From: Gordius sp. MW1
Taxonomy: Eukaryota; Nematomorpha; Gordioida; Gordea; Gordiidae
DNA length: 64,000 nt
Reading direction: 5' to 3'
Assembly (NCBI GenBank): GCA_964036665.1
Contig: OZ038526.1
Coordinates: forward strand, 11,718,001 to 11,782,000
Shown here: positions 1 to 64,000 of the stretch, piece after piece
Layout of the letters: each line of letters starts with the position of its first letter
Position numbering within the stretch: position 1 is the stretch's first letter
Notes under the pieces: model-generated
What the model was told of the DNA's origin: nothing
Seen by the model: only the letters and a program-made list of their open reading frames with translations
The model's database searches: none
Made by a program: the position numbers and the translations under genes

Positions 1-294
1 TTATAGAAACTAAAAGATTAGGTAAAAAAATACTTAATTTAATATTTAGTTTTAAAATCCTTTTGTAATAAAAGCTACAAAATTGTCGTTCAAAAATAAC
101 AATTTAGAATCTAAATATAAAAAAGTTTAGGTTTAACAAATAGGTTTTTAAACATATATACGGTGTAAGTCACTTGCCTATTATAACTAACATTGCCTAA
201 CCATTTATATTTTGTTTTAATTACACAATAGAATATTTTTTTAAAATGTTAGTAATGGACGAATTCAATTTTCTAACTATCAAACTAGAATATT

Positions 295-300
295 TTTATT
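295..300 (-). terminator. poly(A) signal of MRPL44
   Basis: AATAAA on the minus strand, 20 nt after the MRPL44 stop codon. Confidence 0.55.
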
Positions 301-320
301 GATTTCCTGATTCAAATATT

Positions 321-601
321 TCAATTTAAAAATTTCTCGTACATAATGTTATCATTCGTTGAGGTAATAAACTGTGAAGCTTCAATGTCATCTGAAATAT
401 TTTGAATATCGACTTGTTCGCTCATTAAATCAAATATTGATTTGTTTGGTAACGGGTTATTATCATTTAGTATAGCGGGTATAACAAAAAACTTGTCAAA
501 ATTCAAAGAGTTTCCCACGTTGGTAAGCGGTATATTGAACCTTGTCTTGAGACCTTGTCGAGCCGCTTGATCAATAGCAAGGGATAACGTTTCACCGCTA
601 C
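321..601 (-). CDS. MRPL44: MRPL44 last exon
   Basis: Acceptor CAATTTAG; 92 codons and a TGA stop at 321-323. Starts with the second half of the dsRBD (GSGETLSLAIDQAARQGL) and continues into about 68 residues without recognised domain, ending MYEKFLN. The open frame extends a little upstream of the acceptor but stops at 665, just before a composite repeat that fills the preceding intron. Confidence 0.85.
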
Positions 602-3600
602 CTAAATTGCATGCAACATTAATAAGGGCGTTAAGTGTAGTCTTGTCAATGATTAAATTCGATCATTAACAAAAACGAGGGCCTTTGGCCCTCGTGGGAA
701 GGGGGAGAAGGGAAGGGAAGAGGGGAAGGGAAGAGGGAAGGGAAGGGGGGACGACTCATCTGTACTTCGTATAAATGTATCATATTTGCTATGCAATTTA
801 TGGGCGAGAAAGGTGGGAAGGGGCGAGAATGCCTATAGGGGGGTATTAAATGCCTAATGATTAATTAATTATTTATACAAATTTTCCATTATAGGCAAAA
901 TGTAATAAAGGCAAAATGTAATATAGGCAAGGGTGAGGGTTAGATTTAGTGTTTGCATCTAGTTGCGTATTACATTAGTTTTTATGGCCTTTAGTGATTA
1001 TGGGTCTAACAAACATTATATTATAAAACAACACAATGTTAAGAATTTGCAGAATTGTTGGGAGAAATTTTTTGTTGAATTTGAACAATTTTTAATTAAA
1101 AAATCAAAAATTTGGCCAATGGTCACTTTTTCTCTATTGGTCAGTACCAACAGATACTCTATAAGTCAATGATAGCCAAAAAAACGGAAAAAAAAATTTT
1201 GATGCTCACTTTGGCCAATGGTCATTTTTTTCCATTGGTCAGCAGCCAGCACACGGTAAAAGTGGATATAAATTCATAAGAGTAAAAAAAACGAAAAAAA
1301 AATTTTCGAATTACATTTTGGCCAATGGTCATTTTTTTCCATTGGTCAGCAGCCAGGACACGGTAAAAGTGGATATAAATTCATAATAGTCAAAAAAAAA
1401 CGAAATTTTGGCCAATGGTCATTTTATTCCATTGGTCAGCAGCCAGCGGACGGCCAAAAAGTCATAATAGCAATGGTAGGAACAGGAACAATCATAATAG
1501 TCAAAAAAAACGAAAAAAATAATTTCGATTCACATTTTGGCCAATGGTCATTTTTTCAATCGGTCAGGAGCCAGCGGACGGCCAAAAAGTCATAATAGCA
1601 ATGGTAGTAACAGGAACAATCATAATAGTCAAAAAAAAACGGAAAAAAAAACTCGGATTCACATTTTGGCCAATGGTCATTTTTTTCATTGGTCAGCAGC
1701 CAACGGACGGCCAAAAAGTCTTATTATCAATGATAGTAACAAGAACAATCATAAGAGTCAAAGAAACTCCGGGATTCTAACCCAAAAACTAGTTAAATTG
1801 CATAGCAATTAAAAGTAAACAACTTTTATTTATGTTTATTATATAACATTGGTCAGCAGCCAGCGGACGGCCAAAAAGTCATAATAGCAATGGTAGAAAC
1901 AGGAACAATCATAATAGTCAAAAAAAAATGAAAAAAATAATTTCGATTCACATTTTGGCCAATGGTCATTTTTTTCATTGGTCAGCAGCCAGCGGACGGC
2001 CAAAAATTCTTATCAATGATAGTAACAAGAACAATCATAAGAGTCAAAAAAACTCCGGGATTCTAACCCCAAAACTAGTTAAATTGCATAGCAATTAAAA
2101 AGTAAACAACTTTTATTTTTGTTTATTATATAACTAGTTAAATTGCATAGCATTAAAAGTAAACAACTTTTATCTATGTTTATTATATAACAAAAACTAG
2201 TTAAATTAGCAATTAAAAGTAAACAACTTTTATTTATGTTTATTATATAACTAGTTAAATTGCATAGCAATTAAAAGTAAACAACTTTTATTTATGTTTA
2301 TATAATAGATAATTTAACAAATCTTATATATAACACACCGAGGGAGATAGAGATGAGGGGTGGGGCACCTCTTATGCATTAATTCAAAAAATAACACAGC
2401 GAGGGAGATAGAGATGAGGGGTGGGGCACCTCTTTCTCATGCATTAATTTAAAAAAGCGATAACCTAATATACCCAATGCAAATAGATAGGGATGGACGG
2501 ACGGACGGACAGACGGACGGACGGACGGACAACAAAAAACGAGCCCATAAATTGCATAGCAATTAAAAGTCTAATATCAAATTTTTTGATAGTAATTACT
2601 ATATAAAATATGATAAATCTAAATTTAATTATAAAATAGATCCTTGATCTTAAGTTTTAAAGAGAAGTGTATATTGTGAAACGGTACCTTGAGCATAAAA
2701 CTCTCTATTCACATATATTCCAACCATGTAAATGGGAAAGATCGTGTTGATACCTGAAGTGCGCAATAACCTATAATAAATAAGGTATCGTAAATTTGGA
2801 GGTAAAAGACTTAGTGATCCATTAAGACTTTTTCTAAAATAATTAAATATTTAACAAATTATGCTTCCTTTCGGTTATAATATTAATTTGTGGAATGTAA
2901 AAAATTCATCTATTTGCCAGAGTCAATATGCCCTCAGATATTTATGCCATTTTAATATTAGCATTATATTTATTGAATATATCTTAAATTTCGCCAAATA
3001 TAATATGTAAAACTATAAGCAACGTCAAAAATTATATTTTGCTCTGAATTTAGCAATTAAAAAGATGCTAACCTACAATAAATCTTAATTCTAAAGATAC
3101 TTGCAGATATTAATATAATCAAATTTAAAATGTAATTTTTTAGTTATAATAAATAACAAACATATAATAATAAATTAAAAATAACTCGGTTGACAATTTG
3201 TACAAGCAAAAAAATAAGTTACCTTACCACTACTACAAGTATATCATTGGGATATTTTTTACACGATAATTTAAATTTGTATTATCCTTATAGATTAAGT
3301 TTGCATACAATAAATTGACAAAAATTGCAATCTTATATTTGTTTATAAACAATTTATCTAACTAGATAATCTCCTACATTGTTTAACCTAAAAAGCGCTT
3401 TTATACAACTTTAATGTGGAATATGCCAAAATATATAATATTCATAGCCAAGTTGTGATATTAGATTTGGTAAGCATTTTTCCGAAAAAAACTACCTCTC
3501 CAGACCACAATTGTAATAAAGAGTAAGGTGCTCTATCTAGGAAATGGCAAATATTACTAAAAAAAACTCCACAAGTATATCATTGACTAAAAATTATATG

Positions 3601-6600
3601 TAACGATATTCGAATGTTATATGCATGCTTGAATTACTATTTTTTAAATTAAAAAAAACTTTCTTACGTGATCTTATGGGGTAACCCCAAACGTTTATAC
3701 CTTCAAAAGTATTGGGACAAAACCCATGAAATTTTCAGTTACATAGCTTTTGCTAAATTATTATAATAATAAAAAAAACAAAGTTCTAGATCTCATATTG
3801 TTCAAGTAATATTTAATTAACACTTTCGTAGAACCTCTCAGACTCAACAAGTATTCTCAAGGATTAAGCAAATAAGCTATTAAGTGAATCTAAATATCAT
3901 GCTAGTGGTCAAATTATCATCTAAACTAAGTTATATATAATGGCAGTACAAATTATATGAGATAAGTGACAATTTTAAATACGAAGGACGCCTTTGTAAA
4001 TAATTGTTAATATAAATTGAGATAACAAACACGTCAAAACCATGGTAATAAAATAGCTTTTATATTTTTATTATTATTTAAAAATAACAACATTTTTATA
4101 AATGGCCCTTTATAATAAACTTAACTAATGCCTATTAATTTAAATCAATTTTTACAATAATCGAAAGGAGTGAAAAAAAATTTATACAAATATAAACTTA
4201 CCGTGCTTCTATGGAGACCGCCTCAGAAGAATTTTGATAATCTTTTGTCACAACACTTTTAAAAAGTCTAAAAGCATTGGTCAAATTCCACAATTCAAAA
4301 ATATCTATAGAAATAAGTTGTGTGCATATAAAATCAAGAGTGAAAGCGGCAGCTCTAGAGATCCTTGGTTCAAATGAGTCAAGAGGTTGATTGAGACTTT
4401 CATAGGTAATGTTATAAGTTGGCTAGTAATAAAAAATGAATGAATAAATTATACAGCATAAAAAGATATATAACAGTATAAATAGTCCTAAAATAGTTTC
4501 CTCATTTTATGACTACATAGTGATTATAATTATAGATTAAATAAAATTAAGCACATATAAAGGCATTTGAGACCAAGTTAACATTAACTAAGAGTAATTA
4601 TTGCGGTAAAAACTATAATACATTCTACTGGACACAAATAAAAAATTAAAAAGGCTAATTTTGTTCCAAATTATAAATTTAACTTCAATATTCATAAATT
4701 AATCAAGATAATAATAAATTTTTAACTTGGCAAACATTTCCCTTTTAATTATTACATTAACTTTCTAAAGCCTTATATTGCTACACCATTTATTTCATCT
4801 ATTACAAGATTTTATTTATTAAATGTTTAGATCTTTAAACGATTGTAGATTAGATATCAGTTTTTAAAAATATATCAACAAAAAATGTTCTTTACCATTT
4901 AAAGTCTTTTATCCCGACATTCATCTCCCCTTATTCGCCGTAACAAAAAATATTTTAAAAGGGGTATGTGTGTAAAAAGTAGAGGTGGGCGCGGGCCGTG
5001 GAATTACGCGTGACCCACCGTGTCACGGTGGGTCATGACGTGAATGTGAAGAAATTTTAAATTATTAGGCGTGACTGGGCGTGACGGGCCTTTCCAAAAT
5101 TTTCCCCGTGCGTGAGTGGGCGTGAACACAAATTTTCATATATCACGAAAATTTTAATTTTTAAAATTGTTTTTTATTAATATAAATTTGCAGATTTATA
5201 ATCTTAAAAAAATTTATATTATTTATTATTTAATTTAATTTAGTTTTTAAAAAAAAAGATTAGTTTTTGAAAACAAAAAATCTTTCGCATTTTATAAACA
5301 ACATCCAAGTGAACCTATTTTTACTTTTGCTAGCTTTTTCTTTTAAAATTTATATGTTCAAATTCAAATCAAATTTATCAACAAGCTTATTTACATGTAT
5401 ATAGTGATCGTCTTTCAAGTATTTTATTATTATATATATTATTTTACAATGAAAATGTAATTCTTCGCATTAAATTATAAATTTTAGTATTTACAAATGT
5501 CATTGAAAGTTTTTACTTTTTATTATTTGTAATAAATGCTTTAATGTAATGTATGAGTAGTGAAGGAGTAGAATTTATAATATTATATTAATATATAATA
5601 ACTATTTCTTTATTAACAATTAAACTCAAAAAACATGGATATTATTCTTTTTTTAAATAAAAATTTCGATTTATAAATTGTATTTATTTTTTGTTATGGA
5701 ATTATAGAAATAAATAGAATAAATTCAAAAAGGTGTATTACCAATTTTGAAAAATTTAAAAACACCGTGAATTTTCGGGCGTGACGTGCGTGAATCAAAA
5801 TATTGCCTTTCGTGAGCGGGCGGGTCGGGTCAAAAAAATTTGAGTGGTAAGCGTAAGTGGGCGTGAATTTTTTTTAATACCACCGTGAGTGGGCGGGCCG
5901 TGAATAAAAAGTTAGGCCCGCGCCTACCTCTAGTAAAAAGATAATAGTCTCCCTAACCATACACATTACTATAAATTTTTATTTTAACACATACATTTAT
6001 AAGTTGGCTAGAGTATAAAGTGATTCAATATTTTCATAATTCTTCATTGTTTTTATGAAAATATGATTTTAAAATATCATAATAGAGTTGGAAAGATTTA
6101 AATTTTAAATGGCCTAACAATAAATATAATGTGTTCACAATTTAAGCGTCTTGCCGTATAGTTGGAGAGATATAAGGCATTTGTGGAGATCTGGGGCATA
6201 ATGACCCAGTAAAATCATTTTAATCTGATTATTGGAAAAATGAATGTTACAAATTCATTTGTTTCAAAAAATAATAATCCACGCATCCGATTTTCCTACC
6301 CTCAAAAGCAAACGTTGTGCATATTTTTAAAATTTCTAATTGTTTGACAATATACCAACTAAGTTAACATAAAACCAGATTTTTTGTATCAGTCAGAACA
6401 GAACACGTTTATTGCATGATGATGGAATATTCGAAACAGAGACCAGATTGCCCGGCGCGGCCCGCTGCCCGGCTCGTGGGCCGGGCCGGGAAACTGTCCT
6501 AAATTTTTATTTTCGAACGGGCCAGGGCGGGCACGATGATAGGATTCGGGCAATTCGGGCTTAAAGAAATTTTTTAGATAAGGTATTATTTTGTTACTTT

Positions 6601-9600
6601 TTTATTTGATTGTATATGAAAATGCTAAAAGAGTTAAGGAACTTGATTTCGCCATCCATCCCCAAAGTTATTTTTATATTTTTTGCCCGAACCACTCTAT
6701 TTTCATCAAGTCCCTATCCCTAGCTACGTTCATGAAAATGATTGAAAATTTTTATTTATGTAGCCCTTTAATTGTTCGTAATTCTATATATAATACAAAA
6801 GCGTCATGCCCAAATTGACACAATGCATGCAAGTGTTAAATTTCATTTTAATATTATTTAATTTTTGTAACAAATCTTAGTTGACTTCCCCAATACGCCT
6901 TTATTATTCCCTTATTTTTGGTGCTATCGCTAAGCTATGACTTATTTTTATAAAATTTCTATTCTTTTTTCTTTTTTCGCTTTAAATTAAAAATTTTTTC
7001 CATAAATTACATTTAATTCTATTGATAAATTATTGTTTTTTTTTATCAAGAAAATAAGTTGACTAAATGAACTAATTTAATTAATTGAGAAGTCGATTTA
7101 TAGGGGAGGGGCTTAAACGGGTAATCCAAAAGAGGCAAAAACTTGTTTATTGTATGATTATTTTAAAATATGTATACATTAAACTTAATTGAAAAATTGC
7201 TGCATAAATATTTTCATGGATCAACTGCTATTTAATATTTTGCTGTTATATGATTTGTAAACGTTTTAACATCTTTGTATCTAAATGCACAATTAGTATA
7301 TTAAATATTGTGAGCTAGAGCGGTTTTGCCAGTGATAACAATATTTTAAAGAAACTTTGATCAAATATTTTAGAAAGACCAAATACGACGTTTTTTTGAC
7401 GTATTAGGATTAAAATTAAAGATCAAAAATTATTTGGGAAAATCATTCGACTTTTAAATAATATAGGAAATTAGATTTTGTCCGGGATAAGATAATAAAA
7501 TATTGCTATATTTATTTATTTATTTATTCAATATGTCATTAATTTAATGTTTATTTTTTAATAGTAGTTGAAAGAATTTGAGATCGCAAAATTTCGGGCC
7601 TAACAGGCAAATTTAATATTTCGGGTCAAGCATTTCGGGCAGCTTTAATGTTTCGGGCGGGCTCGAGGGGGGGGGCAATGTAGTTAAAAAATTGGACCGG
7701 GCCGGGTTCGGCCATAAAATTCCAAACAAATATGACCTCTGATTTTAAGTATAACATATAGTTTACTACACATGTTATGTTACCCACGTTGCAATTTGGA
7801 GATATATGCCAAAAAATATTTAGCTCCCCCGTCTATATTAATTGCTATGCAATTTATGGGATCACTTTCCATTTTGTTTGTCCGCCTATTCGGCGTCCGC
7901 TATTCGGCGTCCGCACCGAACGTGGATGTCACGCACCGAATGTCTTGTTTTGTTTACTTTTAATTTTTGTTAATTTAACCAGTTTTTGGGTTCGAATCCG
8001 GAGTTTTTTTTGACTCTTATGATTGTTCTTGTTACTACCATTGATAATAAGACTTTTTGGCCGTCCGTTGGGTGCTGACCAATGAAAAAAATGACCATTG
8101 GCCAAAATGTGAATCCAAGTTTATTTTTTCGTTTTTTTTCGACTATTATGATTGTTCCTGTTACTACCATTGATAATAAGACTTTTTGGCCGTCCGTTGG
8201 CTGCTGACCAATGGAAAAAAATGACCATTAGCCAAAATGTGAATCCAAGTTCATTTTTTCGTTTTTTTTCGACTATTATGATTGTTCCTGTTACTACCAT
8301 TGATAATAAGACTTTTTGGCCGTCCGTTGGCTGCTGACCGATGGAAAAAATGACCATTTGCCAAAATGTGAATCCAAGTTTATTTTTTCGTTTTTTTCGA
8401 CCATTATGATTGTTCTTGTTACTACCATTGATAATAAGACGTTTTGGCCGTCCGTTGGGTGCTGACCAATGGAAAAAATGACCATTGGCCAAAATGTGAA
8501 TCCAAAGTTTATTTTTTCGTTTTTTTTCGACTATTATGATTGTTCTTGTTACTACCATTGCTATTATGACTTTTTGGCCGTCCGTTGGGTGCTGACCAAT
8601 GAAAAAAATGACCATTGGCCAAAATGTGAATCCAAGTTTATTTTTTCGTTTTTTTTTCGCCTATTACGATTGTTCCTGTTACTACCATTGATAATAAGAC
8701 TTTTTGGCCGTCCGTTGGCTGCTGACCGATGGAAAAAATGACCATTGGCCAAAATGTGAATCCAAGTTTATTTTTTCGTTTTTTTTCGACCATTATGATT
8801 GTTCTTGTTACTACCATTGATAATAAGACGTTTTGGCCGTCCGTTGGGTGCTGACCAATGGAAAAAATGACCATTGGCCAAAATGTGAATCCAAGTTTAT
8901 TTTTTCGTTTTTTTTCGACTATTATGATTGTTCTTGTTACTACCATTGCTATTATGACCTTTTGGCAGTCCGTTGGGTGCTGACCCATGAAAAAAATGAC
9001 CATTGGTCAAAATGTGAATCGAAAATTTTTCTTTCTTTTTTTTTGCTAACATTGATTTATAGACCATCTGTTGGTACTGACCAATTAAAAAAAATGACCA
9101 TTGGCCAAAATGTGATTCGAAAATTTTTTTTTCGTTTTTTTTTTTGACTCTTATGATTGTTCTTGTTACTATCATTGATAATAAGACTTTTTGGCCGTCC
9201 GTTGGGTGCTGACCAATGAAAAAAATGACCATTGGCCAAAATGTGAATCCAAGTTTATTTTTTCGTTTTTTTTCGACTATTATGATTGTTCCTGTTACTA
9301 CCATTGCTATTATGACTTTTTGGCCGTCCGTTGGCTGCTGACCAATGGAAAAAAATGACCATTGGCCAAAATGTGAATCCAAGTTTATTTTTTCGTTTTT
9401 TTTCGCCTATTATGATTGTTCCTGTTACTACCATTGATAATAAGACTTTTTGGCCGTCCGTTGGCTGCTGACCGATGGAAAAAATGAAAATTGGCCAAAA
9501 TGTGAATCCAAGTTTATTTTTTCGTTTTTTCCGACTATTATGATTGTTCTTGTTACTACCATTGCTATTATGACTTTTTGGCTGTCCGTTGGGTGCTGAC

Positions 9601-12600
9601 CAATGAAAAAAATGACCATTGGTCAAAATGTGAATCGAAATTTTTTTTTATTTTTTTTTCGCTAACATTGATTTATAGACCATCTGTTGGTACTGACCAA
9701 TTAAAAAAATGACCATTGGCCAAAATGTGAATCCAAGTTTATTTTTTCGTTTTTTTTCGACTATTATGATTGTTCCTGTTACTACCATTGCTATTATGAC
9801 TTTTTGGCCGTCCGTTGGCTGCTGACCAATGGAAAAAAATGACCATTGGCCAAAATGTGAATCCAAGTTTATTTTTTCGTTTTTTTTCGCCTATTATGAT
9901 TGTTCCTGTTACTACCATTGATAATAAGACTTTTTGGCCGTCCGTCGGCTGCTGACCGATGGAAAAAATGACCATTGGCCAAAATGTAAATCCAAGTTTA
10001 TTTTTCGTTTTTTTTCGACTATTATGATTGTTCTTGTTACTACCATTGCTTTTATGACTTTTTGACCATCTGTTGGTACTGACCAATTAAAAAAAATGAC
10101 CATTGGCCAAAATGTGATTCGAAAATTTTTTTTTCGTTTTTTTTGACTATTATGAATTTATAACCACTTTTACCCTAACCCTGGCTGCTCGCCCTATAGG
10201 CATTCTCGCCCCTTTATACCTTTCTCGCCCATAAATTGCATAGCAAATATGCTACATTTATACGTAGAATAGATGAGTCGTCCCCTCTTCCCTTCCCCCC
10301 CCCCCCTTCCATTCTCCCCCTTCTCCGGGGGTCTGGTGGCGGAGCCCCCAGGAGATGGGGGTTTGGGGGCGTAGCCCCCAACGGCAACGGGGGTTTGGGG
10401 GCAGAGCCCCCAACGGGGGACTGGGGGAGCAGGGGGTTTGGGGGCGAAGCCCCCAAGGGGGTCTGGGGGCGAAGCCCCCAAGGGGGTCTGGGGGCGAAGC
10501 CCCCAGTTACACCCGAAGGGCGTATTTTTGTAAGGAAACGCTGCTCCGCAAGCACGTGTCCCCGTTAGTGGTGGGAAAAACCTTAGGTGGGGCGGACCCG
10601 AGGTTCGCCCAAGGTCAGGTTTTAGGTTAGGTTGTTTGAAAACCTCGAGGTTTTAAACCAACCTAACCTTAAACCTATTAGGTTTAGCATAGGGTTCCCC
10701 AACGTCCCAAATTTAAATTTTGGGGCAAGATTCAAACTCTAGACCAAAACATTAGGTCGGAACGAAATGCAAAACCCCGAGAAACCCCAAGGTCAGGTCA
10801 CCTTGAGTTTCCATTCATAAGGTATGGTTTTTATATCCTAATATTTCGGCTGAATGACGGTCACTAAGCAATTTTATAAATAAATTCTTAATTTTATCAT
10901 TTGTTTTGATTTAAAAAATAAATTAAAATAATATTGTATCCTAATATCAATATATAAAATAATAATATCAAATAAATACTCTACTATATTGAAATAATAA
11001 ATGGAAATGTATTATATCGGTTTTGGCCATCTATAAACTATTTTAATTTAGATTAACACATTATATCCTTATCTTATACCACGCATGTAGTAGTAGCACA
11101 GCACCATACCATATAACTCCCCCCCCCCCTTCTCTTTCCCTTCTCACACAACCCAGCGTATAATGCGAGCATGGGGATACCCTTGCTCCAAAATATTAAT
11201 AATATTATGTTCTTGTTAATACCATTGATAATTTGACTTTTTGACCGTCCGCTGGCTACTAATCGATGAAATATATTGATTTTCTAAACATAAAACAGAA
11301 CTTTACTATTTTATTATCTATATAAATAACATAATAACTTCTCCTATTTTAATACCGGATGGTGTGACGGGTTATAGCGCACGGCTTGTAAACAGGGTGA
11401 CCTGGATGTCCCTGGTTCAAGCTCGGGAGAGGGCAAAATTTTTATTTTGTTCTTGTTAATATCATTGATAATATGACTTTTTGATCGTCCGCAGGCTACT
11501 GACCAATAGAAAAAATGACCATTGGCCAAATAAATCGAAATTTTTTTTCGTTTTTGAATTGGTTAACATTGATAATTACCCTATGCCCTTCCCTACAAGG
11601 GTCTATAACTAATTATTTTGCATTTAATACCCCCCTATAGGCATTCTCGCCCTTCCTACCTTTCTCGCCCATAAATTGCATAGCAAATATGCTACGTTTA
11701 TACGGAGTATAGAGGAGTCGCCCCCCCCCCTTCTTCCCTTCCCCCCCTTCCCTTCCCCTACTCCCCTTCCCACGAGGGCCGAAGGCCCGAGTTTTAATTT
11801 TATACTTATTGATGATATCTTCGCAAATATTGGCATTTTTATTAGATGTTTTTATGTTTTAAATTCAAAGTCTAAAAGAGAGACAACTTGATGGCGACAA
11901 TATATTGTTAAAACTTAAAAAATAACCAATATGTAAAAATTTAATTGTTTACTACCTTCCGATAATCGGTTACGGCTTAATATTTATTTACCTAAGAACT
12001 TATTAATGTCATTTTTGATGATAATAGTGATTTTAGAGTTTTCTAATTTTTTCCTGTATAATCATTTTATCATTAATGCATGTTTTTTATATTATTCAAA
12101 CCTTCTTTTAATAAAAAAACATTTGCTTTTTATATTTCTACTAACTGTTTGGTCTCCATTACAAAAATATTACAAAAATAAAACATGTCATTTTGATTTT
12201 TATTCATTTTCTTAGTGTTTGGTAAATTGCATATAAATTTAAAATTAGTATTTATAATTAAATTAATTTTTATACAAACCTATAAGAGGCTTTAATAAAC
12301 TTATATTTAAAATTTGAGACGTGTTACTCTATTGGTTTTAAAATTATGATCATTTTAAGGATGGGGTCCTACAAACCCCATAAGTCACTTCAGGGTTGGG
12401 ATTTCTATAAGTACATTGGAGGGTTAAATTAAGGGAAAATATCCAGGTAAAATCTAAATTAGCTAATTCATCTAAACGCCATGTAAGTAATGTTTATTCA
12501 CTCTTAACTACTGCATAGCTTATGCATAGCTTGTAGCAGCACAGCACGCACTCTCCCCTACTCCTCCCTCCCTAACTTATGCATATGGATATGTATGCTA

Positions 12601-15600
12601 TGCGTCATAGCATAGTAGCGCATCGCCTCCCATACAAAATTATATTTGGGGTATGTGGGGTTGGAAAGGGATTGGGAACAGGGATGGCCCGGAGTAGAGC
12701 AGGGTTGGAGCAAGGCGACTGCCTTGCTCTTTGGGTGTGAATATTTTGGAGCAAGGGTATCCCCATGCTCGCATTATACGCTGGGTTGAGTGAGAAGGGA
12801 AAGAGAAGGGGGGGGGGGGAGTTATATGCGTGGTATAAGATAAGGATATAATGTGTTAATCAAAATTAAAATAGTTTATAGATGGCCAAAACCGATATAA
12901 TACATTTCCATTTATTATTACAATATAGTAGAGTATTTATTTGATATTATTATTTTATATATTGATATTAGGATACAATATTATTTTAATTTATTTTTTA
13001 AATCAAAACAAATGATAATTAAGAACTTATTTTATAAAATTGCTTAGTGACCGTCATTCAGCCGAAATATTAGGATATAAAAACCAATTTCGTCCCCACC
13101 TAATGTTTTAGGCTAGAGTTTGAATCTTGCCCCAAAATTTTAGTTAGGGACGTTGGGAACCCTTAGGCGGATGCAAAACCCATGTAGGTAGGTTTAAAAC
13201 CTCGAGGTTTTAAAACAACCTAACCTAAAACCTCAGGCTTGGGTTTAACAAACCCCGGGTTTTCCCATCACTCCCCGTATCGGTGCATTCGACCAAAGTT
13301 TAACTGACCAAATATCTATGAATATTTAACGAAAATGCTCCTTGAGAGGGGTTTACAGAGACGAAAACGTCAGGGTTAGTGTTTTAGGTTTGGGTTAGGA
13401 TTAGATGCACACATTTTAATCGACAAATGCATCTTGGTAGACATTTATTTGTTATTTGTCTTTTGGTCAATTGCAACTGAATCCGTGTCCCAGTAATGAA
13501 AATTAGCAGTAATCGGACGGCGTGAAGTCTGTTGAGAAAGCCGCATGCGTTCATATTTTATTTTCCAACTAAACGCCTGGATTATTTCCTTGATTAGTTT
13601 TGTTCTGTGCACTGATGTGTTATAATGAAATAGTTTATAAGTAAATTTCGAACCACAAAATTGTGATCTTGGTCTTGGGATATAATAATTTTGGATTGCG
13701 TATTGTATATTCCCTGAAGTGAACAGTTTCCATGCGAAGCTTGATTAAAAACGTTTATTTGTTGTCGGTAGCGTTTAGCAACTTATAATTGATCATACCT
13801 TTCTGATCCCAACATACAGAGAGCATTATTTGTTGTCATTAGTAATTTCGTATGGCAGTTAATCGATATCGAGTCTTTTTTACTTATGAAATTAAAATAT
13901 ATCCTATTATCATCGCCAATCATCATGGGCGTAGCCAAAAGGGGGGGGAGTGCCCCCCTCTAAATGCAATTTTTTTTAAATTCTGGCTAAAATTTTCGGT
14001 CAATTTGTCCTTCCCTAAATCATTATTGCCCCCCTCTAATCCCGATGCTGGCTACGCCAATGCCAATCATAATTTGACGAAGAAATATATTTTTGTTTTT
14101 TTACTGGTTTTTCGGTTTTCCTCCTGTCTTTCGTTATGTTCAAATTTACATTTTCCGATCTTAAAATTTTTCCATGCTTGTGAACATTGATTGAAACATC
14201 TTCTCAATCTCATGTCACATTTAATTAATCCATGAGTTTGAGTTGTTTTTACGCGTGCCTGCAATCGTTGTTTTCCGACTTTCTCACGTTCTTAGTTTCT
14301 CGCGTCAAAGTGAGCACTTTACAATTTGCAAACCACTAAAGGTATCGTGATTTACTGGGGGCATTCTCACCGTGAGCTTCGACAGGCATTTGGATTTTGC
14401 GGCCGTTATCTCCAAATGGTAACAGACAAGCAATGATGTCCTAAATCGTCATAAATATGGCATGTTTAACGCTAGAATACTAGGTGCTGCATAAGGGGGG
14501 GGGGGCAGATGCCCCCTTCTAAATCCAAAAATTTGTTGAAATTTATTCAAATTATAGCTAAAATTTCAAAAAATCATCATTTTGCTTCTTGCTAAATCAT
14601 TATTGTCCCCCTATAATCCCAGCGCCCATGAGGTGTTGCGTAAGCCTAAAAATGCTGTATCGTTATAATGATAGAGAAAGGAACTGGATTTGGGCGCAAC
14701 TAGGCACATTGACCCCTTTTAGTTTGATTATTTTAAATTTTTATAAGGTATTTTATTTTAAGTAATAAATATAAACAAATAATTTAATGAATATATCTTG
14801 ATATAAAGCCAAATCTAATAAAGGTAAAGACTACTTATAAAGACAGTATCATTATTGTTGAAAACAAAAAGGGGTTAAATTATTTATTAAATAGAAAGCT
14901 ATTTGTATATAAAAATTTAAATCCATAACCATTCAAAAATAAAAGATGTTATAAAAACCTTGTTAAAAAATTGATTTTTGTGATCCAAAATATTTTTTGC
15001 GTTACAAAAATGTCAATTTATTTAATAAATAAGGCCAACTAAAAAAATAATATTAAAGTACATTTTATTGCTTTAAATTTTGGGGCAAATGGAATACAAT
15101 AAAAAAGCTAAAATTTTTCTTGTTAACCTACTGATGGCAATTGTCACAAAGGTTCAAATAAAATATATGTAAAATTTCAGCTTCTTCATTATTTTATATT
15201 TACAACAAGATAAACTTTCTCGTCATATTAACATGTAAAATCAATTGAGGTAGAAAAAATGTAGGCCCAACAAAACAAAAAAAACTGATGCAAAGAGAAA
15301 GGGGTCGTGACAACATTAATTAACAAGGACAAAAATATCCTGAGTTGAAGAAGTCCAATCGCTCAAACATCTCTAAATAATCCTGCATTTGAAAATTGTT
15401 AAATATTTAGCCCAGAAATTATTAAATCCATGGGAAGGGATGTTTTATCTATTAATTATTGCTAAACTTATTGTTAAAAATGTAGTTGTCCATTAAATAT
15501 TAAAAATAATAACATTGTGACAAACTCTTTCTATTATAGTGAAAACAGCTATCATTCTCTCTGAACATTAATATCCAGTGCAGAATGAAAACACTTTCTG

Positions 15601-18220
15601 GTATGGCAACATATGTCATAAGTTTAAATTTAGGAAATTCTTTAATATGGTACAACATTGAACACTAATTAAAACTCGGGGCTTCGGCCCTCGTGGGAAG
15701 GGGGAGAAGGGAAGGGAAGAGGGGAAGGGAAGGGGGGACGACTCATCTGTACTTCGTATAAATGTATCATATTTGCTATGCAATTTATGGGCGAGAAAGG
15801 TGGGAAGGGGCGAGAATGCCTATAGGGGGGTATTAAATGCCTAATGATTAATTAATTATTTATACAAATTTTCCATTTATAGGCAAAATGTAATATAGGC
15901 AAGGGTTAGATTTAGTGTTTGCATCTAGTTGCGTATTACATTAGTTTTTATGGCCTGTGATTATGGGTCTAACAAACATTATATTATAAAACATCACAAT
16001 GTTAAGAATTTACAGAATTGTTGGGAGAAATTTTTTGTTGAATTTGAACAATTTTTAATTAAAAAAATCAAAAATTTGGCCAATGGTCATTTTTTCTCTA
16101 TTGGTCAGTACCAACAGATACTCTATAAGTCAATGATAGCCAAAAAAACGGAAAAAAAAATTTTGATGCTCACTTTGGCCAATGGTCATTTTTTACCATT
16201 GGTCAGCAGCCAGCACACGGTAAAATTGGATATAAATTCATAAGAGTAAAAAAAACGAAAAAAAAATTTTCGAATCACATTTTGGCCAATGGTCATTTTT
16301 TTCCATTGGTCAGCAGCCAGGACACGGTAAAAGTGGATATAAATTCATAATAGTCAAAAAAAAAACGAAAAAAAAGTTTTCGAATCACATTTTGGCCAAT
16401 GGTCATTTTATTCCATTGGTCAGCAGCCAGCGGACGGCCAAAAAGTCATAATAGCAATGGTAGGAACAGGAACAATCATAATGGTCAAAAAAAACGAAAA
16501 AAATAATTTCGATTCACATTTTGGCCAATGGTCATTTTTTCCATCGGTCAGGAGCCAGCGGACGGCCAAAAAGTCTTATTATCAATGATAGTAACAAGAA
16601 CAATCATAAGAGTCAAAAAACTCCGGGATTCTAACCCAAAAACTAGTTAAATTGCATAGCAATTAAAAGTAAACAACTTTTATTTATGTTTATTGTATAA
16701 TAATTTAACGTAGCAATTAAAACCCGACCCCGCCCGAAAGCGAGGGAGATAGAGATGAGGGGTGGGGCACCTGTTTCTCATGCATTAATTTAAAAAATCG
16801 ATAACTTAATATACCCAATGCAAATAGATAGGGAGGGTAGACAACGGACGACGGACAACCAAAAAACGAGCCCATAAATTGCATAACAATTAAAATTTAT
16901 TTAAACTAAATAGTATTAAAAAGTAAGGTGATGGGGAGAAAGAGGGGACCTGAACTTTATAAACTCAAAATTCTAGGCATGTCACCCAAAACAAGGAATT
17001 TAATTGATGGTTGAGGTTAATATAAAACTAATAATTAAATTTTAAAAAATGTTCAAAAAAGTGATGGAATAAACAAAAATAATAATGTGTCCTATATATA
17101 TATATATATGTTAAATTAAATGAGACAATTTTTTTCCTAAACCAAATAAAAACTCTACATTTTTTGTAAAAATTAATAAATTTAAGATAGATGGAATACT
17201 TAAATAACTTTTTGATATAATTTAAAACTTTTGGGCCAAAATTTTTATATGCACATAAGGTTTTAAGCTACCTTATTCATATCTTCATGTAATGGAAAGA
17301 ATTTAGTTTTTGTATTTTCAACTGAAATGATAGCACCAATAAATGTTAGCAAGGTTTCAGAGAGAATTTCAGAAGAAGGTGGGTATGTCTATAAATTTAG
17401 TTATTATAAAAAAATAAATAATACAGATGAAAGAATAAGATCTTTCATTCCTAAAAGGGTAGCTATATTTGCAAGATTTTTGTATGACAAGATATTATTT
17501 TTGATATCACTAAATAAAATGTTTAAAAATATAATTCTATTTACCTGATGGCTTCTTCTGGTAAAAGTGGAAAACTTTTGCGCAGATATTGCTTCACAAA
17601 TAAATCAACAAAATTTTGTCCTTTTAATAAAAGCAAATAACTTATTGTGTATATTTATAATTCTATAAGATGTTTTATAATAAAATAATAGTAGAAAATT
17701 AAATTTATAAATTTATTTGTCTTTATAAGTTGCCTCATTTAAACATATTATTTACCTAAGTCAAATTTTTTATAGTAAGTGTCTTTATCAGATTTCCCCA
17801 TAGATTTAATTATATCCTCATTTGAGGGATGCATAAATACTGGTGCCAAATCATCAAAGGTTAAGCCTTCGTTAACACGGTGTATAAAAGCATTGATTTC
17901 GGTCTTTATATTCCTTAAAAAATATATAAAAAATTATGATAATTTTACCAATTGTATAAAGAATATCTAGGAACAATTTCTTGTGGGCCTGCTAAATCTT
18001 TGTTACGCTTGAGATAGTACAAAAGTTGTGGAAACCAGTAGGCACGTCCACCATAGCGTTTACCTTGGGTAATGCAATATTAATAATTAATTTGTACTTG
18101 TATAATATAAATCTTGACTAAGAGCAGTAAAAAGCTTTGAGCACCTCTGCAAGCCCATGTGTTTTCAATATGTATGCATGTTTGCCCAAAGAGGCCTGAC
18201 ATATGTTTTCTAAATTGCAT
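321..18220 (-). CDS. MRPL44: mitochondrial ribosomal protein mL44, nine-exon gene
   Basis: Structural protein of the large mitoribosomal subunit, nuclear-encoded and imported into mitochondria. Exons in order: 18220-18145, 18063-17949, 17913-17756, 17620-17545, 17509-17425, 17388-17272, 4422-4202, 2770-2688, 601-321. All introns are GT-AG and every junction keeps phase, giving about 403 residues. An RNase III-like domain spans roughly residues 64-260 (YNWNIKTEINAFIHR near its start, LLTFIGAI in its middle, FELWNLTNAF near its end). A dsRNA-binding domain follows at roughly 272-335 (LLRTSGINTIFPIYMVGIY, then GSGETLSLAIDQAARQGL). This order and these motifs match the mL44 family as I know it (human protein about 330 residues). 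About 68 extra residues follow the dsRBD. Intron lengths are 81, 35, 135, 35, 36, 12849, 1431 and 2086 nt; two of the three long ones hold transposons. Exons 2-9 are firm; exon 1 is tentative. No exon carries a stop or frameshift, so the gene looks intact. Confidence 0.85.
1095..2060 (+). repeat. tandem core repeats of copy 1
   Basis: Degenerate head-to-tail monomers of about 85-130 bp, each with GGCCAATGG-loop-CCATTGGTC, a potential 9-bp stem hairpin. Early units are short; later ones add the CGGACGGCCAAAAAG and AACAGGAACAATCATAATAG segments. Reading frames through these units are by-products of the repeat. Confidence 0.8.
2070..2315 (+). repeat. AT-rich tandem block
   Basis: Four near-identical units of about 55-60 bp containing ACTAGTTAAATTGCATAGCA and AAAGTAAACAACTTTTAT. 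Each carries a piece of the GCATAGCAATT subterminal motif, suggesting the block arose by amplification of the element's own end. Confidence 0.7.
2338..2462 (+). repeat. duplicated GAGGGAGATAGAGATGAGGGG unit
   Basis: Two direct copies of a unit of about 60 bp starting GAGGGAGATAGAGATGAGG and ending at GCATTAATT. The same unit recurs once at 16740 and twice at 35528-35600, always just before the GGAC run or its relic in composite elements. Confidence 0.7.
2492..2531 (+). repeat. GGAC (ACGG) tetranucleotide microsatellite
   Basis: About ten units of GGAC with one AGAC variant, directly before the terminal subterminal repeat. Pearl elements of bivalves are known for an ACGG-type tetranucleotide run in this position. 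Confidence 0.8.
2688..2770 (-). CDS. MRPL44: MRPL44 exon 8
   Basis: 83 nt with acceptor TTATTATAG and donor CAAG|GTACCG. Encodes the first half of the dsRBD (SGINTIFPIYMVGIYVNREF). Too short and without a start codon, so it is invisible to simple ORF calling. Confidence 0.85.
2772..4201. other. MRPL44 intron 7, AT-rich; piggyBac-family end inside
   Basis: No coding exon seen. Positions about 3590-3863 resemble the ends of the piggyBac-family copies at 24.9 kb and 48.5 kb (CCCCAAACGTTTA, then TTTTGCTAAATTATT and CAAGTATTCTCAAGG). The rest is low-complexity AT-rich sequence. Confidence 0.5.
4202..4422 (-). CDS. MRPL44: MRPL44 exon 7
   Basis: Acceptor ATTACTAG, strong donor CG|GTAAGT; 73 codons plus two bases. 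Encodes the end of the RNase III-like domain (AAAFTLDFICTQL, FELWNLTNAFRLF) and the linker EAVSIEA, which joins exon 8 to form the R-L-L-R-x-S-G start of the dsRBD. Confidence 0.85.
4980..5932. mobile_element. non-autonomous hAT element with perfect 8-bp TSD
   Basis: Terminal inverted repeats TAGAGGTGGGCGCGGGCC and its exact complement, flanked by GTAAAAAG at 4972-4979 and 5933-5940. Ends are GC-rich with repeated GTGGGCGTGA-type words; the 700-bp interior is very AT-rich and has no transposase frame. It lies in the 12.8-kb intron of MRPL44. hAT assignment rests on the 8-bp duplication and TIR form. Confidence 0.85.
5941..6436. other. intronic AT-rich stretch
   Basis: No exon, repeat boundary or RNA gene recognised. 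Confidence 0.4.
6437..7741. mobile_element. hAT-like element with GC-rich ends
   Basis: Left end CAGAGACCAGATTGCCCGG and right end complement CAGAGGTCATATTTG form short inverted repeats. Both subterminal zones are packed with CCCGGC/GGGCCGGG words over about 120 bp, around an AT-rich interior. Flanks ATTCGAAA and ATTTTAAG match at only about half the positions, so the target duplication is decayed or the ends are misplaced by a few bases. Confidence 0.55.
7838..10330 (+). mobile_element. composite pearl/Helentron-like element, copy 4 (longest core array)
   Basis: Plus-strand orientation from TTAATTGCTATGCAATTTAT to the pyrimidine-rich CCCTTCCCC zone near 10290. The tetranucleotide block is replaced by CTATTCGGCGTCCG repeats, then about 16 core monomers, then the inner subterminal motif CGCCCATAAATTGCATAGCA at 10227. 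The expected GGGCC terminal hairpin is absent and a GC-rich palindrome array starts there instead. No protein is encoded. Confidence 0.65.
8010..10160 (-). repeat. 129-bp core satellite, about 16 monomers
   Basis: Head-to-tail monomers of 128-130 bp. Each contains a GACCAATGG-loop-CCATTGGCC hairpin, a TTTTTTCGTTTTTTTTCGAC tract and a GTTACTACCATTG segment. Variant monomers recur in ordered blocks: a GACCGATGG form near 8335, 8730, 9470 and 9955, and an ATCTGTTGGTACTGACC form near 9065, 9680 and 10070. This is partial higher-order structure from block duplication. Confidence 0.85.
10325..10515. repeat. GC cluster of tandem palindromes
   Basis: Six to seven units of about 25-35 bp of the type GGGGGCGAAGCCCCCAAG, each a perfect or near-perfect 6-7 bp stem with a short loop. 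GC content is far above the surroundings. Open frames across it follow from the lack of A/T stop codons and are not genes. Confidence 0.8.
10560..11195 (+). repeat. left arm of long inverted repeat
   Basis: About 630 bp that matches the reverse complement of 12728-13290 with scattered differences and a short indel. Landmarks shared by both arms: AAAACCTCGAGGTTTTAAA, ATATTTCGGCTGAATGACGG, and CAGCGTATAATGCGAGCATG beside a C/G homopolymer. Confidence 0.8.
11197..11795 (+). mobile_element. composite element, copy 6 (short form with tRNA-like insert)
   Basis: Plus-strand orientation. Two core units (GACCGTCCGCTGGCTACT and GATCGTCCGCAGGCTACT) surround a tRNA-like sequence, followed by the inner subterminal motif at 11670 and the terminal hairpin GGGCCGAAGGCCC with GAGTTTT at 11781-11795. 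The left terminus is missing; the element abuts the inverted-repeat arm. Confidence 0.6.
11352..11436 (+). ncRNA. tRNA-like / Pol III promoter-like cassette
   Basis: Has A-box-like TGTGACGGGTTATAGC and B-box-like GGTTCAAGCTC about 45 nt apart, with a CTTGTAA anticodon-loop-like segment. Stems pair poorly, so a functional tRNA is unlikely. A related sequence sits at the same position in copy 3 (33950-34020), so it belongs to the repeat. Confidence 0.45.
12010..12423 (+). mobile_element. piggyBac-family 3' fragment
   Basis: Closely matches the last 380 bp of the 48517-50086 element (TTAGAGTTTTCTA, ATTTGCTTTTTATA, CTATAAGAGGCTTTAATAAA) and ends with the same terminus, ATAAGTACATTGGAGGG, followed by TTAA at 12424-12427. 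The left end is missing. Confidence 0.75.
12728..13290 (-). repeat. right arm of long inverted repeat
   Basis: Reverse-complement partner of 10560-11195; arms are about 1.5 kb apart. Outer ends also correspond (GTGGTGGGAAAAACC against GTGATGGGAAAACCC), so this may be the TIR of a large decayed DNA transposon or an inverted duplication. Confidence 0.8.
13925..14062. mobile_element. GGCGTAGCCA MITE with poly-G/poly-C arms
   Basis: Starts ATGGGCGTAGCCAAAAGGGG and ends GGCTACGCC, with AGTGCCCCCCTCTAA and TTGCCCCCCTCTAA inside. About 135 bp, no coding capacity. Related copies lie near 14480, 23945, 33235, 39443, 47345 and 59286. Confidence 0.7.
14480..14632. mobile_element. second poly-G MITE copy, degraded
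   Basis: Contains a run of about 11 G followed by CAGATGCCCCCTTCTAAATC and ends TGTCCCCCTATAATCCCAGC. Same internal order as 13925-14062 but the GGCGTAGCC termini have decayed. Confidence 0.55.
14640..15670. other. intronic AT-rich stretch
   Basis: Part of the 12.8-kb MRPL44 intron. No exon or defined repeat recognised. Confidence 0.4.
15672..16894 (-). mobile_element. composite pearl/Helentron-like element, copy 2
   Basis: Hairpin CGGGGCTTCGGCCC at the left, purine tract, subterminal motif at 15775, about five core units from 16070 to 16640, GAGGGAGATAGAGATGAGG, a short GGAC relic and terminal GCCCATAAATTGCATAACA. Nearly identical to copy 1 over the first 400 bp, implying recent common origin. 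Inserted in the same MRPL44 intron. Confidence 0.65.
16070..16640 (+). repeat. core repeats of copy 2
   Basis: Five degenerate units with the GGCCAATGG/CCATTGG hairpin, ending with the AACTCCGGGATTCTAACCC junction seen also at 1766, 2049 and 35410. Confidence 0.75.
17092..17110. repeat. TA dinucleotide run
   Basis: Short TATATA microsatellite in the large MRPL44 intron. Confidence 0.7.
17272..17388 (-). CDS. MRPL44: MRPL44 exon 6
   Basis: Thirty-nine codons in phase 0 at both ends; acceptor TTATAG, donor AAG|GTAGCT. Contains YPPSSEILSETLLTFIGAII, the best conserved core of the family. Read-through would stop two codons past the donor, so splicing to 4422 is required. The following intron is 12,849 nt. 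Confidence 0.85.
17425..17509 (-). CDS. MRPL44: MRPL44 exon 5
   Basis: Flanked by introns of 35 and 36 nt. Encodes 28 codons (SYKNLANIATLLGMKDLILS), the segment that precedes the conserved YPPSSEIL region. Confidence 0.85.
17545..17620 (-). CDS. MRPL44: MRPL44 exon 4
   Basis: Acceptor TATTAAAAG, donor CAG|GTAAAT. Encodes 24 complete codons (QNFVDLFVKQYLRK, then LLPEEAI), corresponding to the middle of the RNase III-like domain. Confidence 0.85.
17756..17913 (-). CDS. MRPL44: MRPL44 exon 3
   Basis: Acceptor TTTTTTAAG, donor G|GTAAAT. Encodes the first helices of the RNase III-like domain (TEINAFIHRVNEGLTFDDLA, then FMHPSNEDIIKS). The pairing of this segment with a short upstream intron fits the family alignment. 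Confidence 0.85.
17949..18063 (-). CDS. MRPL44: MRPL44 exon 2
   Basis: Acceptor CCCAAG, donor TG|GTAAAATT. Encodes a basic/aromatic stretch (KRYGGRAYWFPQLLYYL) and the lead-in to the RNase III-like domain. Splicing across a 35-nt intron creates the Trp of YNWN, the mL44 domain start. Confidence 0.8.
18145..18220 (-). CDS. MRPL44: MRPL44 exon 1 (tentative start)
   Basis: Open from an ATG at 18220 (second in-frame ATG at 18202), with an in-frame stop just upstream. It ends one base into a codon at a GTGCTC donor, which matches the phase of exon 2. The 25 residues have Arg/Lys/His and no acidic cluster at the start, acceptable for a mitochondrial presequence. The donor is unusual, so the true first exon could lie further upstream. 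Confidence 0.4.
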
Positions 18221-18229
18221 GTTAGATTA

Positions 18230-18998
18230 AAACGATAGAGATTATAGAATGTCATACATTATAAAATAAAGCTTTTTCCTATGCTATTCCAATAATTTAA
18301 TTATATAGTGTTAGCTGTGTATTACAATACCGAGATGTTCTTTATCTTTTCCTCACCCATTGCAAAAATACTCTTTTCCCTTCCTTGCAATCGTTTTATA
18401 CTTCCCTTTCCCCTTTGCATTGTTATATTACACCTTACCTATCACATTTTGTTCATTGGATGAAAATTCACTATGTTAATTCGCTCAATTGATATAGGAC
18501 AAAGGAACCAAATATGGATTACCCCCTCAATACTTTATATACAATACATCTCTCATACTGATATTAATTTACTTTTGAGAATATCATTTGTTCAGTCGAA
18601 AAATAAACTCATTATCACTTCTGTGTTTCCGACTTTTGCGTTGTTTTTTCGTCAATTGGCGTTATTTTTTACACTTAATTCGCGGCACTTGCAGGATTTA
18701 TAGGTTCCGTGATATTGTTAGAAATATAGGAATATAGAATCCTGTAATAATCGTAAATACCTTTTGGTATCATTGATCATTAATTTGATATTAACATAAA
18801 CATTTTAACCTCTCCTCGTAGCTTGATAAATTTATGTCATCATTTAGAAATTTAATAAATCGAACTTATAAAATGTCTTCTTATTTTTAGGCTGAAAATT
18901 TCGCTAGGGATAAAATCAGGTATTTAGCAAAAATTTTGCCCCAAATTTTTTTGAATTTATACACACTTGAAAGCAAATTTCAGGAAGATAAAGGACAC
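18230..18998. other. upstream region of MRPL44, no gene seen
   Basis: AT-rich. A 76-codon plus-strand frame at 18473-18703 has no recognisable motif and is probably chance. The MRPL44 promoter should lie here, but no clear element is visible. Confidence 0.35.
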
Positions 18999-19144
18999 TG
19001 TAGTGAAGTGGCAAACCAAACAACTTAGATTCCAAACGAAACCGACTTTTTTTGACGATAAATTCATATAATTAAATAGGTAAATATGTTACAAATAACG
19101 AAGCGTATATTCAAATAACTAAATAACTAATAACTGTCACTACA
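18999..19144 (-). repeat. 3' LTR of the gypsy remnant
   Basis: Starts TGTAGTGACAG and ends CTTCACTACA on the minus strand, giving TGTAGTGA...TCACTACA inverted termini. It is 146 bp, short for a gypsy LTR, and is placed by the adjoining polypurine tract. Confidence 0.65.
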
Positions 19145-19260
19145 CTTCTCCCTTCTTTAAGCGGAACCCTAGGTGTATCTGATAGGTGGTACGGATACTC
19201 TTTTGTACGTGGGTATGCTTTCTTCAATGATAGCTTCCGGATCTCATCTTTTATTTGGTC

Positions 19261-20250
19261 TCATTTGATCTGGATGTTTTTGTTCTGTTGTCGAGTTGCA
19301 CATCGTATAAGGTAACTGTTTTTTGTAAGGATTCTACTTCTACCCTCTCTCCAGCCAGGAGATCTGTCGTTCTTAACCCAGACTTCTTGATTCGGTGTAA
19401 AGTCTCTATTATATTCTAACCCTCGGTTTCTGTAATATTTTTGTTTCCATAAGGCATCACCAATTCTATCATTGGCGTCCATTTTTTATTGGTCGAGAGT
19501 TGTACGGAGTCTTCGATTAAACATGCCTTCTCCCTGACTAATACCAGAAACAGTCGCACGCATATTAAATAAAACTTGCAACAAATTTTTATGATCATCT
19601 AACCCCTGTCTCCTCCCCGCGAATAATTTGCTTTTAATTGTCCTAATGTATCTCTCCGCCAAACCATTAGTTCTAGGGTGGTAAGGTGCGCCACGAAAAT
19701 GTCGAATGCCGTTAGGCTTGCAGAAAGTTTTAATTTGGTCCGACGTAAATTGTGCTCCATTATCGCTAACTATGTAACGTGGAAGTCCATTTCTGGAAAA
19801 CAAAACTCGTAAATTGTTAATTATGTTCGCACTGAACAATAACCTCCGGCCATTTTGCAAGAGCATCAATGCATACCAACCAATAATTGTTTGATATTGG
19901 CCTCGCCAAATCAATATGGATCCTTTCCCACGGTTTTTGGAAATATTCCAGGAAGAAATTGATACTTATTTTGCCGATGGTCTACCTTCTTGACAATTAT
20001 TACAATCATTTTTGTATTGTTCTATGTCATTGTCCAAGTTGGTCCAAAATACGTTATACCTTCCTAAAGATTTCATGGCTCTAATCCCTTGGTGCCCATT
20101 ATGTAGTATTTTTAGAATCTCTGATTTCAAACTAGAGGGTATAATGAGTCTATCATTGAAATATAATATATTATCTTGGCACGATATATAATCTTTCAAA
20201 TCGAAAAATTTTTCAACTTTTTCATTGGAGACATCACCTTGCCAACTATT
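19261..20250 (-). pseudogene. Ty3/gypsy integrase, frameshifted
   Basis: From right to left: an HHCC zinc-binding part (20199-19966; HNGHQGIRAMKSLGRYNVFW, then CNNCQ), a core in at least two frames with IHIDLARPI (first Asp), IVSDNGAQFTSD (second Asp) and NGLAERYIRTIK (Glu), then a C-terminal GPY-like part (VWVKNDRSPGWREG). The DDE triad is still visible but the frame shifts between the first and second Asp and again before the C-terminal part. Confidence 0.85.
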
Positions 20251-20260
20251 TTTAAATCAT

Positions 20261-21127
20261 TTTATTTAACTCATTGTTCACAATTCGCTATGGACAATGT
20301 TTTGGGAAATAAGCTTACCATTTAAATAGCTTACCTAAATCCGACTATCTCGTTTTAGTTAAGGCGAATTTAAAATTAAGCCCTAGGTTTAAGGTTTTCA
20401 AAAAAATAATCAGATCAATTTTAAACCAAAGTCAAGTAACAAAAGTGTTTTACTATTGTCAATTTAACCAAATTGGCCAATTCATAACATTATTAATATC
20501 AGTTCTTTAAACTGATGTAGAGTTGAGCATTATAAAGTTTGGTGATTTATAGCCGCTTTAATTAAGGGAGATATTTAATTTTCTTTTTATATAAATGAAT
20601 ATCTAAAAAATTATAAATATAAAAAATACTAGAACATGCTAACCCTAAAATAAATAATCTAAAAATGGCTGACTAATTGTAACATTGACGTCCAACATAG
20701 TGATGGTAAATAATGTTGTTATTCTTGGATTAAATCCTCTAATTTATTTGGCGGGAAGTGATTACAAAATCGATATGTTATGAGTGAACAATTACAATTA
20801 TGTTATTATTCTTTATTTATTTCGGTTGATTTGTCTGCATCGGAGATATTCATTTGGTTGATTAACATAACATGGGATGGTTAGCTTATCGCAACTTCTT
20901 TAAGCATTTAGATAGCATGCATATCATAGGGATGACATTAAAATAGTTATAGTTGTCATTTTGGTTTGCGGGCACAGTCCTAAAAACGCAGAATCCCTAG
21001 TTTTAAAGATACTATTTGGCGCCAAAATTATTAGAGGATATTTATAAATTATGAATAATGGTTCATTATTGTGGTAATCGCCGTTCGTCTATCTATTCAG
21101 TTTATAATTAATAATTTTCAATCCGTT
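20261..21127. other. no gene recognised
   Basis: AT-rich sequence without a supported feature. Confidence 0.35.
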
Positions 21128-21545
21128 TATATAAATTTCATTGTATAAATACGGTGGATTTGGATTGATAGCGTAGGTAGAGGGAAATGGAACGCAATAT
21201 TTCGGACACTTATAGTCCATCTTCAGGAAAAGAAAAAAAAAAAGGAGAAGATAAAGTCTCAAAAAATAAAAATGAAGTAAAGTGATTATAACAACGATGA
21301 TATAGATACAAAAAAAAAAAATTACAAAAACTGGTTATAGCGAGAAATTAACAATAGCAATTGTAGGGATGGGTGTTTTTTATAAGAATAGAGTAGATAC
21401 ATATGGAGATAGGAAAAAAAAAAAAAAAAAAATTTTTCCTGAAGATGAACTACAAGTGTCCGAAATATTGCGTTCCATTTCCCTCTACCTACGCTATCAA
21501 TCCAAATCCACCGTATTTATACAATGAAATTTATCTATTCAGTTA
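21128..21545. repeat. foldback element with arms of about 105 bp
   Basis: Left arm 21128-21235 and right arm about 21440-21545 are near-perfect reverse complements (core words TAAATACGGTGGATTTGG, GGAAATGGAACGCAATATTT), separated by about 200 bp of A-rich spacer. No protein frame. It would form a long snapback hairpin. Confidence 0.8.
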
Positions 21546-21645
21546 CTGGTGCGCGTTACACGTCAATCACGTCAAGTCATGTATTGGTGCGCGTTACACG
21601 TCAATCACGGCAGATCATTTACTGGTGCGCGTTATACGTCAATGG
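21546..21645 (+). repeat. 38-bp minisatellite, three units
   Basis: GGTGCGCGTTACACGTCAAT at 21548, 21586 and (as GGTGCGCGTTATACGTCAAT) 21624, exactly 38 bp apart. Confidence 0.75.
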
Positions 21646-22371
21646 GGGAGTTATCAATATTGTTGTTGTGAAGTTGTGGTGTGTTGTGTTGGTGTGGAGA
21701 AACACGATATATAAAAGCTGAAGACAACACACTCAGATTCACTTATCACGTATCCATTTTGATCTCATTATATATAACTCTCTCCCACTCGTCAACGTAC
21801 TTACACCCTCTCCTCATTTTTGCACCAATTTAAACGTAGCCATTTTCGCATGTAAAACTTCCATAACTTTTGTCATTTAATTGTAAAATATTTCGTTTGG
21901 TTCTATTATCCGTGGAAATTATGTAAGCATTGATTGCTTAATGATTTTAATAAAATATTTATATAATGTTAACGTCTATTAAAACATATTCGTATATTAC
22001 AATTATTTAATCAAGTTTATAATGAATTTTGGTAGAGAAACAAATCAAGATATTAAATAATATATTAGTAAGCTTTGTTAGGCAAGTATAAAGAAATAAT
22101 TTATACAGATTAACAATATAATCAGTCTTGTTAACGCTCCTTTTTAAAAGTAGCGATTCCCGCTCCCGCTCCTACCTTCTCAAAAGTAGCGATTCCCGCT
22201 CCCGCTCCTACCTTCTCAAAAGGAGAGCTCCCGCTCCAACTAATGGAGCGGCGCTCCATCACCGCTCCTTTGATTTTCATTTTTTTTTGTAGGTACACGA
22301 AACAAAATTTTTTTTTTATCAAAACGTTTTATTTATATTATATGATATATCAAAATATTTATAATATTTTA

Positions 22372-22752
22372 TTAGCTTTTAAAAGTAATAAATGTTTTAA
22401 ATGAGAATCTACACCCACGCCTCTCCCCTAAGACCTGTTTTGCGATACTAAATAGGCGCTCCACAGGAGCACTAGAGGGAAGCGCGCTATTGTATTTAGT
22501 ATAAATATTTTTTAATTCATGGAATTGTTCAAAAATAGTAATTTTGCTATCATTATCTAAAAAATATCTATCCAATATATTATTTTCATGGTATTCGATT
22601 TCATGGAATCCAAAGAAATCTTCCAAATCATTACAAGGTTCCCGTGAACTAGTTGTAGCTATTTTTCCGCCGGGTATTTGTTTCCTTATGAAATTAATTA
22701 ATCTGGATTTTTGTTCCATATTTTTTGAATCTTTTATCCATTCCCAATTCAA
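22372..22752 (-). pseudogene. hAT transposase, C-terminal dimerisation region
   Basis: Contains KYNSALPSSAPVERLFSIAK and LGERRG, the hallmark hAT C-terminal motif (usually SSA..ERLFS...). About 126 residues remain and the RNase H-like catalytic core is missing. It occupies the minus strand of the 22123-23712 element. Confidence 0.85.
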
Positions 22753-23063
22753 TTTAACAGGATGGACAATCGCTGCAATTATATTATCATCATTATAAAT
22801 ATTTGGAAATCTGTAATAAAGTTATTTAAATAGATATAATTTACGTTATTATAAAATAAACTTTTTATTAATACCGCTGATGAGAGACTTTACAAGAGGA
22901 TTTAATATTGACTGTTTTTTCTCAGAAGAGGGAGATTTATTATATTTATAGGTATTGATATGATTTTCAATTTTTGATTGATTATCATGTACTTTCTAAA
23001 TGTATAAATTTATAAGCTCAACTAATGTATGTAATGAATTGCCCAAATATAATTAAAACCATT

Positions 23064-23300
23064 TTAAAAAATTATTATAAAATAAAGAATTATTGATTTT
23101 ACCTTCATGTGTTTTTTTAAATTAAAGCTGCTGATTTTAGAGAAAGAAATAATTTTGTTATTAATGCACAATAGGCATTTCGCCTTTAATCTGACTTTAT
23201 CATCTGTATCAATCAGCTTGAAATATGTTTTAAATGGTGGGAATGGAAATTCCAATTCGGTTTCTTCTTCATCTTCTATAATATCTATCTCTAGATCCAT
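23064..23300 (-). pseudogene. hAT transposase, N-terminal BED-finger-like part
   Basis: Acidic start (MDLEIDIIEDEEETELEF) followed by F-x-CLLCINNK...NLKKHMK, a BED-type C-x2-C...H zinc finger outline. It lies upstream of and in the same orientation as the C-terminal fragment in this element. Confidence 0.65.
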
Positions 23301-24194
23301 GGAAAAACTATTTTTTATTATATAAAATGAATATTAAATTAATGTGACTTACAGTTTTTTAAAAAAATTTCAACATAAAACAGGAAAAGCAGATGTTTAA
23401 TGTTTCAAATGATTAGATGAAAAATCAAAATAAAACTCGGCTCAACATTTAATAATGAATAAATTAAATTTAAATAAAATTATATTTTCATTAAATTTTA
23501 ATTAACAAACATTATTAATATTTAAAAAATAATATAATTTATATATTAAATTTAAAGGAGCGGAGAAGCGGCGCTCCTCCGCCAGCCCTAAAAGGAGCGA
23601 TTCGCGCTCCCGCTCCTCATTTTTAAAAAGGAGCGGCGCTCCAGCTTTTTTTAAAAAAATGTAGCGGCGCTCAGGAGCGCCGCTCCTGTAGCGCCGCTCC
23701 TTAACAAGACTGAATATAATAGATAGACATCCTGACTAACAAAGAATTTGATTGTATCAGATTAGAGAGGGATACTTGGACAGCCGCACTAAAAGTGTAC
23801 GCAATGTAATATATATATATGTCAATGCCTAAGAAGTGCTGACCCTTTTGAAATTTACTAATATTTTTTTGTAGTAATTTTTTTCTAATTATCTTTGAGT
23901 TTCTCCTAATATTTATTTAGGCGATTAATCTCCTATACCTTATATCATGGGCGTAGCCAGGTTTTGGAATAGGGGGGGGGGCGAGAATTATTTAACAAAT
24001 TTAAAAAAATTACTGTATTTTTGTGCCTAACTTTTCAGAAATTTGCCCTCAACCCCTAACTCTAAATAACAAGGACAGGACGGCTAGTTACTATTTGGAA
24101 TAGGGGGGGGGGGGCAAAATGGTTTTGAATGTAAACAAAATATTTCATTAATATTAAGCCCACTATGACAACAGATTCTTAATTTCACATTTAA

Positions 24195-25046
24195 CCAGCG
24201 AGAGTACTTATGAAAATCTCAATCCTGGGTGGGGTATATTAAACCCCATTTTATAGTAACACTTCCCAACTTTTAAATTAAGTTTATAGCCTCTTATAGG
24301 TTTTTGGGAAAAGTAACTTAATTTTAAATAGTAATTCAAAAATTATATGCAATTTACTTAAGGAAAAAATATTTATAAAAATCAAAATGCAATGTTTTAT
24401 TTTTGTCAAGGGCACCATACAGCTAATACAAATTTTAAAAGGCAAATTTTTTTATTAAAGAAGGTTTGGAAATATAAAAAGCATGCAATTACAATAAAAT
24501 GATTATGCAGAAATAATAGATGTATTTAAAAAAAGGTCATTTTTAGGCTTCTTTTAACGCTAAAAGGACCCTCTCACTGAAAACCTATATATAATTCTAA
24601 GTAAAATGTATAAAAAGTTTTTGCAACCATAAGAGAATAAATTATGAGACCATATTTGTTAGGCATGTTCGAAATTTGTCTATAGGTCTGATAGAAGCAA
24701 TCACAAATTTAGGTGTTTTTATAACACTTCAATTAATCATTACTAAAAATAGTCCAACAAAATTTTAATAACTATAAAATAACTTAATATAGTAGCAATA
24801 TTCATTTAAATGTTATATACCTGCTTAAATTAATTTTTCTCAAAGAAAAAAATTTTCTAACTATGGAACCCCAAACGTTTACATCTTAAAAATTATTGGG
24901 GCAAAACACATCAAATCTGTAGGAAATATAGCTTTTGCTAAATATTAAGATATTGAGAAAATCAAAGCTCTTAATCTAAAACTGCTTAAGTGATATTAAA
25001 TTACAACTTTCGTTGGGTCTGTCACACCCATAAGTACTCTCGAGGG
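24195..25046. mobile_element. non-autonomous piggyBac element, TTAA duplications
   Basis: TTAA at 24191-24194 and 25047-25050. Both ends carry CGAGAGTACTTATG as an inverted repeat, four bases inside the termini. 852 bp, no transposase; sequence near both ends resembles the 48517-50086 element. Confidence 0.8.
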
Positions 25047-25242
25047 TTAATTAACCATATGGGTTATGCGGAATCCAAAAAACACCTATATCTCCAAATT
25101 TATTAGGGCAAAACAAATGAAATTTTCAGGAACTATATCTTTTGCTAAATTATTAAAATACTGAAAAAACCAAAGTCCTAAATCTAATGCTGTTTAAGTG
25201 ATATTTTGGGAAGTTTCTCACATTAAGTACTTTGTGGGTTAA
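25047..25242. repeat. tandem duplication of the piggyBac terminal region
   Basis: About 190 bp repeating the terminal segment of the previous element (TTTTGCTAAATTATT, then ACTGAAAAAACCAAAGTCCT) and ending GTGGGTTAA. TTAA lies at 25239-25242. Confidence 0.6.
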
Positions 25243-25989
25243 CTTTATTCAAGATTAAATTCACAACATTTATATATTATATTGCCTATGCTTAAATCCT
25301 CACTTTAATAAGGTCCTGTTATAAATTTTCAAATGCTATGGTTATATATACAATATAAATTATCATATTCACGCATAACTCTAAATTAATATTTTAGGTA
25401 TCTAAAAAAATAGAGCTTACAATTTGATTTGCAAAAATAATTTCTAATATTCATTTGAATTTCAATTTGATAGCAAATGAAATAAATGGATGACTACACA
25501 AACACATTGCAACTAGTAATCACATATTAATATTTAATTTCTACAAAATAATTTAAATTTATGTGTAAATTTACTAATAAGTGTCTATATCAATTTAGTT
25601 AGGTTCAATTAGGGGGGGGGGGGGGGGCAGAACTAAAATTTATTTAATTTTTACGGGTGTTTGTATAAAAAAAATTTTTTGTTATTTGGGGGCCCTGCCC
25701 TCTTTCCTCTAACTACGCTCATGCCTTATTATATCATAATCTTAAGACTGTAGTATATTTGTAATTAAAATTATCAACTCAATAATGAATAAATAGTATT
25801 CATATTTGTTTTGCAGAGTCGGAATCACTCTGTGCTTCTTTAATTGAAGATGGTGCAATTATGAGAGGAAAACTTATGTATATATTCAAATCGTAAATAA
25901 TATTATAATCGAAATTCTTACGTTGTCGAGATTATGCCTAAATGCGGTTATTTTTGTACAATAATTTAAAAAATACTAAGTGTATTTGA

Positions 25990-27733
25990 ATCACCACCAA
26001 CGGCGGTTTTAAGTCCGTGTTCAAATAGTGGAGGGTTGGCGTCAGGTAGGAAAACGACAATAAAAATGCACTACAAAATCATGATAGTTTCAAACAAAAT
26101 TCTACAAAAGAAAGCAAGGGCGTCCTCCACAAACGACGCGCATTGCATATCCCGCCCGTGCAATGTGAAACATACACTAGGGTTACCGCCTGACTCACAA
26201 CAAAGGCGGTTTAGAATAGTATCTGGAGTAAATTAGTGGGAGGCATTTTAATCAAATTGACTATTTATTCATGCGGCGTACAACTTAAGGAGTATCAAGG
26301 ATTGCAATATAATTCAGGGAGAAAATATCGTTAGGCAACATGACCACTTAAATGAATCTTGAAAGAAAAGTATTTCCCGAAAGAAAAAGGGTAAATGATT
26401 TTCAAATTCGCTACGAAACGCTAAAGGTTAGGTCGACGAACGATATATATCATCAAAAGGCCTCCTCACTGGGGTGCAAGGGAGTAAAGGGAGGTAGACG
26501 ACGATTGGGAGACGCAAACTAAAGACATAGAGTAAGTAGCGATTTGGATTCTAAGACAGACCAATGACGACAGCAAAGCTATGAAAATGGAACTATGGTG
26601 GTGGGATCAATCGATTAGGGATTTCATTAAAAGAAATAAAATGTCGGAATTATAAAGCCGTTGCAATAGAGAAGAATGCCGCGTACACCGAGATGGCAAA
26701 CAAACGTAGGCTTGTGTACTAATTGGTCAATATAAGGGAAAAGTAAAGGTGCGATGTCGGAGTCCATAAAATAGTCAAAAACTCTAAGGGTCCAATCTCA
26801 ATCAAGCCGGTAGTGATGGAAAAGTGAAGAGGATATTGATAAGGACTTATGAATATTGCAAATGACAAAGATTCCCTTCCCGATATTCAGCCAAACTTAA
26901 GTATGGTCGAACACTTCAGGAGGAGGAATTTAAGACACAACTGAATAAGATCCTATGGAAGTATGGGTCGGATGCCGAGACGTTGTAACGACCATGACGA
27001 ACCCTACCTTTTTTAAATATAAAATTCAAATATTTTTGCCAAATTTATGAAAATATAGTAACTTGCCTCCTTGAAACTTATGGAAAAGATTTTAATATCA
27101 AGGCTAAAAAATGAGGGGAAAGTATCGGCTAACCAATTCGGATTCTTAGCAAGCAAATCCACAATCGATTCAATCTTCAAATTAGGACAAATGCTGGATA
27201 ATATGATGGAAAGAAAAGAAGCCTATACATGGTCTTTATTGACTTGGAGAAAGCCTATTACACGGTCCCTCGCGATTTAATATGGTGGTGCTTGAGAAAA
27301 GAAAATATCCCTGACGCATACAAAGGGCTTATAAAATTATAAATCCTCAAAATCGTGCGTTAAGACGACAGTTGGAGCCACTAAACCTTTTTGGGTTAAA
27401 ATTGGATTAAAATAAGGATTGGCTTTAAGTCCCTTTTCATACAATTTGATTTAGACACGATGACGAGAGACATTCATAAGCCAACGCCATGGTGTGTGTT
27501 ATATGCCGATGATATAGTGCTATGCAAAGAAACAAAGAAAAAAGTAATCAAAGTAGCCGAAAAGTGGTTAAAACGTTTAGCTAGATATAGTTTAAAGGTC
27601 ATTATTGAAAAGCGGTATAGATGGAGATGAACTACACAGGCACCGCCTTGCTAGATGGCCGTCACATTCCTCGGCTCGATGCTACATCAAGAGGGAGGTT
27701 GCGCAACAGAAGATGCCGATATGGTTTAAGAGC
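25990..27733 (+). mobile_element. RTE-type LINE, copy A, 5' part
   Basis: Begins in a leader sharing AGGGCGTCCTC...AACGACGC...CATTGC with the RTE at 53263. It runs through a decayed endonuclease/linker and an RT region, stopping in the 3' part where copy B has inserted. The remainder resumes at 30124. A 7-bp TAAGAGC duplication at 27727-27733 and 30117-30123 marks the interruption. Confidence 0.8.
27060..27630 (+). pseudogene. RTE reverse transcriptase, decayed
   Basis: Visible RT blocks: NQFGFLASKSTIDSIF (27140-27190), DLEKAYYTVPRDL after a frameshift (about 27240-27280), and LYADDIVLC (about 27498-27525), the catalytic YADD box. Multiple frameshifts and stops. RTE assignment rests on similarity to copies B and C and to the known RTE family. 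Confidence 0.85.
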
Positions 27734-28454
27734 TTCTTCTTCTATCAAGTATTTGGTCTAACAGTCGTTAGTTTTGTTTTGATTTGTTTTCTTGATCGGG
27801 TAAGTGCCATGTCTTGATTAATTTCATAAATTTGTCAACCTGTCCTTTCCACGTTACACGAGGTCATCATCCTCTCCCTGGTACATCGTGGTCCAGTATT
27901 TTTTGATCTACATCATTTGTCTTGAGAAAGTCATAGGTCATATGGTCGAGCTTAGTATACCCAAAGCTTCACCGTATCATTCTCATCTCCGTGGCTTATA
28001 GCTTTTATTCCATGTTAAATGCCTATGTTTTACTTCCATAGAGTAACATCGGTCTTACGATTATTTATAAGCTTTGCTCTTCAACCATATTGGCATTTTC
28101 TTGTTGCTCATTAAACCGGATATACTTCGCCATTTAAGTTATCCTTTTTAAATTCTGGCATTGACTTCTGTTGCGCAACCTCCCTCTTGATGTAGCATCG
28201 GTTCGAGGTATGCAAACCTGTATACTTTTGGTTAATTTAGATGGTAATTTAATGAGTGGGTGCCTATACAATTTTTTGTTAGTTGACCTTAAAACCATAT
28301 CCAGCTAGGCGCGGTCGACCACTTTTCGGCCTATTTGAATACTTTCTCCTTTGTCTCTTGGCATATTACCATATCGTCAGCACATGGCATACACCATGGT
28401 GATGTTTGAATGTCTCTCGTTATCGTCTCCATAAATATAGTAAATAAAATGGAC

Positions 28455-28793
28455 TTAGAGCAAACCTTGATGTAATCCAATTTCAACCCTAAAAGGTTTA
28501 GAGTCTCCAATCGTCATAACGCACGAATTTGAGGCTTTATAAACATTTTGTATAAGCTGTATATATGTCTTAAGGAAATTTTGTTTTCTCAAGCACCAGC
28601 ATATTAAATCGCAAGGGACCGTGTCATAAGCTTTCTCCAAGTCGATAAAGGCCATATCTAAATATTCTCTTTTTACCATTTTACCCATCATTTGTCTTAG
28701 TGGGGAAATTAAATCGATTACGGAATTGCCGGCATCAATTCTGAATTGGGTAGCACCTCGTTTTTTCAGTCTTTTTGCTAAGATCCTTTCCAT
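28455..28793 (-). pseudogene. RTE reverse transcriptase fragment (copy B)
   Basis: 112-residue open stretch with FIDLEKAYDTVPCDLICWCL and VEIGLHQG, typical of RTE RT (family consensus DLEKAFD.VPR..IW..L; VGVHQG). The YADD box follows in another frame near 28380 (complement). Confidence 0.9.
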
Positions 28794-29219
28794 AAGTTTA
28801 AAAGTGTGGCAAGTTATCTTGATACCTCTGTAATTGCCACACTCCTGAGGGTCTCCTTTGCCTTTAAGGATTTAATCGTGCTTGCTTTCCATCGAGTGGA
28901 ATTTTGCTATTCTACCAATTCTTGTTAAAGGTTCGTCATGGTCGTTCCACCGTCTTCTCGGTATCCGACTCATGCTTCCATTGGATTTCCATCTGGGCCA
29001 TTAGATTTTTCTTTTTGCATTTTCTTCATCCTCATGAAAGAGTTAGTGATTCCCGAAAGAAATTTTAAGCAGCGGGAACTCTCAATTCTAGCGGATGCTC
29101 TACTCTTTTATAAAGCTACATATTTTGTGCAGATAAACGTAAATAATCGTACTTATATTTGGCGCAATATTGGGAATAGAATCTCTGTCAGTTACAATCT
29201 TCAAAAGCTCCTTGAAATA

Positions 29220-29637
29220 TTAATTGCTATGCAATTTATGGGCTCGTTTTTGGTTGTCCGTTGATGTCCGTCCGTTTACCCTCCAATGTATATATTTACT
29301 TAAATTAATATTTTGTTCTTGTTAATACCATTGATAATATGACTTTTTGACCGTCCGCAGGCTACTGACCAATGGAAAAAATGACCATTGGCCAAATAAA
29401 TCGAAATTTTTTTTCGTTTTTGAATTGGTTAACATTGATAATTACCCTATGCCCTCCCCTACAAGGGTCTTTAACTAATTTGCATTTAATACCCCCTATA
29501 GGCATCGCCCCTTCTACCTTTCTCGCCCATAAATTGCATAGCAAATATGCTACGTTTATACAGAGTATAGATGAGTCGCCCCCCCCCCCTTCCCTTCCCC
29601 TACTCCCCTTCCCACGAGGGCCGAAGGCCCGAGTTTT
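29220..29637 (+). mobile_element. composite element, copy 5 (shortest), inside RTE copy B
   Basis: Runs from TTAATTGCTATGCAATTTAT to the hairpin GGGCCGAAGGCCC with GAGTTTT. It contains one GTCCGTCCG relic, one core unit (GACCGTCCGCAGGCTACTGA) and the inner subterminal motif. RTE sequence on both sides fixes both boundaries within a few bases, making this the best copy for defining the family's ends. Confidence 0.75.
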
Positions 29638-30123
29638 CCTTTCTATTACTTACTTCGGCTTCAATAAGGTTTGGCCCTTCTCGTTTATCATTATTTTATA
29701 GACCCCGACATCGCCACATATTTGTACATAAGCCTGCCGCCCTCTTTATGGTCTAGTTTGTTTGCTAGCTCGGTGTACGCGGCATTCTTTGATATTACAA
29801 CGGCCTTTTTTGCCGGTCTCTTTGCCTCCTATACTCGTGATAATCCTCAGACTTTTTTAATTTATGCCACCTTTATTTTTCTTTCTTTCGATGATATTCC
29901 TAACTTATTGATCCCGCCACCATTGTTCCTTATTCATAGCATTGTCTCCTTTAGTCTATCCTAGAACCCGCGCTGTTTGCTTTATGTCCTTTATAGCGTC
30001 TCCTTCGATGCCCCTTTGCACCTTCCTTGCACCCAAGAGTGAGGAGGCTTTTTGATGATATTTATCGTTCGTCAACGTATTCTTTAGTTAGCGTTTTGTA
30101 TCGAATTTGAGGTTCATAAGAGC

Positions 30124-30560
30124 AGAGCTTACAAGAAAGATGGGTGTTACTCTATTGAAGTGAAACATAAACATAAACAACAAAACTATTACAAGCCATC
30201 ATGATGAGAATGATACGATGGAGCTTGGGGTATACTAAACTCGACCATATAACGAATGACTTTCTCAGGACAAATAGTTATTCAACCTATGGTGGACATG
30301 ATTAACGAAAATCGGCTAAGGTGGTATGGGCATATACTAAGAAGGGAGACGAATGACGTAAATCGAAAAGTATTGGACATGGAGGTACCAGGCAAGAGAG
30401 GAAAAGGACGACCCCGAGTCACGTGGAGAGGGCAAGTCGATAAAGTAATGAAAACAAAAGAGATTAGTCAAGATATGGCACTCACCCGGTCAAGATGGAA
30501 GAAACTAATCAATACAAACACAACGACTCTGGGACCAATAACTGATAAAAAAGAAGAAGA
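30124..30560 (+). mobile_element. RTE-type LINE, copy A, 3' part
   Basis: Continuation of copy A after the copy B insertion. Encodes the RTE C-terminal region in 30256-30564 (RLRWYGHILRRETNDVNRK, then GKRGKGRPRVTW) and ends in AAAAAAGAAGAAGA, the same A/GAAG-rich 3' end as copy B. Confidence 0.85.
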
Positions 30561-30564
30561 CTGA
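30256..30564 (+). pseudogene. RTE C-terminal domain fragment
   Basis: 102 residues with RWYGHILRR and GRPRVTWRGQ, the conserved post-RT motifs of RTE-clade elements. Function unknown in the family. A related fragment lies at 58014-58340 on the minus strand. Confidence 0.85.
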
Positions 30565-31576
30565 TCAAGTATTTAGATTGCCAGGTTTAATATTTCTTTA
30601 TTTATCTAAGGTCTATATTTACAAAACAAACATTTTGCTGCTAAAACATCACTGTGCCAAAAAGTGAAGATACTTATTTTATTTAAGAACTCGCTATTAA
30701 TTAATTAAATTATCATGTCTAATATTTCTTTCTTTATTCTTAGGTCTACGTCACAAATATAACATTTTTATGATAGTTTAATATGGGCTAGTTTTAATTA
30801 TAAAAGGCCTTTCTTGGCGGGAAGGGATGTGCAAGGTTACTGTAAGTTAAAATATTTGTACCTTGGCTTCCGAAATAATACAATCTATATTAGGTAATAA
30901 TCATAATGAAAGTATAAACTAGCGAATAAAAAGATTTGCAAAATTGTGGAATTAAGACACAATCAAATCCCAACCGCCTAAGGGGCGTTCGTGATGACGC
31001 GCGAAGCGAAAAAAAGCGAAGTGAAGTTTTGAGCTAATTTATCAAACTATTCATTATTTTTCTTAATATCTTGATATTCATCGTGAAATTTATCATATAT
31101 TAATGGTATTATTAATAAGATCGTAATTATTCTATAAACATATAAAATTATATAAAAAATAACTACATACGAAATTAAATTATTTAACCATTGCGCGAAA
31201 AGTACAAAATGATTTGTATCTTATTTTCGTTCACTTTTTGCTGCAGGCGAAAATAACTGTCTGCGGTTTTACCAAGAACCATCTTATTTACAATTGTTAT
31301 TTTCGTGATATATAAATTTTACGATTAATATAAAGATATTAAATCATTATGATTATTTATTAAACGAATGATTATAATATATAAAAAAAACATTATTTTA
31401 TAAGCATGATTTAAAAAATTAGAGTTTTTAAAAAAATAATCAAATTTTTAATTGTTTTCTTTCATTTTCGAACAATTGCCACAACCATTATTTGCCTTAA
31501 AATAAAAACTGCTAGATAATACAGACAGACTCATTTTAAATTAGCAAAAGTTTAAGAATATCTGCATTTTTTAATG
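30565..31576. other. no gene recognised
   Basis: AT-rich. A short GCGCGAAGCGAAAAAAAGCGA patch near 31000 and a related GCGCGAAAAGT...CGAAAATAAC patch near 31190-31255 could be ends of an undefined repeat. Confidence 0.35.
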
Positions 31577-31584
31577 GTGCCTAC

Positions 31585-31720
31585 TAGTGTTGTAAAAACG
31601 GCTGGGTTTTGCTTGGTCGACCTTTGGTTTTAGTCGACTAAACATAAGCAGACCAAAGGTTTGACCAAAAAATTTTTGGCCTGTTTATGCGACTAAGAAA
31701 AACCCGTTTTTACAACACTA
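31585..31720. mobile_element. 136-bp MITE with perfect 8-bp TSD
   Basis: TIR TAGTGTTGTAAAAACGG (right end TAGTGTTGTAAAAACGGG on the complement) flanked by GTGCCTAC at 31577-31584 and 31721-31728. The interior is itself palindromic (GACCTTTGG...CCAAAGGTTTGACC). The 8-bp duplication suggests hAT mobilisation. Confidence 0.85.
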
Positions 31721-31884
31721 GTGCCTACTGAAGATAATGAAGAAAGGTATTTTGGGTGAAATATACTAAAAAGGCTTTTAGATTAGCATCTACAAAATGT
31801 TATTAAATTTATATTTTTGGTGGGGAGATAACATTTTGTTGCCATTTAAAACCATCAAAATCAATTTTACACCAATCTTTTTTT

Positions 31885-32037
31885 ACTTTCGGGTCGGGTT
31901 TCGTTGAAATGCTTTCGTGTCGGGTTCGGGTTAAAAATTTCAAAACGCTTTCGGGTCGGGTTCGGGTTGAAAATATTTATAGGGTTAAGGTAGGGTCTGT
32001 TTCGGGTTGAAAAAAGTGACTTTGCAGGGCTCTACCA
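31885..32037. mobile_element. hAT terminal fragment, TCGGGT-rich
   Basis: Repeated TTTCGGGTCGGGTT words ending GCAGGGCTCTA, comparable to the GCAGRTCTCTA terminus of the hAT ends at 38392 and 56986. The opposite end is not identified. Confidence 0.5.
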
Positions 32038-32039
32038 AA

Positions 32040-33229
32040 CATACACGCTTACAACACCAAGGGATGACTTATCTTTCGAGCTAGCTCTAGATGTCTGATC
32101 TGCCAACATCAACCTAGGAATTTTATTCCCCATTAACTCAAGACAAAAGGATTGAAATTTGGCCCTTGATAGATCTAGTCGTGAGTGGCATTATCTTAAA
32201 GCGTTTAAAGGTTATGTTGGAGGACCCTGAACACTAGAGCCTTCGAGGTATTCGCTCAAAGGCGCTATCAACGTAATCTGCTTTTAAAATTTTAAAAACT
32301 TGTTAAAATAAATATTGGTATCTCTAATTAACGTTTCTATCAATATCGTCTGGAATTACTCGGCTATTTGAGTCTTAAAGCCCTGTTGACGATGTGATAT
32401 ATTCTACCCTTGAAAGTAAGCGCCGTAAGCGGGGTTTTATCCGTGCTCATTCCCAAAGACAAAATCTATACCACAAGGCCCCACGCCTCCGAATTTTAAA
32501 ACAAAATATTACATTTAGAAGTAAACGATTAATACATCATTTCTCTACTCATGCACGATGTATTAAAATCCGCCTATCGACTTCATTTTATAATTTAAAA
32601 AGGGATGTTGATGAAAAAACAAAATTTATTTTGTGATTTATGATTCAGGTATAGAGGTGTACAATGAGATATGAATCTAAGCATAAATTATTCCTTGTGA
32701 TGGGCTTACAAAACCAACTAATTTTCTGGAAATTTTTTATATTAATCTAAGTATATCGCTAACAATATTTAGCAAAAGATAGACCTACACAATTTAAATG
32801 TGTATTTTAGGTAGTGTTGTGTTGGAGCGCGTCATTTAGTTTAAGATGTGATTAACCATATTAATTAATCATTTTTATTTTTTTGCTTATTAAATGACTT
32901 CCATATCTCCTTAAAGAAGTAGTACTTTTGAAAATGGGGAAAAACTGGACCCTCTTTAAGTATTTGTTTAAAAGTTTCTACATTATAAACAATTACCATT
33001 TATATTGGATATATTATTAATCTACGGAAATTTATCTATAAGATGATATATAATTTATATAATATTAGCTAAATTTTCATATTCATTTATGCTTTTAAAA
33101 TTTAATATATGATATTTCATACAGTGGGCAGATGGTATTTTAAAAAACTGCAGAAATAGGCGTTTTTTGAAAATCAAATAAATAACTATTTAGTAAAATA
33201 TTCAGTTTGGGTTATTTCCCCTTGCCTGG
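32040..33229. other. mixed region with an unclassified frame at 32394-32636
   Basis: An 80-codon plus-strand frame rich in Arg/Lys/His and a second coding-like stretch near 32165-32275 could be relics of one unrecognised transposon protein. No motif allows assignment. Otherwise AT-rich. Confidence 0.3.
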
Positions 33230-33365
33230 GAGTATCTAGGAGAGGGGGGGGGCAATTGCCTCCTTATTTTTATAAAATTGTAATTATAAAAAATAACGTT
33301 GAAATTTCAATATATTATCATTTTGCCACCCCTCAATCAAACATTTTGCCCTCCTACCACTATGG
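33230..33365. mobile_element. poly-G MITE, degraded copy
   Basis: GGAGTATCTAGGAG, a run of about nine G, CAATTGCCTCC, and later TTTGCCCTCCTACC. Same internal layout as 13925-14062. Confidence 0.5.
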
Positions 33366-33949
33366 AATCATCTCTAAGGCCCTTGCAACTTGCAAGTCGT
33401 TTTAAGCTTCATTGGACCCGGAATTTGTAATATATGTAGAGAAAGATGAAATTAGTTGGATATTTACAAGATAAGTCCATTAAATTAGGGTATACACTTT
33501 TGTGCCTGAACAAGCCGAACAACTATTATTGCAGTTTCGAAGTTTATGAAAGAAACACTCGGGCCTTCGGCCCTCGTGGGAAGGGGGAGAAGGGAAGGGG
33601 AGTAGGGGAAGGGAAGAGGGGAAGGGGGAACTCTTCTATACTCCGTATAAACGTAGCATATTTGCTATGCAATTTATGGGCGAGAAAGGTGGGAAGGGGC
33701 GAGAATGCCTATAGGGGGTATTAGATGCAAAATAATTAGTTAATTAGTTATAGGCCCTTGTAGGGGAGGACATAGGGTAATTATCAATGTTAACCAATTC
33801 AAAAACGAAAAAAAAATTTCGATTTATTTGGCCAATGGTCATTTTTTTATTGGTCAGTAGCCAGCGGACGGTCAAAAATTCATATTATCATTGGTATTAA
33901 CATGAACAAATATTAATTTAATTTAAAAAAATTAAAAAAAAAAATTTAT

Positions 33950-34022
33950 CCCCTCCCTGACTTGAACCCCACACCTCCATTTCACAAGCCGGCGCTATAA
34001 CCACTATACCATGGTGGCTTTA
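33950..34022 (-). ncRNA. tRNA-like cassette in composite copy 3
   Basis: On the minus strand GCCACCATGGTATAGTGGTT begins a tRNA-like sequence with a clear A-box (TATAGTGGTTA) and a GGGGTTCAAGTCA B-box-like segment, with CTTGTGAAA between, then an A/T-rich tail. Stems are imperfect. It is the counterpart of 11352-11436. Confidence 0.5.
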
Positions 34023-34744
34023 AAATAGTAGAAGTTATTATGTTATTTATATAGATAATGAAATAATAAAGTTGTGTTTTATGTTTAGAAAATCAATATA
34101 TTTCGTCGGTCAGTAGCCAGCGGACGGTCAAAAAGTCATATTATCAATGGTATTAACAAAAACAAAATATTAATTTAATGTAAAAAAAAAATTAAAAAAA
34201 AAGTTTTTTTTTAGTTTTAAAAAAGGGCTAAATTCATAAACTACAAGCCCGATTCGCTCGAAACTTTACCCGTAGGTGCCCAGGGCGGCCGGGGGTAAAA
34301 TAACCTTTTCAGATTCCTAAAATACCTTTTCATTTTAAAAATATCGGACATTTCCCTGCCACACGTGCGGTGTAATATCTATGACACGTAGAAAAATTTT
34401 ACTAATTATATAAACTTACGCGCGCCATCTAATAAAGTACATTCGTGTTTGAGTTTAATAGTAGATTCAATTTAATTAGAAATAACGGGCTATGATTATA
34501 CCTTTGAAGGAGGTTTCGAATTTTGTGTTAGTTTCTATCGATATATTTTATCGTAAATTAGAATCTAATACCTATATTATTTTTTTAAATATTACTTTTT
34601 AGGTTTTCTATGAAATCACAATCTAATTAAATGAAATATATTAACCCAATAAAAAAATATATAAGCATTTATAAGGTTAAAAATATATATTACATAGTTG
34701 GCTGTCTGTTAGACCATCTATAATAAATTTTTAGGTTATATATA

Positions 34745-35430
34745 AAATTTGGCCAATGGTCATTTTTTTTCATTGGTAAGCAGCCAGGACACGGTAAAAG
34801 TGGATATAAATTTATAAGTCAAAAAAAACGAAAAAAAAAATTTTCGAATCACATTTTGGCCAATGGTCATTTTTTCCATTGGTCAGCAGCCAGGACACGG
34901 TAAAAGTGGATATAAACTTATAATAGTCAAAAAAAAACTAAAAAAAATTTTCGAATCACATTTTGGGCAATGGTCATTTTTTTCCATTGGTCAGCAGCCA
35001 GGACACGGTAAAAGTGGATATAAATTCATAATAGTCAAAAAAAACTAAAAAAATATTTTTGAATTACATTTTGGCCAATGGTCATTTTTTTCCATTGGTC
35101 AGCAGCCAGGACAGGGTAAAAGTGGATATAAATTCATAATAGTCAAAAAAAACGAGAAAAAAAAATTTCGAATCACATTTTGGCCAATGGTAATTTTTTT
35201 CCATTGGTCAGCAGCCAACGGACGGCCAAAAAGTCATAATAGCAATGGTAGTAACAGGAACAATCATAATAGTCAAAAAAAAACGAAAAAATAAACTCGG
35301 ATTCACATTTTGGCCAATGGTCATTTTTTCATTGGTCAGCAGCCAGCGGACGGCCAAAAAGTCTTATTATCAATGATAGTAACAAGAACAATCATAAGAG
35401 TCAAAAAAAACTCCGGGATTCTAACCCCAA
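34745..35430 (+). repeat. core repeats of copy 3
   Basis: Four short units with CAGCCAGGACACGGTAAAAG followed by two long units with CGGACGGCCAAAAAG, each with the CCATTGG/CCAATGG hairpin. Confidence 0.8.
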
Positions 35431-35720
35431 AACTAGTTAAATTGCATAGCAATTACCAAAATTTAAATATAGATATACTTATGCATTAATTTAACGTAGC
35501 AATTAAAACCCGCCCCCGCCCGAAAGCGAGGGAGATAGAGATGAGGGGTGGGGCACCTCTTGATAGAGATGAGGGGTGGGGCACCTCTTTCTCATGCATT
35601 AATTTAAAAAAGCGATAACCTAATATACCCAATGCAAATAGATAGGGAGGTAACGGACAACGGACAACGGACGGACGGACGGACACCAAAAAACGAGCCC
35701 ATAAATTGCATAGCAATTAA

Positions 35721-37048
35721 TATGAAGATCGAAAAATTGGTGTGCCACTTGCTGTTTTCAAAGGAATGGCTTAGGCTTTCTCGATAGCCCAATGTTAATT
35801 TATAGCAAATTCCATTCTATATCTTTATTATAAGATCTGGCAAAGGAATGGGAAGAGTGTTGATCTTTTTGATCAACTCCGTGAAGTCTATCGAATAAAT
35901 ATATATGCCATCAAAAATATTTGGTTGATAATAGGTTTTTGTCTGAACGTGTCTTTAGTTATTTCATGGCTACTTTATCTTGAAAAAAGGATTTTCTTAT
36001 TAGACTCTACCCAAAGAGTAACAATCCCCTTACTCGTGACTTAAGTATACCACAAGTTAGAACGATATATCCTGTTATCTATTTAACGTTAACGACGAGG
36101 TGACATACGATGACATTTAGCATTGTTCTGCCAAAAATCCAACACAGAGAAGATGCACCGCTTTTAATAGGCTTTTATATTGGTTTTTAATACAAAAATT
36201 ATTAATAAATTGAATAAAAAAATATTATTAAAAGTTTTAATTGCTGAACTCTTTATATAAATGTTTAAAATACTAATATTAGGAAAATGATTATATAATG
36301 ATTTTGTTTCCAAACCTATGAATATTAGGGATGGGGGGGGGGGGGGGGGGGGTTTGGTCCTTTGTGAAAATAAAATTTTGATTTAGATTTCATTCATCTT
36401 AATATTTTAAATTATTATAAGAAGGTTTAGCAGATAAAAATGTGCTAACTACGTTTTTGTTAAACATAGCGGGGTAAATATGAGTTTCCCAGCGTATGAT
36501 ATATACGACACTTCAAAAACTATAGTTAGAATTGTTTTTTCGAAAAAAAAATTTGCAGATGCTATTTTGGTACAAAATTAATAAAAAATCTTGAATTTCA
36601 AGTTTTTTATAGAGGGGTTCTATGTTCAGGTTTTAATGGGTTAAAAGGAGTAAACAGACTAAGTACCTTCACCATTATAAGGGTCCGTCAGTAGCCTAAG
36701 CAGTCTTTTATTCTGTTTAAAACAATAATTATAAAAAATTAAATTAGCTATATAGCGAAATTTTTTCCCGATATTTACAATTCTTATTTTTTTAATTTAT
36801 TTATCTCACCTTCACAAAATATGTAATTTTATTTTTATAAAAATTATAAATGAAAAATATATTTTAAAAAAAAATACAAGTTATTGATTCATTCATTTTG
36901 CGCTTTATCTAATAGACAAAAAGTATGGAACAAAAAAATCTACTCCTAATAGCTGAAATATTCAGAAAGAATTTTATAAAGTAAAGGAAATTGACACCTA
37001 CATAAATAAAGTTAAAGATCAGCGATAAAAAATAGAAATATTGGAATG
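35721..37048. other. no gene recognised; long G run
   Basis: AT-rich. Contains a run of about 22 G near 36332-36352 that resembles the homopolymer of the poly-G MITE family, but no termini are visible. Confidence 0.4.
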
Positions 37049-37056
37049 GTGGAAAG

Positions 37057-37989
37057 TACGCCTCTGGGAAATATTCGATTCGAATCCCTAGGTCTAAATT
37101 TCGATTCGAATATTTACCTGGTGAGATTCGAAAATTAGAATCGAGCTTTTAAAAAGGGATTCGAAGAATTATTTATACTTGATAGTTATTTTAAATATAC
37201 AAGACAAAAATAATTAAGCTGTTTTCATCTTTCCGCAAATTAGTTATTTTCCCCGATCACTAAATTTAAATTTTGTAAGCATACACAAATATAGAAATAG
37301 CACTTTACCTAGAATATGGGGTTCAACTTCAAAAAAAATTTCCACTATTTTTGCTAACATTTTACGTCAACTATTAATTAATGTTTATTATTATTTTTGT
37401 ACTTATCCATTAAACTTAAATACAAATCATTAAACTATAAATAATATATTTTCATACGCATTTTATATGCCGAGATTTTATTTATATACATAAACATTAT
37501 AGATTTATATTAAAACAAGATAATAACACGTTGTACGAATACTGAAACTAAATAGATAAACTCTAATTAATGCCATCTAGGCGAAATTTTTAATTAGAGA
37601 CAATTTAAATAATTTTAAAATTGAAGAATAAAAATAAGTTAATGGTTTGGGACCATAATAAATCATCGAATTTGCAACCTGCAATCATCGTGTAAGTTTT
37701 TTATATAACAAACAAAAACTCACTAAAATATCGATAATTTTTCATTTGAGCCTTTAATATTTTTATATTCAATCTTTAAATTTTTATAAAAAAAATTCAT
37801 TTATAGCGATATTTAGAAATTAAAAACTTGATGATAATTCGTATCGAATTCGAATCAGTTTTTTGGAATCAAATTCGAATCCTTATTTTAAAATTCGACG
37901 ACTCTCAAATTGAATTTTTTTCAAATAAAATTTTCGAATCCGAATCGAATACTAAAAATATTCGATTCGATTCGGAATCCAGAGGCGTA
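37057..37989. mobile_element. hAT element, 933 bp, near-perfect TSD
   Basis: TIR TACGCCTCTGG at both ends with subterminal ATTCGATTCGAAT palindromic words; flanks GTGGAAAG (37049-37056) and GTGAAAAG (37990-37997) match at 7 of 8 positions. No transposase frame. Confidence 0.8.
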
Positions 37990-38264
37990 GTGAAAAGACC
38001 ACAGTGGTCAATTTCTAGCGCTTAGCTCCCTTGTTTTAAGATTTTTTTGATACCTGCTTTAACTGCCTTTGGGTGAGAGGTGCTTTTCGTCAGCGGGCTC
38101 GATTTATGAAGATAAGAGAACAAATTTAAACGCGGAAATTTTTGATGCCTCTGTTTTTTTGAATCAAAATAGTTCCATTATCGCTTTATAATTTTAATAT
38201 GTGTGTTTTATTATTTAATTGAAAATTTTGCCAAAATTGAGTTTGATTAAATTCCTGCAATTAT

Positions 38265-38392
38265 AAAAATTTCGGGCCGGGCCCGGACCTTGTTTTTAAA
38301 GATGCTATAATTTGGACCCAGGCCCGGCCTGATTTTTTCCCCATTTTAAATTCCGGGCTCGGGCCGGGCCCTAAAAAAATCGATTTTGCAGG
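38265..38392. mobile_element. hAT terminal fragment, CCGGGCCC-rich
   Basis: GGGCCGGGCCCGGACC, GGCCCGGCCTG and GGGCTCGGGCCGGGCCC words ending TTGCAGGTCTCTA. This is a right-end terminus; no partner left end is seen. Confidence 0.55.
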
Positions 38393-39217
38393 TCTCTACC
38401 CATGTGCCATATTTTTTATTTACAAACCATCACATTGATAAAACAAATAAGGCATGAGGGGGATGGGGTACTTACTTTTTACTTCCTATTAACATAAAAT
38501 AGCATCACTTTTGACAAATAAATGTTTATTTGGTTTTACATTTATATTGCCTAACCTATGGCATAAATATCTCGGCACGAGTTGTAAATGTAATGCAAGC
38601 ATCATTATAACAAGCACGCAGTTCGGTTGTTAGTTTTACCATGAGAGTTTCATAAATTTATTGAAATTTTGAGTTCAAATAGGCATAGTGGGACACCAAC
38701 TGGGATTAATTCTATTTTCTAATTTTTAAAAAATCACTGATATTAAATGCTGTCAAGTTGAAGAGAGGAGACAACTGAAAACGAATTTTATAGAGGGAAT
38801 TCATGTTAGTATAAAAGCGGGTAATTATTATCGAGATAATTTGGTTCTATTAATTCACAGGTCTACAAAAAAACATCCTGCAATCGGACCCATAATTTTG
38901 ATAGAGAATTTTGCCCTGAAGAATAATCTGTTTTTAGTTTTTACCCACAATTACTAATTTAGAAGAAGAAACGAGGTTAAAGGTGCTGAAAATGCCCATT
39001 TTAAGCCTCTTTGAGGCCATATTGCCACGGCATTTTAAATATTTAGTAAAAATAGTAATATATTCATGTAGATTAAAATTTCGTCTATAGGTCCATTAAT
39101 TTATTTTTTTGTTTTACCTCTATATTTAAATTTATTCGCATTTACGTGAATCCCTTTCCCTTATTAAAATTCGCCCCACTATGGTTAGAACGGAGTACAT
39201 TAGAGTTCATTCATACT

Positions 39218-39850
39218 AGAGACCTGCAACGGGCCTGTTTAAGTCACTCGGCCCGCCTGTTGTAAAAATTTTCAGCCCCGAGTCCGGCCCGGGCCCGTCA
39301 AAATATTAGATTGTAGGCCCGGGCCCGGCCCGCTAATACAAAGGCCGAGCCTAACCCGAGCCTGTATAATTTACTTTTGATTTTAATTTTACCGAAAAAT
39401 AAATAATATATAGGTGTTAAAAATGTTGATCATGTAAAATTACTTGGGCGTAGCCAGGTTTTGGATTAGAGGGGGCAAAACATAATTTTTTTTTATTTTT
39501 TCAAAGTTTTTGCGTTGAAGTTTTTTTTCTCGTAAATTAGGGGGGGGCAGCCCCCCCCGGCTACTCCCATGTAAAAATTAGTTATCAATAATTTCCGTTC
39601 TATCTTTTAAGAGGCGACCTAGCAAAAAAAATGTTACTTGTGGGTGGCACTGTAGTTGGAATACATAAAACCATATATGCTAAATAATCTTTTTAAAAGC
39701 TATTTATTTTTATAATATTTTTAATAACATTATTTGGCTTCTTTGCTTTTACCATTAAAAAGCAGTGATATTTTATAAAGGAAACTTGAAGAAAGTATAA
39801 CTTTCTAATTTTTTTAATGACTATATGTATAAAATTTTAAATGATATTAA
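39218..39850 (-). mobile_element. Hermes-like hAT fragment
   Basis: Left end TAGAGACCTGCAACGGGCC followed by GGCCCGGGCCCGGCCC words. The part at 39600-39800 resembles 51160-51360 of the large hAT (AGGCGACCT...GTGGCACTGTAGTTGG) and on the minus strand keeps a remnant of the C-terminal dimerisation region (LCIP-T-S). A poly-G MITE at 39443-39572 interrupts it. Confidence 0.6.
39443..39572. mobile_element. poly-G MITE inside a hAT fragment
   Basis: TTGGGCGTAGCCAGGTTTTG at the left, GGGGGGGCAGCCCCCCC and GGCTACTCCCATG at the right. CATGTAAAA on both sides may be the target duplication. Confidence 0.7.
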
Positions 39851-40864
39851 ATTAATTTACTTATGCTCTTGGGGGCCCCCCCCCCCTAGCTACGCCCCTG
39901 CGCGCGTGCACAATGAGTTCTCGAATATATGTCTCCACTATAATTAATGTTGTAATGGGCACGCTGGGGGGCGCGTCGGGCGCATCCAAAGTGCTAGAGC
40001 TAGTTTCCCTTTTTTGAGAACTTTGGACTCTGGCCGCAATTTGGTATCGTATCGGACCGGGTTCTGGTAGAACGTTATAAAAAATAGTTATTTGATTTCT
40101 CTTGTCCAGCGATTGTTAATTTAAGATTTCATCTGAGGTGGAAGCATTTCCAATAATTTGCTAATAATGCCAATTCATTCATCCGATGTCTTGACTTACT
40201 ATTTTCTATAAAAAGTTTTTAACCTTCCAAGTATGGAAAAACTTCACTAATTGTTGCATTTAATGTTTTGAAAAGACAAAAAAGTGGGGTTATATTAGGT
40301 AATGGCTAAAATATAACTTAGAGTGTCTAGCAGAGACCAGAAATACGCATGATGTCAAATACAAGTTAATTTTCGAATTCGATCAGAGCATATAATTTAT
40401 CAAAATAAAACTCGTATTTAAAACATTATTTGCAGATGTTAATACCCAATAAAAAGTGTTTCGATTCAAAGAATGACATTTATATCTAAAATTGATTATC
40501 TTTAAAATTAAATGTTTTTAAATATATAACCTCAATTCAATTACTAGATAAACACGGTAAAAATTGCATTGTTATAATTATCATAAATAATAATCTAAAT
40601 AGTGTTGTATATTTTTGAATATAATAAAGCCGTAACTGATTGGTCTTAATGAGCTTTGATTCATTTCCTTATAGATGTTAATTTAATTCTTAAAATATGC
40701 CGTTTTTAAAAATTGGAATTGCGTGTAAACCCAAATGAGTACAAGTATAGCTTATTTCAACATTTTCTATTATTTAATATAAACGGCTGTAGATGTAGAT
40801 TTTTAAATGTATAAATTTTCTACAATACAGAAAAAATTATAAAATATAAAATTTTTGTCGTCCA

Positions 40865-41276
40865 CTTTGGATGGCCCGCTGGGCCCACGAGCCGGGTAGG
40901 GTCGGACAACTGTGTTAAATTTTGACTTTCGGGCGGGCCCGGGCGGGCACCATAACAAGATTCGGGCAATTCGGGCTCAATGATGTTTTTAAAATAATGT
41001 ATTATATTGTTTTCGTGTAATTTGTCACTTTTTATTTAATTGTATAATGTTTGTTAATCCTAGTTCCAATAAAAAATCAGAATTTAAAATAAAATTATTT
41101 AAAAAATTCAACGATAATAATGCTGAAAGTTTTAAAACACATTATTTCAGGCCGGGCAGTTATAATGATTCGGACGGATACTTAGGAGGGTTTGGGGCGG
41201 GCCCGGGCGGGCTAAGTCAAAAAATTGAACCGGGCCGTGTTCGGGCAGCAACTTTTAGACAAATCTAACCTCTGGT
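40865..41276. mobile_element. hAT-like element related to 6437-7741
   Basis: GGCCCGCTGGGCCCACGAGC near the left and GGGCGGGCCCGGGCGGGC near both ends, with right terminus complement CAGAGGTTAGATTTG. Order of GC-rich words follows 6437-7741, including GATTCGGGCAATTCGGGC. Left terminus decayed. Confidence 0.6.
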
Positions 41277-41324
41277 GTCGAGAGCATTCATGGGACGACA
41301 GGTCTTTTAAGTTTGAGACAGTGG

Positions 41325-41400
41325 CGTAGCTAGCCTTTTTGCCTTGGGGGGGGGGGGGGGGGGGGGTGATATTACACAAGTGGGAAGGGGTCAAACGCAA
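41325..41400. mobile_element. poly-G MITE end
   Basis: GTGGCGTAGCTAGCC followed by a run of more than 20 G. Only one end is recognisable. Confidence 0.55.
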
Positions 41401-42739
41401 TTGAAAATTTTTCCCCCATAAACGTTTGTCAAACTTAAATTTCACTATCACTTTGTGTATTTTTTCTTTTAACATCACACTCACTTAAAGTTTTATCTAA
41501 TTAAATTCATCTCTCGTATACCTCATATGTTTAAAGGGCATAAAAAATTTTTTATTCAAAAATAAAATAAAGTCAGTTAGTTGAAACGATTATATCAAGA
41601 CATAAAAATTTTCACAAGGTATAATAAGTTTGTGTACAAATGAATTTTAAGAGCACAAAGTGGAACCGGGATATTGACAAGAAAACTTTGATTTTTTAAG
41701 TATAATACAAATAGTAAATACTAAACAACAAAGTTTTTATGCCACAACCCCAAAAAATCTTGGCCACAAATCTTAATTGACATATATGATATTGGCAGCA
41801 TTTTCAAGCAGCATTTATATCAGGAAAACAATGACATTTAAAAGCCTTTTTAAAGGTTAGATCCTCGAAAGGCGAATTTTTAACATAAAATATTTAAAAA
41901 AACGTAATAAGGCGAAATCTTAACTTAAAATATTTTAAAAAACGCAATTAAAAATTTGCAAACGGATAAATAAGTATTTAAATTTGCACAAACCCCCTTT
42001 ACACCACTATCGTATCTCTCGATACGAGGATACTTACCCCCCCCCCTATACAACGCCGCTAACTTTCTAACACGTATATGATAATACGCGAGGTACTCTT
42101 ATTCTCTTTTGTTCTTCAGAATGTAGTAGTCTACGACACCATCTGCCTTTCCTGGACATGCTAGTTAATGTGTAGTACATAGAACTCTATTCCTGTACAT
42201 TTAATTTCTAGTACGCGTATATTCCCCCCCCCCCCCGACGCGCTTATGCTTATACGTATTTGTTATTTCTTACGCGTGAGTGATTTTCGATATACGCGTC
42301 TTATCGGATTGATAATTTTGATATCATTCATTATTAGTTATATTTTATTCCGGAATTGAATTAATAAATAAATTAGAGAATAGAGTAATACCTTACTATT
42401 GCCGGGGAAAAGGTTTTCCCCGGCCCTCTAAATTTCCTATCCCCCTTTCCCAATATTTCCCAATAACTTTCCTCAGATCTTCCAATTTATTTATGTTGAA
42501 ATCGTATATTCTAGGAATACGATAACCACAAAAAATTTATTGAACTAATAAATTTAACGTTAAAAAGATCTTTAAAAATATTCTGTCAAAGTTAAATGAA
42601 TTAAAACTTATTTAATAATTTAGATGAAATTAGGGATGTGAGATGTACAGAACAACTTGGTGTTTTTTTATGAATTGACATGCTTTATTATAGAAAAGTA
42701 TTAAATATATAGAGGAATTAATAAAAAGTACAATAACAA
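41401..42739. other. no gene recognised; unusual block at 42000-42310
   Basis: Mostly AT-rich. The 42000-42310 part has more balanced composition, two C runs and many ACGCGT/TACGCG words, without a recognised feature. Confidence 0.35.
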
Positions 42740-43990
42740 AAATTAATAAAAAAAATCATTAAAAGACATTATCCGTTTCTTCATCTTCTTTAAGAATGGG
42801 CATTGAATCCATCAAGGAATAAAAATTGGATTTAGCGATCGCTATGGCGTTTGATGGTCTTAATAAAAAGTTATTCGATATTTTTGAAGGAGGCGAGATT
42901 TTATTAAGTTTTTTAGAAAATTTAAAGCGTTCTTCCCAAACGTCCCTGAACACGACGAGACGATAGGAATAAAAATGGAGGTTTCTGATAAAGCTGAATA
43001 TTTTACGGATTTACGCTGCTCTGCCGATCCTAGGGGGTCGTGAGTATCGTTGGAGGGTGCAAAATGTTCAATACAGGTGTAGTCCCATTTAAAGAAAAGG
43101 CCTTTGTCCCGTGGGACAAGTGACGAACCGTCAGGACGCATCCGCTTTTAGAGTGATCTGATTCTTGGATGGAAGGAACTTTTGCCCGTTTGAGGGCAGC
43201 TTAAAGCAGTGTATTTATTTTTTGGTGCCTACTATACCGGCTTATGTTAAATTTACAATGCAAATGGTGACGCGCTTCCTCATCTACAAGTGAATTACAA
43301 AGCCGGCAGGGGTATAGAGACGTGTATTTACAGCCCAAGCGGAGGGCTATGTAGGACAGTGTAGGGTTCTCTAAAAATATTCCCAAAAACTCACTAGGGT
43401 AAGCTTCAAGCCATTCATGACCGGATTGGTCAAAAGCCAATGACCTAAGATTGCAATGCTGTTTGGCGTTGCATGTCGAGAGAAGGTAAGCAACGGATTG
43501 CGACACCCTTGCATCCAAATCTTTTTGGGCATATGATTGGAATGTCAACGCTAAATTTGACATTCTCATTTAAGGCTTGATTAAGAGAGGGATTGAAGAA
43601 AGGGACAAGGTTGTTAATAGGTTGTTTAAAAGAAAGGGAGGAGGAAATATAGGCGGCTAAAAAATCGCAGTTGGAGAGCGAATACCTAGACCACCGGATT
43701 TTGTGGGAAGAATGGCTTGAAGCCCAAGTGTGGATTTATAAAAGTGTTCATAATTGTGTAAAACATCTTTAAACAAAAATGCTTACGTGGATAGGCAGCA
43801 GAATAAAATTTTACTAATGTTTTATTAATTTTTTCTTATAATATAAAAGGAATGATGAAGGGCATAGATTTAAAAATGTCTAATTTGGTTTTTAAAGGAG
43901 AGAAGTTTTGTCTAAAAAGTTTTTGAGGCACTCAGGTCCACCGATAGGTGCGCCTAAAACATACATATTATATTTTTAGGGTTTTTATCC
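42740..43990 (-). pseudogene. non-LTR retrotransposon C-terminal region with endonuclease-like domain
   Basis: Reading leftwards: an RT thumb-like part (VLGAPIGGPECLKNFL near 43950; SGGLGIRSPTAIF near 43690), a SGHEWLEAYP...ALRLGCKY segment, a Cys/His cluster (CRLCNSLVDEEARHHLHCKF), a RHQKIN motif, then RPDGSSLVPR...FKWDYTC...KSVKYSAL resembling a PD-(D/E)XK-type restriction-like endonuclease, and a SNAIAIAKSN end. At least three frame breaks. I know this module order from RT proteins of invertebrates, but cannot name the clade with certainty. Confidence 0.7.
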
Positions 43991-44940
43991 CTTGAAAGTT
44001 TTGATGCATTAACAAATGTTAATAAATTCAGGAATTCTTTATTAATACAAATATAAAAGCAATATGTGCTGCTCACACTTATGATGGGTATTTATCACAT
44101 ATGAAAAGGAAAATGGCGTGCAAGGTGACTTTATATGGCATGTGATACATAAAAATACGCAAGAGATGTTAAACAATTAGCATGTAAGATGGATAAATAA
44201 ATTAAATCCAGGAAGGGACTTTCGTGAATTTAATAAATGTATTTTGAAAGTGTACAAAGCCCAGATATTTAATTAAATATTATAATTAGTCTTTAGTTAA
44301 TAGCAGTTCATTAAGCCCTTTACTCGATGTTGCAAATGATTATCATCCGAGGGACTATAAAGTCATATTTTAAGCTTAATAAAGCTACGATAACCTATCT
44401 TGTCCAATTGCGGAACGAAGATAAATTTTAATCCGTTTTAGCGATGAGAACGATTTTTCGCATGAACACGAAGCCATTGGGATAGTTAAAAAGATTTTAA
44501 TCAAAATAATAAAATTTGGAAACACTGTTGAGGGTAAATTATTACATTTTATTTTATTAAAAATATTACATAATTTTGTGCCATTATCATTTCGGCATCA
44601 GGTCAAACTCATAAGAATAATTACTTCTGAAAAAAGAGATTTATCGCAAACAAGGGGACGAAGGGTTTAAACCCTATATAAATTACAATTAATTTACGAA
44701 ATTCTTATGTTTAATTCTGCTATTATTCTATCGATGATAGGATACTATAAATCACTTTAAAATAGTTTCCGAATAGTAAAAAGTGTCATATTTTTTTTGA
44801 TTTTTATCAAAATCTGAAGCTACCTTTCGCCTTAATATAAAGAATTTGATAGTGATTATCCTTTCTAATATCATTTATAGTATATTTGCATCTTTAGCAG
44901 CTAGTACTGTAAATCTTATATTTAATAATGGGATAAATCG
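43991..44940. other. no gene recognised
   Basis: AT-rich sequence between two retroelement remnants. Confidence 0.35.
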
Positions 44941-44985
44941 ACGTTATGATAAAAAGGAATAATAATGTGATAAATTGATGTGATG

Positions 44986-45114
44986 ATAAAAAGGAATAAT
45001 ATTGTGATACGATTTGGTGAATGGTAAAATGGTTGAATGTTGTTTCCGTTAAAAATCCAGCTGGTATTGACAATATGCTACATCCATATTGTCAACTCGC
45101 CGAAATATCCTACA
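44986..45114 (-). repeat. gypsy 3' LTR (part)
   Basis: Starts TGTAGGATATTTCGGCGAG immediately after the pol stop region on the minus strand. Contains the internal inverted repeat TTGACAATATGG...CATATTGTCAA also present in the other copy. Confidence 0.7.
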
Positions 45115-47105
45115 AATAGTCCCCTCGTGGAGCGTTACATAAAAGTGACAAACTTCTTGTGCCAATGCACATGACGGCCGGACTTGGTGGTAATTGGTGT
45201 AGGAGTGATTTTGGCTGGTGGAGAAGTGCTTTGGGAGGAGTGGATACAGCGGGTTGTATGGTAGGTTTGCCTAATGTAGGTTGACTTGGAGGAGAGGGAC
45301 ATGGATTTGGGGAATTCGGGTCATCGAATCTTGGTTCAAGGAATGCTGGCTTCAAACGATCAATTAAGACAGTGTCTTTTTTACCATTGTGGTCTATGAT
45401 AAATAATTTAGTATGCTTTTTGATTACTTTGAAAGGTCCTTTATAGGGAGGAACCAAGGCTTTGCGTAGCTGGTCAGTCCTAACAAAAATACGGGTGGAT
45501 GTGAATAAATTTTCGGAAATTTGTTGTTTGATGTTCGATGGTCTGGAAGGTGTAAATCGGACATAATCGAACTGCTGTCGAAGGCGTTGGATGTAATCGG
45601 CGGCGTTTATGTCGCAATCCAACCGTTGTAAAAAATCTCCTGGGAGTCGTTAAGAAGTACCGTATACCAACTCAGCGCTTGAACAGGCGAGGTCTTCCTT
45701 AACGGTGTTGCGAATCCTTAGGAGTACAAAGGGAATTAGGTCGGACCAACAAGTAACGTCACCTTTTGTCATGATTGAACTTTTGAGTCAGTGAAATCGC
45801 CCTACCATCCCATTGGCTTGTGGATGGTAAGCTGTCGTAGTGATATGGTGATAACCTAGTAAAATAGATAATTGTTTAAAAAGGGCTGAATGAAATTGCG
45901 GACCCCGGCCCGTGGTTAATGTCCCTGGAACACCAAAGGTAGCTATCCAGTGTGTCAAAAATGTGCGTGCAACGGTTTCGGCTGTTGCGTCATTAATGGG
46001 AATTGCAATCGGCCACGGGTAAAACGATCAATGGCAGTAAAAATGTAAATGTGGCCGTTTGAAGGTGATAGGGTCCGACAAGATCTACATTTACGTGGCT
46101 AGACCTTGCGTCTGGTTCAGCGAATGTGCCTGGGGTTGATATTACGTGTCTGTTTACCTTGCATTTTTGACATGCAATGCATTGCTTTGTCCAATCGCGT
46201 GCATCTTTGTTCATTCCCGGCCAGACGAATCGTTGGGCGGGTAGCTTAAGTGTTGGGCGTAAGGCTGGATGAGAAAGACCATGTATTTGATTAAAAACAA
46301 TGCGTCGGAGCGTCCTAGGTACTAAAGGCCTCGCAGTTGATGTAGATGTATACCACGTAATAGTTCAATTTGTACCTGGAATTAAGCGTTGTTCCAGTTT
46401 AAGGCTTCCGAGCTCTTCTGGTTGATATTGCTCTTGTTTTTGTGTCATAGCAATTCTTTCTGTGAGTGATGTGTTTGGTTGTTGGATGGAGTTTGGTTGT
46501 TGTATGGAATCGATATCGATTCGGGACAAAGTGTCTGCTACGATATTCGCCTTACCTTTAATAAACGTTATATCTGAAGTGAATTGGGAGATATAGTCTA
46601 ATTGTCGTATTTCGCGCGGCGAGTATTTATCGGATTTAGAAGTGAGAGCGTAAGTTAACGGTTCGTGATCAGTAAAAATTGCAAAAGCGCCACCTTCTAA
46701 AATGTGTCGACAATGTTTAATTGAAAGATAACTTGCTAGCAGTTCTCTCCCGAACGTACTATATCGAGTTTGTGTTTTGCTTAATTAAAGGGAGAAAAAG
46801 GATAAAGGACTGGTTTCTCTTCTTACGATCTGATGTAAAACGGCTCCAATGGCAGAGTTTGTCGCGTCGGTTATAATAGAGATGTTGGCACCATCCACTA
46901 AATGATTAAGGGTCGAGATTTTATCGAGTAATATTATAATCTTGTGGAGTGCGCCATGTGCGCTCTGCGTCATGTTCAATGATCCTTTTGTGTCGTTGAG
47001 GAGATCAGTCAGTGGTTGTAGAAGGAGTGCACAGTTGGGTATAAAACGCTTGTAAAAATGTATCATTCCCACGAAACGGCGTAGTTGTGTCATAGTGGTC
47101 GGGGT
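45110..47105 (-). pseudogene. gypsy pol: RNase H, integrase and C-terminal tail
   Basis: RT/RNase H junction at 47093-46785 (LRRFVGMIHFYKRFIPNCA, ITDATNSAIGAVLHQ), integrase zinc-binding part (CIACQKCKVN) and first Asp in NVDLVGPYH at 46214-45993. The core near 45900 reads TTGRGPQFHS and NGMVGRFH where active enzymes have TD-RG and -ERFH, so two of three DDE residues are Gly. The C-terminal 170 residues (45622-45110) include a V-PYKGPFKVI motif, a Pro-rich tail and end GDYL. Stops and frameshifts elsewhere. Confidence 0.85.
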
Positions 47106-47111
47106 GGCAAA

Positions 47112-47240
47112 ATAAAAAGGAATAATAATGTGATATGATTTGGTGAATGGTAAAATGGTTGAATGTTATTTCCGTTAAAAATCGAGCTGGTATTGACAAT
47201 ATGCTACATCCATATTGTCAACTCGCCAAAATACCATACA
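47112..47240 (-). repeat. gypsy 5' LTR (part)
   Basis: Starts TGTATGGTATTTTGGCGAG at 47240 and is about 90% identical to 44986-45114. It breaks off at 47112 against pol sequence. Confidence 0.7.
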
Positions 47241-48512
47241 CATCATTTGTTATCTTATGCAGCATCTTTATTTGTAATATTATAATAATTCAAAGACAAA
47301 TAATTATAATAATCATATTGTTTCTCAATTAAAATAAAATTAAAAAGTTACTTAAGGCGCCAAGGGGCCAAAGATTTTTCCCTGGGGGGGGGGGCGGCCT
47401 AGGGGCCAAGTTTTTGCTCTTGGGGACCCCCCCCCCTCTAGCTACTCCACTGGTTTGAGAAAAGCCATATACCATTAATTTAATTTCTAGTTTTAGGTTG
47501 TGTCATTTCAATCTAATCAATAGAGTAAGATTCGCCCAACAATTTTTTTCTAGTCTCTAACACAATAGCTGACAGTTTTTGCAAGAACAAGATTTGAAAG
47601 TTTGTTAGAATTTGTTTATTCGAAAACCGTTGATGAATTTAATAATGAGAGAGTCAAGAGAGGATAAATGTTAACTTATAATAACCTTAATTAATTTAGT
47701 TGAAATAATATTATTAATTTTTGCCTATTGGTAAATCGAGGTTTTGAAGTTAAATCTAAATCATATAAATTAGCTTTATTTCCCGCTAATGAAAACACTG
47801 ATTCTCATAGATTTTATCTGAGTTATATCTGCCATTGATTAAGATTAGTGATAATATAAAAATTTTATTTTATTTTACAGAAAAGCTATTTGTAACAAAC
47901 TGTTGTTAAAAAGTTGTTGGCTTTAATATTAAGCTCGGAACGAGTTTAGAATAAAATTAATTTTGGACGATCCTAAACCTTAAATGAATTAGTTTATTAC
48001 GAAAATTCTTGGCACTTTTTCCCTGTGTATTGCGAAATAATACTAATAAAGGTTAAATTTAAGTTACACTTTTCCATGGGTCGAAATCAGGCTGGGTTTT
48101 AATAAATACAGGTCAATAATTTTCAATTAAATTTGGTATGCAAACTTTAAACTTCGTATAGCTAAAAAGACCCCTTTTCGTTAAACATGAAGAAATAATT
48201 AGTCTAGCTTATGTTAAATGAATTGTTATTAACATTAGATTTCATGTAAGGTATTGTAAGATTCAATTGACACATAATAAATACAAATTAAATTATTTTA
48301 AATTAATTTTTAAAACAACTAAATTAAAAAATAAAAGTTAGTTATAATTTTTTAATCTGCACCCTAACATAATATTATGCATCTTTATACCACGTGTTCT
48401 CAAATTTGATTATTTACCTCAGGGGATCAAAATGGATATCGGTATAGTTGCCATAAATGAGTCAATGATATCTGTTTAGTTTAAACTCCTAATTATTTGA
48501 TAGGATATTTGA
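47241..48512. other. AT-rich stretch with a poly-G MITE near 47345
   Basis: No gene seen. The first 200 bp hold MITE sequence; the rest is AT-rich. Confidence 0.4.
47345..47455. mobile_element. poly-G MITE, degraded copy
   Basis: GGGGCCAAAG, a run of about nine G, GGGGACCCCCCCCC and CTAGCTACTCCACTGG. Confidence 0.5.
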
Positions 48513-48516
48513 TTAA

Positions 48517-50086
48517 CCCTTCAATATACTTATGGGGTCTTAGAAACCCCACGAAAGTTATAATTTAACACCACTCAAAGAGTTTTAGATTTAGAGATTT
48601 GTTTTTTTAGAGTTTTCATAATTATGCAAAAGCTACATTTCCTAAAAATTTCATAGGATTTGCCTCAATACTTTGGAGATTTAAGCGTTTGGTGTCCTAT
48701 AAACCCCATAAGGTCAATTAAGAAAGTTTTTTTTTTTTACTTCAAAAATAATAATTTAAGCATGTGTATAACATTTGGATCAATATCGCTAGTTATATTT
48801 GTTTATTTTTATAGTTATTGAAATTATTGTGGAGCTATTTTTCTTTTTTAGTAACTTTTGTAATCAGCTGTTATGAGTAGTTTAATTTATGATTGTTTAA
48901 AATCCTCAAGTTTAGATTCTGATGGTAAAATAAGATTATAATTAGTTAGATGACTTTGTGGGTTCTTATAAAGTTAGTAAAAAGCCATTTGGTGTAGTCA
49001 AGGTTGATAATGCCCATCCAAAATCAAATAGAAATGTTACTTTAGATAATTGGCTCACAAGCTATGAGTTGACCAAGCATCAATTGGCAAACCATTCACT
49101 AACAATGGTGTGGACCATGAAAAAAAATAAAAGGCAAATTCCACAAAATTTTGGCCAAGCAAAAGTTTTATCAAGTAACTTTCTTTTTCAAGAAAATTTA
49201 ACTTTAGTATTTTATATTCCAAAAAAGCAAGCAGGTGATGTTACTGTCATCTCTTCATTTTAACCAAAAAATTGACTCAGATTCTGGGACTGCTTTAAAA
49301 CCATTTACAACATAACCAAAGGAGGAGTTGATATAGTGGATCAACTGTGTGCAGCATATTGCAAGGGTTTCAAATTGCTTACACCTTAATGTTTTTTTTT
49401 ACCTTGCTCAATATACCAACCATAAATTCCATGATTATTTATTTTAATGATCAAAATCGTATTTCAAGGCAAAAATTTATAACTGTTGGCCAGAGAAAAG
49501 AACTCTCCCACCTACATATGCTCAACAGGTTGAGCAATAAGCAGTTGCACAGAGATTTAGAATTTGTAAAACGATTTTATAACATTCAAGACAAACACAA
49601 ATTAACTCATAAGAAACAAAGATGTTCTAGCTGCGTGCAATAGGTGTCAAAACCCTGTCTGTGTTGATCACACTAATATTTTGCGAAAATTGCAGCGAAA
49701 AATGACCATTCTTAGAGTTTTCTATTATTTTACTGTATAATCATTTTATCATGATGCATGTTTTTTATATTATCAAACCTTCTTTTAATAAAAACATTTG
49801 CTTTTTATACTTCTACTAACTGTTTGGTCTCCATGACAAAAATAAAACATGTCATTTTGATTTTTATTCATTTTCTTTGTGTTTAGTAAATTGCATATAA
49901 TTTAGAATTACTATTTACAAATAAATTATTTTTTTCACAGACCTATAAGAGGCTTTAATAAACTTATATTTCAAATTTGAGAAGTGTTACTATAGTGGTT
50001 TTAAAATTATAATCATTTTAAGAATGGGGTTTTATAAACCCCATAAGTCACTTCAGGGTTGGGATTTCTATAAGTACATTGGAGGG
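48517..50086 (+). mobile_element. piggyBac element with TTAA on both sides
   Basis: Starts CCCTTCAATATACTTATGGG after TTAA (48513-48516) and ends with the complement of CCCTCCAATGTACTTATAG before TTAA (50087-50090). Inside is a partial piggyBac transposase. At 1570 bp it is an internally deleted relative of an autonomous element; the 12010-12423 and 24195-25046 copies belong to the same family. Confidence 0.9.
48950..49700 (+). pseudogene. piggyBac transposase, C-terminal half, broken
   Basis: First block (48958-49263) has NVTLDNWLTSYELTKHQLAN, TMKKNKRQIPQNF and PKKQAGDVTVISSF. In other frames follow TKGGVDIVDQLCAAYC near 49315 and a Cys-rich tail (RCSSCVQ). These are the second half of the piggyBac DDE domain (including the conserved GGVD-VDQ) and its C-terminal cysteine region. 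The N-terminal half is missing; at least two stops or frameshifts. Confidence 0.9.
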
Positions 50087-50144
50087 TTAAACGCAATTGC
50101 TGAAAGTTATCTTATTAGCATCTATATAAAGGCCTTATTATCAT

Positions 50145-50215
50145 TAGAGGTCTGCATGGGCCGGGCCAGCCCGCAGGCCCAAGCCCGGCTCGCACGAACC
50201 CGGAAATCATTTATT
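50145..50215. mobile_element. hAT terminal fragment
   Basis: TAGAGGTCTGCATGGGCCGG followed by GC-rich words, matching the left terminus type of 50886. No partner end found. Confidence 0.5.
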
Positions 50216-50724
50216 TGCCCTTTTGTCTAATGGTTTGTCTTAATATCAATTTCAGATTCAGATGGCGCGAATTTATCTTTATCAAATATCCGATTCAATT
50301 TCATGTGTCAAACTCGGTTTTAATTATTAATATTTAGTTTAGTTTTTTGATAGTTAAAAACGTTTTTATGTTTATTTCAACGCTTGAGATTGATCGCTGT
50401 TACGTTATGCCTCTGAAATGTAAATCTGCTATTCAAAGTTAAGACACGGCTATGTTATAACCCGTACAACAATTTTTGCTGCGCAGCAAAATCCGATATA
50501 AGACAAGCCCTAAAAGATGTTAAATTAGTTTTGAAATATCAATCTTATATCCTGTCGCATACATTCATTTTGACCGCTAAATTTAAATTGAATATCTTAT
50601 TTTGTTTGTTTGAAATTTATTTTGCCTTTAAATTATATAAGATAGTTGCTTCTTAATATTCCAATTAAGTAAGTGTAACTCCTTTTGAGTTACATTGTCT
50701 TAAAATGTTTATTATAAATTTCAC

Positions 50725-50885
50725 GGGTAGGCCTGGCAAGCGGGCGGGTACGGACGGGCCTGAAGTGCCTAAAAAAATACGGGCGGACCTAGAAGTTTTT
50801 AAAACGGGTAGGGACGGGCCTGAAGTGCGTAAAAAAAGTACTGGCGGGCTCGGACGGGTCTTTCTAAAAAAGGCGTGTTGCAGAT
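50725..50885. mobile_element. older hAT terminal fragment
   Basis: Repeated GGGCGGGTACGGACGGGCCTG words running up to GTTGCAGAT, which looks like a decayed hAT end and served as target for the 50886-56986 insertion. Confidence 0.5.
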
Positions 50886-51149
50886 TAGAGATATGCAACG
50901 GGCCCTTTTTAGAAGGTCTGCCCGCCCGTACCCGTTTTTAAAATTTTAAGGCCTGTCCGAGCCCGCCCGTAATTTTTTTTCAAGACTTCAAGCCCGTCCG
51001 TGAATTTTTTAGGCCCGTCCGTAAATTTTTCAGGCCCGTCCAAGCCCGGCGTCCGGCCTAATTCATCAATAATTTCACAAAATTTTATTTAATTTTTTGA
51101 CATATTTATAGAAAAACATCAATAATTATCATGTAAAAATAATAAATTA

Positions 51150-52870
51150 TCAATCATTTCTGGTTTTAGGCGAGTTCGCCTTTCTTCTACAAGCCTTCCT
51201 GCCGGAGAAAAATTTTGCTCCTGGTGGCACTCGTAGCCGGTATACATAATATCATATGTGCTAAATGTGCTAATTTAGGGTATCTATTAAAGGTTAAATT
51301 TAATTTTAAATATAATACTTGTCCTCTTTGGCTTTTCACCATTTTAACAAATCGAAATAAACCTCAATAGTTTCATCTAAATATTGACTAAACTCATCCG
51401 CCACAGGATTATGATCATCAAAAAATTGTTTTCGGTCTCTTACCTTGTTATATTAATATTAATAAAACTTTAAGTACTTGCGAGAGATGTCTTTGAGCCC
51501 AGTAAAACAGAAGATTTTCTTATAACAAACCCTTCTTGCTCTATAACATTTCTTATATCTTGATATATATCTAGTTTTTCTTCTTCAGGTATCATCTTCA
51601 TCTGTCTAAACTTCGGATGCAAGACCGAGGCTATTTTGTGATACCGATTAACTACCATTTTTTCTTTAATAGCTTCTTTTAAACGATTCTTTATTATGTT
51701 GACTTGTCCGCCGTATAAACTGTAATCCGACAATCTTTCATAAGAATACATGTGGTAGGGTTGGTTCTCGATCAGCCTCCAACTGAAGAGAAGCCTCTTT
51801 AAACGGCTGCAAGACTTCTATTAAAGATTTCAACAACATTTTATCTATATTTTCCAGATATGAAAGTTCATTTCGTTGTTCCAATATAGCTTCAACTTCG
51901 TCATAAACCTTATAAATAGAGTTCAGAAGGGTCAGTTTTGAGCTTCATCTTACAATTACATCTTGATGCAAGGTATGGGACAGCTTGCTATTTAGTCCAC
52001 TTTGTTTGAAGTGCCTCCTGACTATCTTTAGAGGCATTCATGAGTTTATAAACAACCGTGGCTTCTTGATTTAAGAAAGAATCATTAAATGCCATTTTTA
52101 TTATATTATTTATAAGGTGGGCTGCGCAATTTAATCTTCTATAATTGTCTAATGCCTTGACAATGTTAGCACCCTGATCAGTGATAAATATTAATAAGGG
52201 CTTCTTCATTGGTAATGCCAAAAGTCATTTATTTGTTTAATAATTCATTTCTAATATTGTCCCCTGATTTTTTTTCATGCTTAAAAGGAGTTGTCAATAA
52301 TATTTTTTCCCTCAGGCTAACATTTATATAATGAATACTTAAAGTGAGAAAACTGATTTTTGTATAATCAGATGTCCACATGTCCGTTGTGGCCGCACAA
52401 AGCCCTTTCTGAATGTAATGTTTTATATCTGGAATTATAGAAAGTCGAAGTCTTTCAGCCTCACCTTTCATGTGGCCACTTATAGTTGATAGATGAGGCA
52501 TGAATTCTCGCACATTGATAAGCCCCTTAGTTGACAAACTATCTAACAAAAACTGACAAAACCCAACAAAACCTTCTCCTGCTAAAGTTTCAAATGGACG
52601 TAAATCTTTTGAGCAAATTCATAGCCTGATTTATGATTGATTTTTTAATTTTTCCTTCTTTTAAGGGGTTTATTTTATTCATATAATGATCTAGTGTTAG
52701 GCTATTTTGTTTTTGAGGTATACATTTGTGGCGTTTTAAATGTGATGTACCATCTGCTGATTTGTATGAAAGTATTTTTTTGCAATTTTTGCATATGCAG
52801 GCACTAACTGATTCACCATTAACCCATTAAGTGATCAAATTGTTCCCACACTTTACTTTTAAGCTTGTGA
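51150..52870 (-). pseudogene. hAT (Hermes-like) transposase, broken
   Basis: Reading leftwards: BED zinc finger (VWEQFDHL near 52850, then C-x2-C, TSHLKRHKC), 52549-52229 with AATTDMWTSDYTKISFLTLS (first Asp region), 52221-51988 with FITDQGANIVKAL and LNCAAHLINNIIK (second Asp, then the C-x2-H motif), 51751-51470 with KIASVLHPKFRQMKM, and a C-terminal part near 51250 (LCIPATSAT) where intact enzymes read SSA-ER-FS. Several stops and frameshifts. Family known to cut-and-paste with 8-bp duplications. Confidence 0.85.
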
Positions 52871-53252
52871 TTTAAATTTTTTCACCTTTTTTATAATTAG
52901 ATATGATTGTGGACAAATTATTTCTATAATAAAATTAAATAATAAAGTAAAGATGTATCAATATAGCATTAACTTTTATTACATAGCATATATTTATTAT
53001 AGATTAGGCCTTTTACTAATAAATTGTTAGTTTCAAAACAAAAAAAAATACAATTTTAAAGGGATTAGTAAAGCAAAGCGATATGCCAAATATTTATTAA
53101 AAACTTTCAGAAATAAATACCTTTTTCAACCAAGCTAAATCTAGTTAATATTGTAAAATTAATGTAGAAAAAAAAATTAATATAACAAGAAAAATTTGTG
53201 AAATATTCAAGCACTAAAATTTTAAGGCTAAGGAATTAAACTTAATTATAAC

Positions 53253-53262
53253 AAAAAAATAC
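53253..53262. repeat. target-site duplication of RTE copy C (left)
   Basis: AAAAAAATAC, repeated at 56365-56374. Confidence 0.6.
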
Positions 53263-53345
53263 GGGGCGTGGTGGCGTAGTGGGTATAAGTTTGGACTTTG
53301 AAACAAGATGTTGCCGGTTCGATACCACCTCCGGCACTTATTCCA
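53263..53345 (+). promoter_or_regulatory. tRNA-like head of RTE copy C (possible Pol III promoter)
   Basis: GGGGCGTGGTGGCGTAGTGG provides an A-box (GGCGTAGTGGGT) and GGTTCGATACC matches the B-box consensus about 40 nt downstream. TGCCGG/CCGGCA form an extra stem. The head starts exactly at the insertion junction, so it is part of the transposed unit. Confidence 0.6.
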
Positions 53346-53549
53346 AAGATTAAAAATATCTCACAACGTCAACACGGCTGTCAGGCCTGGATAGCCGAGC
53401 GCCCCTGATCCAAGTGCTATATGAAAGTTCATAATAATGAAAGTAATGAAAGCGCTAGGGCGTCCTCTGTAAACGACGCTCATTGCCCCTATCATGGTGA
53501 AAGTCAACGAGGGTCACATCTTCCGCAAACGGATGTAGTTAAAAAAACT

Positions 53550-54290
53550 AGTTTGCTAAGGACGAGATTGAGAGTGGGCTCGCTAAATGTTGGAACGATG
53601 ACTGCAAAATGCCGAGAAGTTGCTGACACCCTCAGCAAGCGACGGGTTGATATAGATAGCGTAGGAAACAAGATGGAAAGGCGCAAAAGCAAGGATTATA
53701 GGTGAAGGCTATAAACTTTACTTTAATGGCCTAGAAACGAATAAAAATGGCGTGGCAATCATACTAGCCCCACATCTGCAAGATAAAGTCATTGAGGTAC
53801 AAAGAAAAAGTGGGCGACTCATGATATTGAAACTATGCATAGAAGGTCAAATGATTAATGTAGTTTCCGGATATGCTCCGCAAACAGGATGCACAGATGA
53901 AGAAAAGGAGGACTTTCGGGAAAAATTAGACGAAACGCTACGAATTATACCCAGAGCTGAGATAGTTATATTTCGAGCGGATATGAATGGTCACGTAGGC
54001 AAAACAAGAGAAGGATTTGAACGGTACCATGGTGGAAATAAATACGGAGCTAGAAACGATGAAGGGAATTAAATATTGGAAATAGCCGTGGCATTTGATT
54101 TGGCCATCACAAATACCTTCCTCAAAAAGAATGTATATCACCTAATAACATACATAAGTGGAAATCGATCTTCGCAGATTGACTTCCTTCTAATATCAAG
54201 AAAGGAATTAAAGAATGTACGAGATTGTAAGGTGATACCAGGTGAGGCTATTTCAGCCCTGCATAGACTTGTTGTGATGGACTAAACCAT
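53550..54290 (+). pseudogene. RTE apurinic-like endonuclease domain (copy C)
   Basis: RVGSLNVGTMTAKCREVAD (first motif), then NVVSGYAPQTG, IFRADMNGHVG (usual GDFN-GH position; the Gly is Arg here), YGARNDEGN and QIDFLLISRK...LHRLVVMD. Three frame breaks (near 53705, 54072 and 54285). The enzyme nicks target DNA for target-primed reverse transcription. Confidence 0.85.
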
Positions 54291-54299
54291 CTCCAAGGC

Positions 54300-56362
54300 G
54301 AAAACACAAAAGCCGAAGAGATTAAATGGGAAAATCAAATGGTTCCGGCTACCAAAATTGAAAGATATTTACAATGATCAAATAGTTGAACGGCTACAAA
54401 TAGATGATCAGCAGAATGCTAACGATATGTGGAATAACATAGCTAACACGGTACGATCAGTAGCGAGATGTGTTCTAGGAGAAGGTAAACCAGGTATGCA
54501 AAAAGATAAGGATACATGGCGGTGGAACGAAGACGTGCAACGCCTGGTCAAGTTGAAAAGAAAGCTTTGCAAATTATGGTGAGGCAACAGAAATGAAGAA
54601 ACACGATTGGCATATGTGAAAGCTAAAAATGAGGCAAAACGTTGTGTAGCCAAGGCTAAAACTGAGGTCTACGAGAATTTGAATGCCAAGTTAACCAGTA
54701 AAGAAGGGGAAAGAATGATCTACAAAATCGCAAAGATCAGAGCAAGAAACTCGAAGGATGTGGTAAACGTGAAACTATAAAGAGCAAGGAAGGCATCACT
54801 CTAACTCTGGACCATCAAATCATAGATCGTTGGGATGAATACAATAAAGAATTATTAAACAGTGAAAATGGGTTTTCGGATCACTGCGAAAGCAAGACCT
54901 ATGAATATGACCCAGAGTTAGAAGAGACAGAAGAAGAGGTTGACCAGGTGCTAAAAAAGATGACCATGGGTAGAGCGGTGGGACCTGATAATATACCTAT
55001 GGAAGCTTTCAAAATGCTAGGACCCTTAGGTGTACATCTACTTGCAAAGCTGTTTACAAAATACCTGCAAGTGGTATGATGCCTGATGAGTGGAGGGAAA
55101 GCTATGCTATACCTATCTATAAATTGAAAGGAGATGTACAAGAATGCAACAACTATCGAGGATAAAGTTAACGAGTCACGTAATGAAGGTGTGGGAAAAG
55201 GTTATAGAAGCTAGACTCCGAAAAATTATCTCAATAGATGAACGACAATTTGGGTTCATGCCTGGAAAGTCGACTTCAGATGCAATACATGGTCTTAGGA
55301 GGCTTATGGAATAAAAGGGAAAAACAAAAGGATATTCATATGTGGTTTATCGATCTTGAGAAAGCTTTCGATAAATTGCCAAGGCAGTTGATATGGGATA
55401 GCCTGAGTTCTAATGGTGTACCCGACGCATATATAATGTTAATAAAGGATATGTATAGAAATGCAAAAACCAAAGTTCGGACATCCAGTGGTACATCAAA
55501 GGGATTCAGCCTAAATGTCGGTGTGCATCAAGGATCGGCCCTAAGTCCATTGCTCTTCATAACAATAATATATTCGATAACGAAAGACCTGAAACGCGAA
55601 TCACCTTGGTCAATGCTCTATGCGGATGATATAGTCCTGTGCGCAGGCTTAAATGTGGATTTAGCAGAGCAGGTAAAAGTTTGGATGGAATTGAAGGCAA
55701 AGGCCTTAGGGTCAACCGAGATAAAACTGAATATGTATGCTTGGAGTCGGGGAATGAATACAAAGAAACAGACCTGCAAATCGATGACTGGTGTTTAAGC
55801 AGTAGGAAGGAATTCAAATATCTTGGTTCTAGGGTACAATGTGATGGAAGTGTGGAAAAATTAAGGCAAGACAGGGAGTTGAGTGGTGTCCTAGGTGACA
55901 AAAACATACCACTCAAATTGAAAGGACGGTTATATAACACCGTTATTGTACCAACGGTATTGTAAGGAGCGAAAACCTGGGCAATTAAGGCAAAAGAGGA
56001 ACAAAGCTTGGCTACAATGGAGATGCGAATGTTAAGATGGATCTTGGGAATAAGCAAAAAGAACCATATAAGGAATCAAGACATAAGGTATAAACTAAAT
56101 GTAGTTTCAGAGAAAGTTAGTGGTAAGAAGATTGAGATGGTATGGCCATTTGGAGAGATGGGAGGAGAGTCACTTGGCAAATAGTATCAAGAAAGTGCAA
56201 GTCGAAGGTAAGCGAAAATGAGGGAGGCCTAAACTGACATGGGAGCATAAAATAGATATGGACTTAAGAAGGTACGAGCTAAAGCGAAGCTGGTGTAAGT
56301 GCAGGAATACATGGAGAACGTATTTAAAGAAGCTGACCACTAAATGTGACAAACAACTATAG
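54300..56362 (+). pseudogene. RTE reverse transcriptase and C-terminal domain (copy C)
   Basis: Linker (54358-54770), then RT: VGPDNIPMEAF near 54980, CNNYRG near 55150, QFGFMPGKSTSDAI near 55245, FIDLEKAFDKLPRQLIWDSL (55345-55405), NVGVHQGSALSPLLF near 55520 and MLYADDIVLCA near 55615. The catalytic YADD box is intact. A frameshift follows, then the DKTEY and KYLGS motifs and the post-RT domain with GRPKLTWEHKIDMDLRRYEL near 56220-56280. Several stops and frameshifts make it non-functional. Confidence 0.9.
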
Positions 56363-56999
56363 GAAAAAAAATACAAAGCTAACAAAAACTTACATTTAAG
56401 TTTGTAATTAAAGTTAATTTCAAAGCAGTTTACAGTTATTAATTTACATCAGTTAATACACTTAATTTTAGATAAAACAAAAATATTTATTAAATTATAT
56501 GGCACTAATAATAACTATACAGTAATGATAAAATTTAACACAGAAGTGTAATTGAACTTACTTATAAAAGAATATATGAAGCTATAGTCTTAAAAATCAA
56601 TGGCAATTAAAATTTTTTAAAGTTAAATTTAGCGCTTGATAAATGAATGAATGCTACATGATATTCAAAATTTAGAGGTGAAAAAAATTAATTCTAAGTA
56701 TTTAATAAAAATGATATATTAATTGTTATGCAATTCATGGGCTTGCTTTTTGTTTTTTTATAATTGTTTGATGTTTAAGGACCTTTGTAACTCCAAGACC
56801 TTTTATATAATCTCTGGTTCGTTTAAGCGCGTTTATAAAATTTCAGGCCCGTTAAAAAAATCTCAGGCATGCCCGAGCCCATTCCATTAATTATTAAGCC
56901 CGTCCAGGTCAGGCCCGTAAAATTTTTTTTGAAACAAAGCCCGTCCATACCTGTCCGCGCGCCGGGCCGGCCCGTGCAGATCTCTATTGCAGATCACAA

Positions 57000-57969
57000 A
57001 TTCCAAGTAGCGTTCTTTCTGACATACAGTTATTAGGTTGTTGTTGATAACTATCATTCGAAGAAATGTGAAATATAAGCATCCATCTGTGGGTATTAAA
57101 ATATATACGCTTATTAAGTGTTATATGTTTGTTAATTGTTATTATTGGCGATGCCAACAACACGGTGTGTGTTATGCTATAAGTGGCGTAGAAGGGGGGG
57201 GGGGGTGTCGGGTTAAAACACCCCCCCCCCCCCCCCCATTGATGAAAAATTAAAATTATTCGCAAAAAGTCAATGATATCAATAGGACTCTTGTTAGTGT
57301 TGCGCTGATAAAAGTTTTTTTTTATTCGATAGAAGTTTAATTCCAAATAATTAAGTATGTTGTATGCAAAAATATAGTAGAGATTCAATTTTAGATTAAT
57401 ATTAACTAATTCTGAGACTATTTATCAAAAAAGTTGCGTCACTGGGGTGTATGAAAATGAAAAGAAATTTCATTCTTAATTCCATCTAAAAAACTATTTC
57501 AATATTTAAATTATCTGAAAAATACAGCTAAATTTAAAATTCCCAAGCTGTTAACATACTTATTCAAACTTACTCTAAATTCCTTGTCCTTAGAAATTGC
57601 AAGTATGAATACTATGCTAGAGAAAAGCATAATAATAAACAAATAATATTAACACTCAAAGTAATGATAAAAAAGCGTTTAGCATTTATGCATACTTCAT
57701 TTTTTAAACTTACTTTCAAATTTATTTTTTACTTGTGCTATTTCTAGAGTAAAGATTGATGATAAAATTAAATTAAGAATTAATAATTTTTATGATATAG
57801 TAAATTGATTTTTTAGGCTACTTTAGATGATCATTACATCGCCAACTTTATTAAAGCGAATATAGCTGTATAAACCTATCCGGCATAGATGGGCTATTGT
57901 TGGAAAAAAACAAATAATAACCCTTTGAGACTGATGATTTTGTAACATAGTTATTCCTTATTTATCAAA
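57000..57969. other. AT-rich stretch with a poly-G/poly-C motif
   Basis: At 57180-57240, GGCGTAG is followed by about 12 G, then TGTCGGGTTAAAACA and about 17 C: a short relative of the poly-G MITE family. Otherwise nothing recognised. Confidence 0.45.
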
Positions 57970-59175
57970 TATTTTGTCCCAGCCGTGGAGTTTGTTTTGA
58001 TAAGTTTCTTCCATCATCGGGTAAGTGCCATGTCTTGATAAATTTGCCTGAATTTCATAATTTGTCGATTTGCCTTTTCACGTGATACGAGGTCTTCCTT
58101 CTCCTCTCTTGCCCGATAATTACTTGTCCAGACTTTTCTATTTGTATCATTCGGCTCCCTTCTTAATATATGCCCATACCACCTTATCTGATTTTCGTCA
58201 ATCATGTCCGCCATAGGTTGAAAAGTCACAATTGTCTTGAGAAAGTTATTTGTCATATGGGCGAGCTTAGTATGCCCCAATCTCCACAGTATGATTCTCA
58301 TTTCCGTGGCTTGTAATAACTTTTCTTCCATGGTGTTCAATGCTTATGTTTTTCCATAGAAACACCGGTCTTACGATGGATTAAGCTTTGCTCTTCCATA
58401 TTGGCATTTTCTTGTCGCATATTACACTATACCGGATATACTTCGCCATTTAAGCAACCCTATTGACCTCTGTTGCACAACCTCTCTGCATCGAACCGAG
58501 GTACATGAACCCTTTTTTTGGTTACTTTAGATGGTCATCTTGCGATGGTGTGCCTGTAACTTTAATCTCCATGTATACCTCTTTTCGATTGCTGACTTTA
58601 AAACCATATCCAGCTAAGCGCTTTGACCACTTTCCGACTTCTTCGAATACTTTCTTCTTTTTCTCACAAATAAATGTATCATCGGCCTTTTGAATGTCAC
58701 TTTTTATCGTGTTCATAGTTATATTAATTAGCAGATCCTTGATGTAATCCAATCTCAACCCGATAAGGTTTAGAGTCTCCAACTATCGTCCTAACGCACC
58801 AATTTGAGACCTAATAAATATTTTAATAAGCCGTACATTTGCGTAGGGATATTTTGTTTTGCCGAGCACCACCATATTAAATCGCGAAGGACCGTGTCAT
58901 AAGCTTTCTACAAGTCGATAAAAACCACGTTTTTTAGCCTTGATATTAAGATTGTTTTCATAAGTCCTGGAGTGGCGAGGATCTATTTGCCTTAGAATAA
59001 GGGTAAAATCGTGCTTCTCCATTAATTAGGAGTTCGCTCCAATATTCTGTTCAAGAGGTCGTCACTCCTTCTTGATGGTATCCGAGCAAAATAAGGTTTG
59101 ACCCTTCACGTTCTTGAATATTTTAAGAACTCATGGTCCAGTTTGTTTATTATCTCGGTATATGCGGCTTAAAGA
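57970..59175 (-). mobile_element. RTE-type LINE, copy D, 5'-truncated
   Basis: Minus strand, 3' end near 57975. Contains the C-terminal domain (58340-58014: IRWYGHILRREPNDTNRK), RT-end pieces (58782-58522: KWSKRLAGYGFKVS) and decayed RT to about 59170. Closely related to copies A and B rather than C. Confidence 0.8.
58014..58340 (-). pseudogene. RTE C-terminal domain fragment (copy D)
   Basis: 108 residues with NQIRWYGHILRREPNDTNR and QDMALTR, matching the copy A fragment at 30256-30564. Confidence 0.85.
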
Positions 59176-59282
59176 CTTTATATAGACGTGGTCTACTCAA
59201 ATACCTAAAAATCTATATACCTGAGAGTAAACCAAGATTATTTTGATCAGCATAATTTTTTGCATGATTATTATTAACATTT

Positions 59283-59450
59283 GTTAAATGGGCGTAGCCA
59301 GCATAGGAATTAGCGGGGGTGGAATAATGATTTAGGGAGAAGCAAAGTGATCATTTGACATTTTAGCCATTATTCTAATAAAGTTTAACGAAATTTTAGA
59401 TTTAAAGGTGGCAGCTGCCCCCCCCCCTTTGGCTATGCCATGCCCATTTA
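59283..59450. mobile_element. poly-G MITE, well-preserved ends
   Basis: AAATGGGCGTAGCCAGC at the left; CAGCTGCCCCCCCCC, TTGGCTATGCCATGCCCATTT at the right. About 165 bp. Confidence 0.7.
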
Positions 59451-59984
59451 TATATGTAATATATATATAAATGGGATCTAAAGAATCCCGTTGCAGGTAG
59501 CTAATTTGGCATGCTCATGTGAAAGTCGAAGGCATGAGGGAAAATCTAAGTGTGAACATAATCATGATATAAACTTATAAGTTTAAATGAATTTCGAAAT
59601 AAAATAGCAAGTTTGATTTGATAAATGGCTTTTTAAATTTTTTGTCCTGGTGTGAAATTTAAGTTCGGCCCTCATGGGAAAATTGCTAGCTACGTCATTG
59701 CTAATCGTAGTCTATTATGCAGGATAGAAATACATGAATAAATTTCTCGGATAGCCAAATGTTTTTCTCATTAAGACATATTTATCTCTCTCCATTATTT
59801 AATGCTCCAAGAAGACCAATAGACCTTATAAAACGTTCAAGTAAATACAATATTATCATGCGTATATAAACTGCATATCAAAAATTTGTTACAGGCGCGA
59901 TTACACATGTTAAACTAACGTGGTCTTATGAGCCATTTGTCGTAAGAGAGGGTAATTAAACAGTGTACACAAACAAGCTCCTGG

Positions 59985-60180
59985 GCGGAATCCCATTCAT
60001 AATGCCAATCATCCACAATGCCAATGTCTGTATTATTTTTAAGTAATAGCTCATTATACAGTTAATTCTATTATAATGATTATATTATATCTATGTGTAC
60101 TTATTGTACTTAATATTCCCTAAGAATTATGTTCAAAATAACGACAGTTCATAATACTGACAGCCTAACATATTAGACAT
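59985..60180 (-). repeat. dispersed repeat, inverted copy of 62590-62760
   Basis: Minus strand reads TGTCAGTATTATGAACTGTC, GTTATTTTGAAC, then GGATGATTGGCATTATGAAT; the same words in the same order occur at 62600-62750 on the plus strand. Confidence 0.6.
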
Positions 60181-60199
60181 TAAATCTATAATTAAAATT

Positions 60200-60740
60200 A
60201 GCAAAAAATATATGAACATATGTTTAAACAAATAATTGTATATTATACTATACATAGAATTATATATAAGCAATTATTACATATTTAATATAATATATTA
60301 TACACTAAATTATATAATTAATAAATACAAATTATTTGGTATAGGGTGGTATATAATTAAGTGTATATAATAAAATATATGCAATTATTTAAAAGCAATT
60401 CATACATACTAAATATATTAAATACTAAATAATATAATTAGAAAATACAAATTAGTTTGTTATAGGGTAGTATATAGTTAATACAATAAAATATATGTAA
60501 TTATATAAAAGCAATTTATAAATACTTAATATATTCAATACTAGATTATATAATTAATAAATACAAGTTAGTCTGGTAAAGGGTGGTATATAATTAAGTG
60601 TATATAATAAAATATGTGTAGTAATATAAAAGCAATTTATACATACTCAATATATTAAATACTAAATTATATAATTAACTAATACACGTAGTTTGGTATA
60701 GAGTGGTGTATAATTAAGCAATATATAATAAATTTATTAT
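60200..60740. repeat. AT-rich satellite, period about 116-121 bp
   Basis: Four to five diverged units marked by TATAGGGTGGTATATAATTA-type words at 60340, 60461, 60577 and 60697. Confidence 0.75.
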
Positions 60741-61573
60741 ATAAAGGATATCGTCTGAGTGCTATCTCATGCCTTTAGATTCTTGTTTACAAGTTGATTA
60801 ATGGAATATTTAGAATGATAATTGATATTTGAGAGGATAATCTCAGCTTAAACATATAAGAGATTTGCTAAAGTTTTTTTTGTACTTTAATAGAAAACAT
60901 ATTAAATTTTTAAAGGGCAATCTCTTTAGCCATTAGATTAAATAGAAATTATACATACAATTTATGATGCTATATAACTTAATTAGATCCTTAAAGATTG
61001 TAAAGGGATCATTACTAAATATGATTAGTATCAATGTGCATGTGATTAGATAAGTTTTTGTATTTAGTTTTTGCTATTTTAAAGCAAATTTATTTATACC
61101 TGAATCACTAACTATATCTATTTTATTTTTATCCACCTCAACTAATGTTTACTTATTGATGTACTGTTATATTGATATATAAGATGATTGATGGATGAAA
61201 CTCTTACCCCAATTTTTACAATACTTACAAAAGAGCCTAGAAAAAAATGCTTTAAAATCTTGTTCTTGTTTTAAAAAGATCTAATTAGAAAATGTTATAG
61301 CTGGTTGTGAAAATCTGGTAACTATTAATAACTTTTTAAGAGTGTGAATAATTTTATTTTTTACCAAACTTAATTTCAAGAAATATAAATAAGCTTAGAC
61401 TTTATAGCATTTCAAACTTTAAACTCTTATCTCAGCCCAGTATTTTGTGCAATCTTTTGCCACAGATTTTAAATTAAAAGTTTCACATTTAACAAGTTGT
61501 ACTTTTGCAAATCCTTTAAAACTTTCATATGTCTATGCTCTATATTGCTACTTAACAACATACATTGTAGCCT

Positions 61574-61579
61574 TTTATT
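61574..61579 (-). terminator. possible poly(A) signal
   Basis: AATAAA on the minus strand about 46 nt past the proposed stop of the 62456-61625 gene. Confidence 0.35.
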
Positions 61580-61624
61580 TGGTATTTTGACTTGTCATAT
61601 ATAGGTATGAGGAGTAATACAAGA

Positions 61625-62456
61625 TTAATCCCCTTTTTTGGGCCTAAGATATTCTGGAGAAGCCACTAGGTTAATAAATATAAATTAGTTGAATCTTAGA
61701 TATAAATACATATTTTGTGAAGATAATGAAATAAATAAATAAAACTAGGTAGTATAAATATCAAAAAATACCTCTGTCCATTTGATTGGTAACATCCATA
61801 ATTTGTGGATTATCAGTAGGTATGAAAAGACTTATTTGTGTATTATGACTAGCAATCTGCTGATCTAAAAAAAGATTAGAACAAATGCAGCAATACAATA
61901 CTTTGTGGCTGTTCTTGCCTAACTAAAACTGTAGGCAGTATTCTCGGATAGTTGGTTGAAACACCTAATGACTGGCTTCTTAGTGTATTATGACTAGCAA
62001 TCTGCTGATCTAAAAAAAGATTAGAACAAATTCAGCAATACAATACTTTGTGGCTGTTCTTGCCTAACTAAAACTGTAGGCAGTATTCTCGGATAGTTGG
62101 TTGAAACACTTATTGACTGGCTTCTTAGTGTATTATGACTAGCAATCTGCTGATCTAAAAAAAGATTAGAACAAATTCAGCAATACAATACTTTGTGGCT
62201 GTTCTTGCCTAACTAAAACTGTAGGCAGTATTCTTGGATAGTTGGTTGAAACACCTAATGACTGGCTTCTTAGTGTATTATGACTAGCAATCTGCTGATC
62301 TAAAAAAAGATTAGAACAAATGCAGCAATACATTGTGGCTGTCCCTGCACAATTAAGGCTCGAAGCAGCAGTTGATTAGATGCAGAGATAGATGGGTGAT
62401 CATTCTCGCCTATATAATATAAATTTGAAAATAAATGAAATTGCACTTGTAGGCAT
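61625..62456 (-). CDS. unknown gene with tandemly duplicated exons
   Basis: Proposed exons: 62456-62447, 62409-62332, 62299-62192, 62154-62047, 62009-61902, 61864-61772, 61665-61625. All introns are GT-AG; five are 32-37 nt. Phases agree throughout (each internal exon starts with two bases of a codon and ends with one). Three internal exons are near-identical, 108 nt each, encoding a 36-residue unit with QQIASHNTLRSQSLGVSTN and LPTVLVRQEQPQ. The upstream exon (SISASNQLLLRALIVQGQPQ) looks like a diverged relative, and the downstream exon starts identically (QQIASHNT) then differs. Product about 180 residues, Gln/Asn/Ser-rich, no recognised domain. The first and last exons are least certain. 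Function unknown. Confidence 0.5.
61841..62330 (-). repeat. 145-bp tandem repeat = one exon plus one intron per unit
   Basis: TATTATGACTAGCAATCTGC recurs at 61841, 61986, 62131 and 62276, exactly 145 bp apart, with very few differences among the three full units. Each unit is 108 nt of open frame plus a 37-nt GT-AG intron with a CTAAT branch-point-like word and a T7 tract. Confidence 0.9.
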
Positions 62457-62589
62457 GAATAATAAATGAAAATATTGATTGCACTTTGTGATATGGTAAA
62501 ATTTTAAAATAAACGTTAAAATCAACGTTATAATGATTGGTTGTTTACTTAAGATATGTGACATATTATATAAATTTCGATTGCGAAAT

Positions 62590-62760
62590 TGTCTATGAAT
62601 TTGATTGGTTGTCAGTATTATGAACGGTCGTTATTTTGAACAGAAGCGTTCCCTAACCCTAGCCCTAACCCTTTATTTTGATTGGTTAAGCCATTGGCGG
62701 TCTAAAGCATTGGCATTATGGACGATTGGCATTTTGAACAGAAGCGTCTGGGCGTCTTAG
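62590..62760 (+). repeat. dispersed repeat with telomere-like CCCTAA words
   Basis: TATTTTGAACAGAAGCGT occurs twice (62635 and 62733) around CCCTAACCCTAGCCCTAACCC. It lies between the two divergent genes and is an inverted match to 59985-60180. Three CCCTAA-type units are too few to call a telomere. Confidence 0.6.
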
Positions 62761-62776
62761 GGGCATAGATCTTGCG

Positions 62777-63050
62777 ATGATAAAATTAATTAATTTCAAA
62801 ATTAAAGACAATTACTTACACATAATAAAGCGTTTTTTATTTGAAAGTAAAGAAACGGTTAAGACTACTATAATAGAAGGTATTATGATGCTTAGTATAA
62901 AAAAAATTTCTAGATGGGAATACAAAGACTCCTAACAAGAGTGTTATAGGAAAATATGATGAACAGTATTTCAGTTACCATAGATTAAGCTTCTATGATC
63001 AAATTAGTGAATTAAATAAATATAGGTGTCAACAGCCTTCAAGCAAATGA
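62777..63050 (+). CDS. small unknown protein, two exons
   Basis: Exon 1 62777-62879 (ATG, 34 codons plus one base), 34-nt GT-AG intron 62880-62913 (G|GTATTATG ... TTTCTAG), exon 2 62914-63050 ending TGA. Product 79 residues: basic hydrophobic N-terminus (MIKLINFKIKDNYLHIIKRF) that could target mitochondria or a membrane, then a polar part with KYDEQYFSYHRLSFYDQISE and KYRCQQPSSK at the end. No family recognised. Removing the short intron links two frames that are otherwise each broken, and the size matches other introns here. Divergent from the 62456 gene, 320 bp apart. Confidence 0.45.
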
Positions 63051-64000
63051 TAGTTGTGTAATTACGATTTTGTGGACTGATCTTAATTGTTTATAAAATA
63101 ATTTACAATGGTTTTTGCATGATTTGGCTAGTGTTGCTAAATAAAGTCTATTTATTTAGGTCTATTAATCATTGCCTTTCAATTGCGAATAAACCACCTC
63201 AGATTTTGAGACAGAGTTATAGATGCTTAGTACCTAAAAACTGTTAATGGAGGGATTTATTATATAAATTAATTTTTAAAGGTCAGCTTAAATATTTTTC
63301 TTTAATTGATGGCTTTATTGTATATAGACATACAGTATCTGGTCTTATTAAAAATTTGGATGTTGTTGATGTTTAATTTTTGTAATTAAGGCATAGTTAA
63401 TTGTAATTTAACTTTCTTAGTGATTGTGCAGGTTAAAATATTTGTAGTGTTGAATTATTATTCAAAGTTAGAGAAATTTTGGGCTAAAATTAAATTACTT
63501 TTTTCAACAACAATTTGTAAAAAATTATAATTAGATTTTTAATAAATTAAATTTATAAATAGATGAGTTAATATATAATTTAGCCTCATTTGTTAACTTA
63601 GTTATTTTCTTTAGGCCCTCAGACTTAGGACCTATTTAAGTGAATTTAGAAGTTGATTGTAGTGTAAAACTAATTTAGCAATATTTTACCCTTTGTTGGT
63701 TTTACATACTTGAAATTTTCAATCTATTTACAAAAAATGGATATGAATAAAAATTTGTTCATTTTTGAGCTCTAGTTTAAATATAGGGCATTTCTGGAGG
63801 CCTGGGTCATATTGAACCAAATATCTGCTGTGGATTTTTATATAAGTTTTTTTTTGTTCTTTAGTGCCTGAAAAAAATAATATTTATTAGTTTCATAATC
63901 ATAACAGTTTAAACATCAAATTTTGCTGTATTTTAATTAATATTTGATATTTAGCATTTTCTATTTTTGTTAAGATGCTTCCTAATATATATAAATGTCT
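63051..64000. other. no gene recognised
   Basis: AT-rich sequence to the window end; no exon or repeat supported. Confidence 0.35.

Follow-up and report, generated by a model that had tools for sequence, protein, structure and literature searches.

The tandem array at 61841-62456 of the window (the whole 64,000-bp stretch of Gordius sp. DNA analysed here) probably codes, with a likelihood of roughly three in four, for the N-terminal part of a FLYWCH-MULE (Phantom-like Mutator) transposase; the element that carries it in the window would be a short non-autonomous derivative. Each repeat unit would consist of a phase-1 exon followed by a near-minimal intron. With exons whose length is divisible by three and introns that would be spliced out, unequal exchange or slippage could add or delete units and leave the reading frame intact. 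The array would therefore act as a coding minisatellite hidden behind splicing, every unit adding 36 (or 37) residues to a tail located ahead of the DNA-binding zinc finger. With its zinc finger broken and no transposase domain found, the window copy probably makes no working protein and may be a passenger mobilised by a transposase supplied in trans.

A dispersed transposon around the array

The earlier note on this DNA had implied that the array belongs to a host gene. It is instead part of a dispersed DNA transposon, as indicated by its copies, their common ends and their target duplications. With 61841-62456 as the query, at least 62 matches were obtained in the genome (211.8 Mb, 12 contigs), on the eight large contigs C1 to C8; the best 40 of 83 candidates were scored, and several of the matches are pieces of one copy. 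When 7 kb of the window were compared with the 20 fetched loci, considering matches of 150 bp or more among those listed per locus, homology started at 62648-62650 in 18 loci and stopped at 60119-60124 in 17. Read inward, the ends of the sister copies are CGCTTCTGTTCAAAATAACGAC and GAATCATGTTCAAAATAACGAC, and their outermost six bases are asymmetric (CGCTTC and GAATCA). A perfect 8-bp target duplication flanks 11 of the 19 copies whose ends were set, including the window copy with TTAGGGAA; the eight others are devoid of it and, in at least one of these (L028), an end was wrongly set. The window element thus displays two features of Mutator-like elements, i.e. terminal inverted repeats and a target duplication whose length lies in the range of this class (8-10 bp). 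A stand-alone satellite is ruled out since the array is only one part of a bounded element (Table 1).

Table 1. Features of the window element and of the gene model that it carries (window positions)
Feature	Position	Strand	Basis
Non-autonomous FLYWCH-MULE (Phantom-like Mutator) transposon, 2,525 bp (best reading)	60124..62648	-	homology limits, ends, target duplication
8-bp target site duplication, 5' side, TTAGGGAA on minus strand	62649..62656		perfect pair
8-bp target site duplication, 3' side, TTAGGGAA on minus strand	60116..60123		perfect pair
Terminal inverted repeat arm, 5' end of gene strand	62598..62645		48 nt, 88% complementary to 60127-60174
Terminal inverted repeat arm, 3' end of gene strand	60127..60174		pairs with 62598-62645
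AT-rich tandem array of about 120 bp, 3' half of element	60291..60745		tandem-repeat search
Predicted start codon and 10-nt first exon (62456-62447), 37-nt intron (62446-62410)	62410..62456	-	sister copies built alike
Predicted exon 2 (78 nt, 62409-62332) and 32-nt intron (62331-62300)	62300..62409	-	window model
Predicted unit 1: 108-nt exon (62299-62192) and 37-nt intron (62191-62155)	62155..62299	-	window model
Predicted unit 2: 108-nt exon (62154-62047) and 37-nt intron (62046-62010)	62010..62154	-	window model
Predicted unit 3: 108-nt exon (62009-61902) and 37-nt intron (61901-61865)	61865..62009	-	window model
Predicted last partial unit exon (93 nt, 61864-61772) and 106-nt intron (61771-61666)	61666..61864	-	intron position common to L039
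FLYWCH zinc-finger exon remnant; premature stop codon ends at 61625	61572..61665	-	sister-copy domain start matches PF04500

A second element (59988-62746) encloses the window element. Their outer motifs are alike (CGCTTC ... GATTC) and their inner ends are different. The enclosing element is flanked by a near-perfect 8-bp duplication (CGCCCAGA at 62747-62754 and CGCCCAGG at 59980-59987, minus strand). Within it, a telomere-like GGGTTAGGGCTAGGGTTAGGG (minus strand), located at 62651-62671, lies at the insertion site of the window element. Furthermore, related tandem arrays with periods of 107-130 bp are found at four other places of the window (1178-1766, 8003-10155, 16142-16620 and 34748-35410) and have a common CCAATGGTCATTTTTT..CCATTGGTCAGC core on either strand.

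Predicted exon-plus-intron units in the window and in sister copies

Tandem-repeat analysis (TRF) delimits an array at 61831-62332 (period 145, 3.5 copies, 97% matches). The array and the surrounding gene model are read on the minus strand, with all junctions in phase 1. According to predicted splicing, the model extends from an ATG at 62456 to a stop ending at 61625 (181 codons) and includes exons of 10, 78, 108, 108, 108 and 93 nt followed by the FLYWCH-remnant exon, separated by introns of 37, 32, 37, 37, 37 and 106 nt. The three unit introns read GTATTG...TTTTTTTAG and are of GT-AG type. The intron preceding the first unit is 32 nt long in the window versus 37 nt in the 17 sister copies that have the same unit type. 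This model bears out the proposal of the earlier note that the repeat comprises three complete 145-bp units, each made of a 108-nt exon and a 37-nt GT-AG intron. It also recovers the diverged flanking pieces (the first two exons on one side and the partial unit on the other) and the phase neutrality that had been proposed, all junctions being in phase 1 and the exon length a multiple of three.

Taken by itself, the exon/intron reading of one unit is weak because 37 of 400 dinucleotide shuffles of one type A unit also pass a strict test (frame-neutral GT-AG intron, pyrimidine-rich intron end and open exon). Comparison with other copies and with the relative L039 (see below) lifts the reading of the array above chance. 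As for the length of the introns, the conserved host gene RPA2 (L010:8848-9901, minus strand; the locus lacks its 5' part) contains introns of 67, 39, 70, 90 and 138 nt, the 39-nt one with an in-frame stop. The spliced RPA2 protein aligns to residues 5-242 of the 245 residues of RPA32 (chain 9mj5_B; E 3.2e-48), and a 60-residue piece of it gives E 6.4e-12 against RPA32. This 39-nt intron makes the splicing of 37-nt introns plausible; RPA2 gives no direct support for introns of 31 nt.

We parsed 21 copies (the 20 fetched loci and the window), the differences being between transposon copies of one assembly and not between alleles. The number of full unit exons is 2 in L022 to L025, 3 in the window, L010, L021 and L026, 4 in ten copies, 6 in L017, 7 in L027 and 8 in L028. 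The expected change in copy number, i.e. 2 to 8 full unit exons among these copies, is thus found, and the near-identity of units that had been pointed out fits a recent spread (0.2-1.4% pairwise substitutions per site depending on the region, 11-12 copies). Type A unit exons are 108 nt long (53 exons), except for some of 97, 99, 106 or 107 nt in L017, L020, L021, L022 and L024. In L026 to L028, which carry type B, 18 of 18 unit exons measure 111 nt, one unit whose acceptor is mutated being counted among them. The 21 introns of this type measure 34 nt in 7 cases, 35 nt in 10 and 36 nt in 4. The exon class thus changed by 3 nt and the intron by single bases, which is what a coding sequence and an intron should show, but the changes in type B intron length sit in T runs that are prone to slippage.

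The pattern used by the unit parser demanded GT-like starts and AG-like ends and is therefore unable to show splice-site conservation; it accepted the mutated acceptor of L027 (AT for AG). Joined units in L017 and L019 were resolved by a second parse, which shifted the last-exon donor by some bases in several copies and overlooked the first unit intron in the window copy as well as the last intron in L025. Frame breaks were checked separately from the parser and the window model was recomputed exactly.

Type A unit exons show 30 synonymous, 75 non-synonymous and 2 stop changes for an opportunity of 75:227:19, and they evolve nearly neutrally. Moreover, divergence is lowest in the long intron (0.16% versus 0.22-1.4% elsewhere, pairwise, 11-12 copies), indicating that the exons show no extra constraint. 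The spliced frame is broken in all 21 copies, 14 of which have in common a 5-nt loss at the last unit junction. In the window copy, it meets a premature stop within the zinc-finger exon. An open FLYWCH stretch is missing from the window copy, L010, L022 and L024, a stop lies inside a unit in L026, L027 loses the frame after the array, and the first exon was not found in L028 during copy parsing. The FLYWCH exon is open up to the region of the second cysteine in 15 of the 21 copies. Protein-level selection in the family of the window element is therefore unsupported, whether by substitution counts, regional divergence or frame breaks.

Link to FLYWCH-MULE transposases and arrays of other genes

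In the better-kept copies, reading on past the array leads to a FLYWCH zinc finger. The match to PF04500 spans profile positions 1-41 of 62 for a typed composite of two sister copies (E 7.4e-6, 26.5 bits for a cut-off of 23.6), and a second composite, longer and partly mistyped, falls just below this cut-off (23.2 bits versus 23.6). We searched the genome for the FLYWCH exon (best 150 of 295 candidates scored) and for the MULE domain PF10551 (at least 128 matches, best 150 of 202 candidates scored). For 50 of the 150 scored FLYWCH matches, one of the 128 MULE matches listed is located downstream on the same strand, at a distance between start coordinates of 627-711 nt in 49 pairs and 1,520 nt in one. 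Shifted lists give a mean of 0.13 pairs and a maximum of 2. The FLYWCH exon is thus that of a family of FLYWCH-MULE transposase genes. No PF10551 match was found inside the window among the matches listed (150 of 202 candidates scored), as expected for a non-autonomous element. The best reading of the window element is thus that of a FLYWCH-MULE transposon (Phantom-like Mutator) in the form of a non-autonomous derivative.

Ten of the scored FLYWCH matches lie within about 250 kb (G000:C3:18964723-19213762), and for nine of these the open frame spans 153-307 residues; they possibly represent locally clustered MULEs or a family of derived genes. The mitochondrial COX1 profile also gives 23 matches outside the mitochondrial contig (on C1, C3, C4, C5 and C8), one of which, at C8:2829490, is nearly full length. 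Code tables 4, 5 and 9 leave the COX1 of the 14.8-kb mitochondrial contig free of stops for 526 codons, against only 350 with the vertebrate table, which makes a non-vertebrate animal likely as the host.

A relative located at C7:12973300-12975600 (L039) carries an array with a period of 94 and 14.8 copies. Downstream of this array lie a FLYWCH exon with 67% protein identity and, further on, a stop-free MULE match. The L039 model includes at least 19 exons, i.e. exons of 52, 69, 14 times 63, 39 and 60 nt and then the FLYWCH exon, with introns of 48, 14 times 31, 38, 77 and 35 nt, all in phase 1; the fourteen 63-nt exons with their 31-nt introns are near-identical. An open spliced frame runs through 18 exons and on into a full-length FLYWCH domain, which covers 62 of 62 profile positions (E 1.8e-8, obtained on an abbreviated protein). 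The MULE match lies 663 nt beyond FLYWCH, the transposase being represented there by a profile match. Since the L039 unit fails the strict single-unit test, its intron end being less pyrimidine-rich, the case of L039 rests on this long open spliced frame.

Homology links the 5' leader and the FLYWCH exon of L039 to those of the window-type element, neither score being reached by any of 300 shuffles, and the intron directly before the FLYWCH exon interrupts the same codon in L039 (35 nt) and in the window (106 nt). With regard to a Pack-MULE, whose interior is a captured host gene fragment, leader, intron position and FLYWCH exon are common to the window-type element and to its FLYWCH-MULE relative. 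No homology is detectable between the unit exons of the two types, as 12 and 40 of 300 DNA shuffles and 268 of 500 protein shuffles reach the observed scores. On the basis of these alignments, the two related genes carry different arrays of like build in the same place.

A third MULE gene (L021:3897-4675, minus strand; PF10551, E 2.4e-16) is preceded by an array with a period of 104 and 7.5 copies. This array has splice-like sites delimiting a 34-nt intron-like and a 70-nt exon-like stretch. Since 70 is not a multiple of three, it is not frame-preserving, which suggests that simple expansion of a minisatellite may be enough to create an array spanning splice junctions, the frame being maintained only if the protein depends on it. 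A 43-bp AT-rich array adjoins this 104-bp array. Besides, L024:1-290 (plus strand) contains units of frame-neutral build (a 60-nt exon-like and a 35-37-nt intron-like stretch) ahead of an AT-rich array, the gene to which they would belong being cut off by the locus edge.

The out-of-frame array of L021 would also suit a non-coding minisatellite within the transposon, whose exon/intron reading would be accidental and from which nothing would be spliced, as would the shuffled units that pass the strict test, the failure of the L039 unit, a few unrelated arrays in the examined sequence that also pass, the nearly neutral substitution pattern of type A and the presence of a second, AT-rich, tandem array in the window element. 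We consider such an accident unlikely, given that the two exon length classes (108 and 111 nt) are exactly 3 nt apart, that a single frame runs through 18 exons of L039 into a complete zinc finger and that the position of the intron upstream of FLYWCH is common to L039 and the window.

Possible role of the arrays and comparison with known systems

The presence of arrays without detectable homology at the same place in two related genes could also mean that the introns themselves are selected, many short introns near the promoter raising transposase expression or marking the transcript as host-like and so sparing it the silencing of intronless elements. This would agree with the block of HUSH silencing by introns, reported for human cells and mostly RNA-derived elements (PMC8770142). 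However, drift of a frame-neutral minisatellite accounts for the same anatomy, and we hold selection on the introns to be improbable. It is likewise improbable that one lineage of Mutator transposons builds time and again, at a constant place of its transposase gene, unrelated phase-neutral arrays of exons and minimal introns that are kept since introns in a row near the promoter shield the transcript from silencing or tune its output. The local anatomy alone could be read as one host gene whose coding exon array is polymorphic; this is hardly credible and is ruled out by the dispersed copies (at least 62 matches on C1 to C8) with their common transposon ends and target duplications, the frame being furthermore broken in the window copy.

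The assignment of the window element to Phantom-like transposons within the FLYWCH-MULE family is the best reading of its target duplication, its inverted ends and the order FLYWCH-MULE. Phantom transposons are described as encoding a FLYWCH finger and then a MULE transposase (PMC3169594, PMC6446971). Here, the N-terminal FLYWCH finger is present in the sister-copy composite, complete in L039 and broken in the window copy. As far as they are described, members of the Phantom group, i.e. Tm1 of root-knot nematodes and Muta1 and Muta5 of Aedes aegypti, resemble the window element by their 8-10-bp target duplications, their inverted ends, with asymmetric outermost motifs in Tm1, and their many non-autonomous derivatives (PMC3169594, PMC5225508, PMC6446971). 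The transposases of Muta1 and Muta5 are reported to have 2 and 3 exons, respectively (PMC5225508), whereas the L039 model has at least 19. In these two elements, tandem repeats are described in the terminal repeats, whereas exon-plus-intron units are found here in the N-terminal coding part. In the account of PMC6446971, aphid Phantom carries a minisatellite after the transposase ORF and Rehavkus a C-terminal one; both associate a minisatellite with a Mutator-type gene as the window-type element does, but in the latter the array is upstream and its units have splice sites.

Variation in protein length through the number of coding tandem repeats is a property that the arrays described here would have in common with LPA kringle IV type 2, going by the descriptions available for the latter. 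The LPA kringle IV type 2 repeat unit contains both exons and introns. Its units are 5.6 kb long and belong to a single host gene, whereas those found here are 94-146 bp long and belong to a transposon gene. Exons copied in tandem are also described in host genes, where the duplications are tied, in the account given, to mutually exclusive splicing (PMC9013439), whereas the units found here are all readable in series. Judging by titles and the beginnings of abstracts, we recognised no published precedent of exon-plus-intron arrays in a transposase gene.

The front end of a transposase gene is thus apparently a minisatellite of spliceable modules, which would provide a route for fast coding growth or shrinkage without frameshift. 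Moreover, near-identical 31-nt introns in series would stringently test splice-site pairing at near-minimal length. If the arrays are selected, they would also bear on the use of introns by DNA transposons to evade the surveillance of intronless elements.
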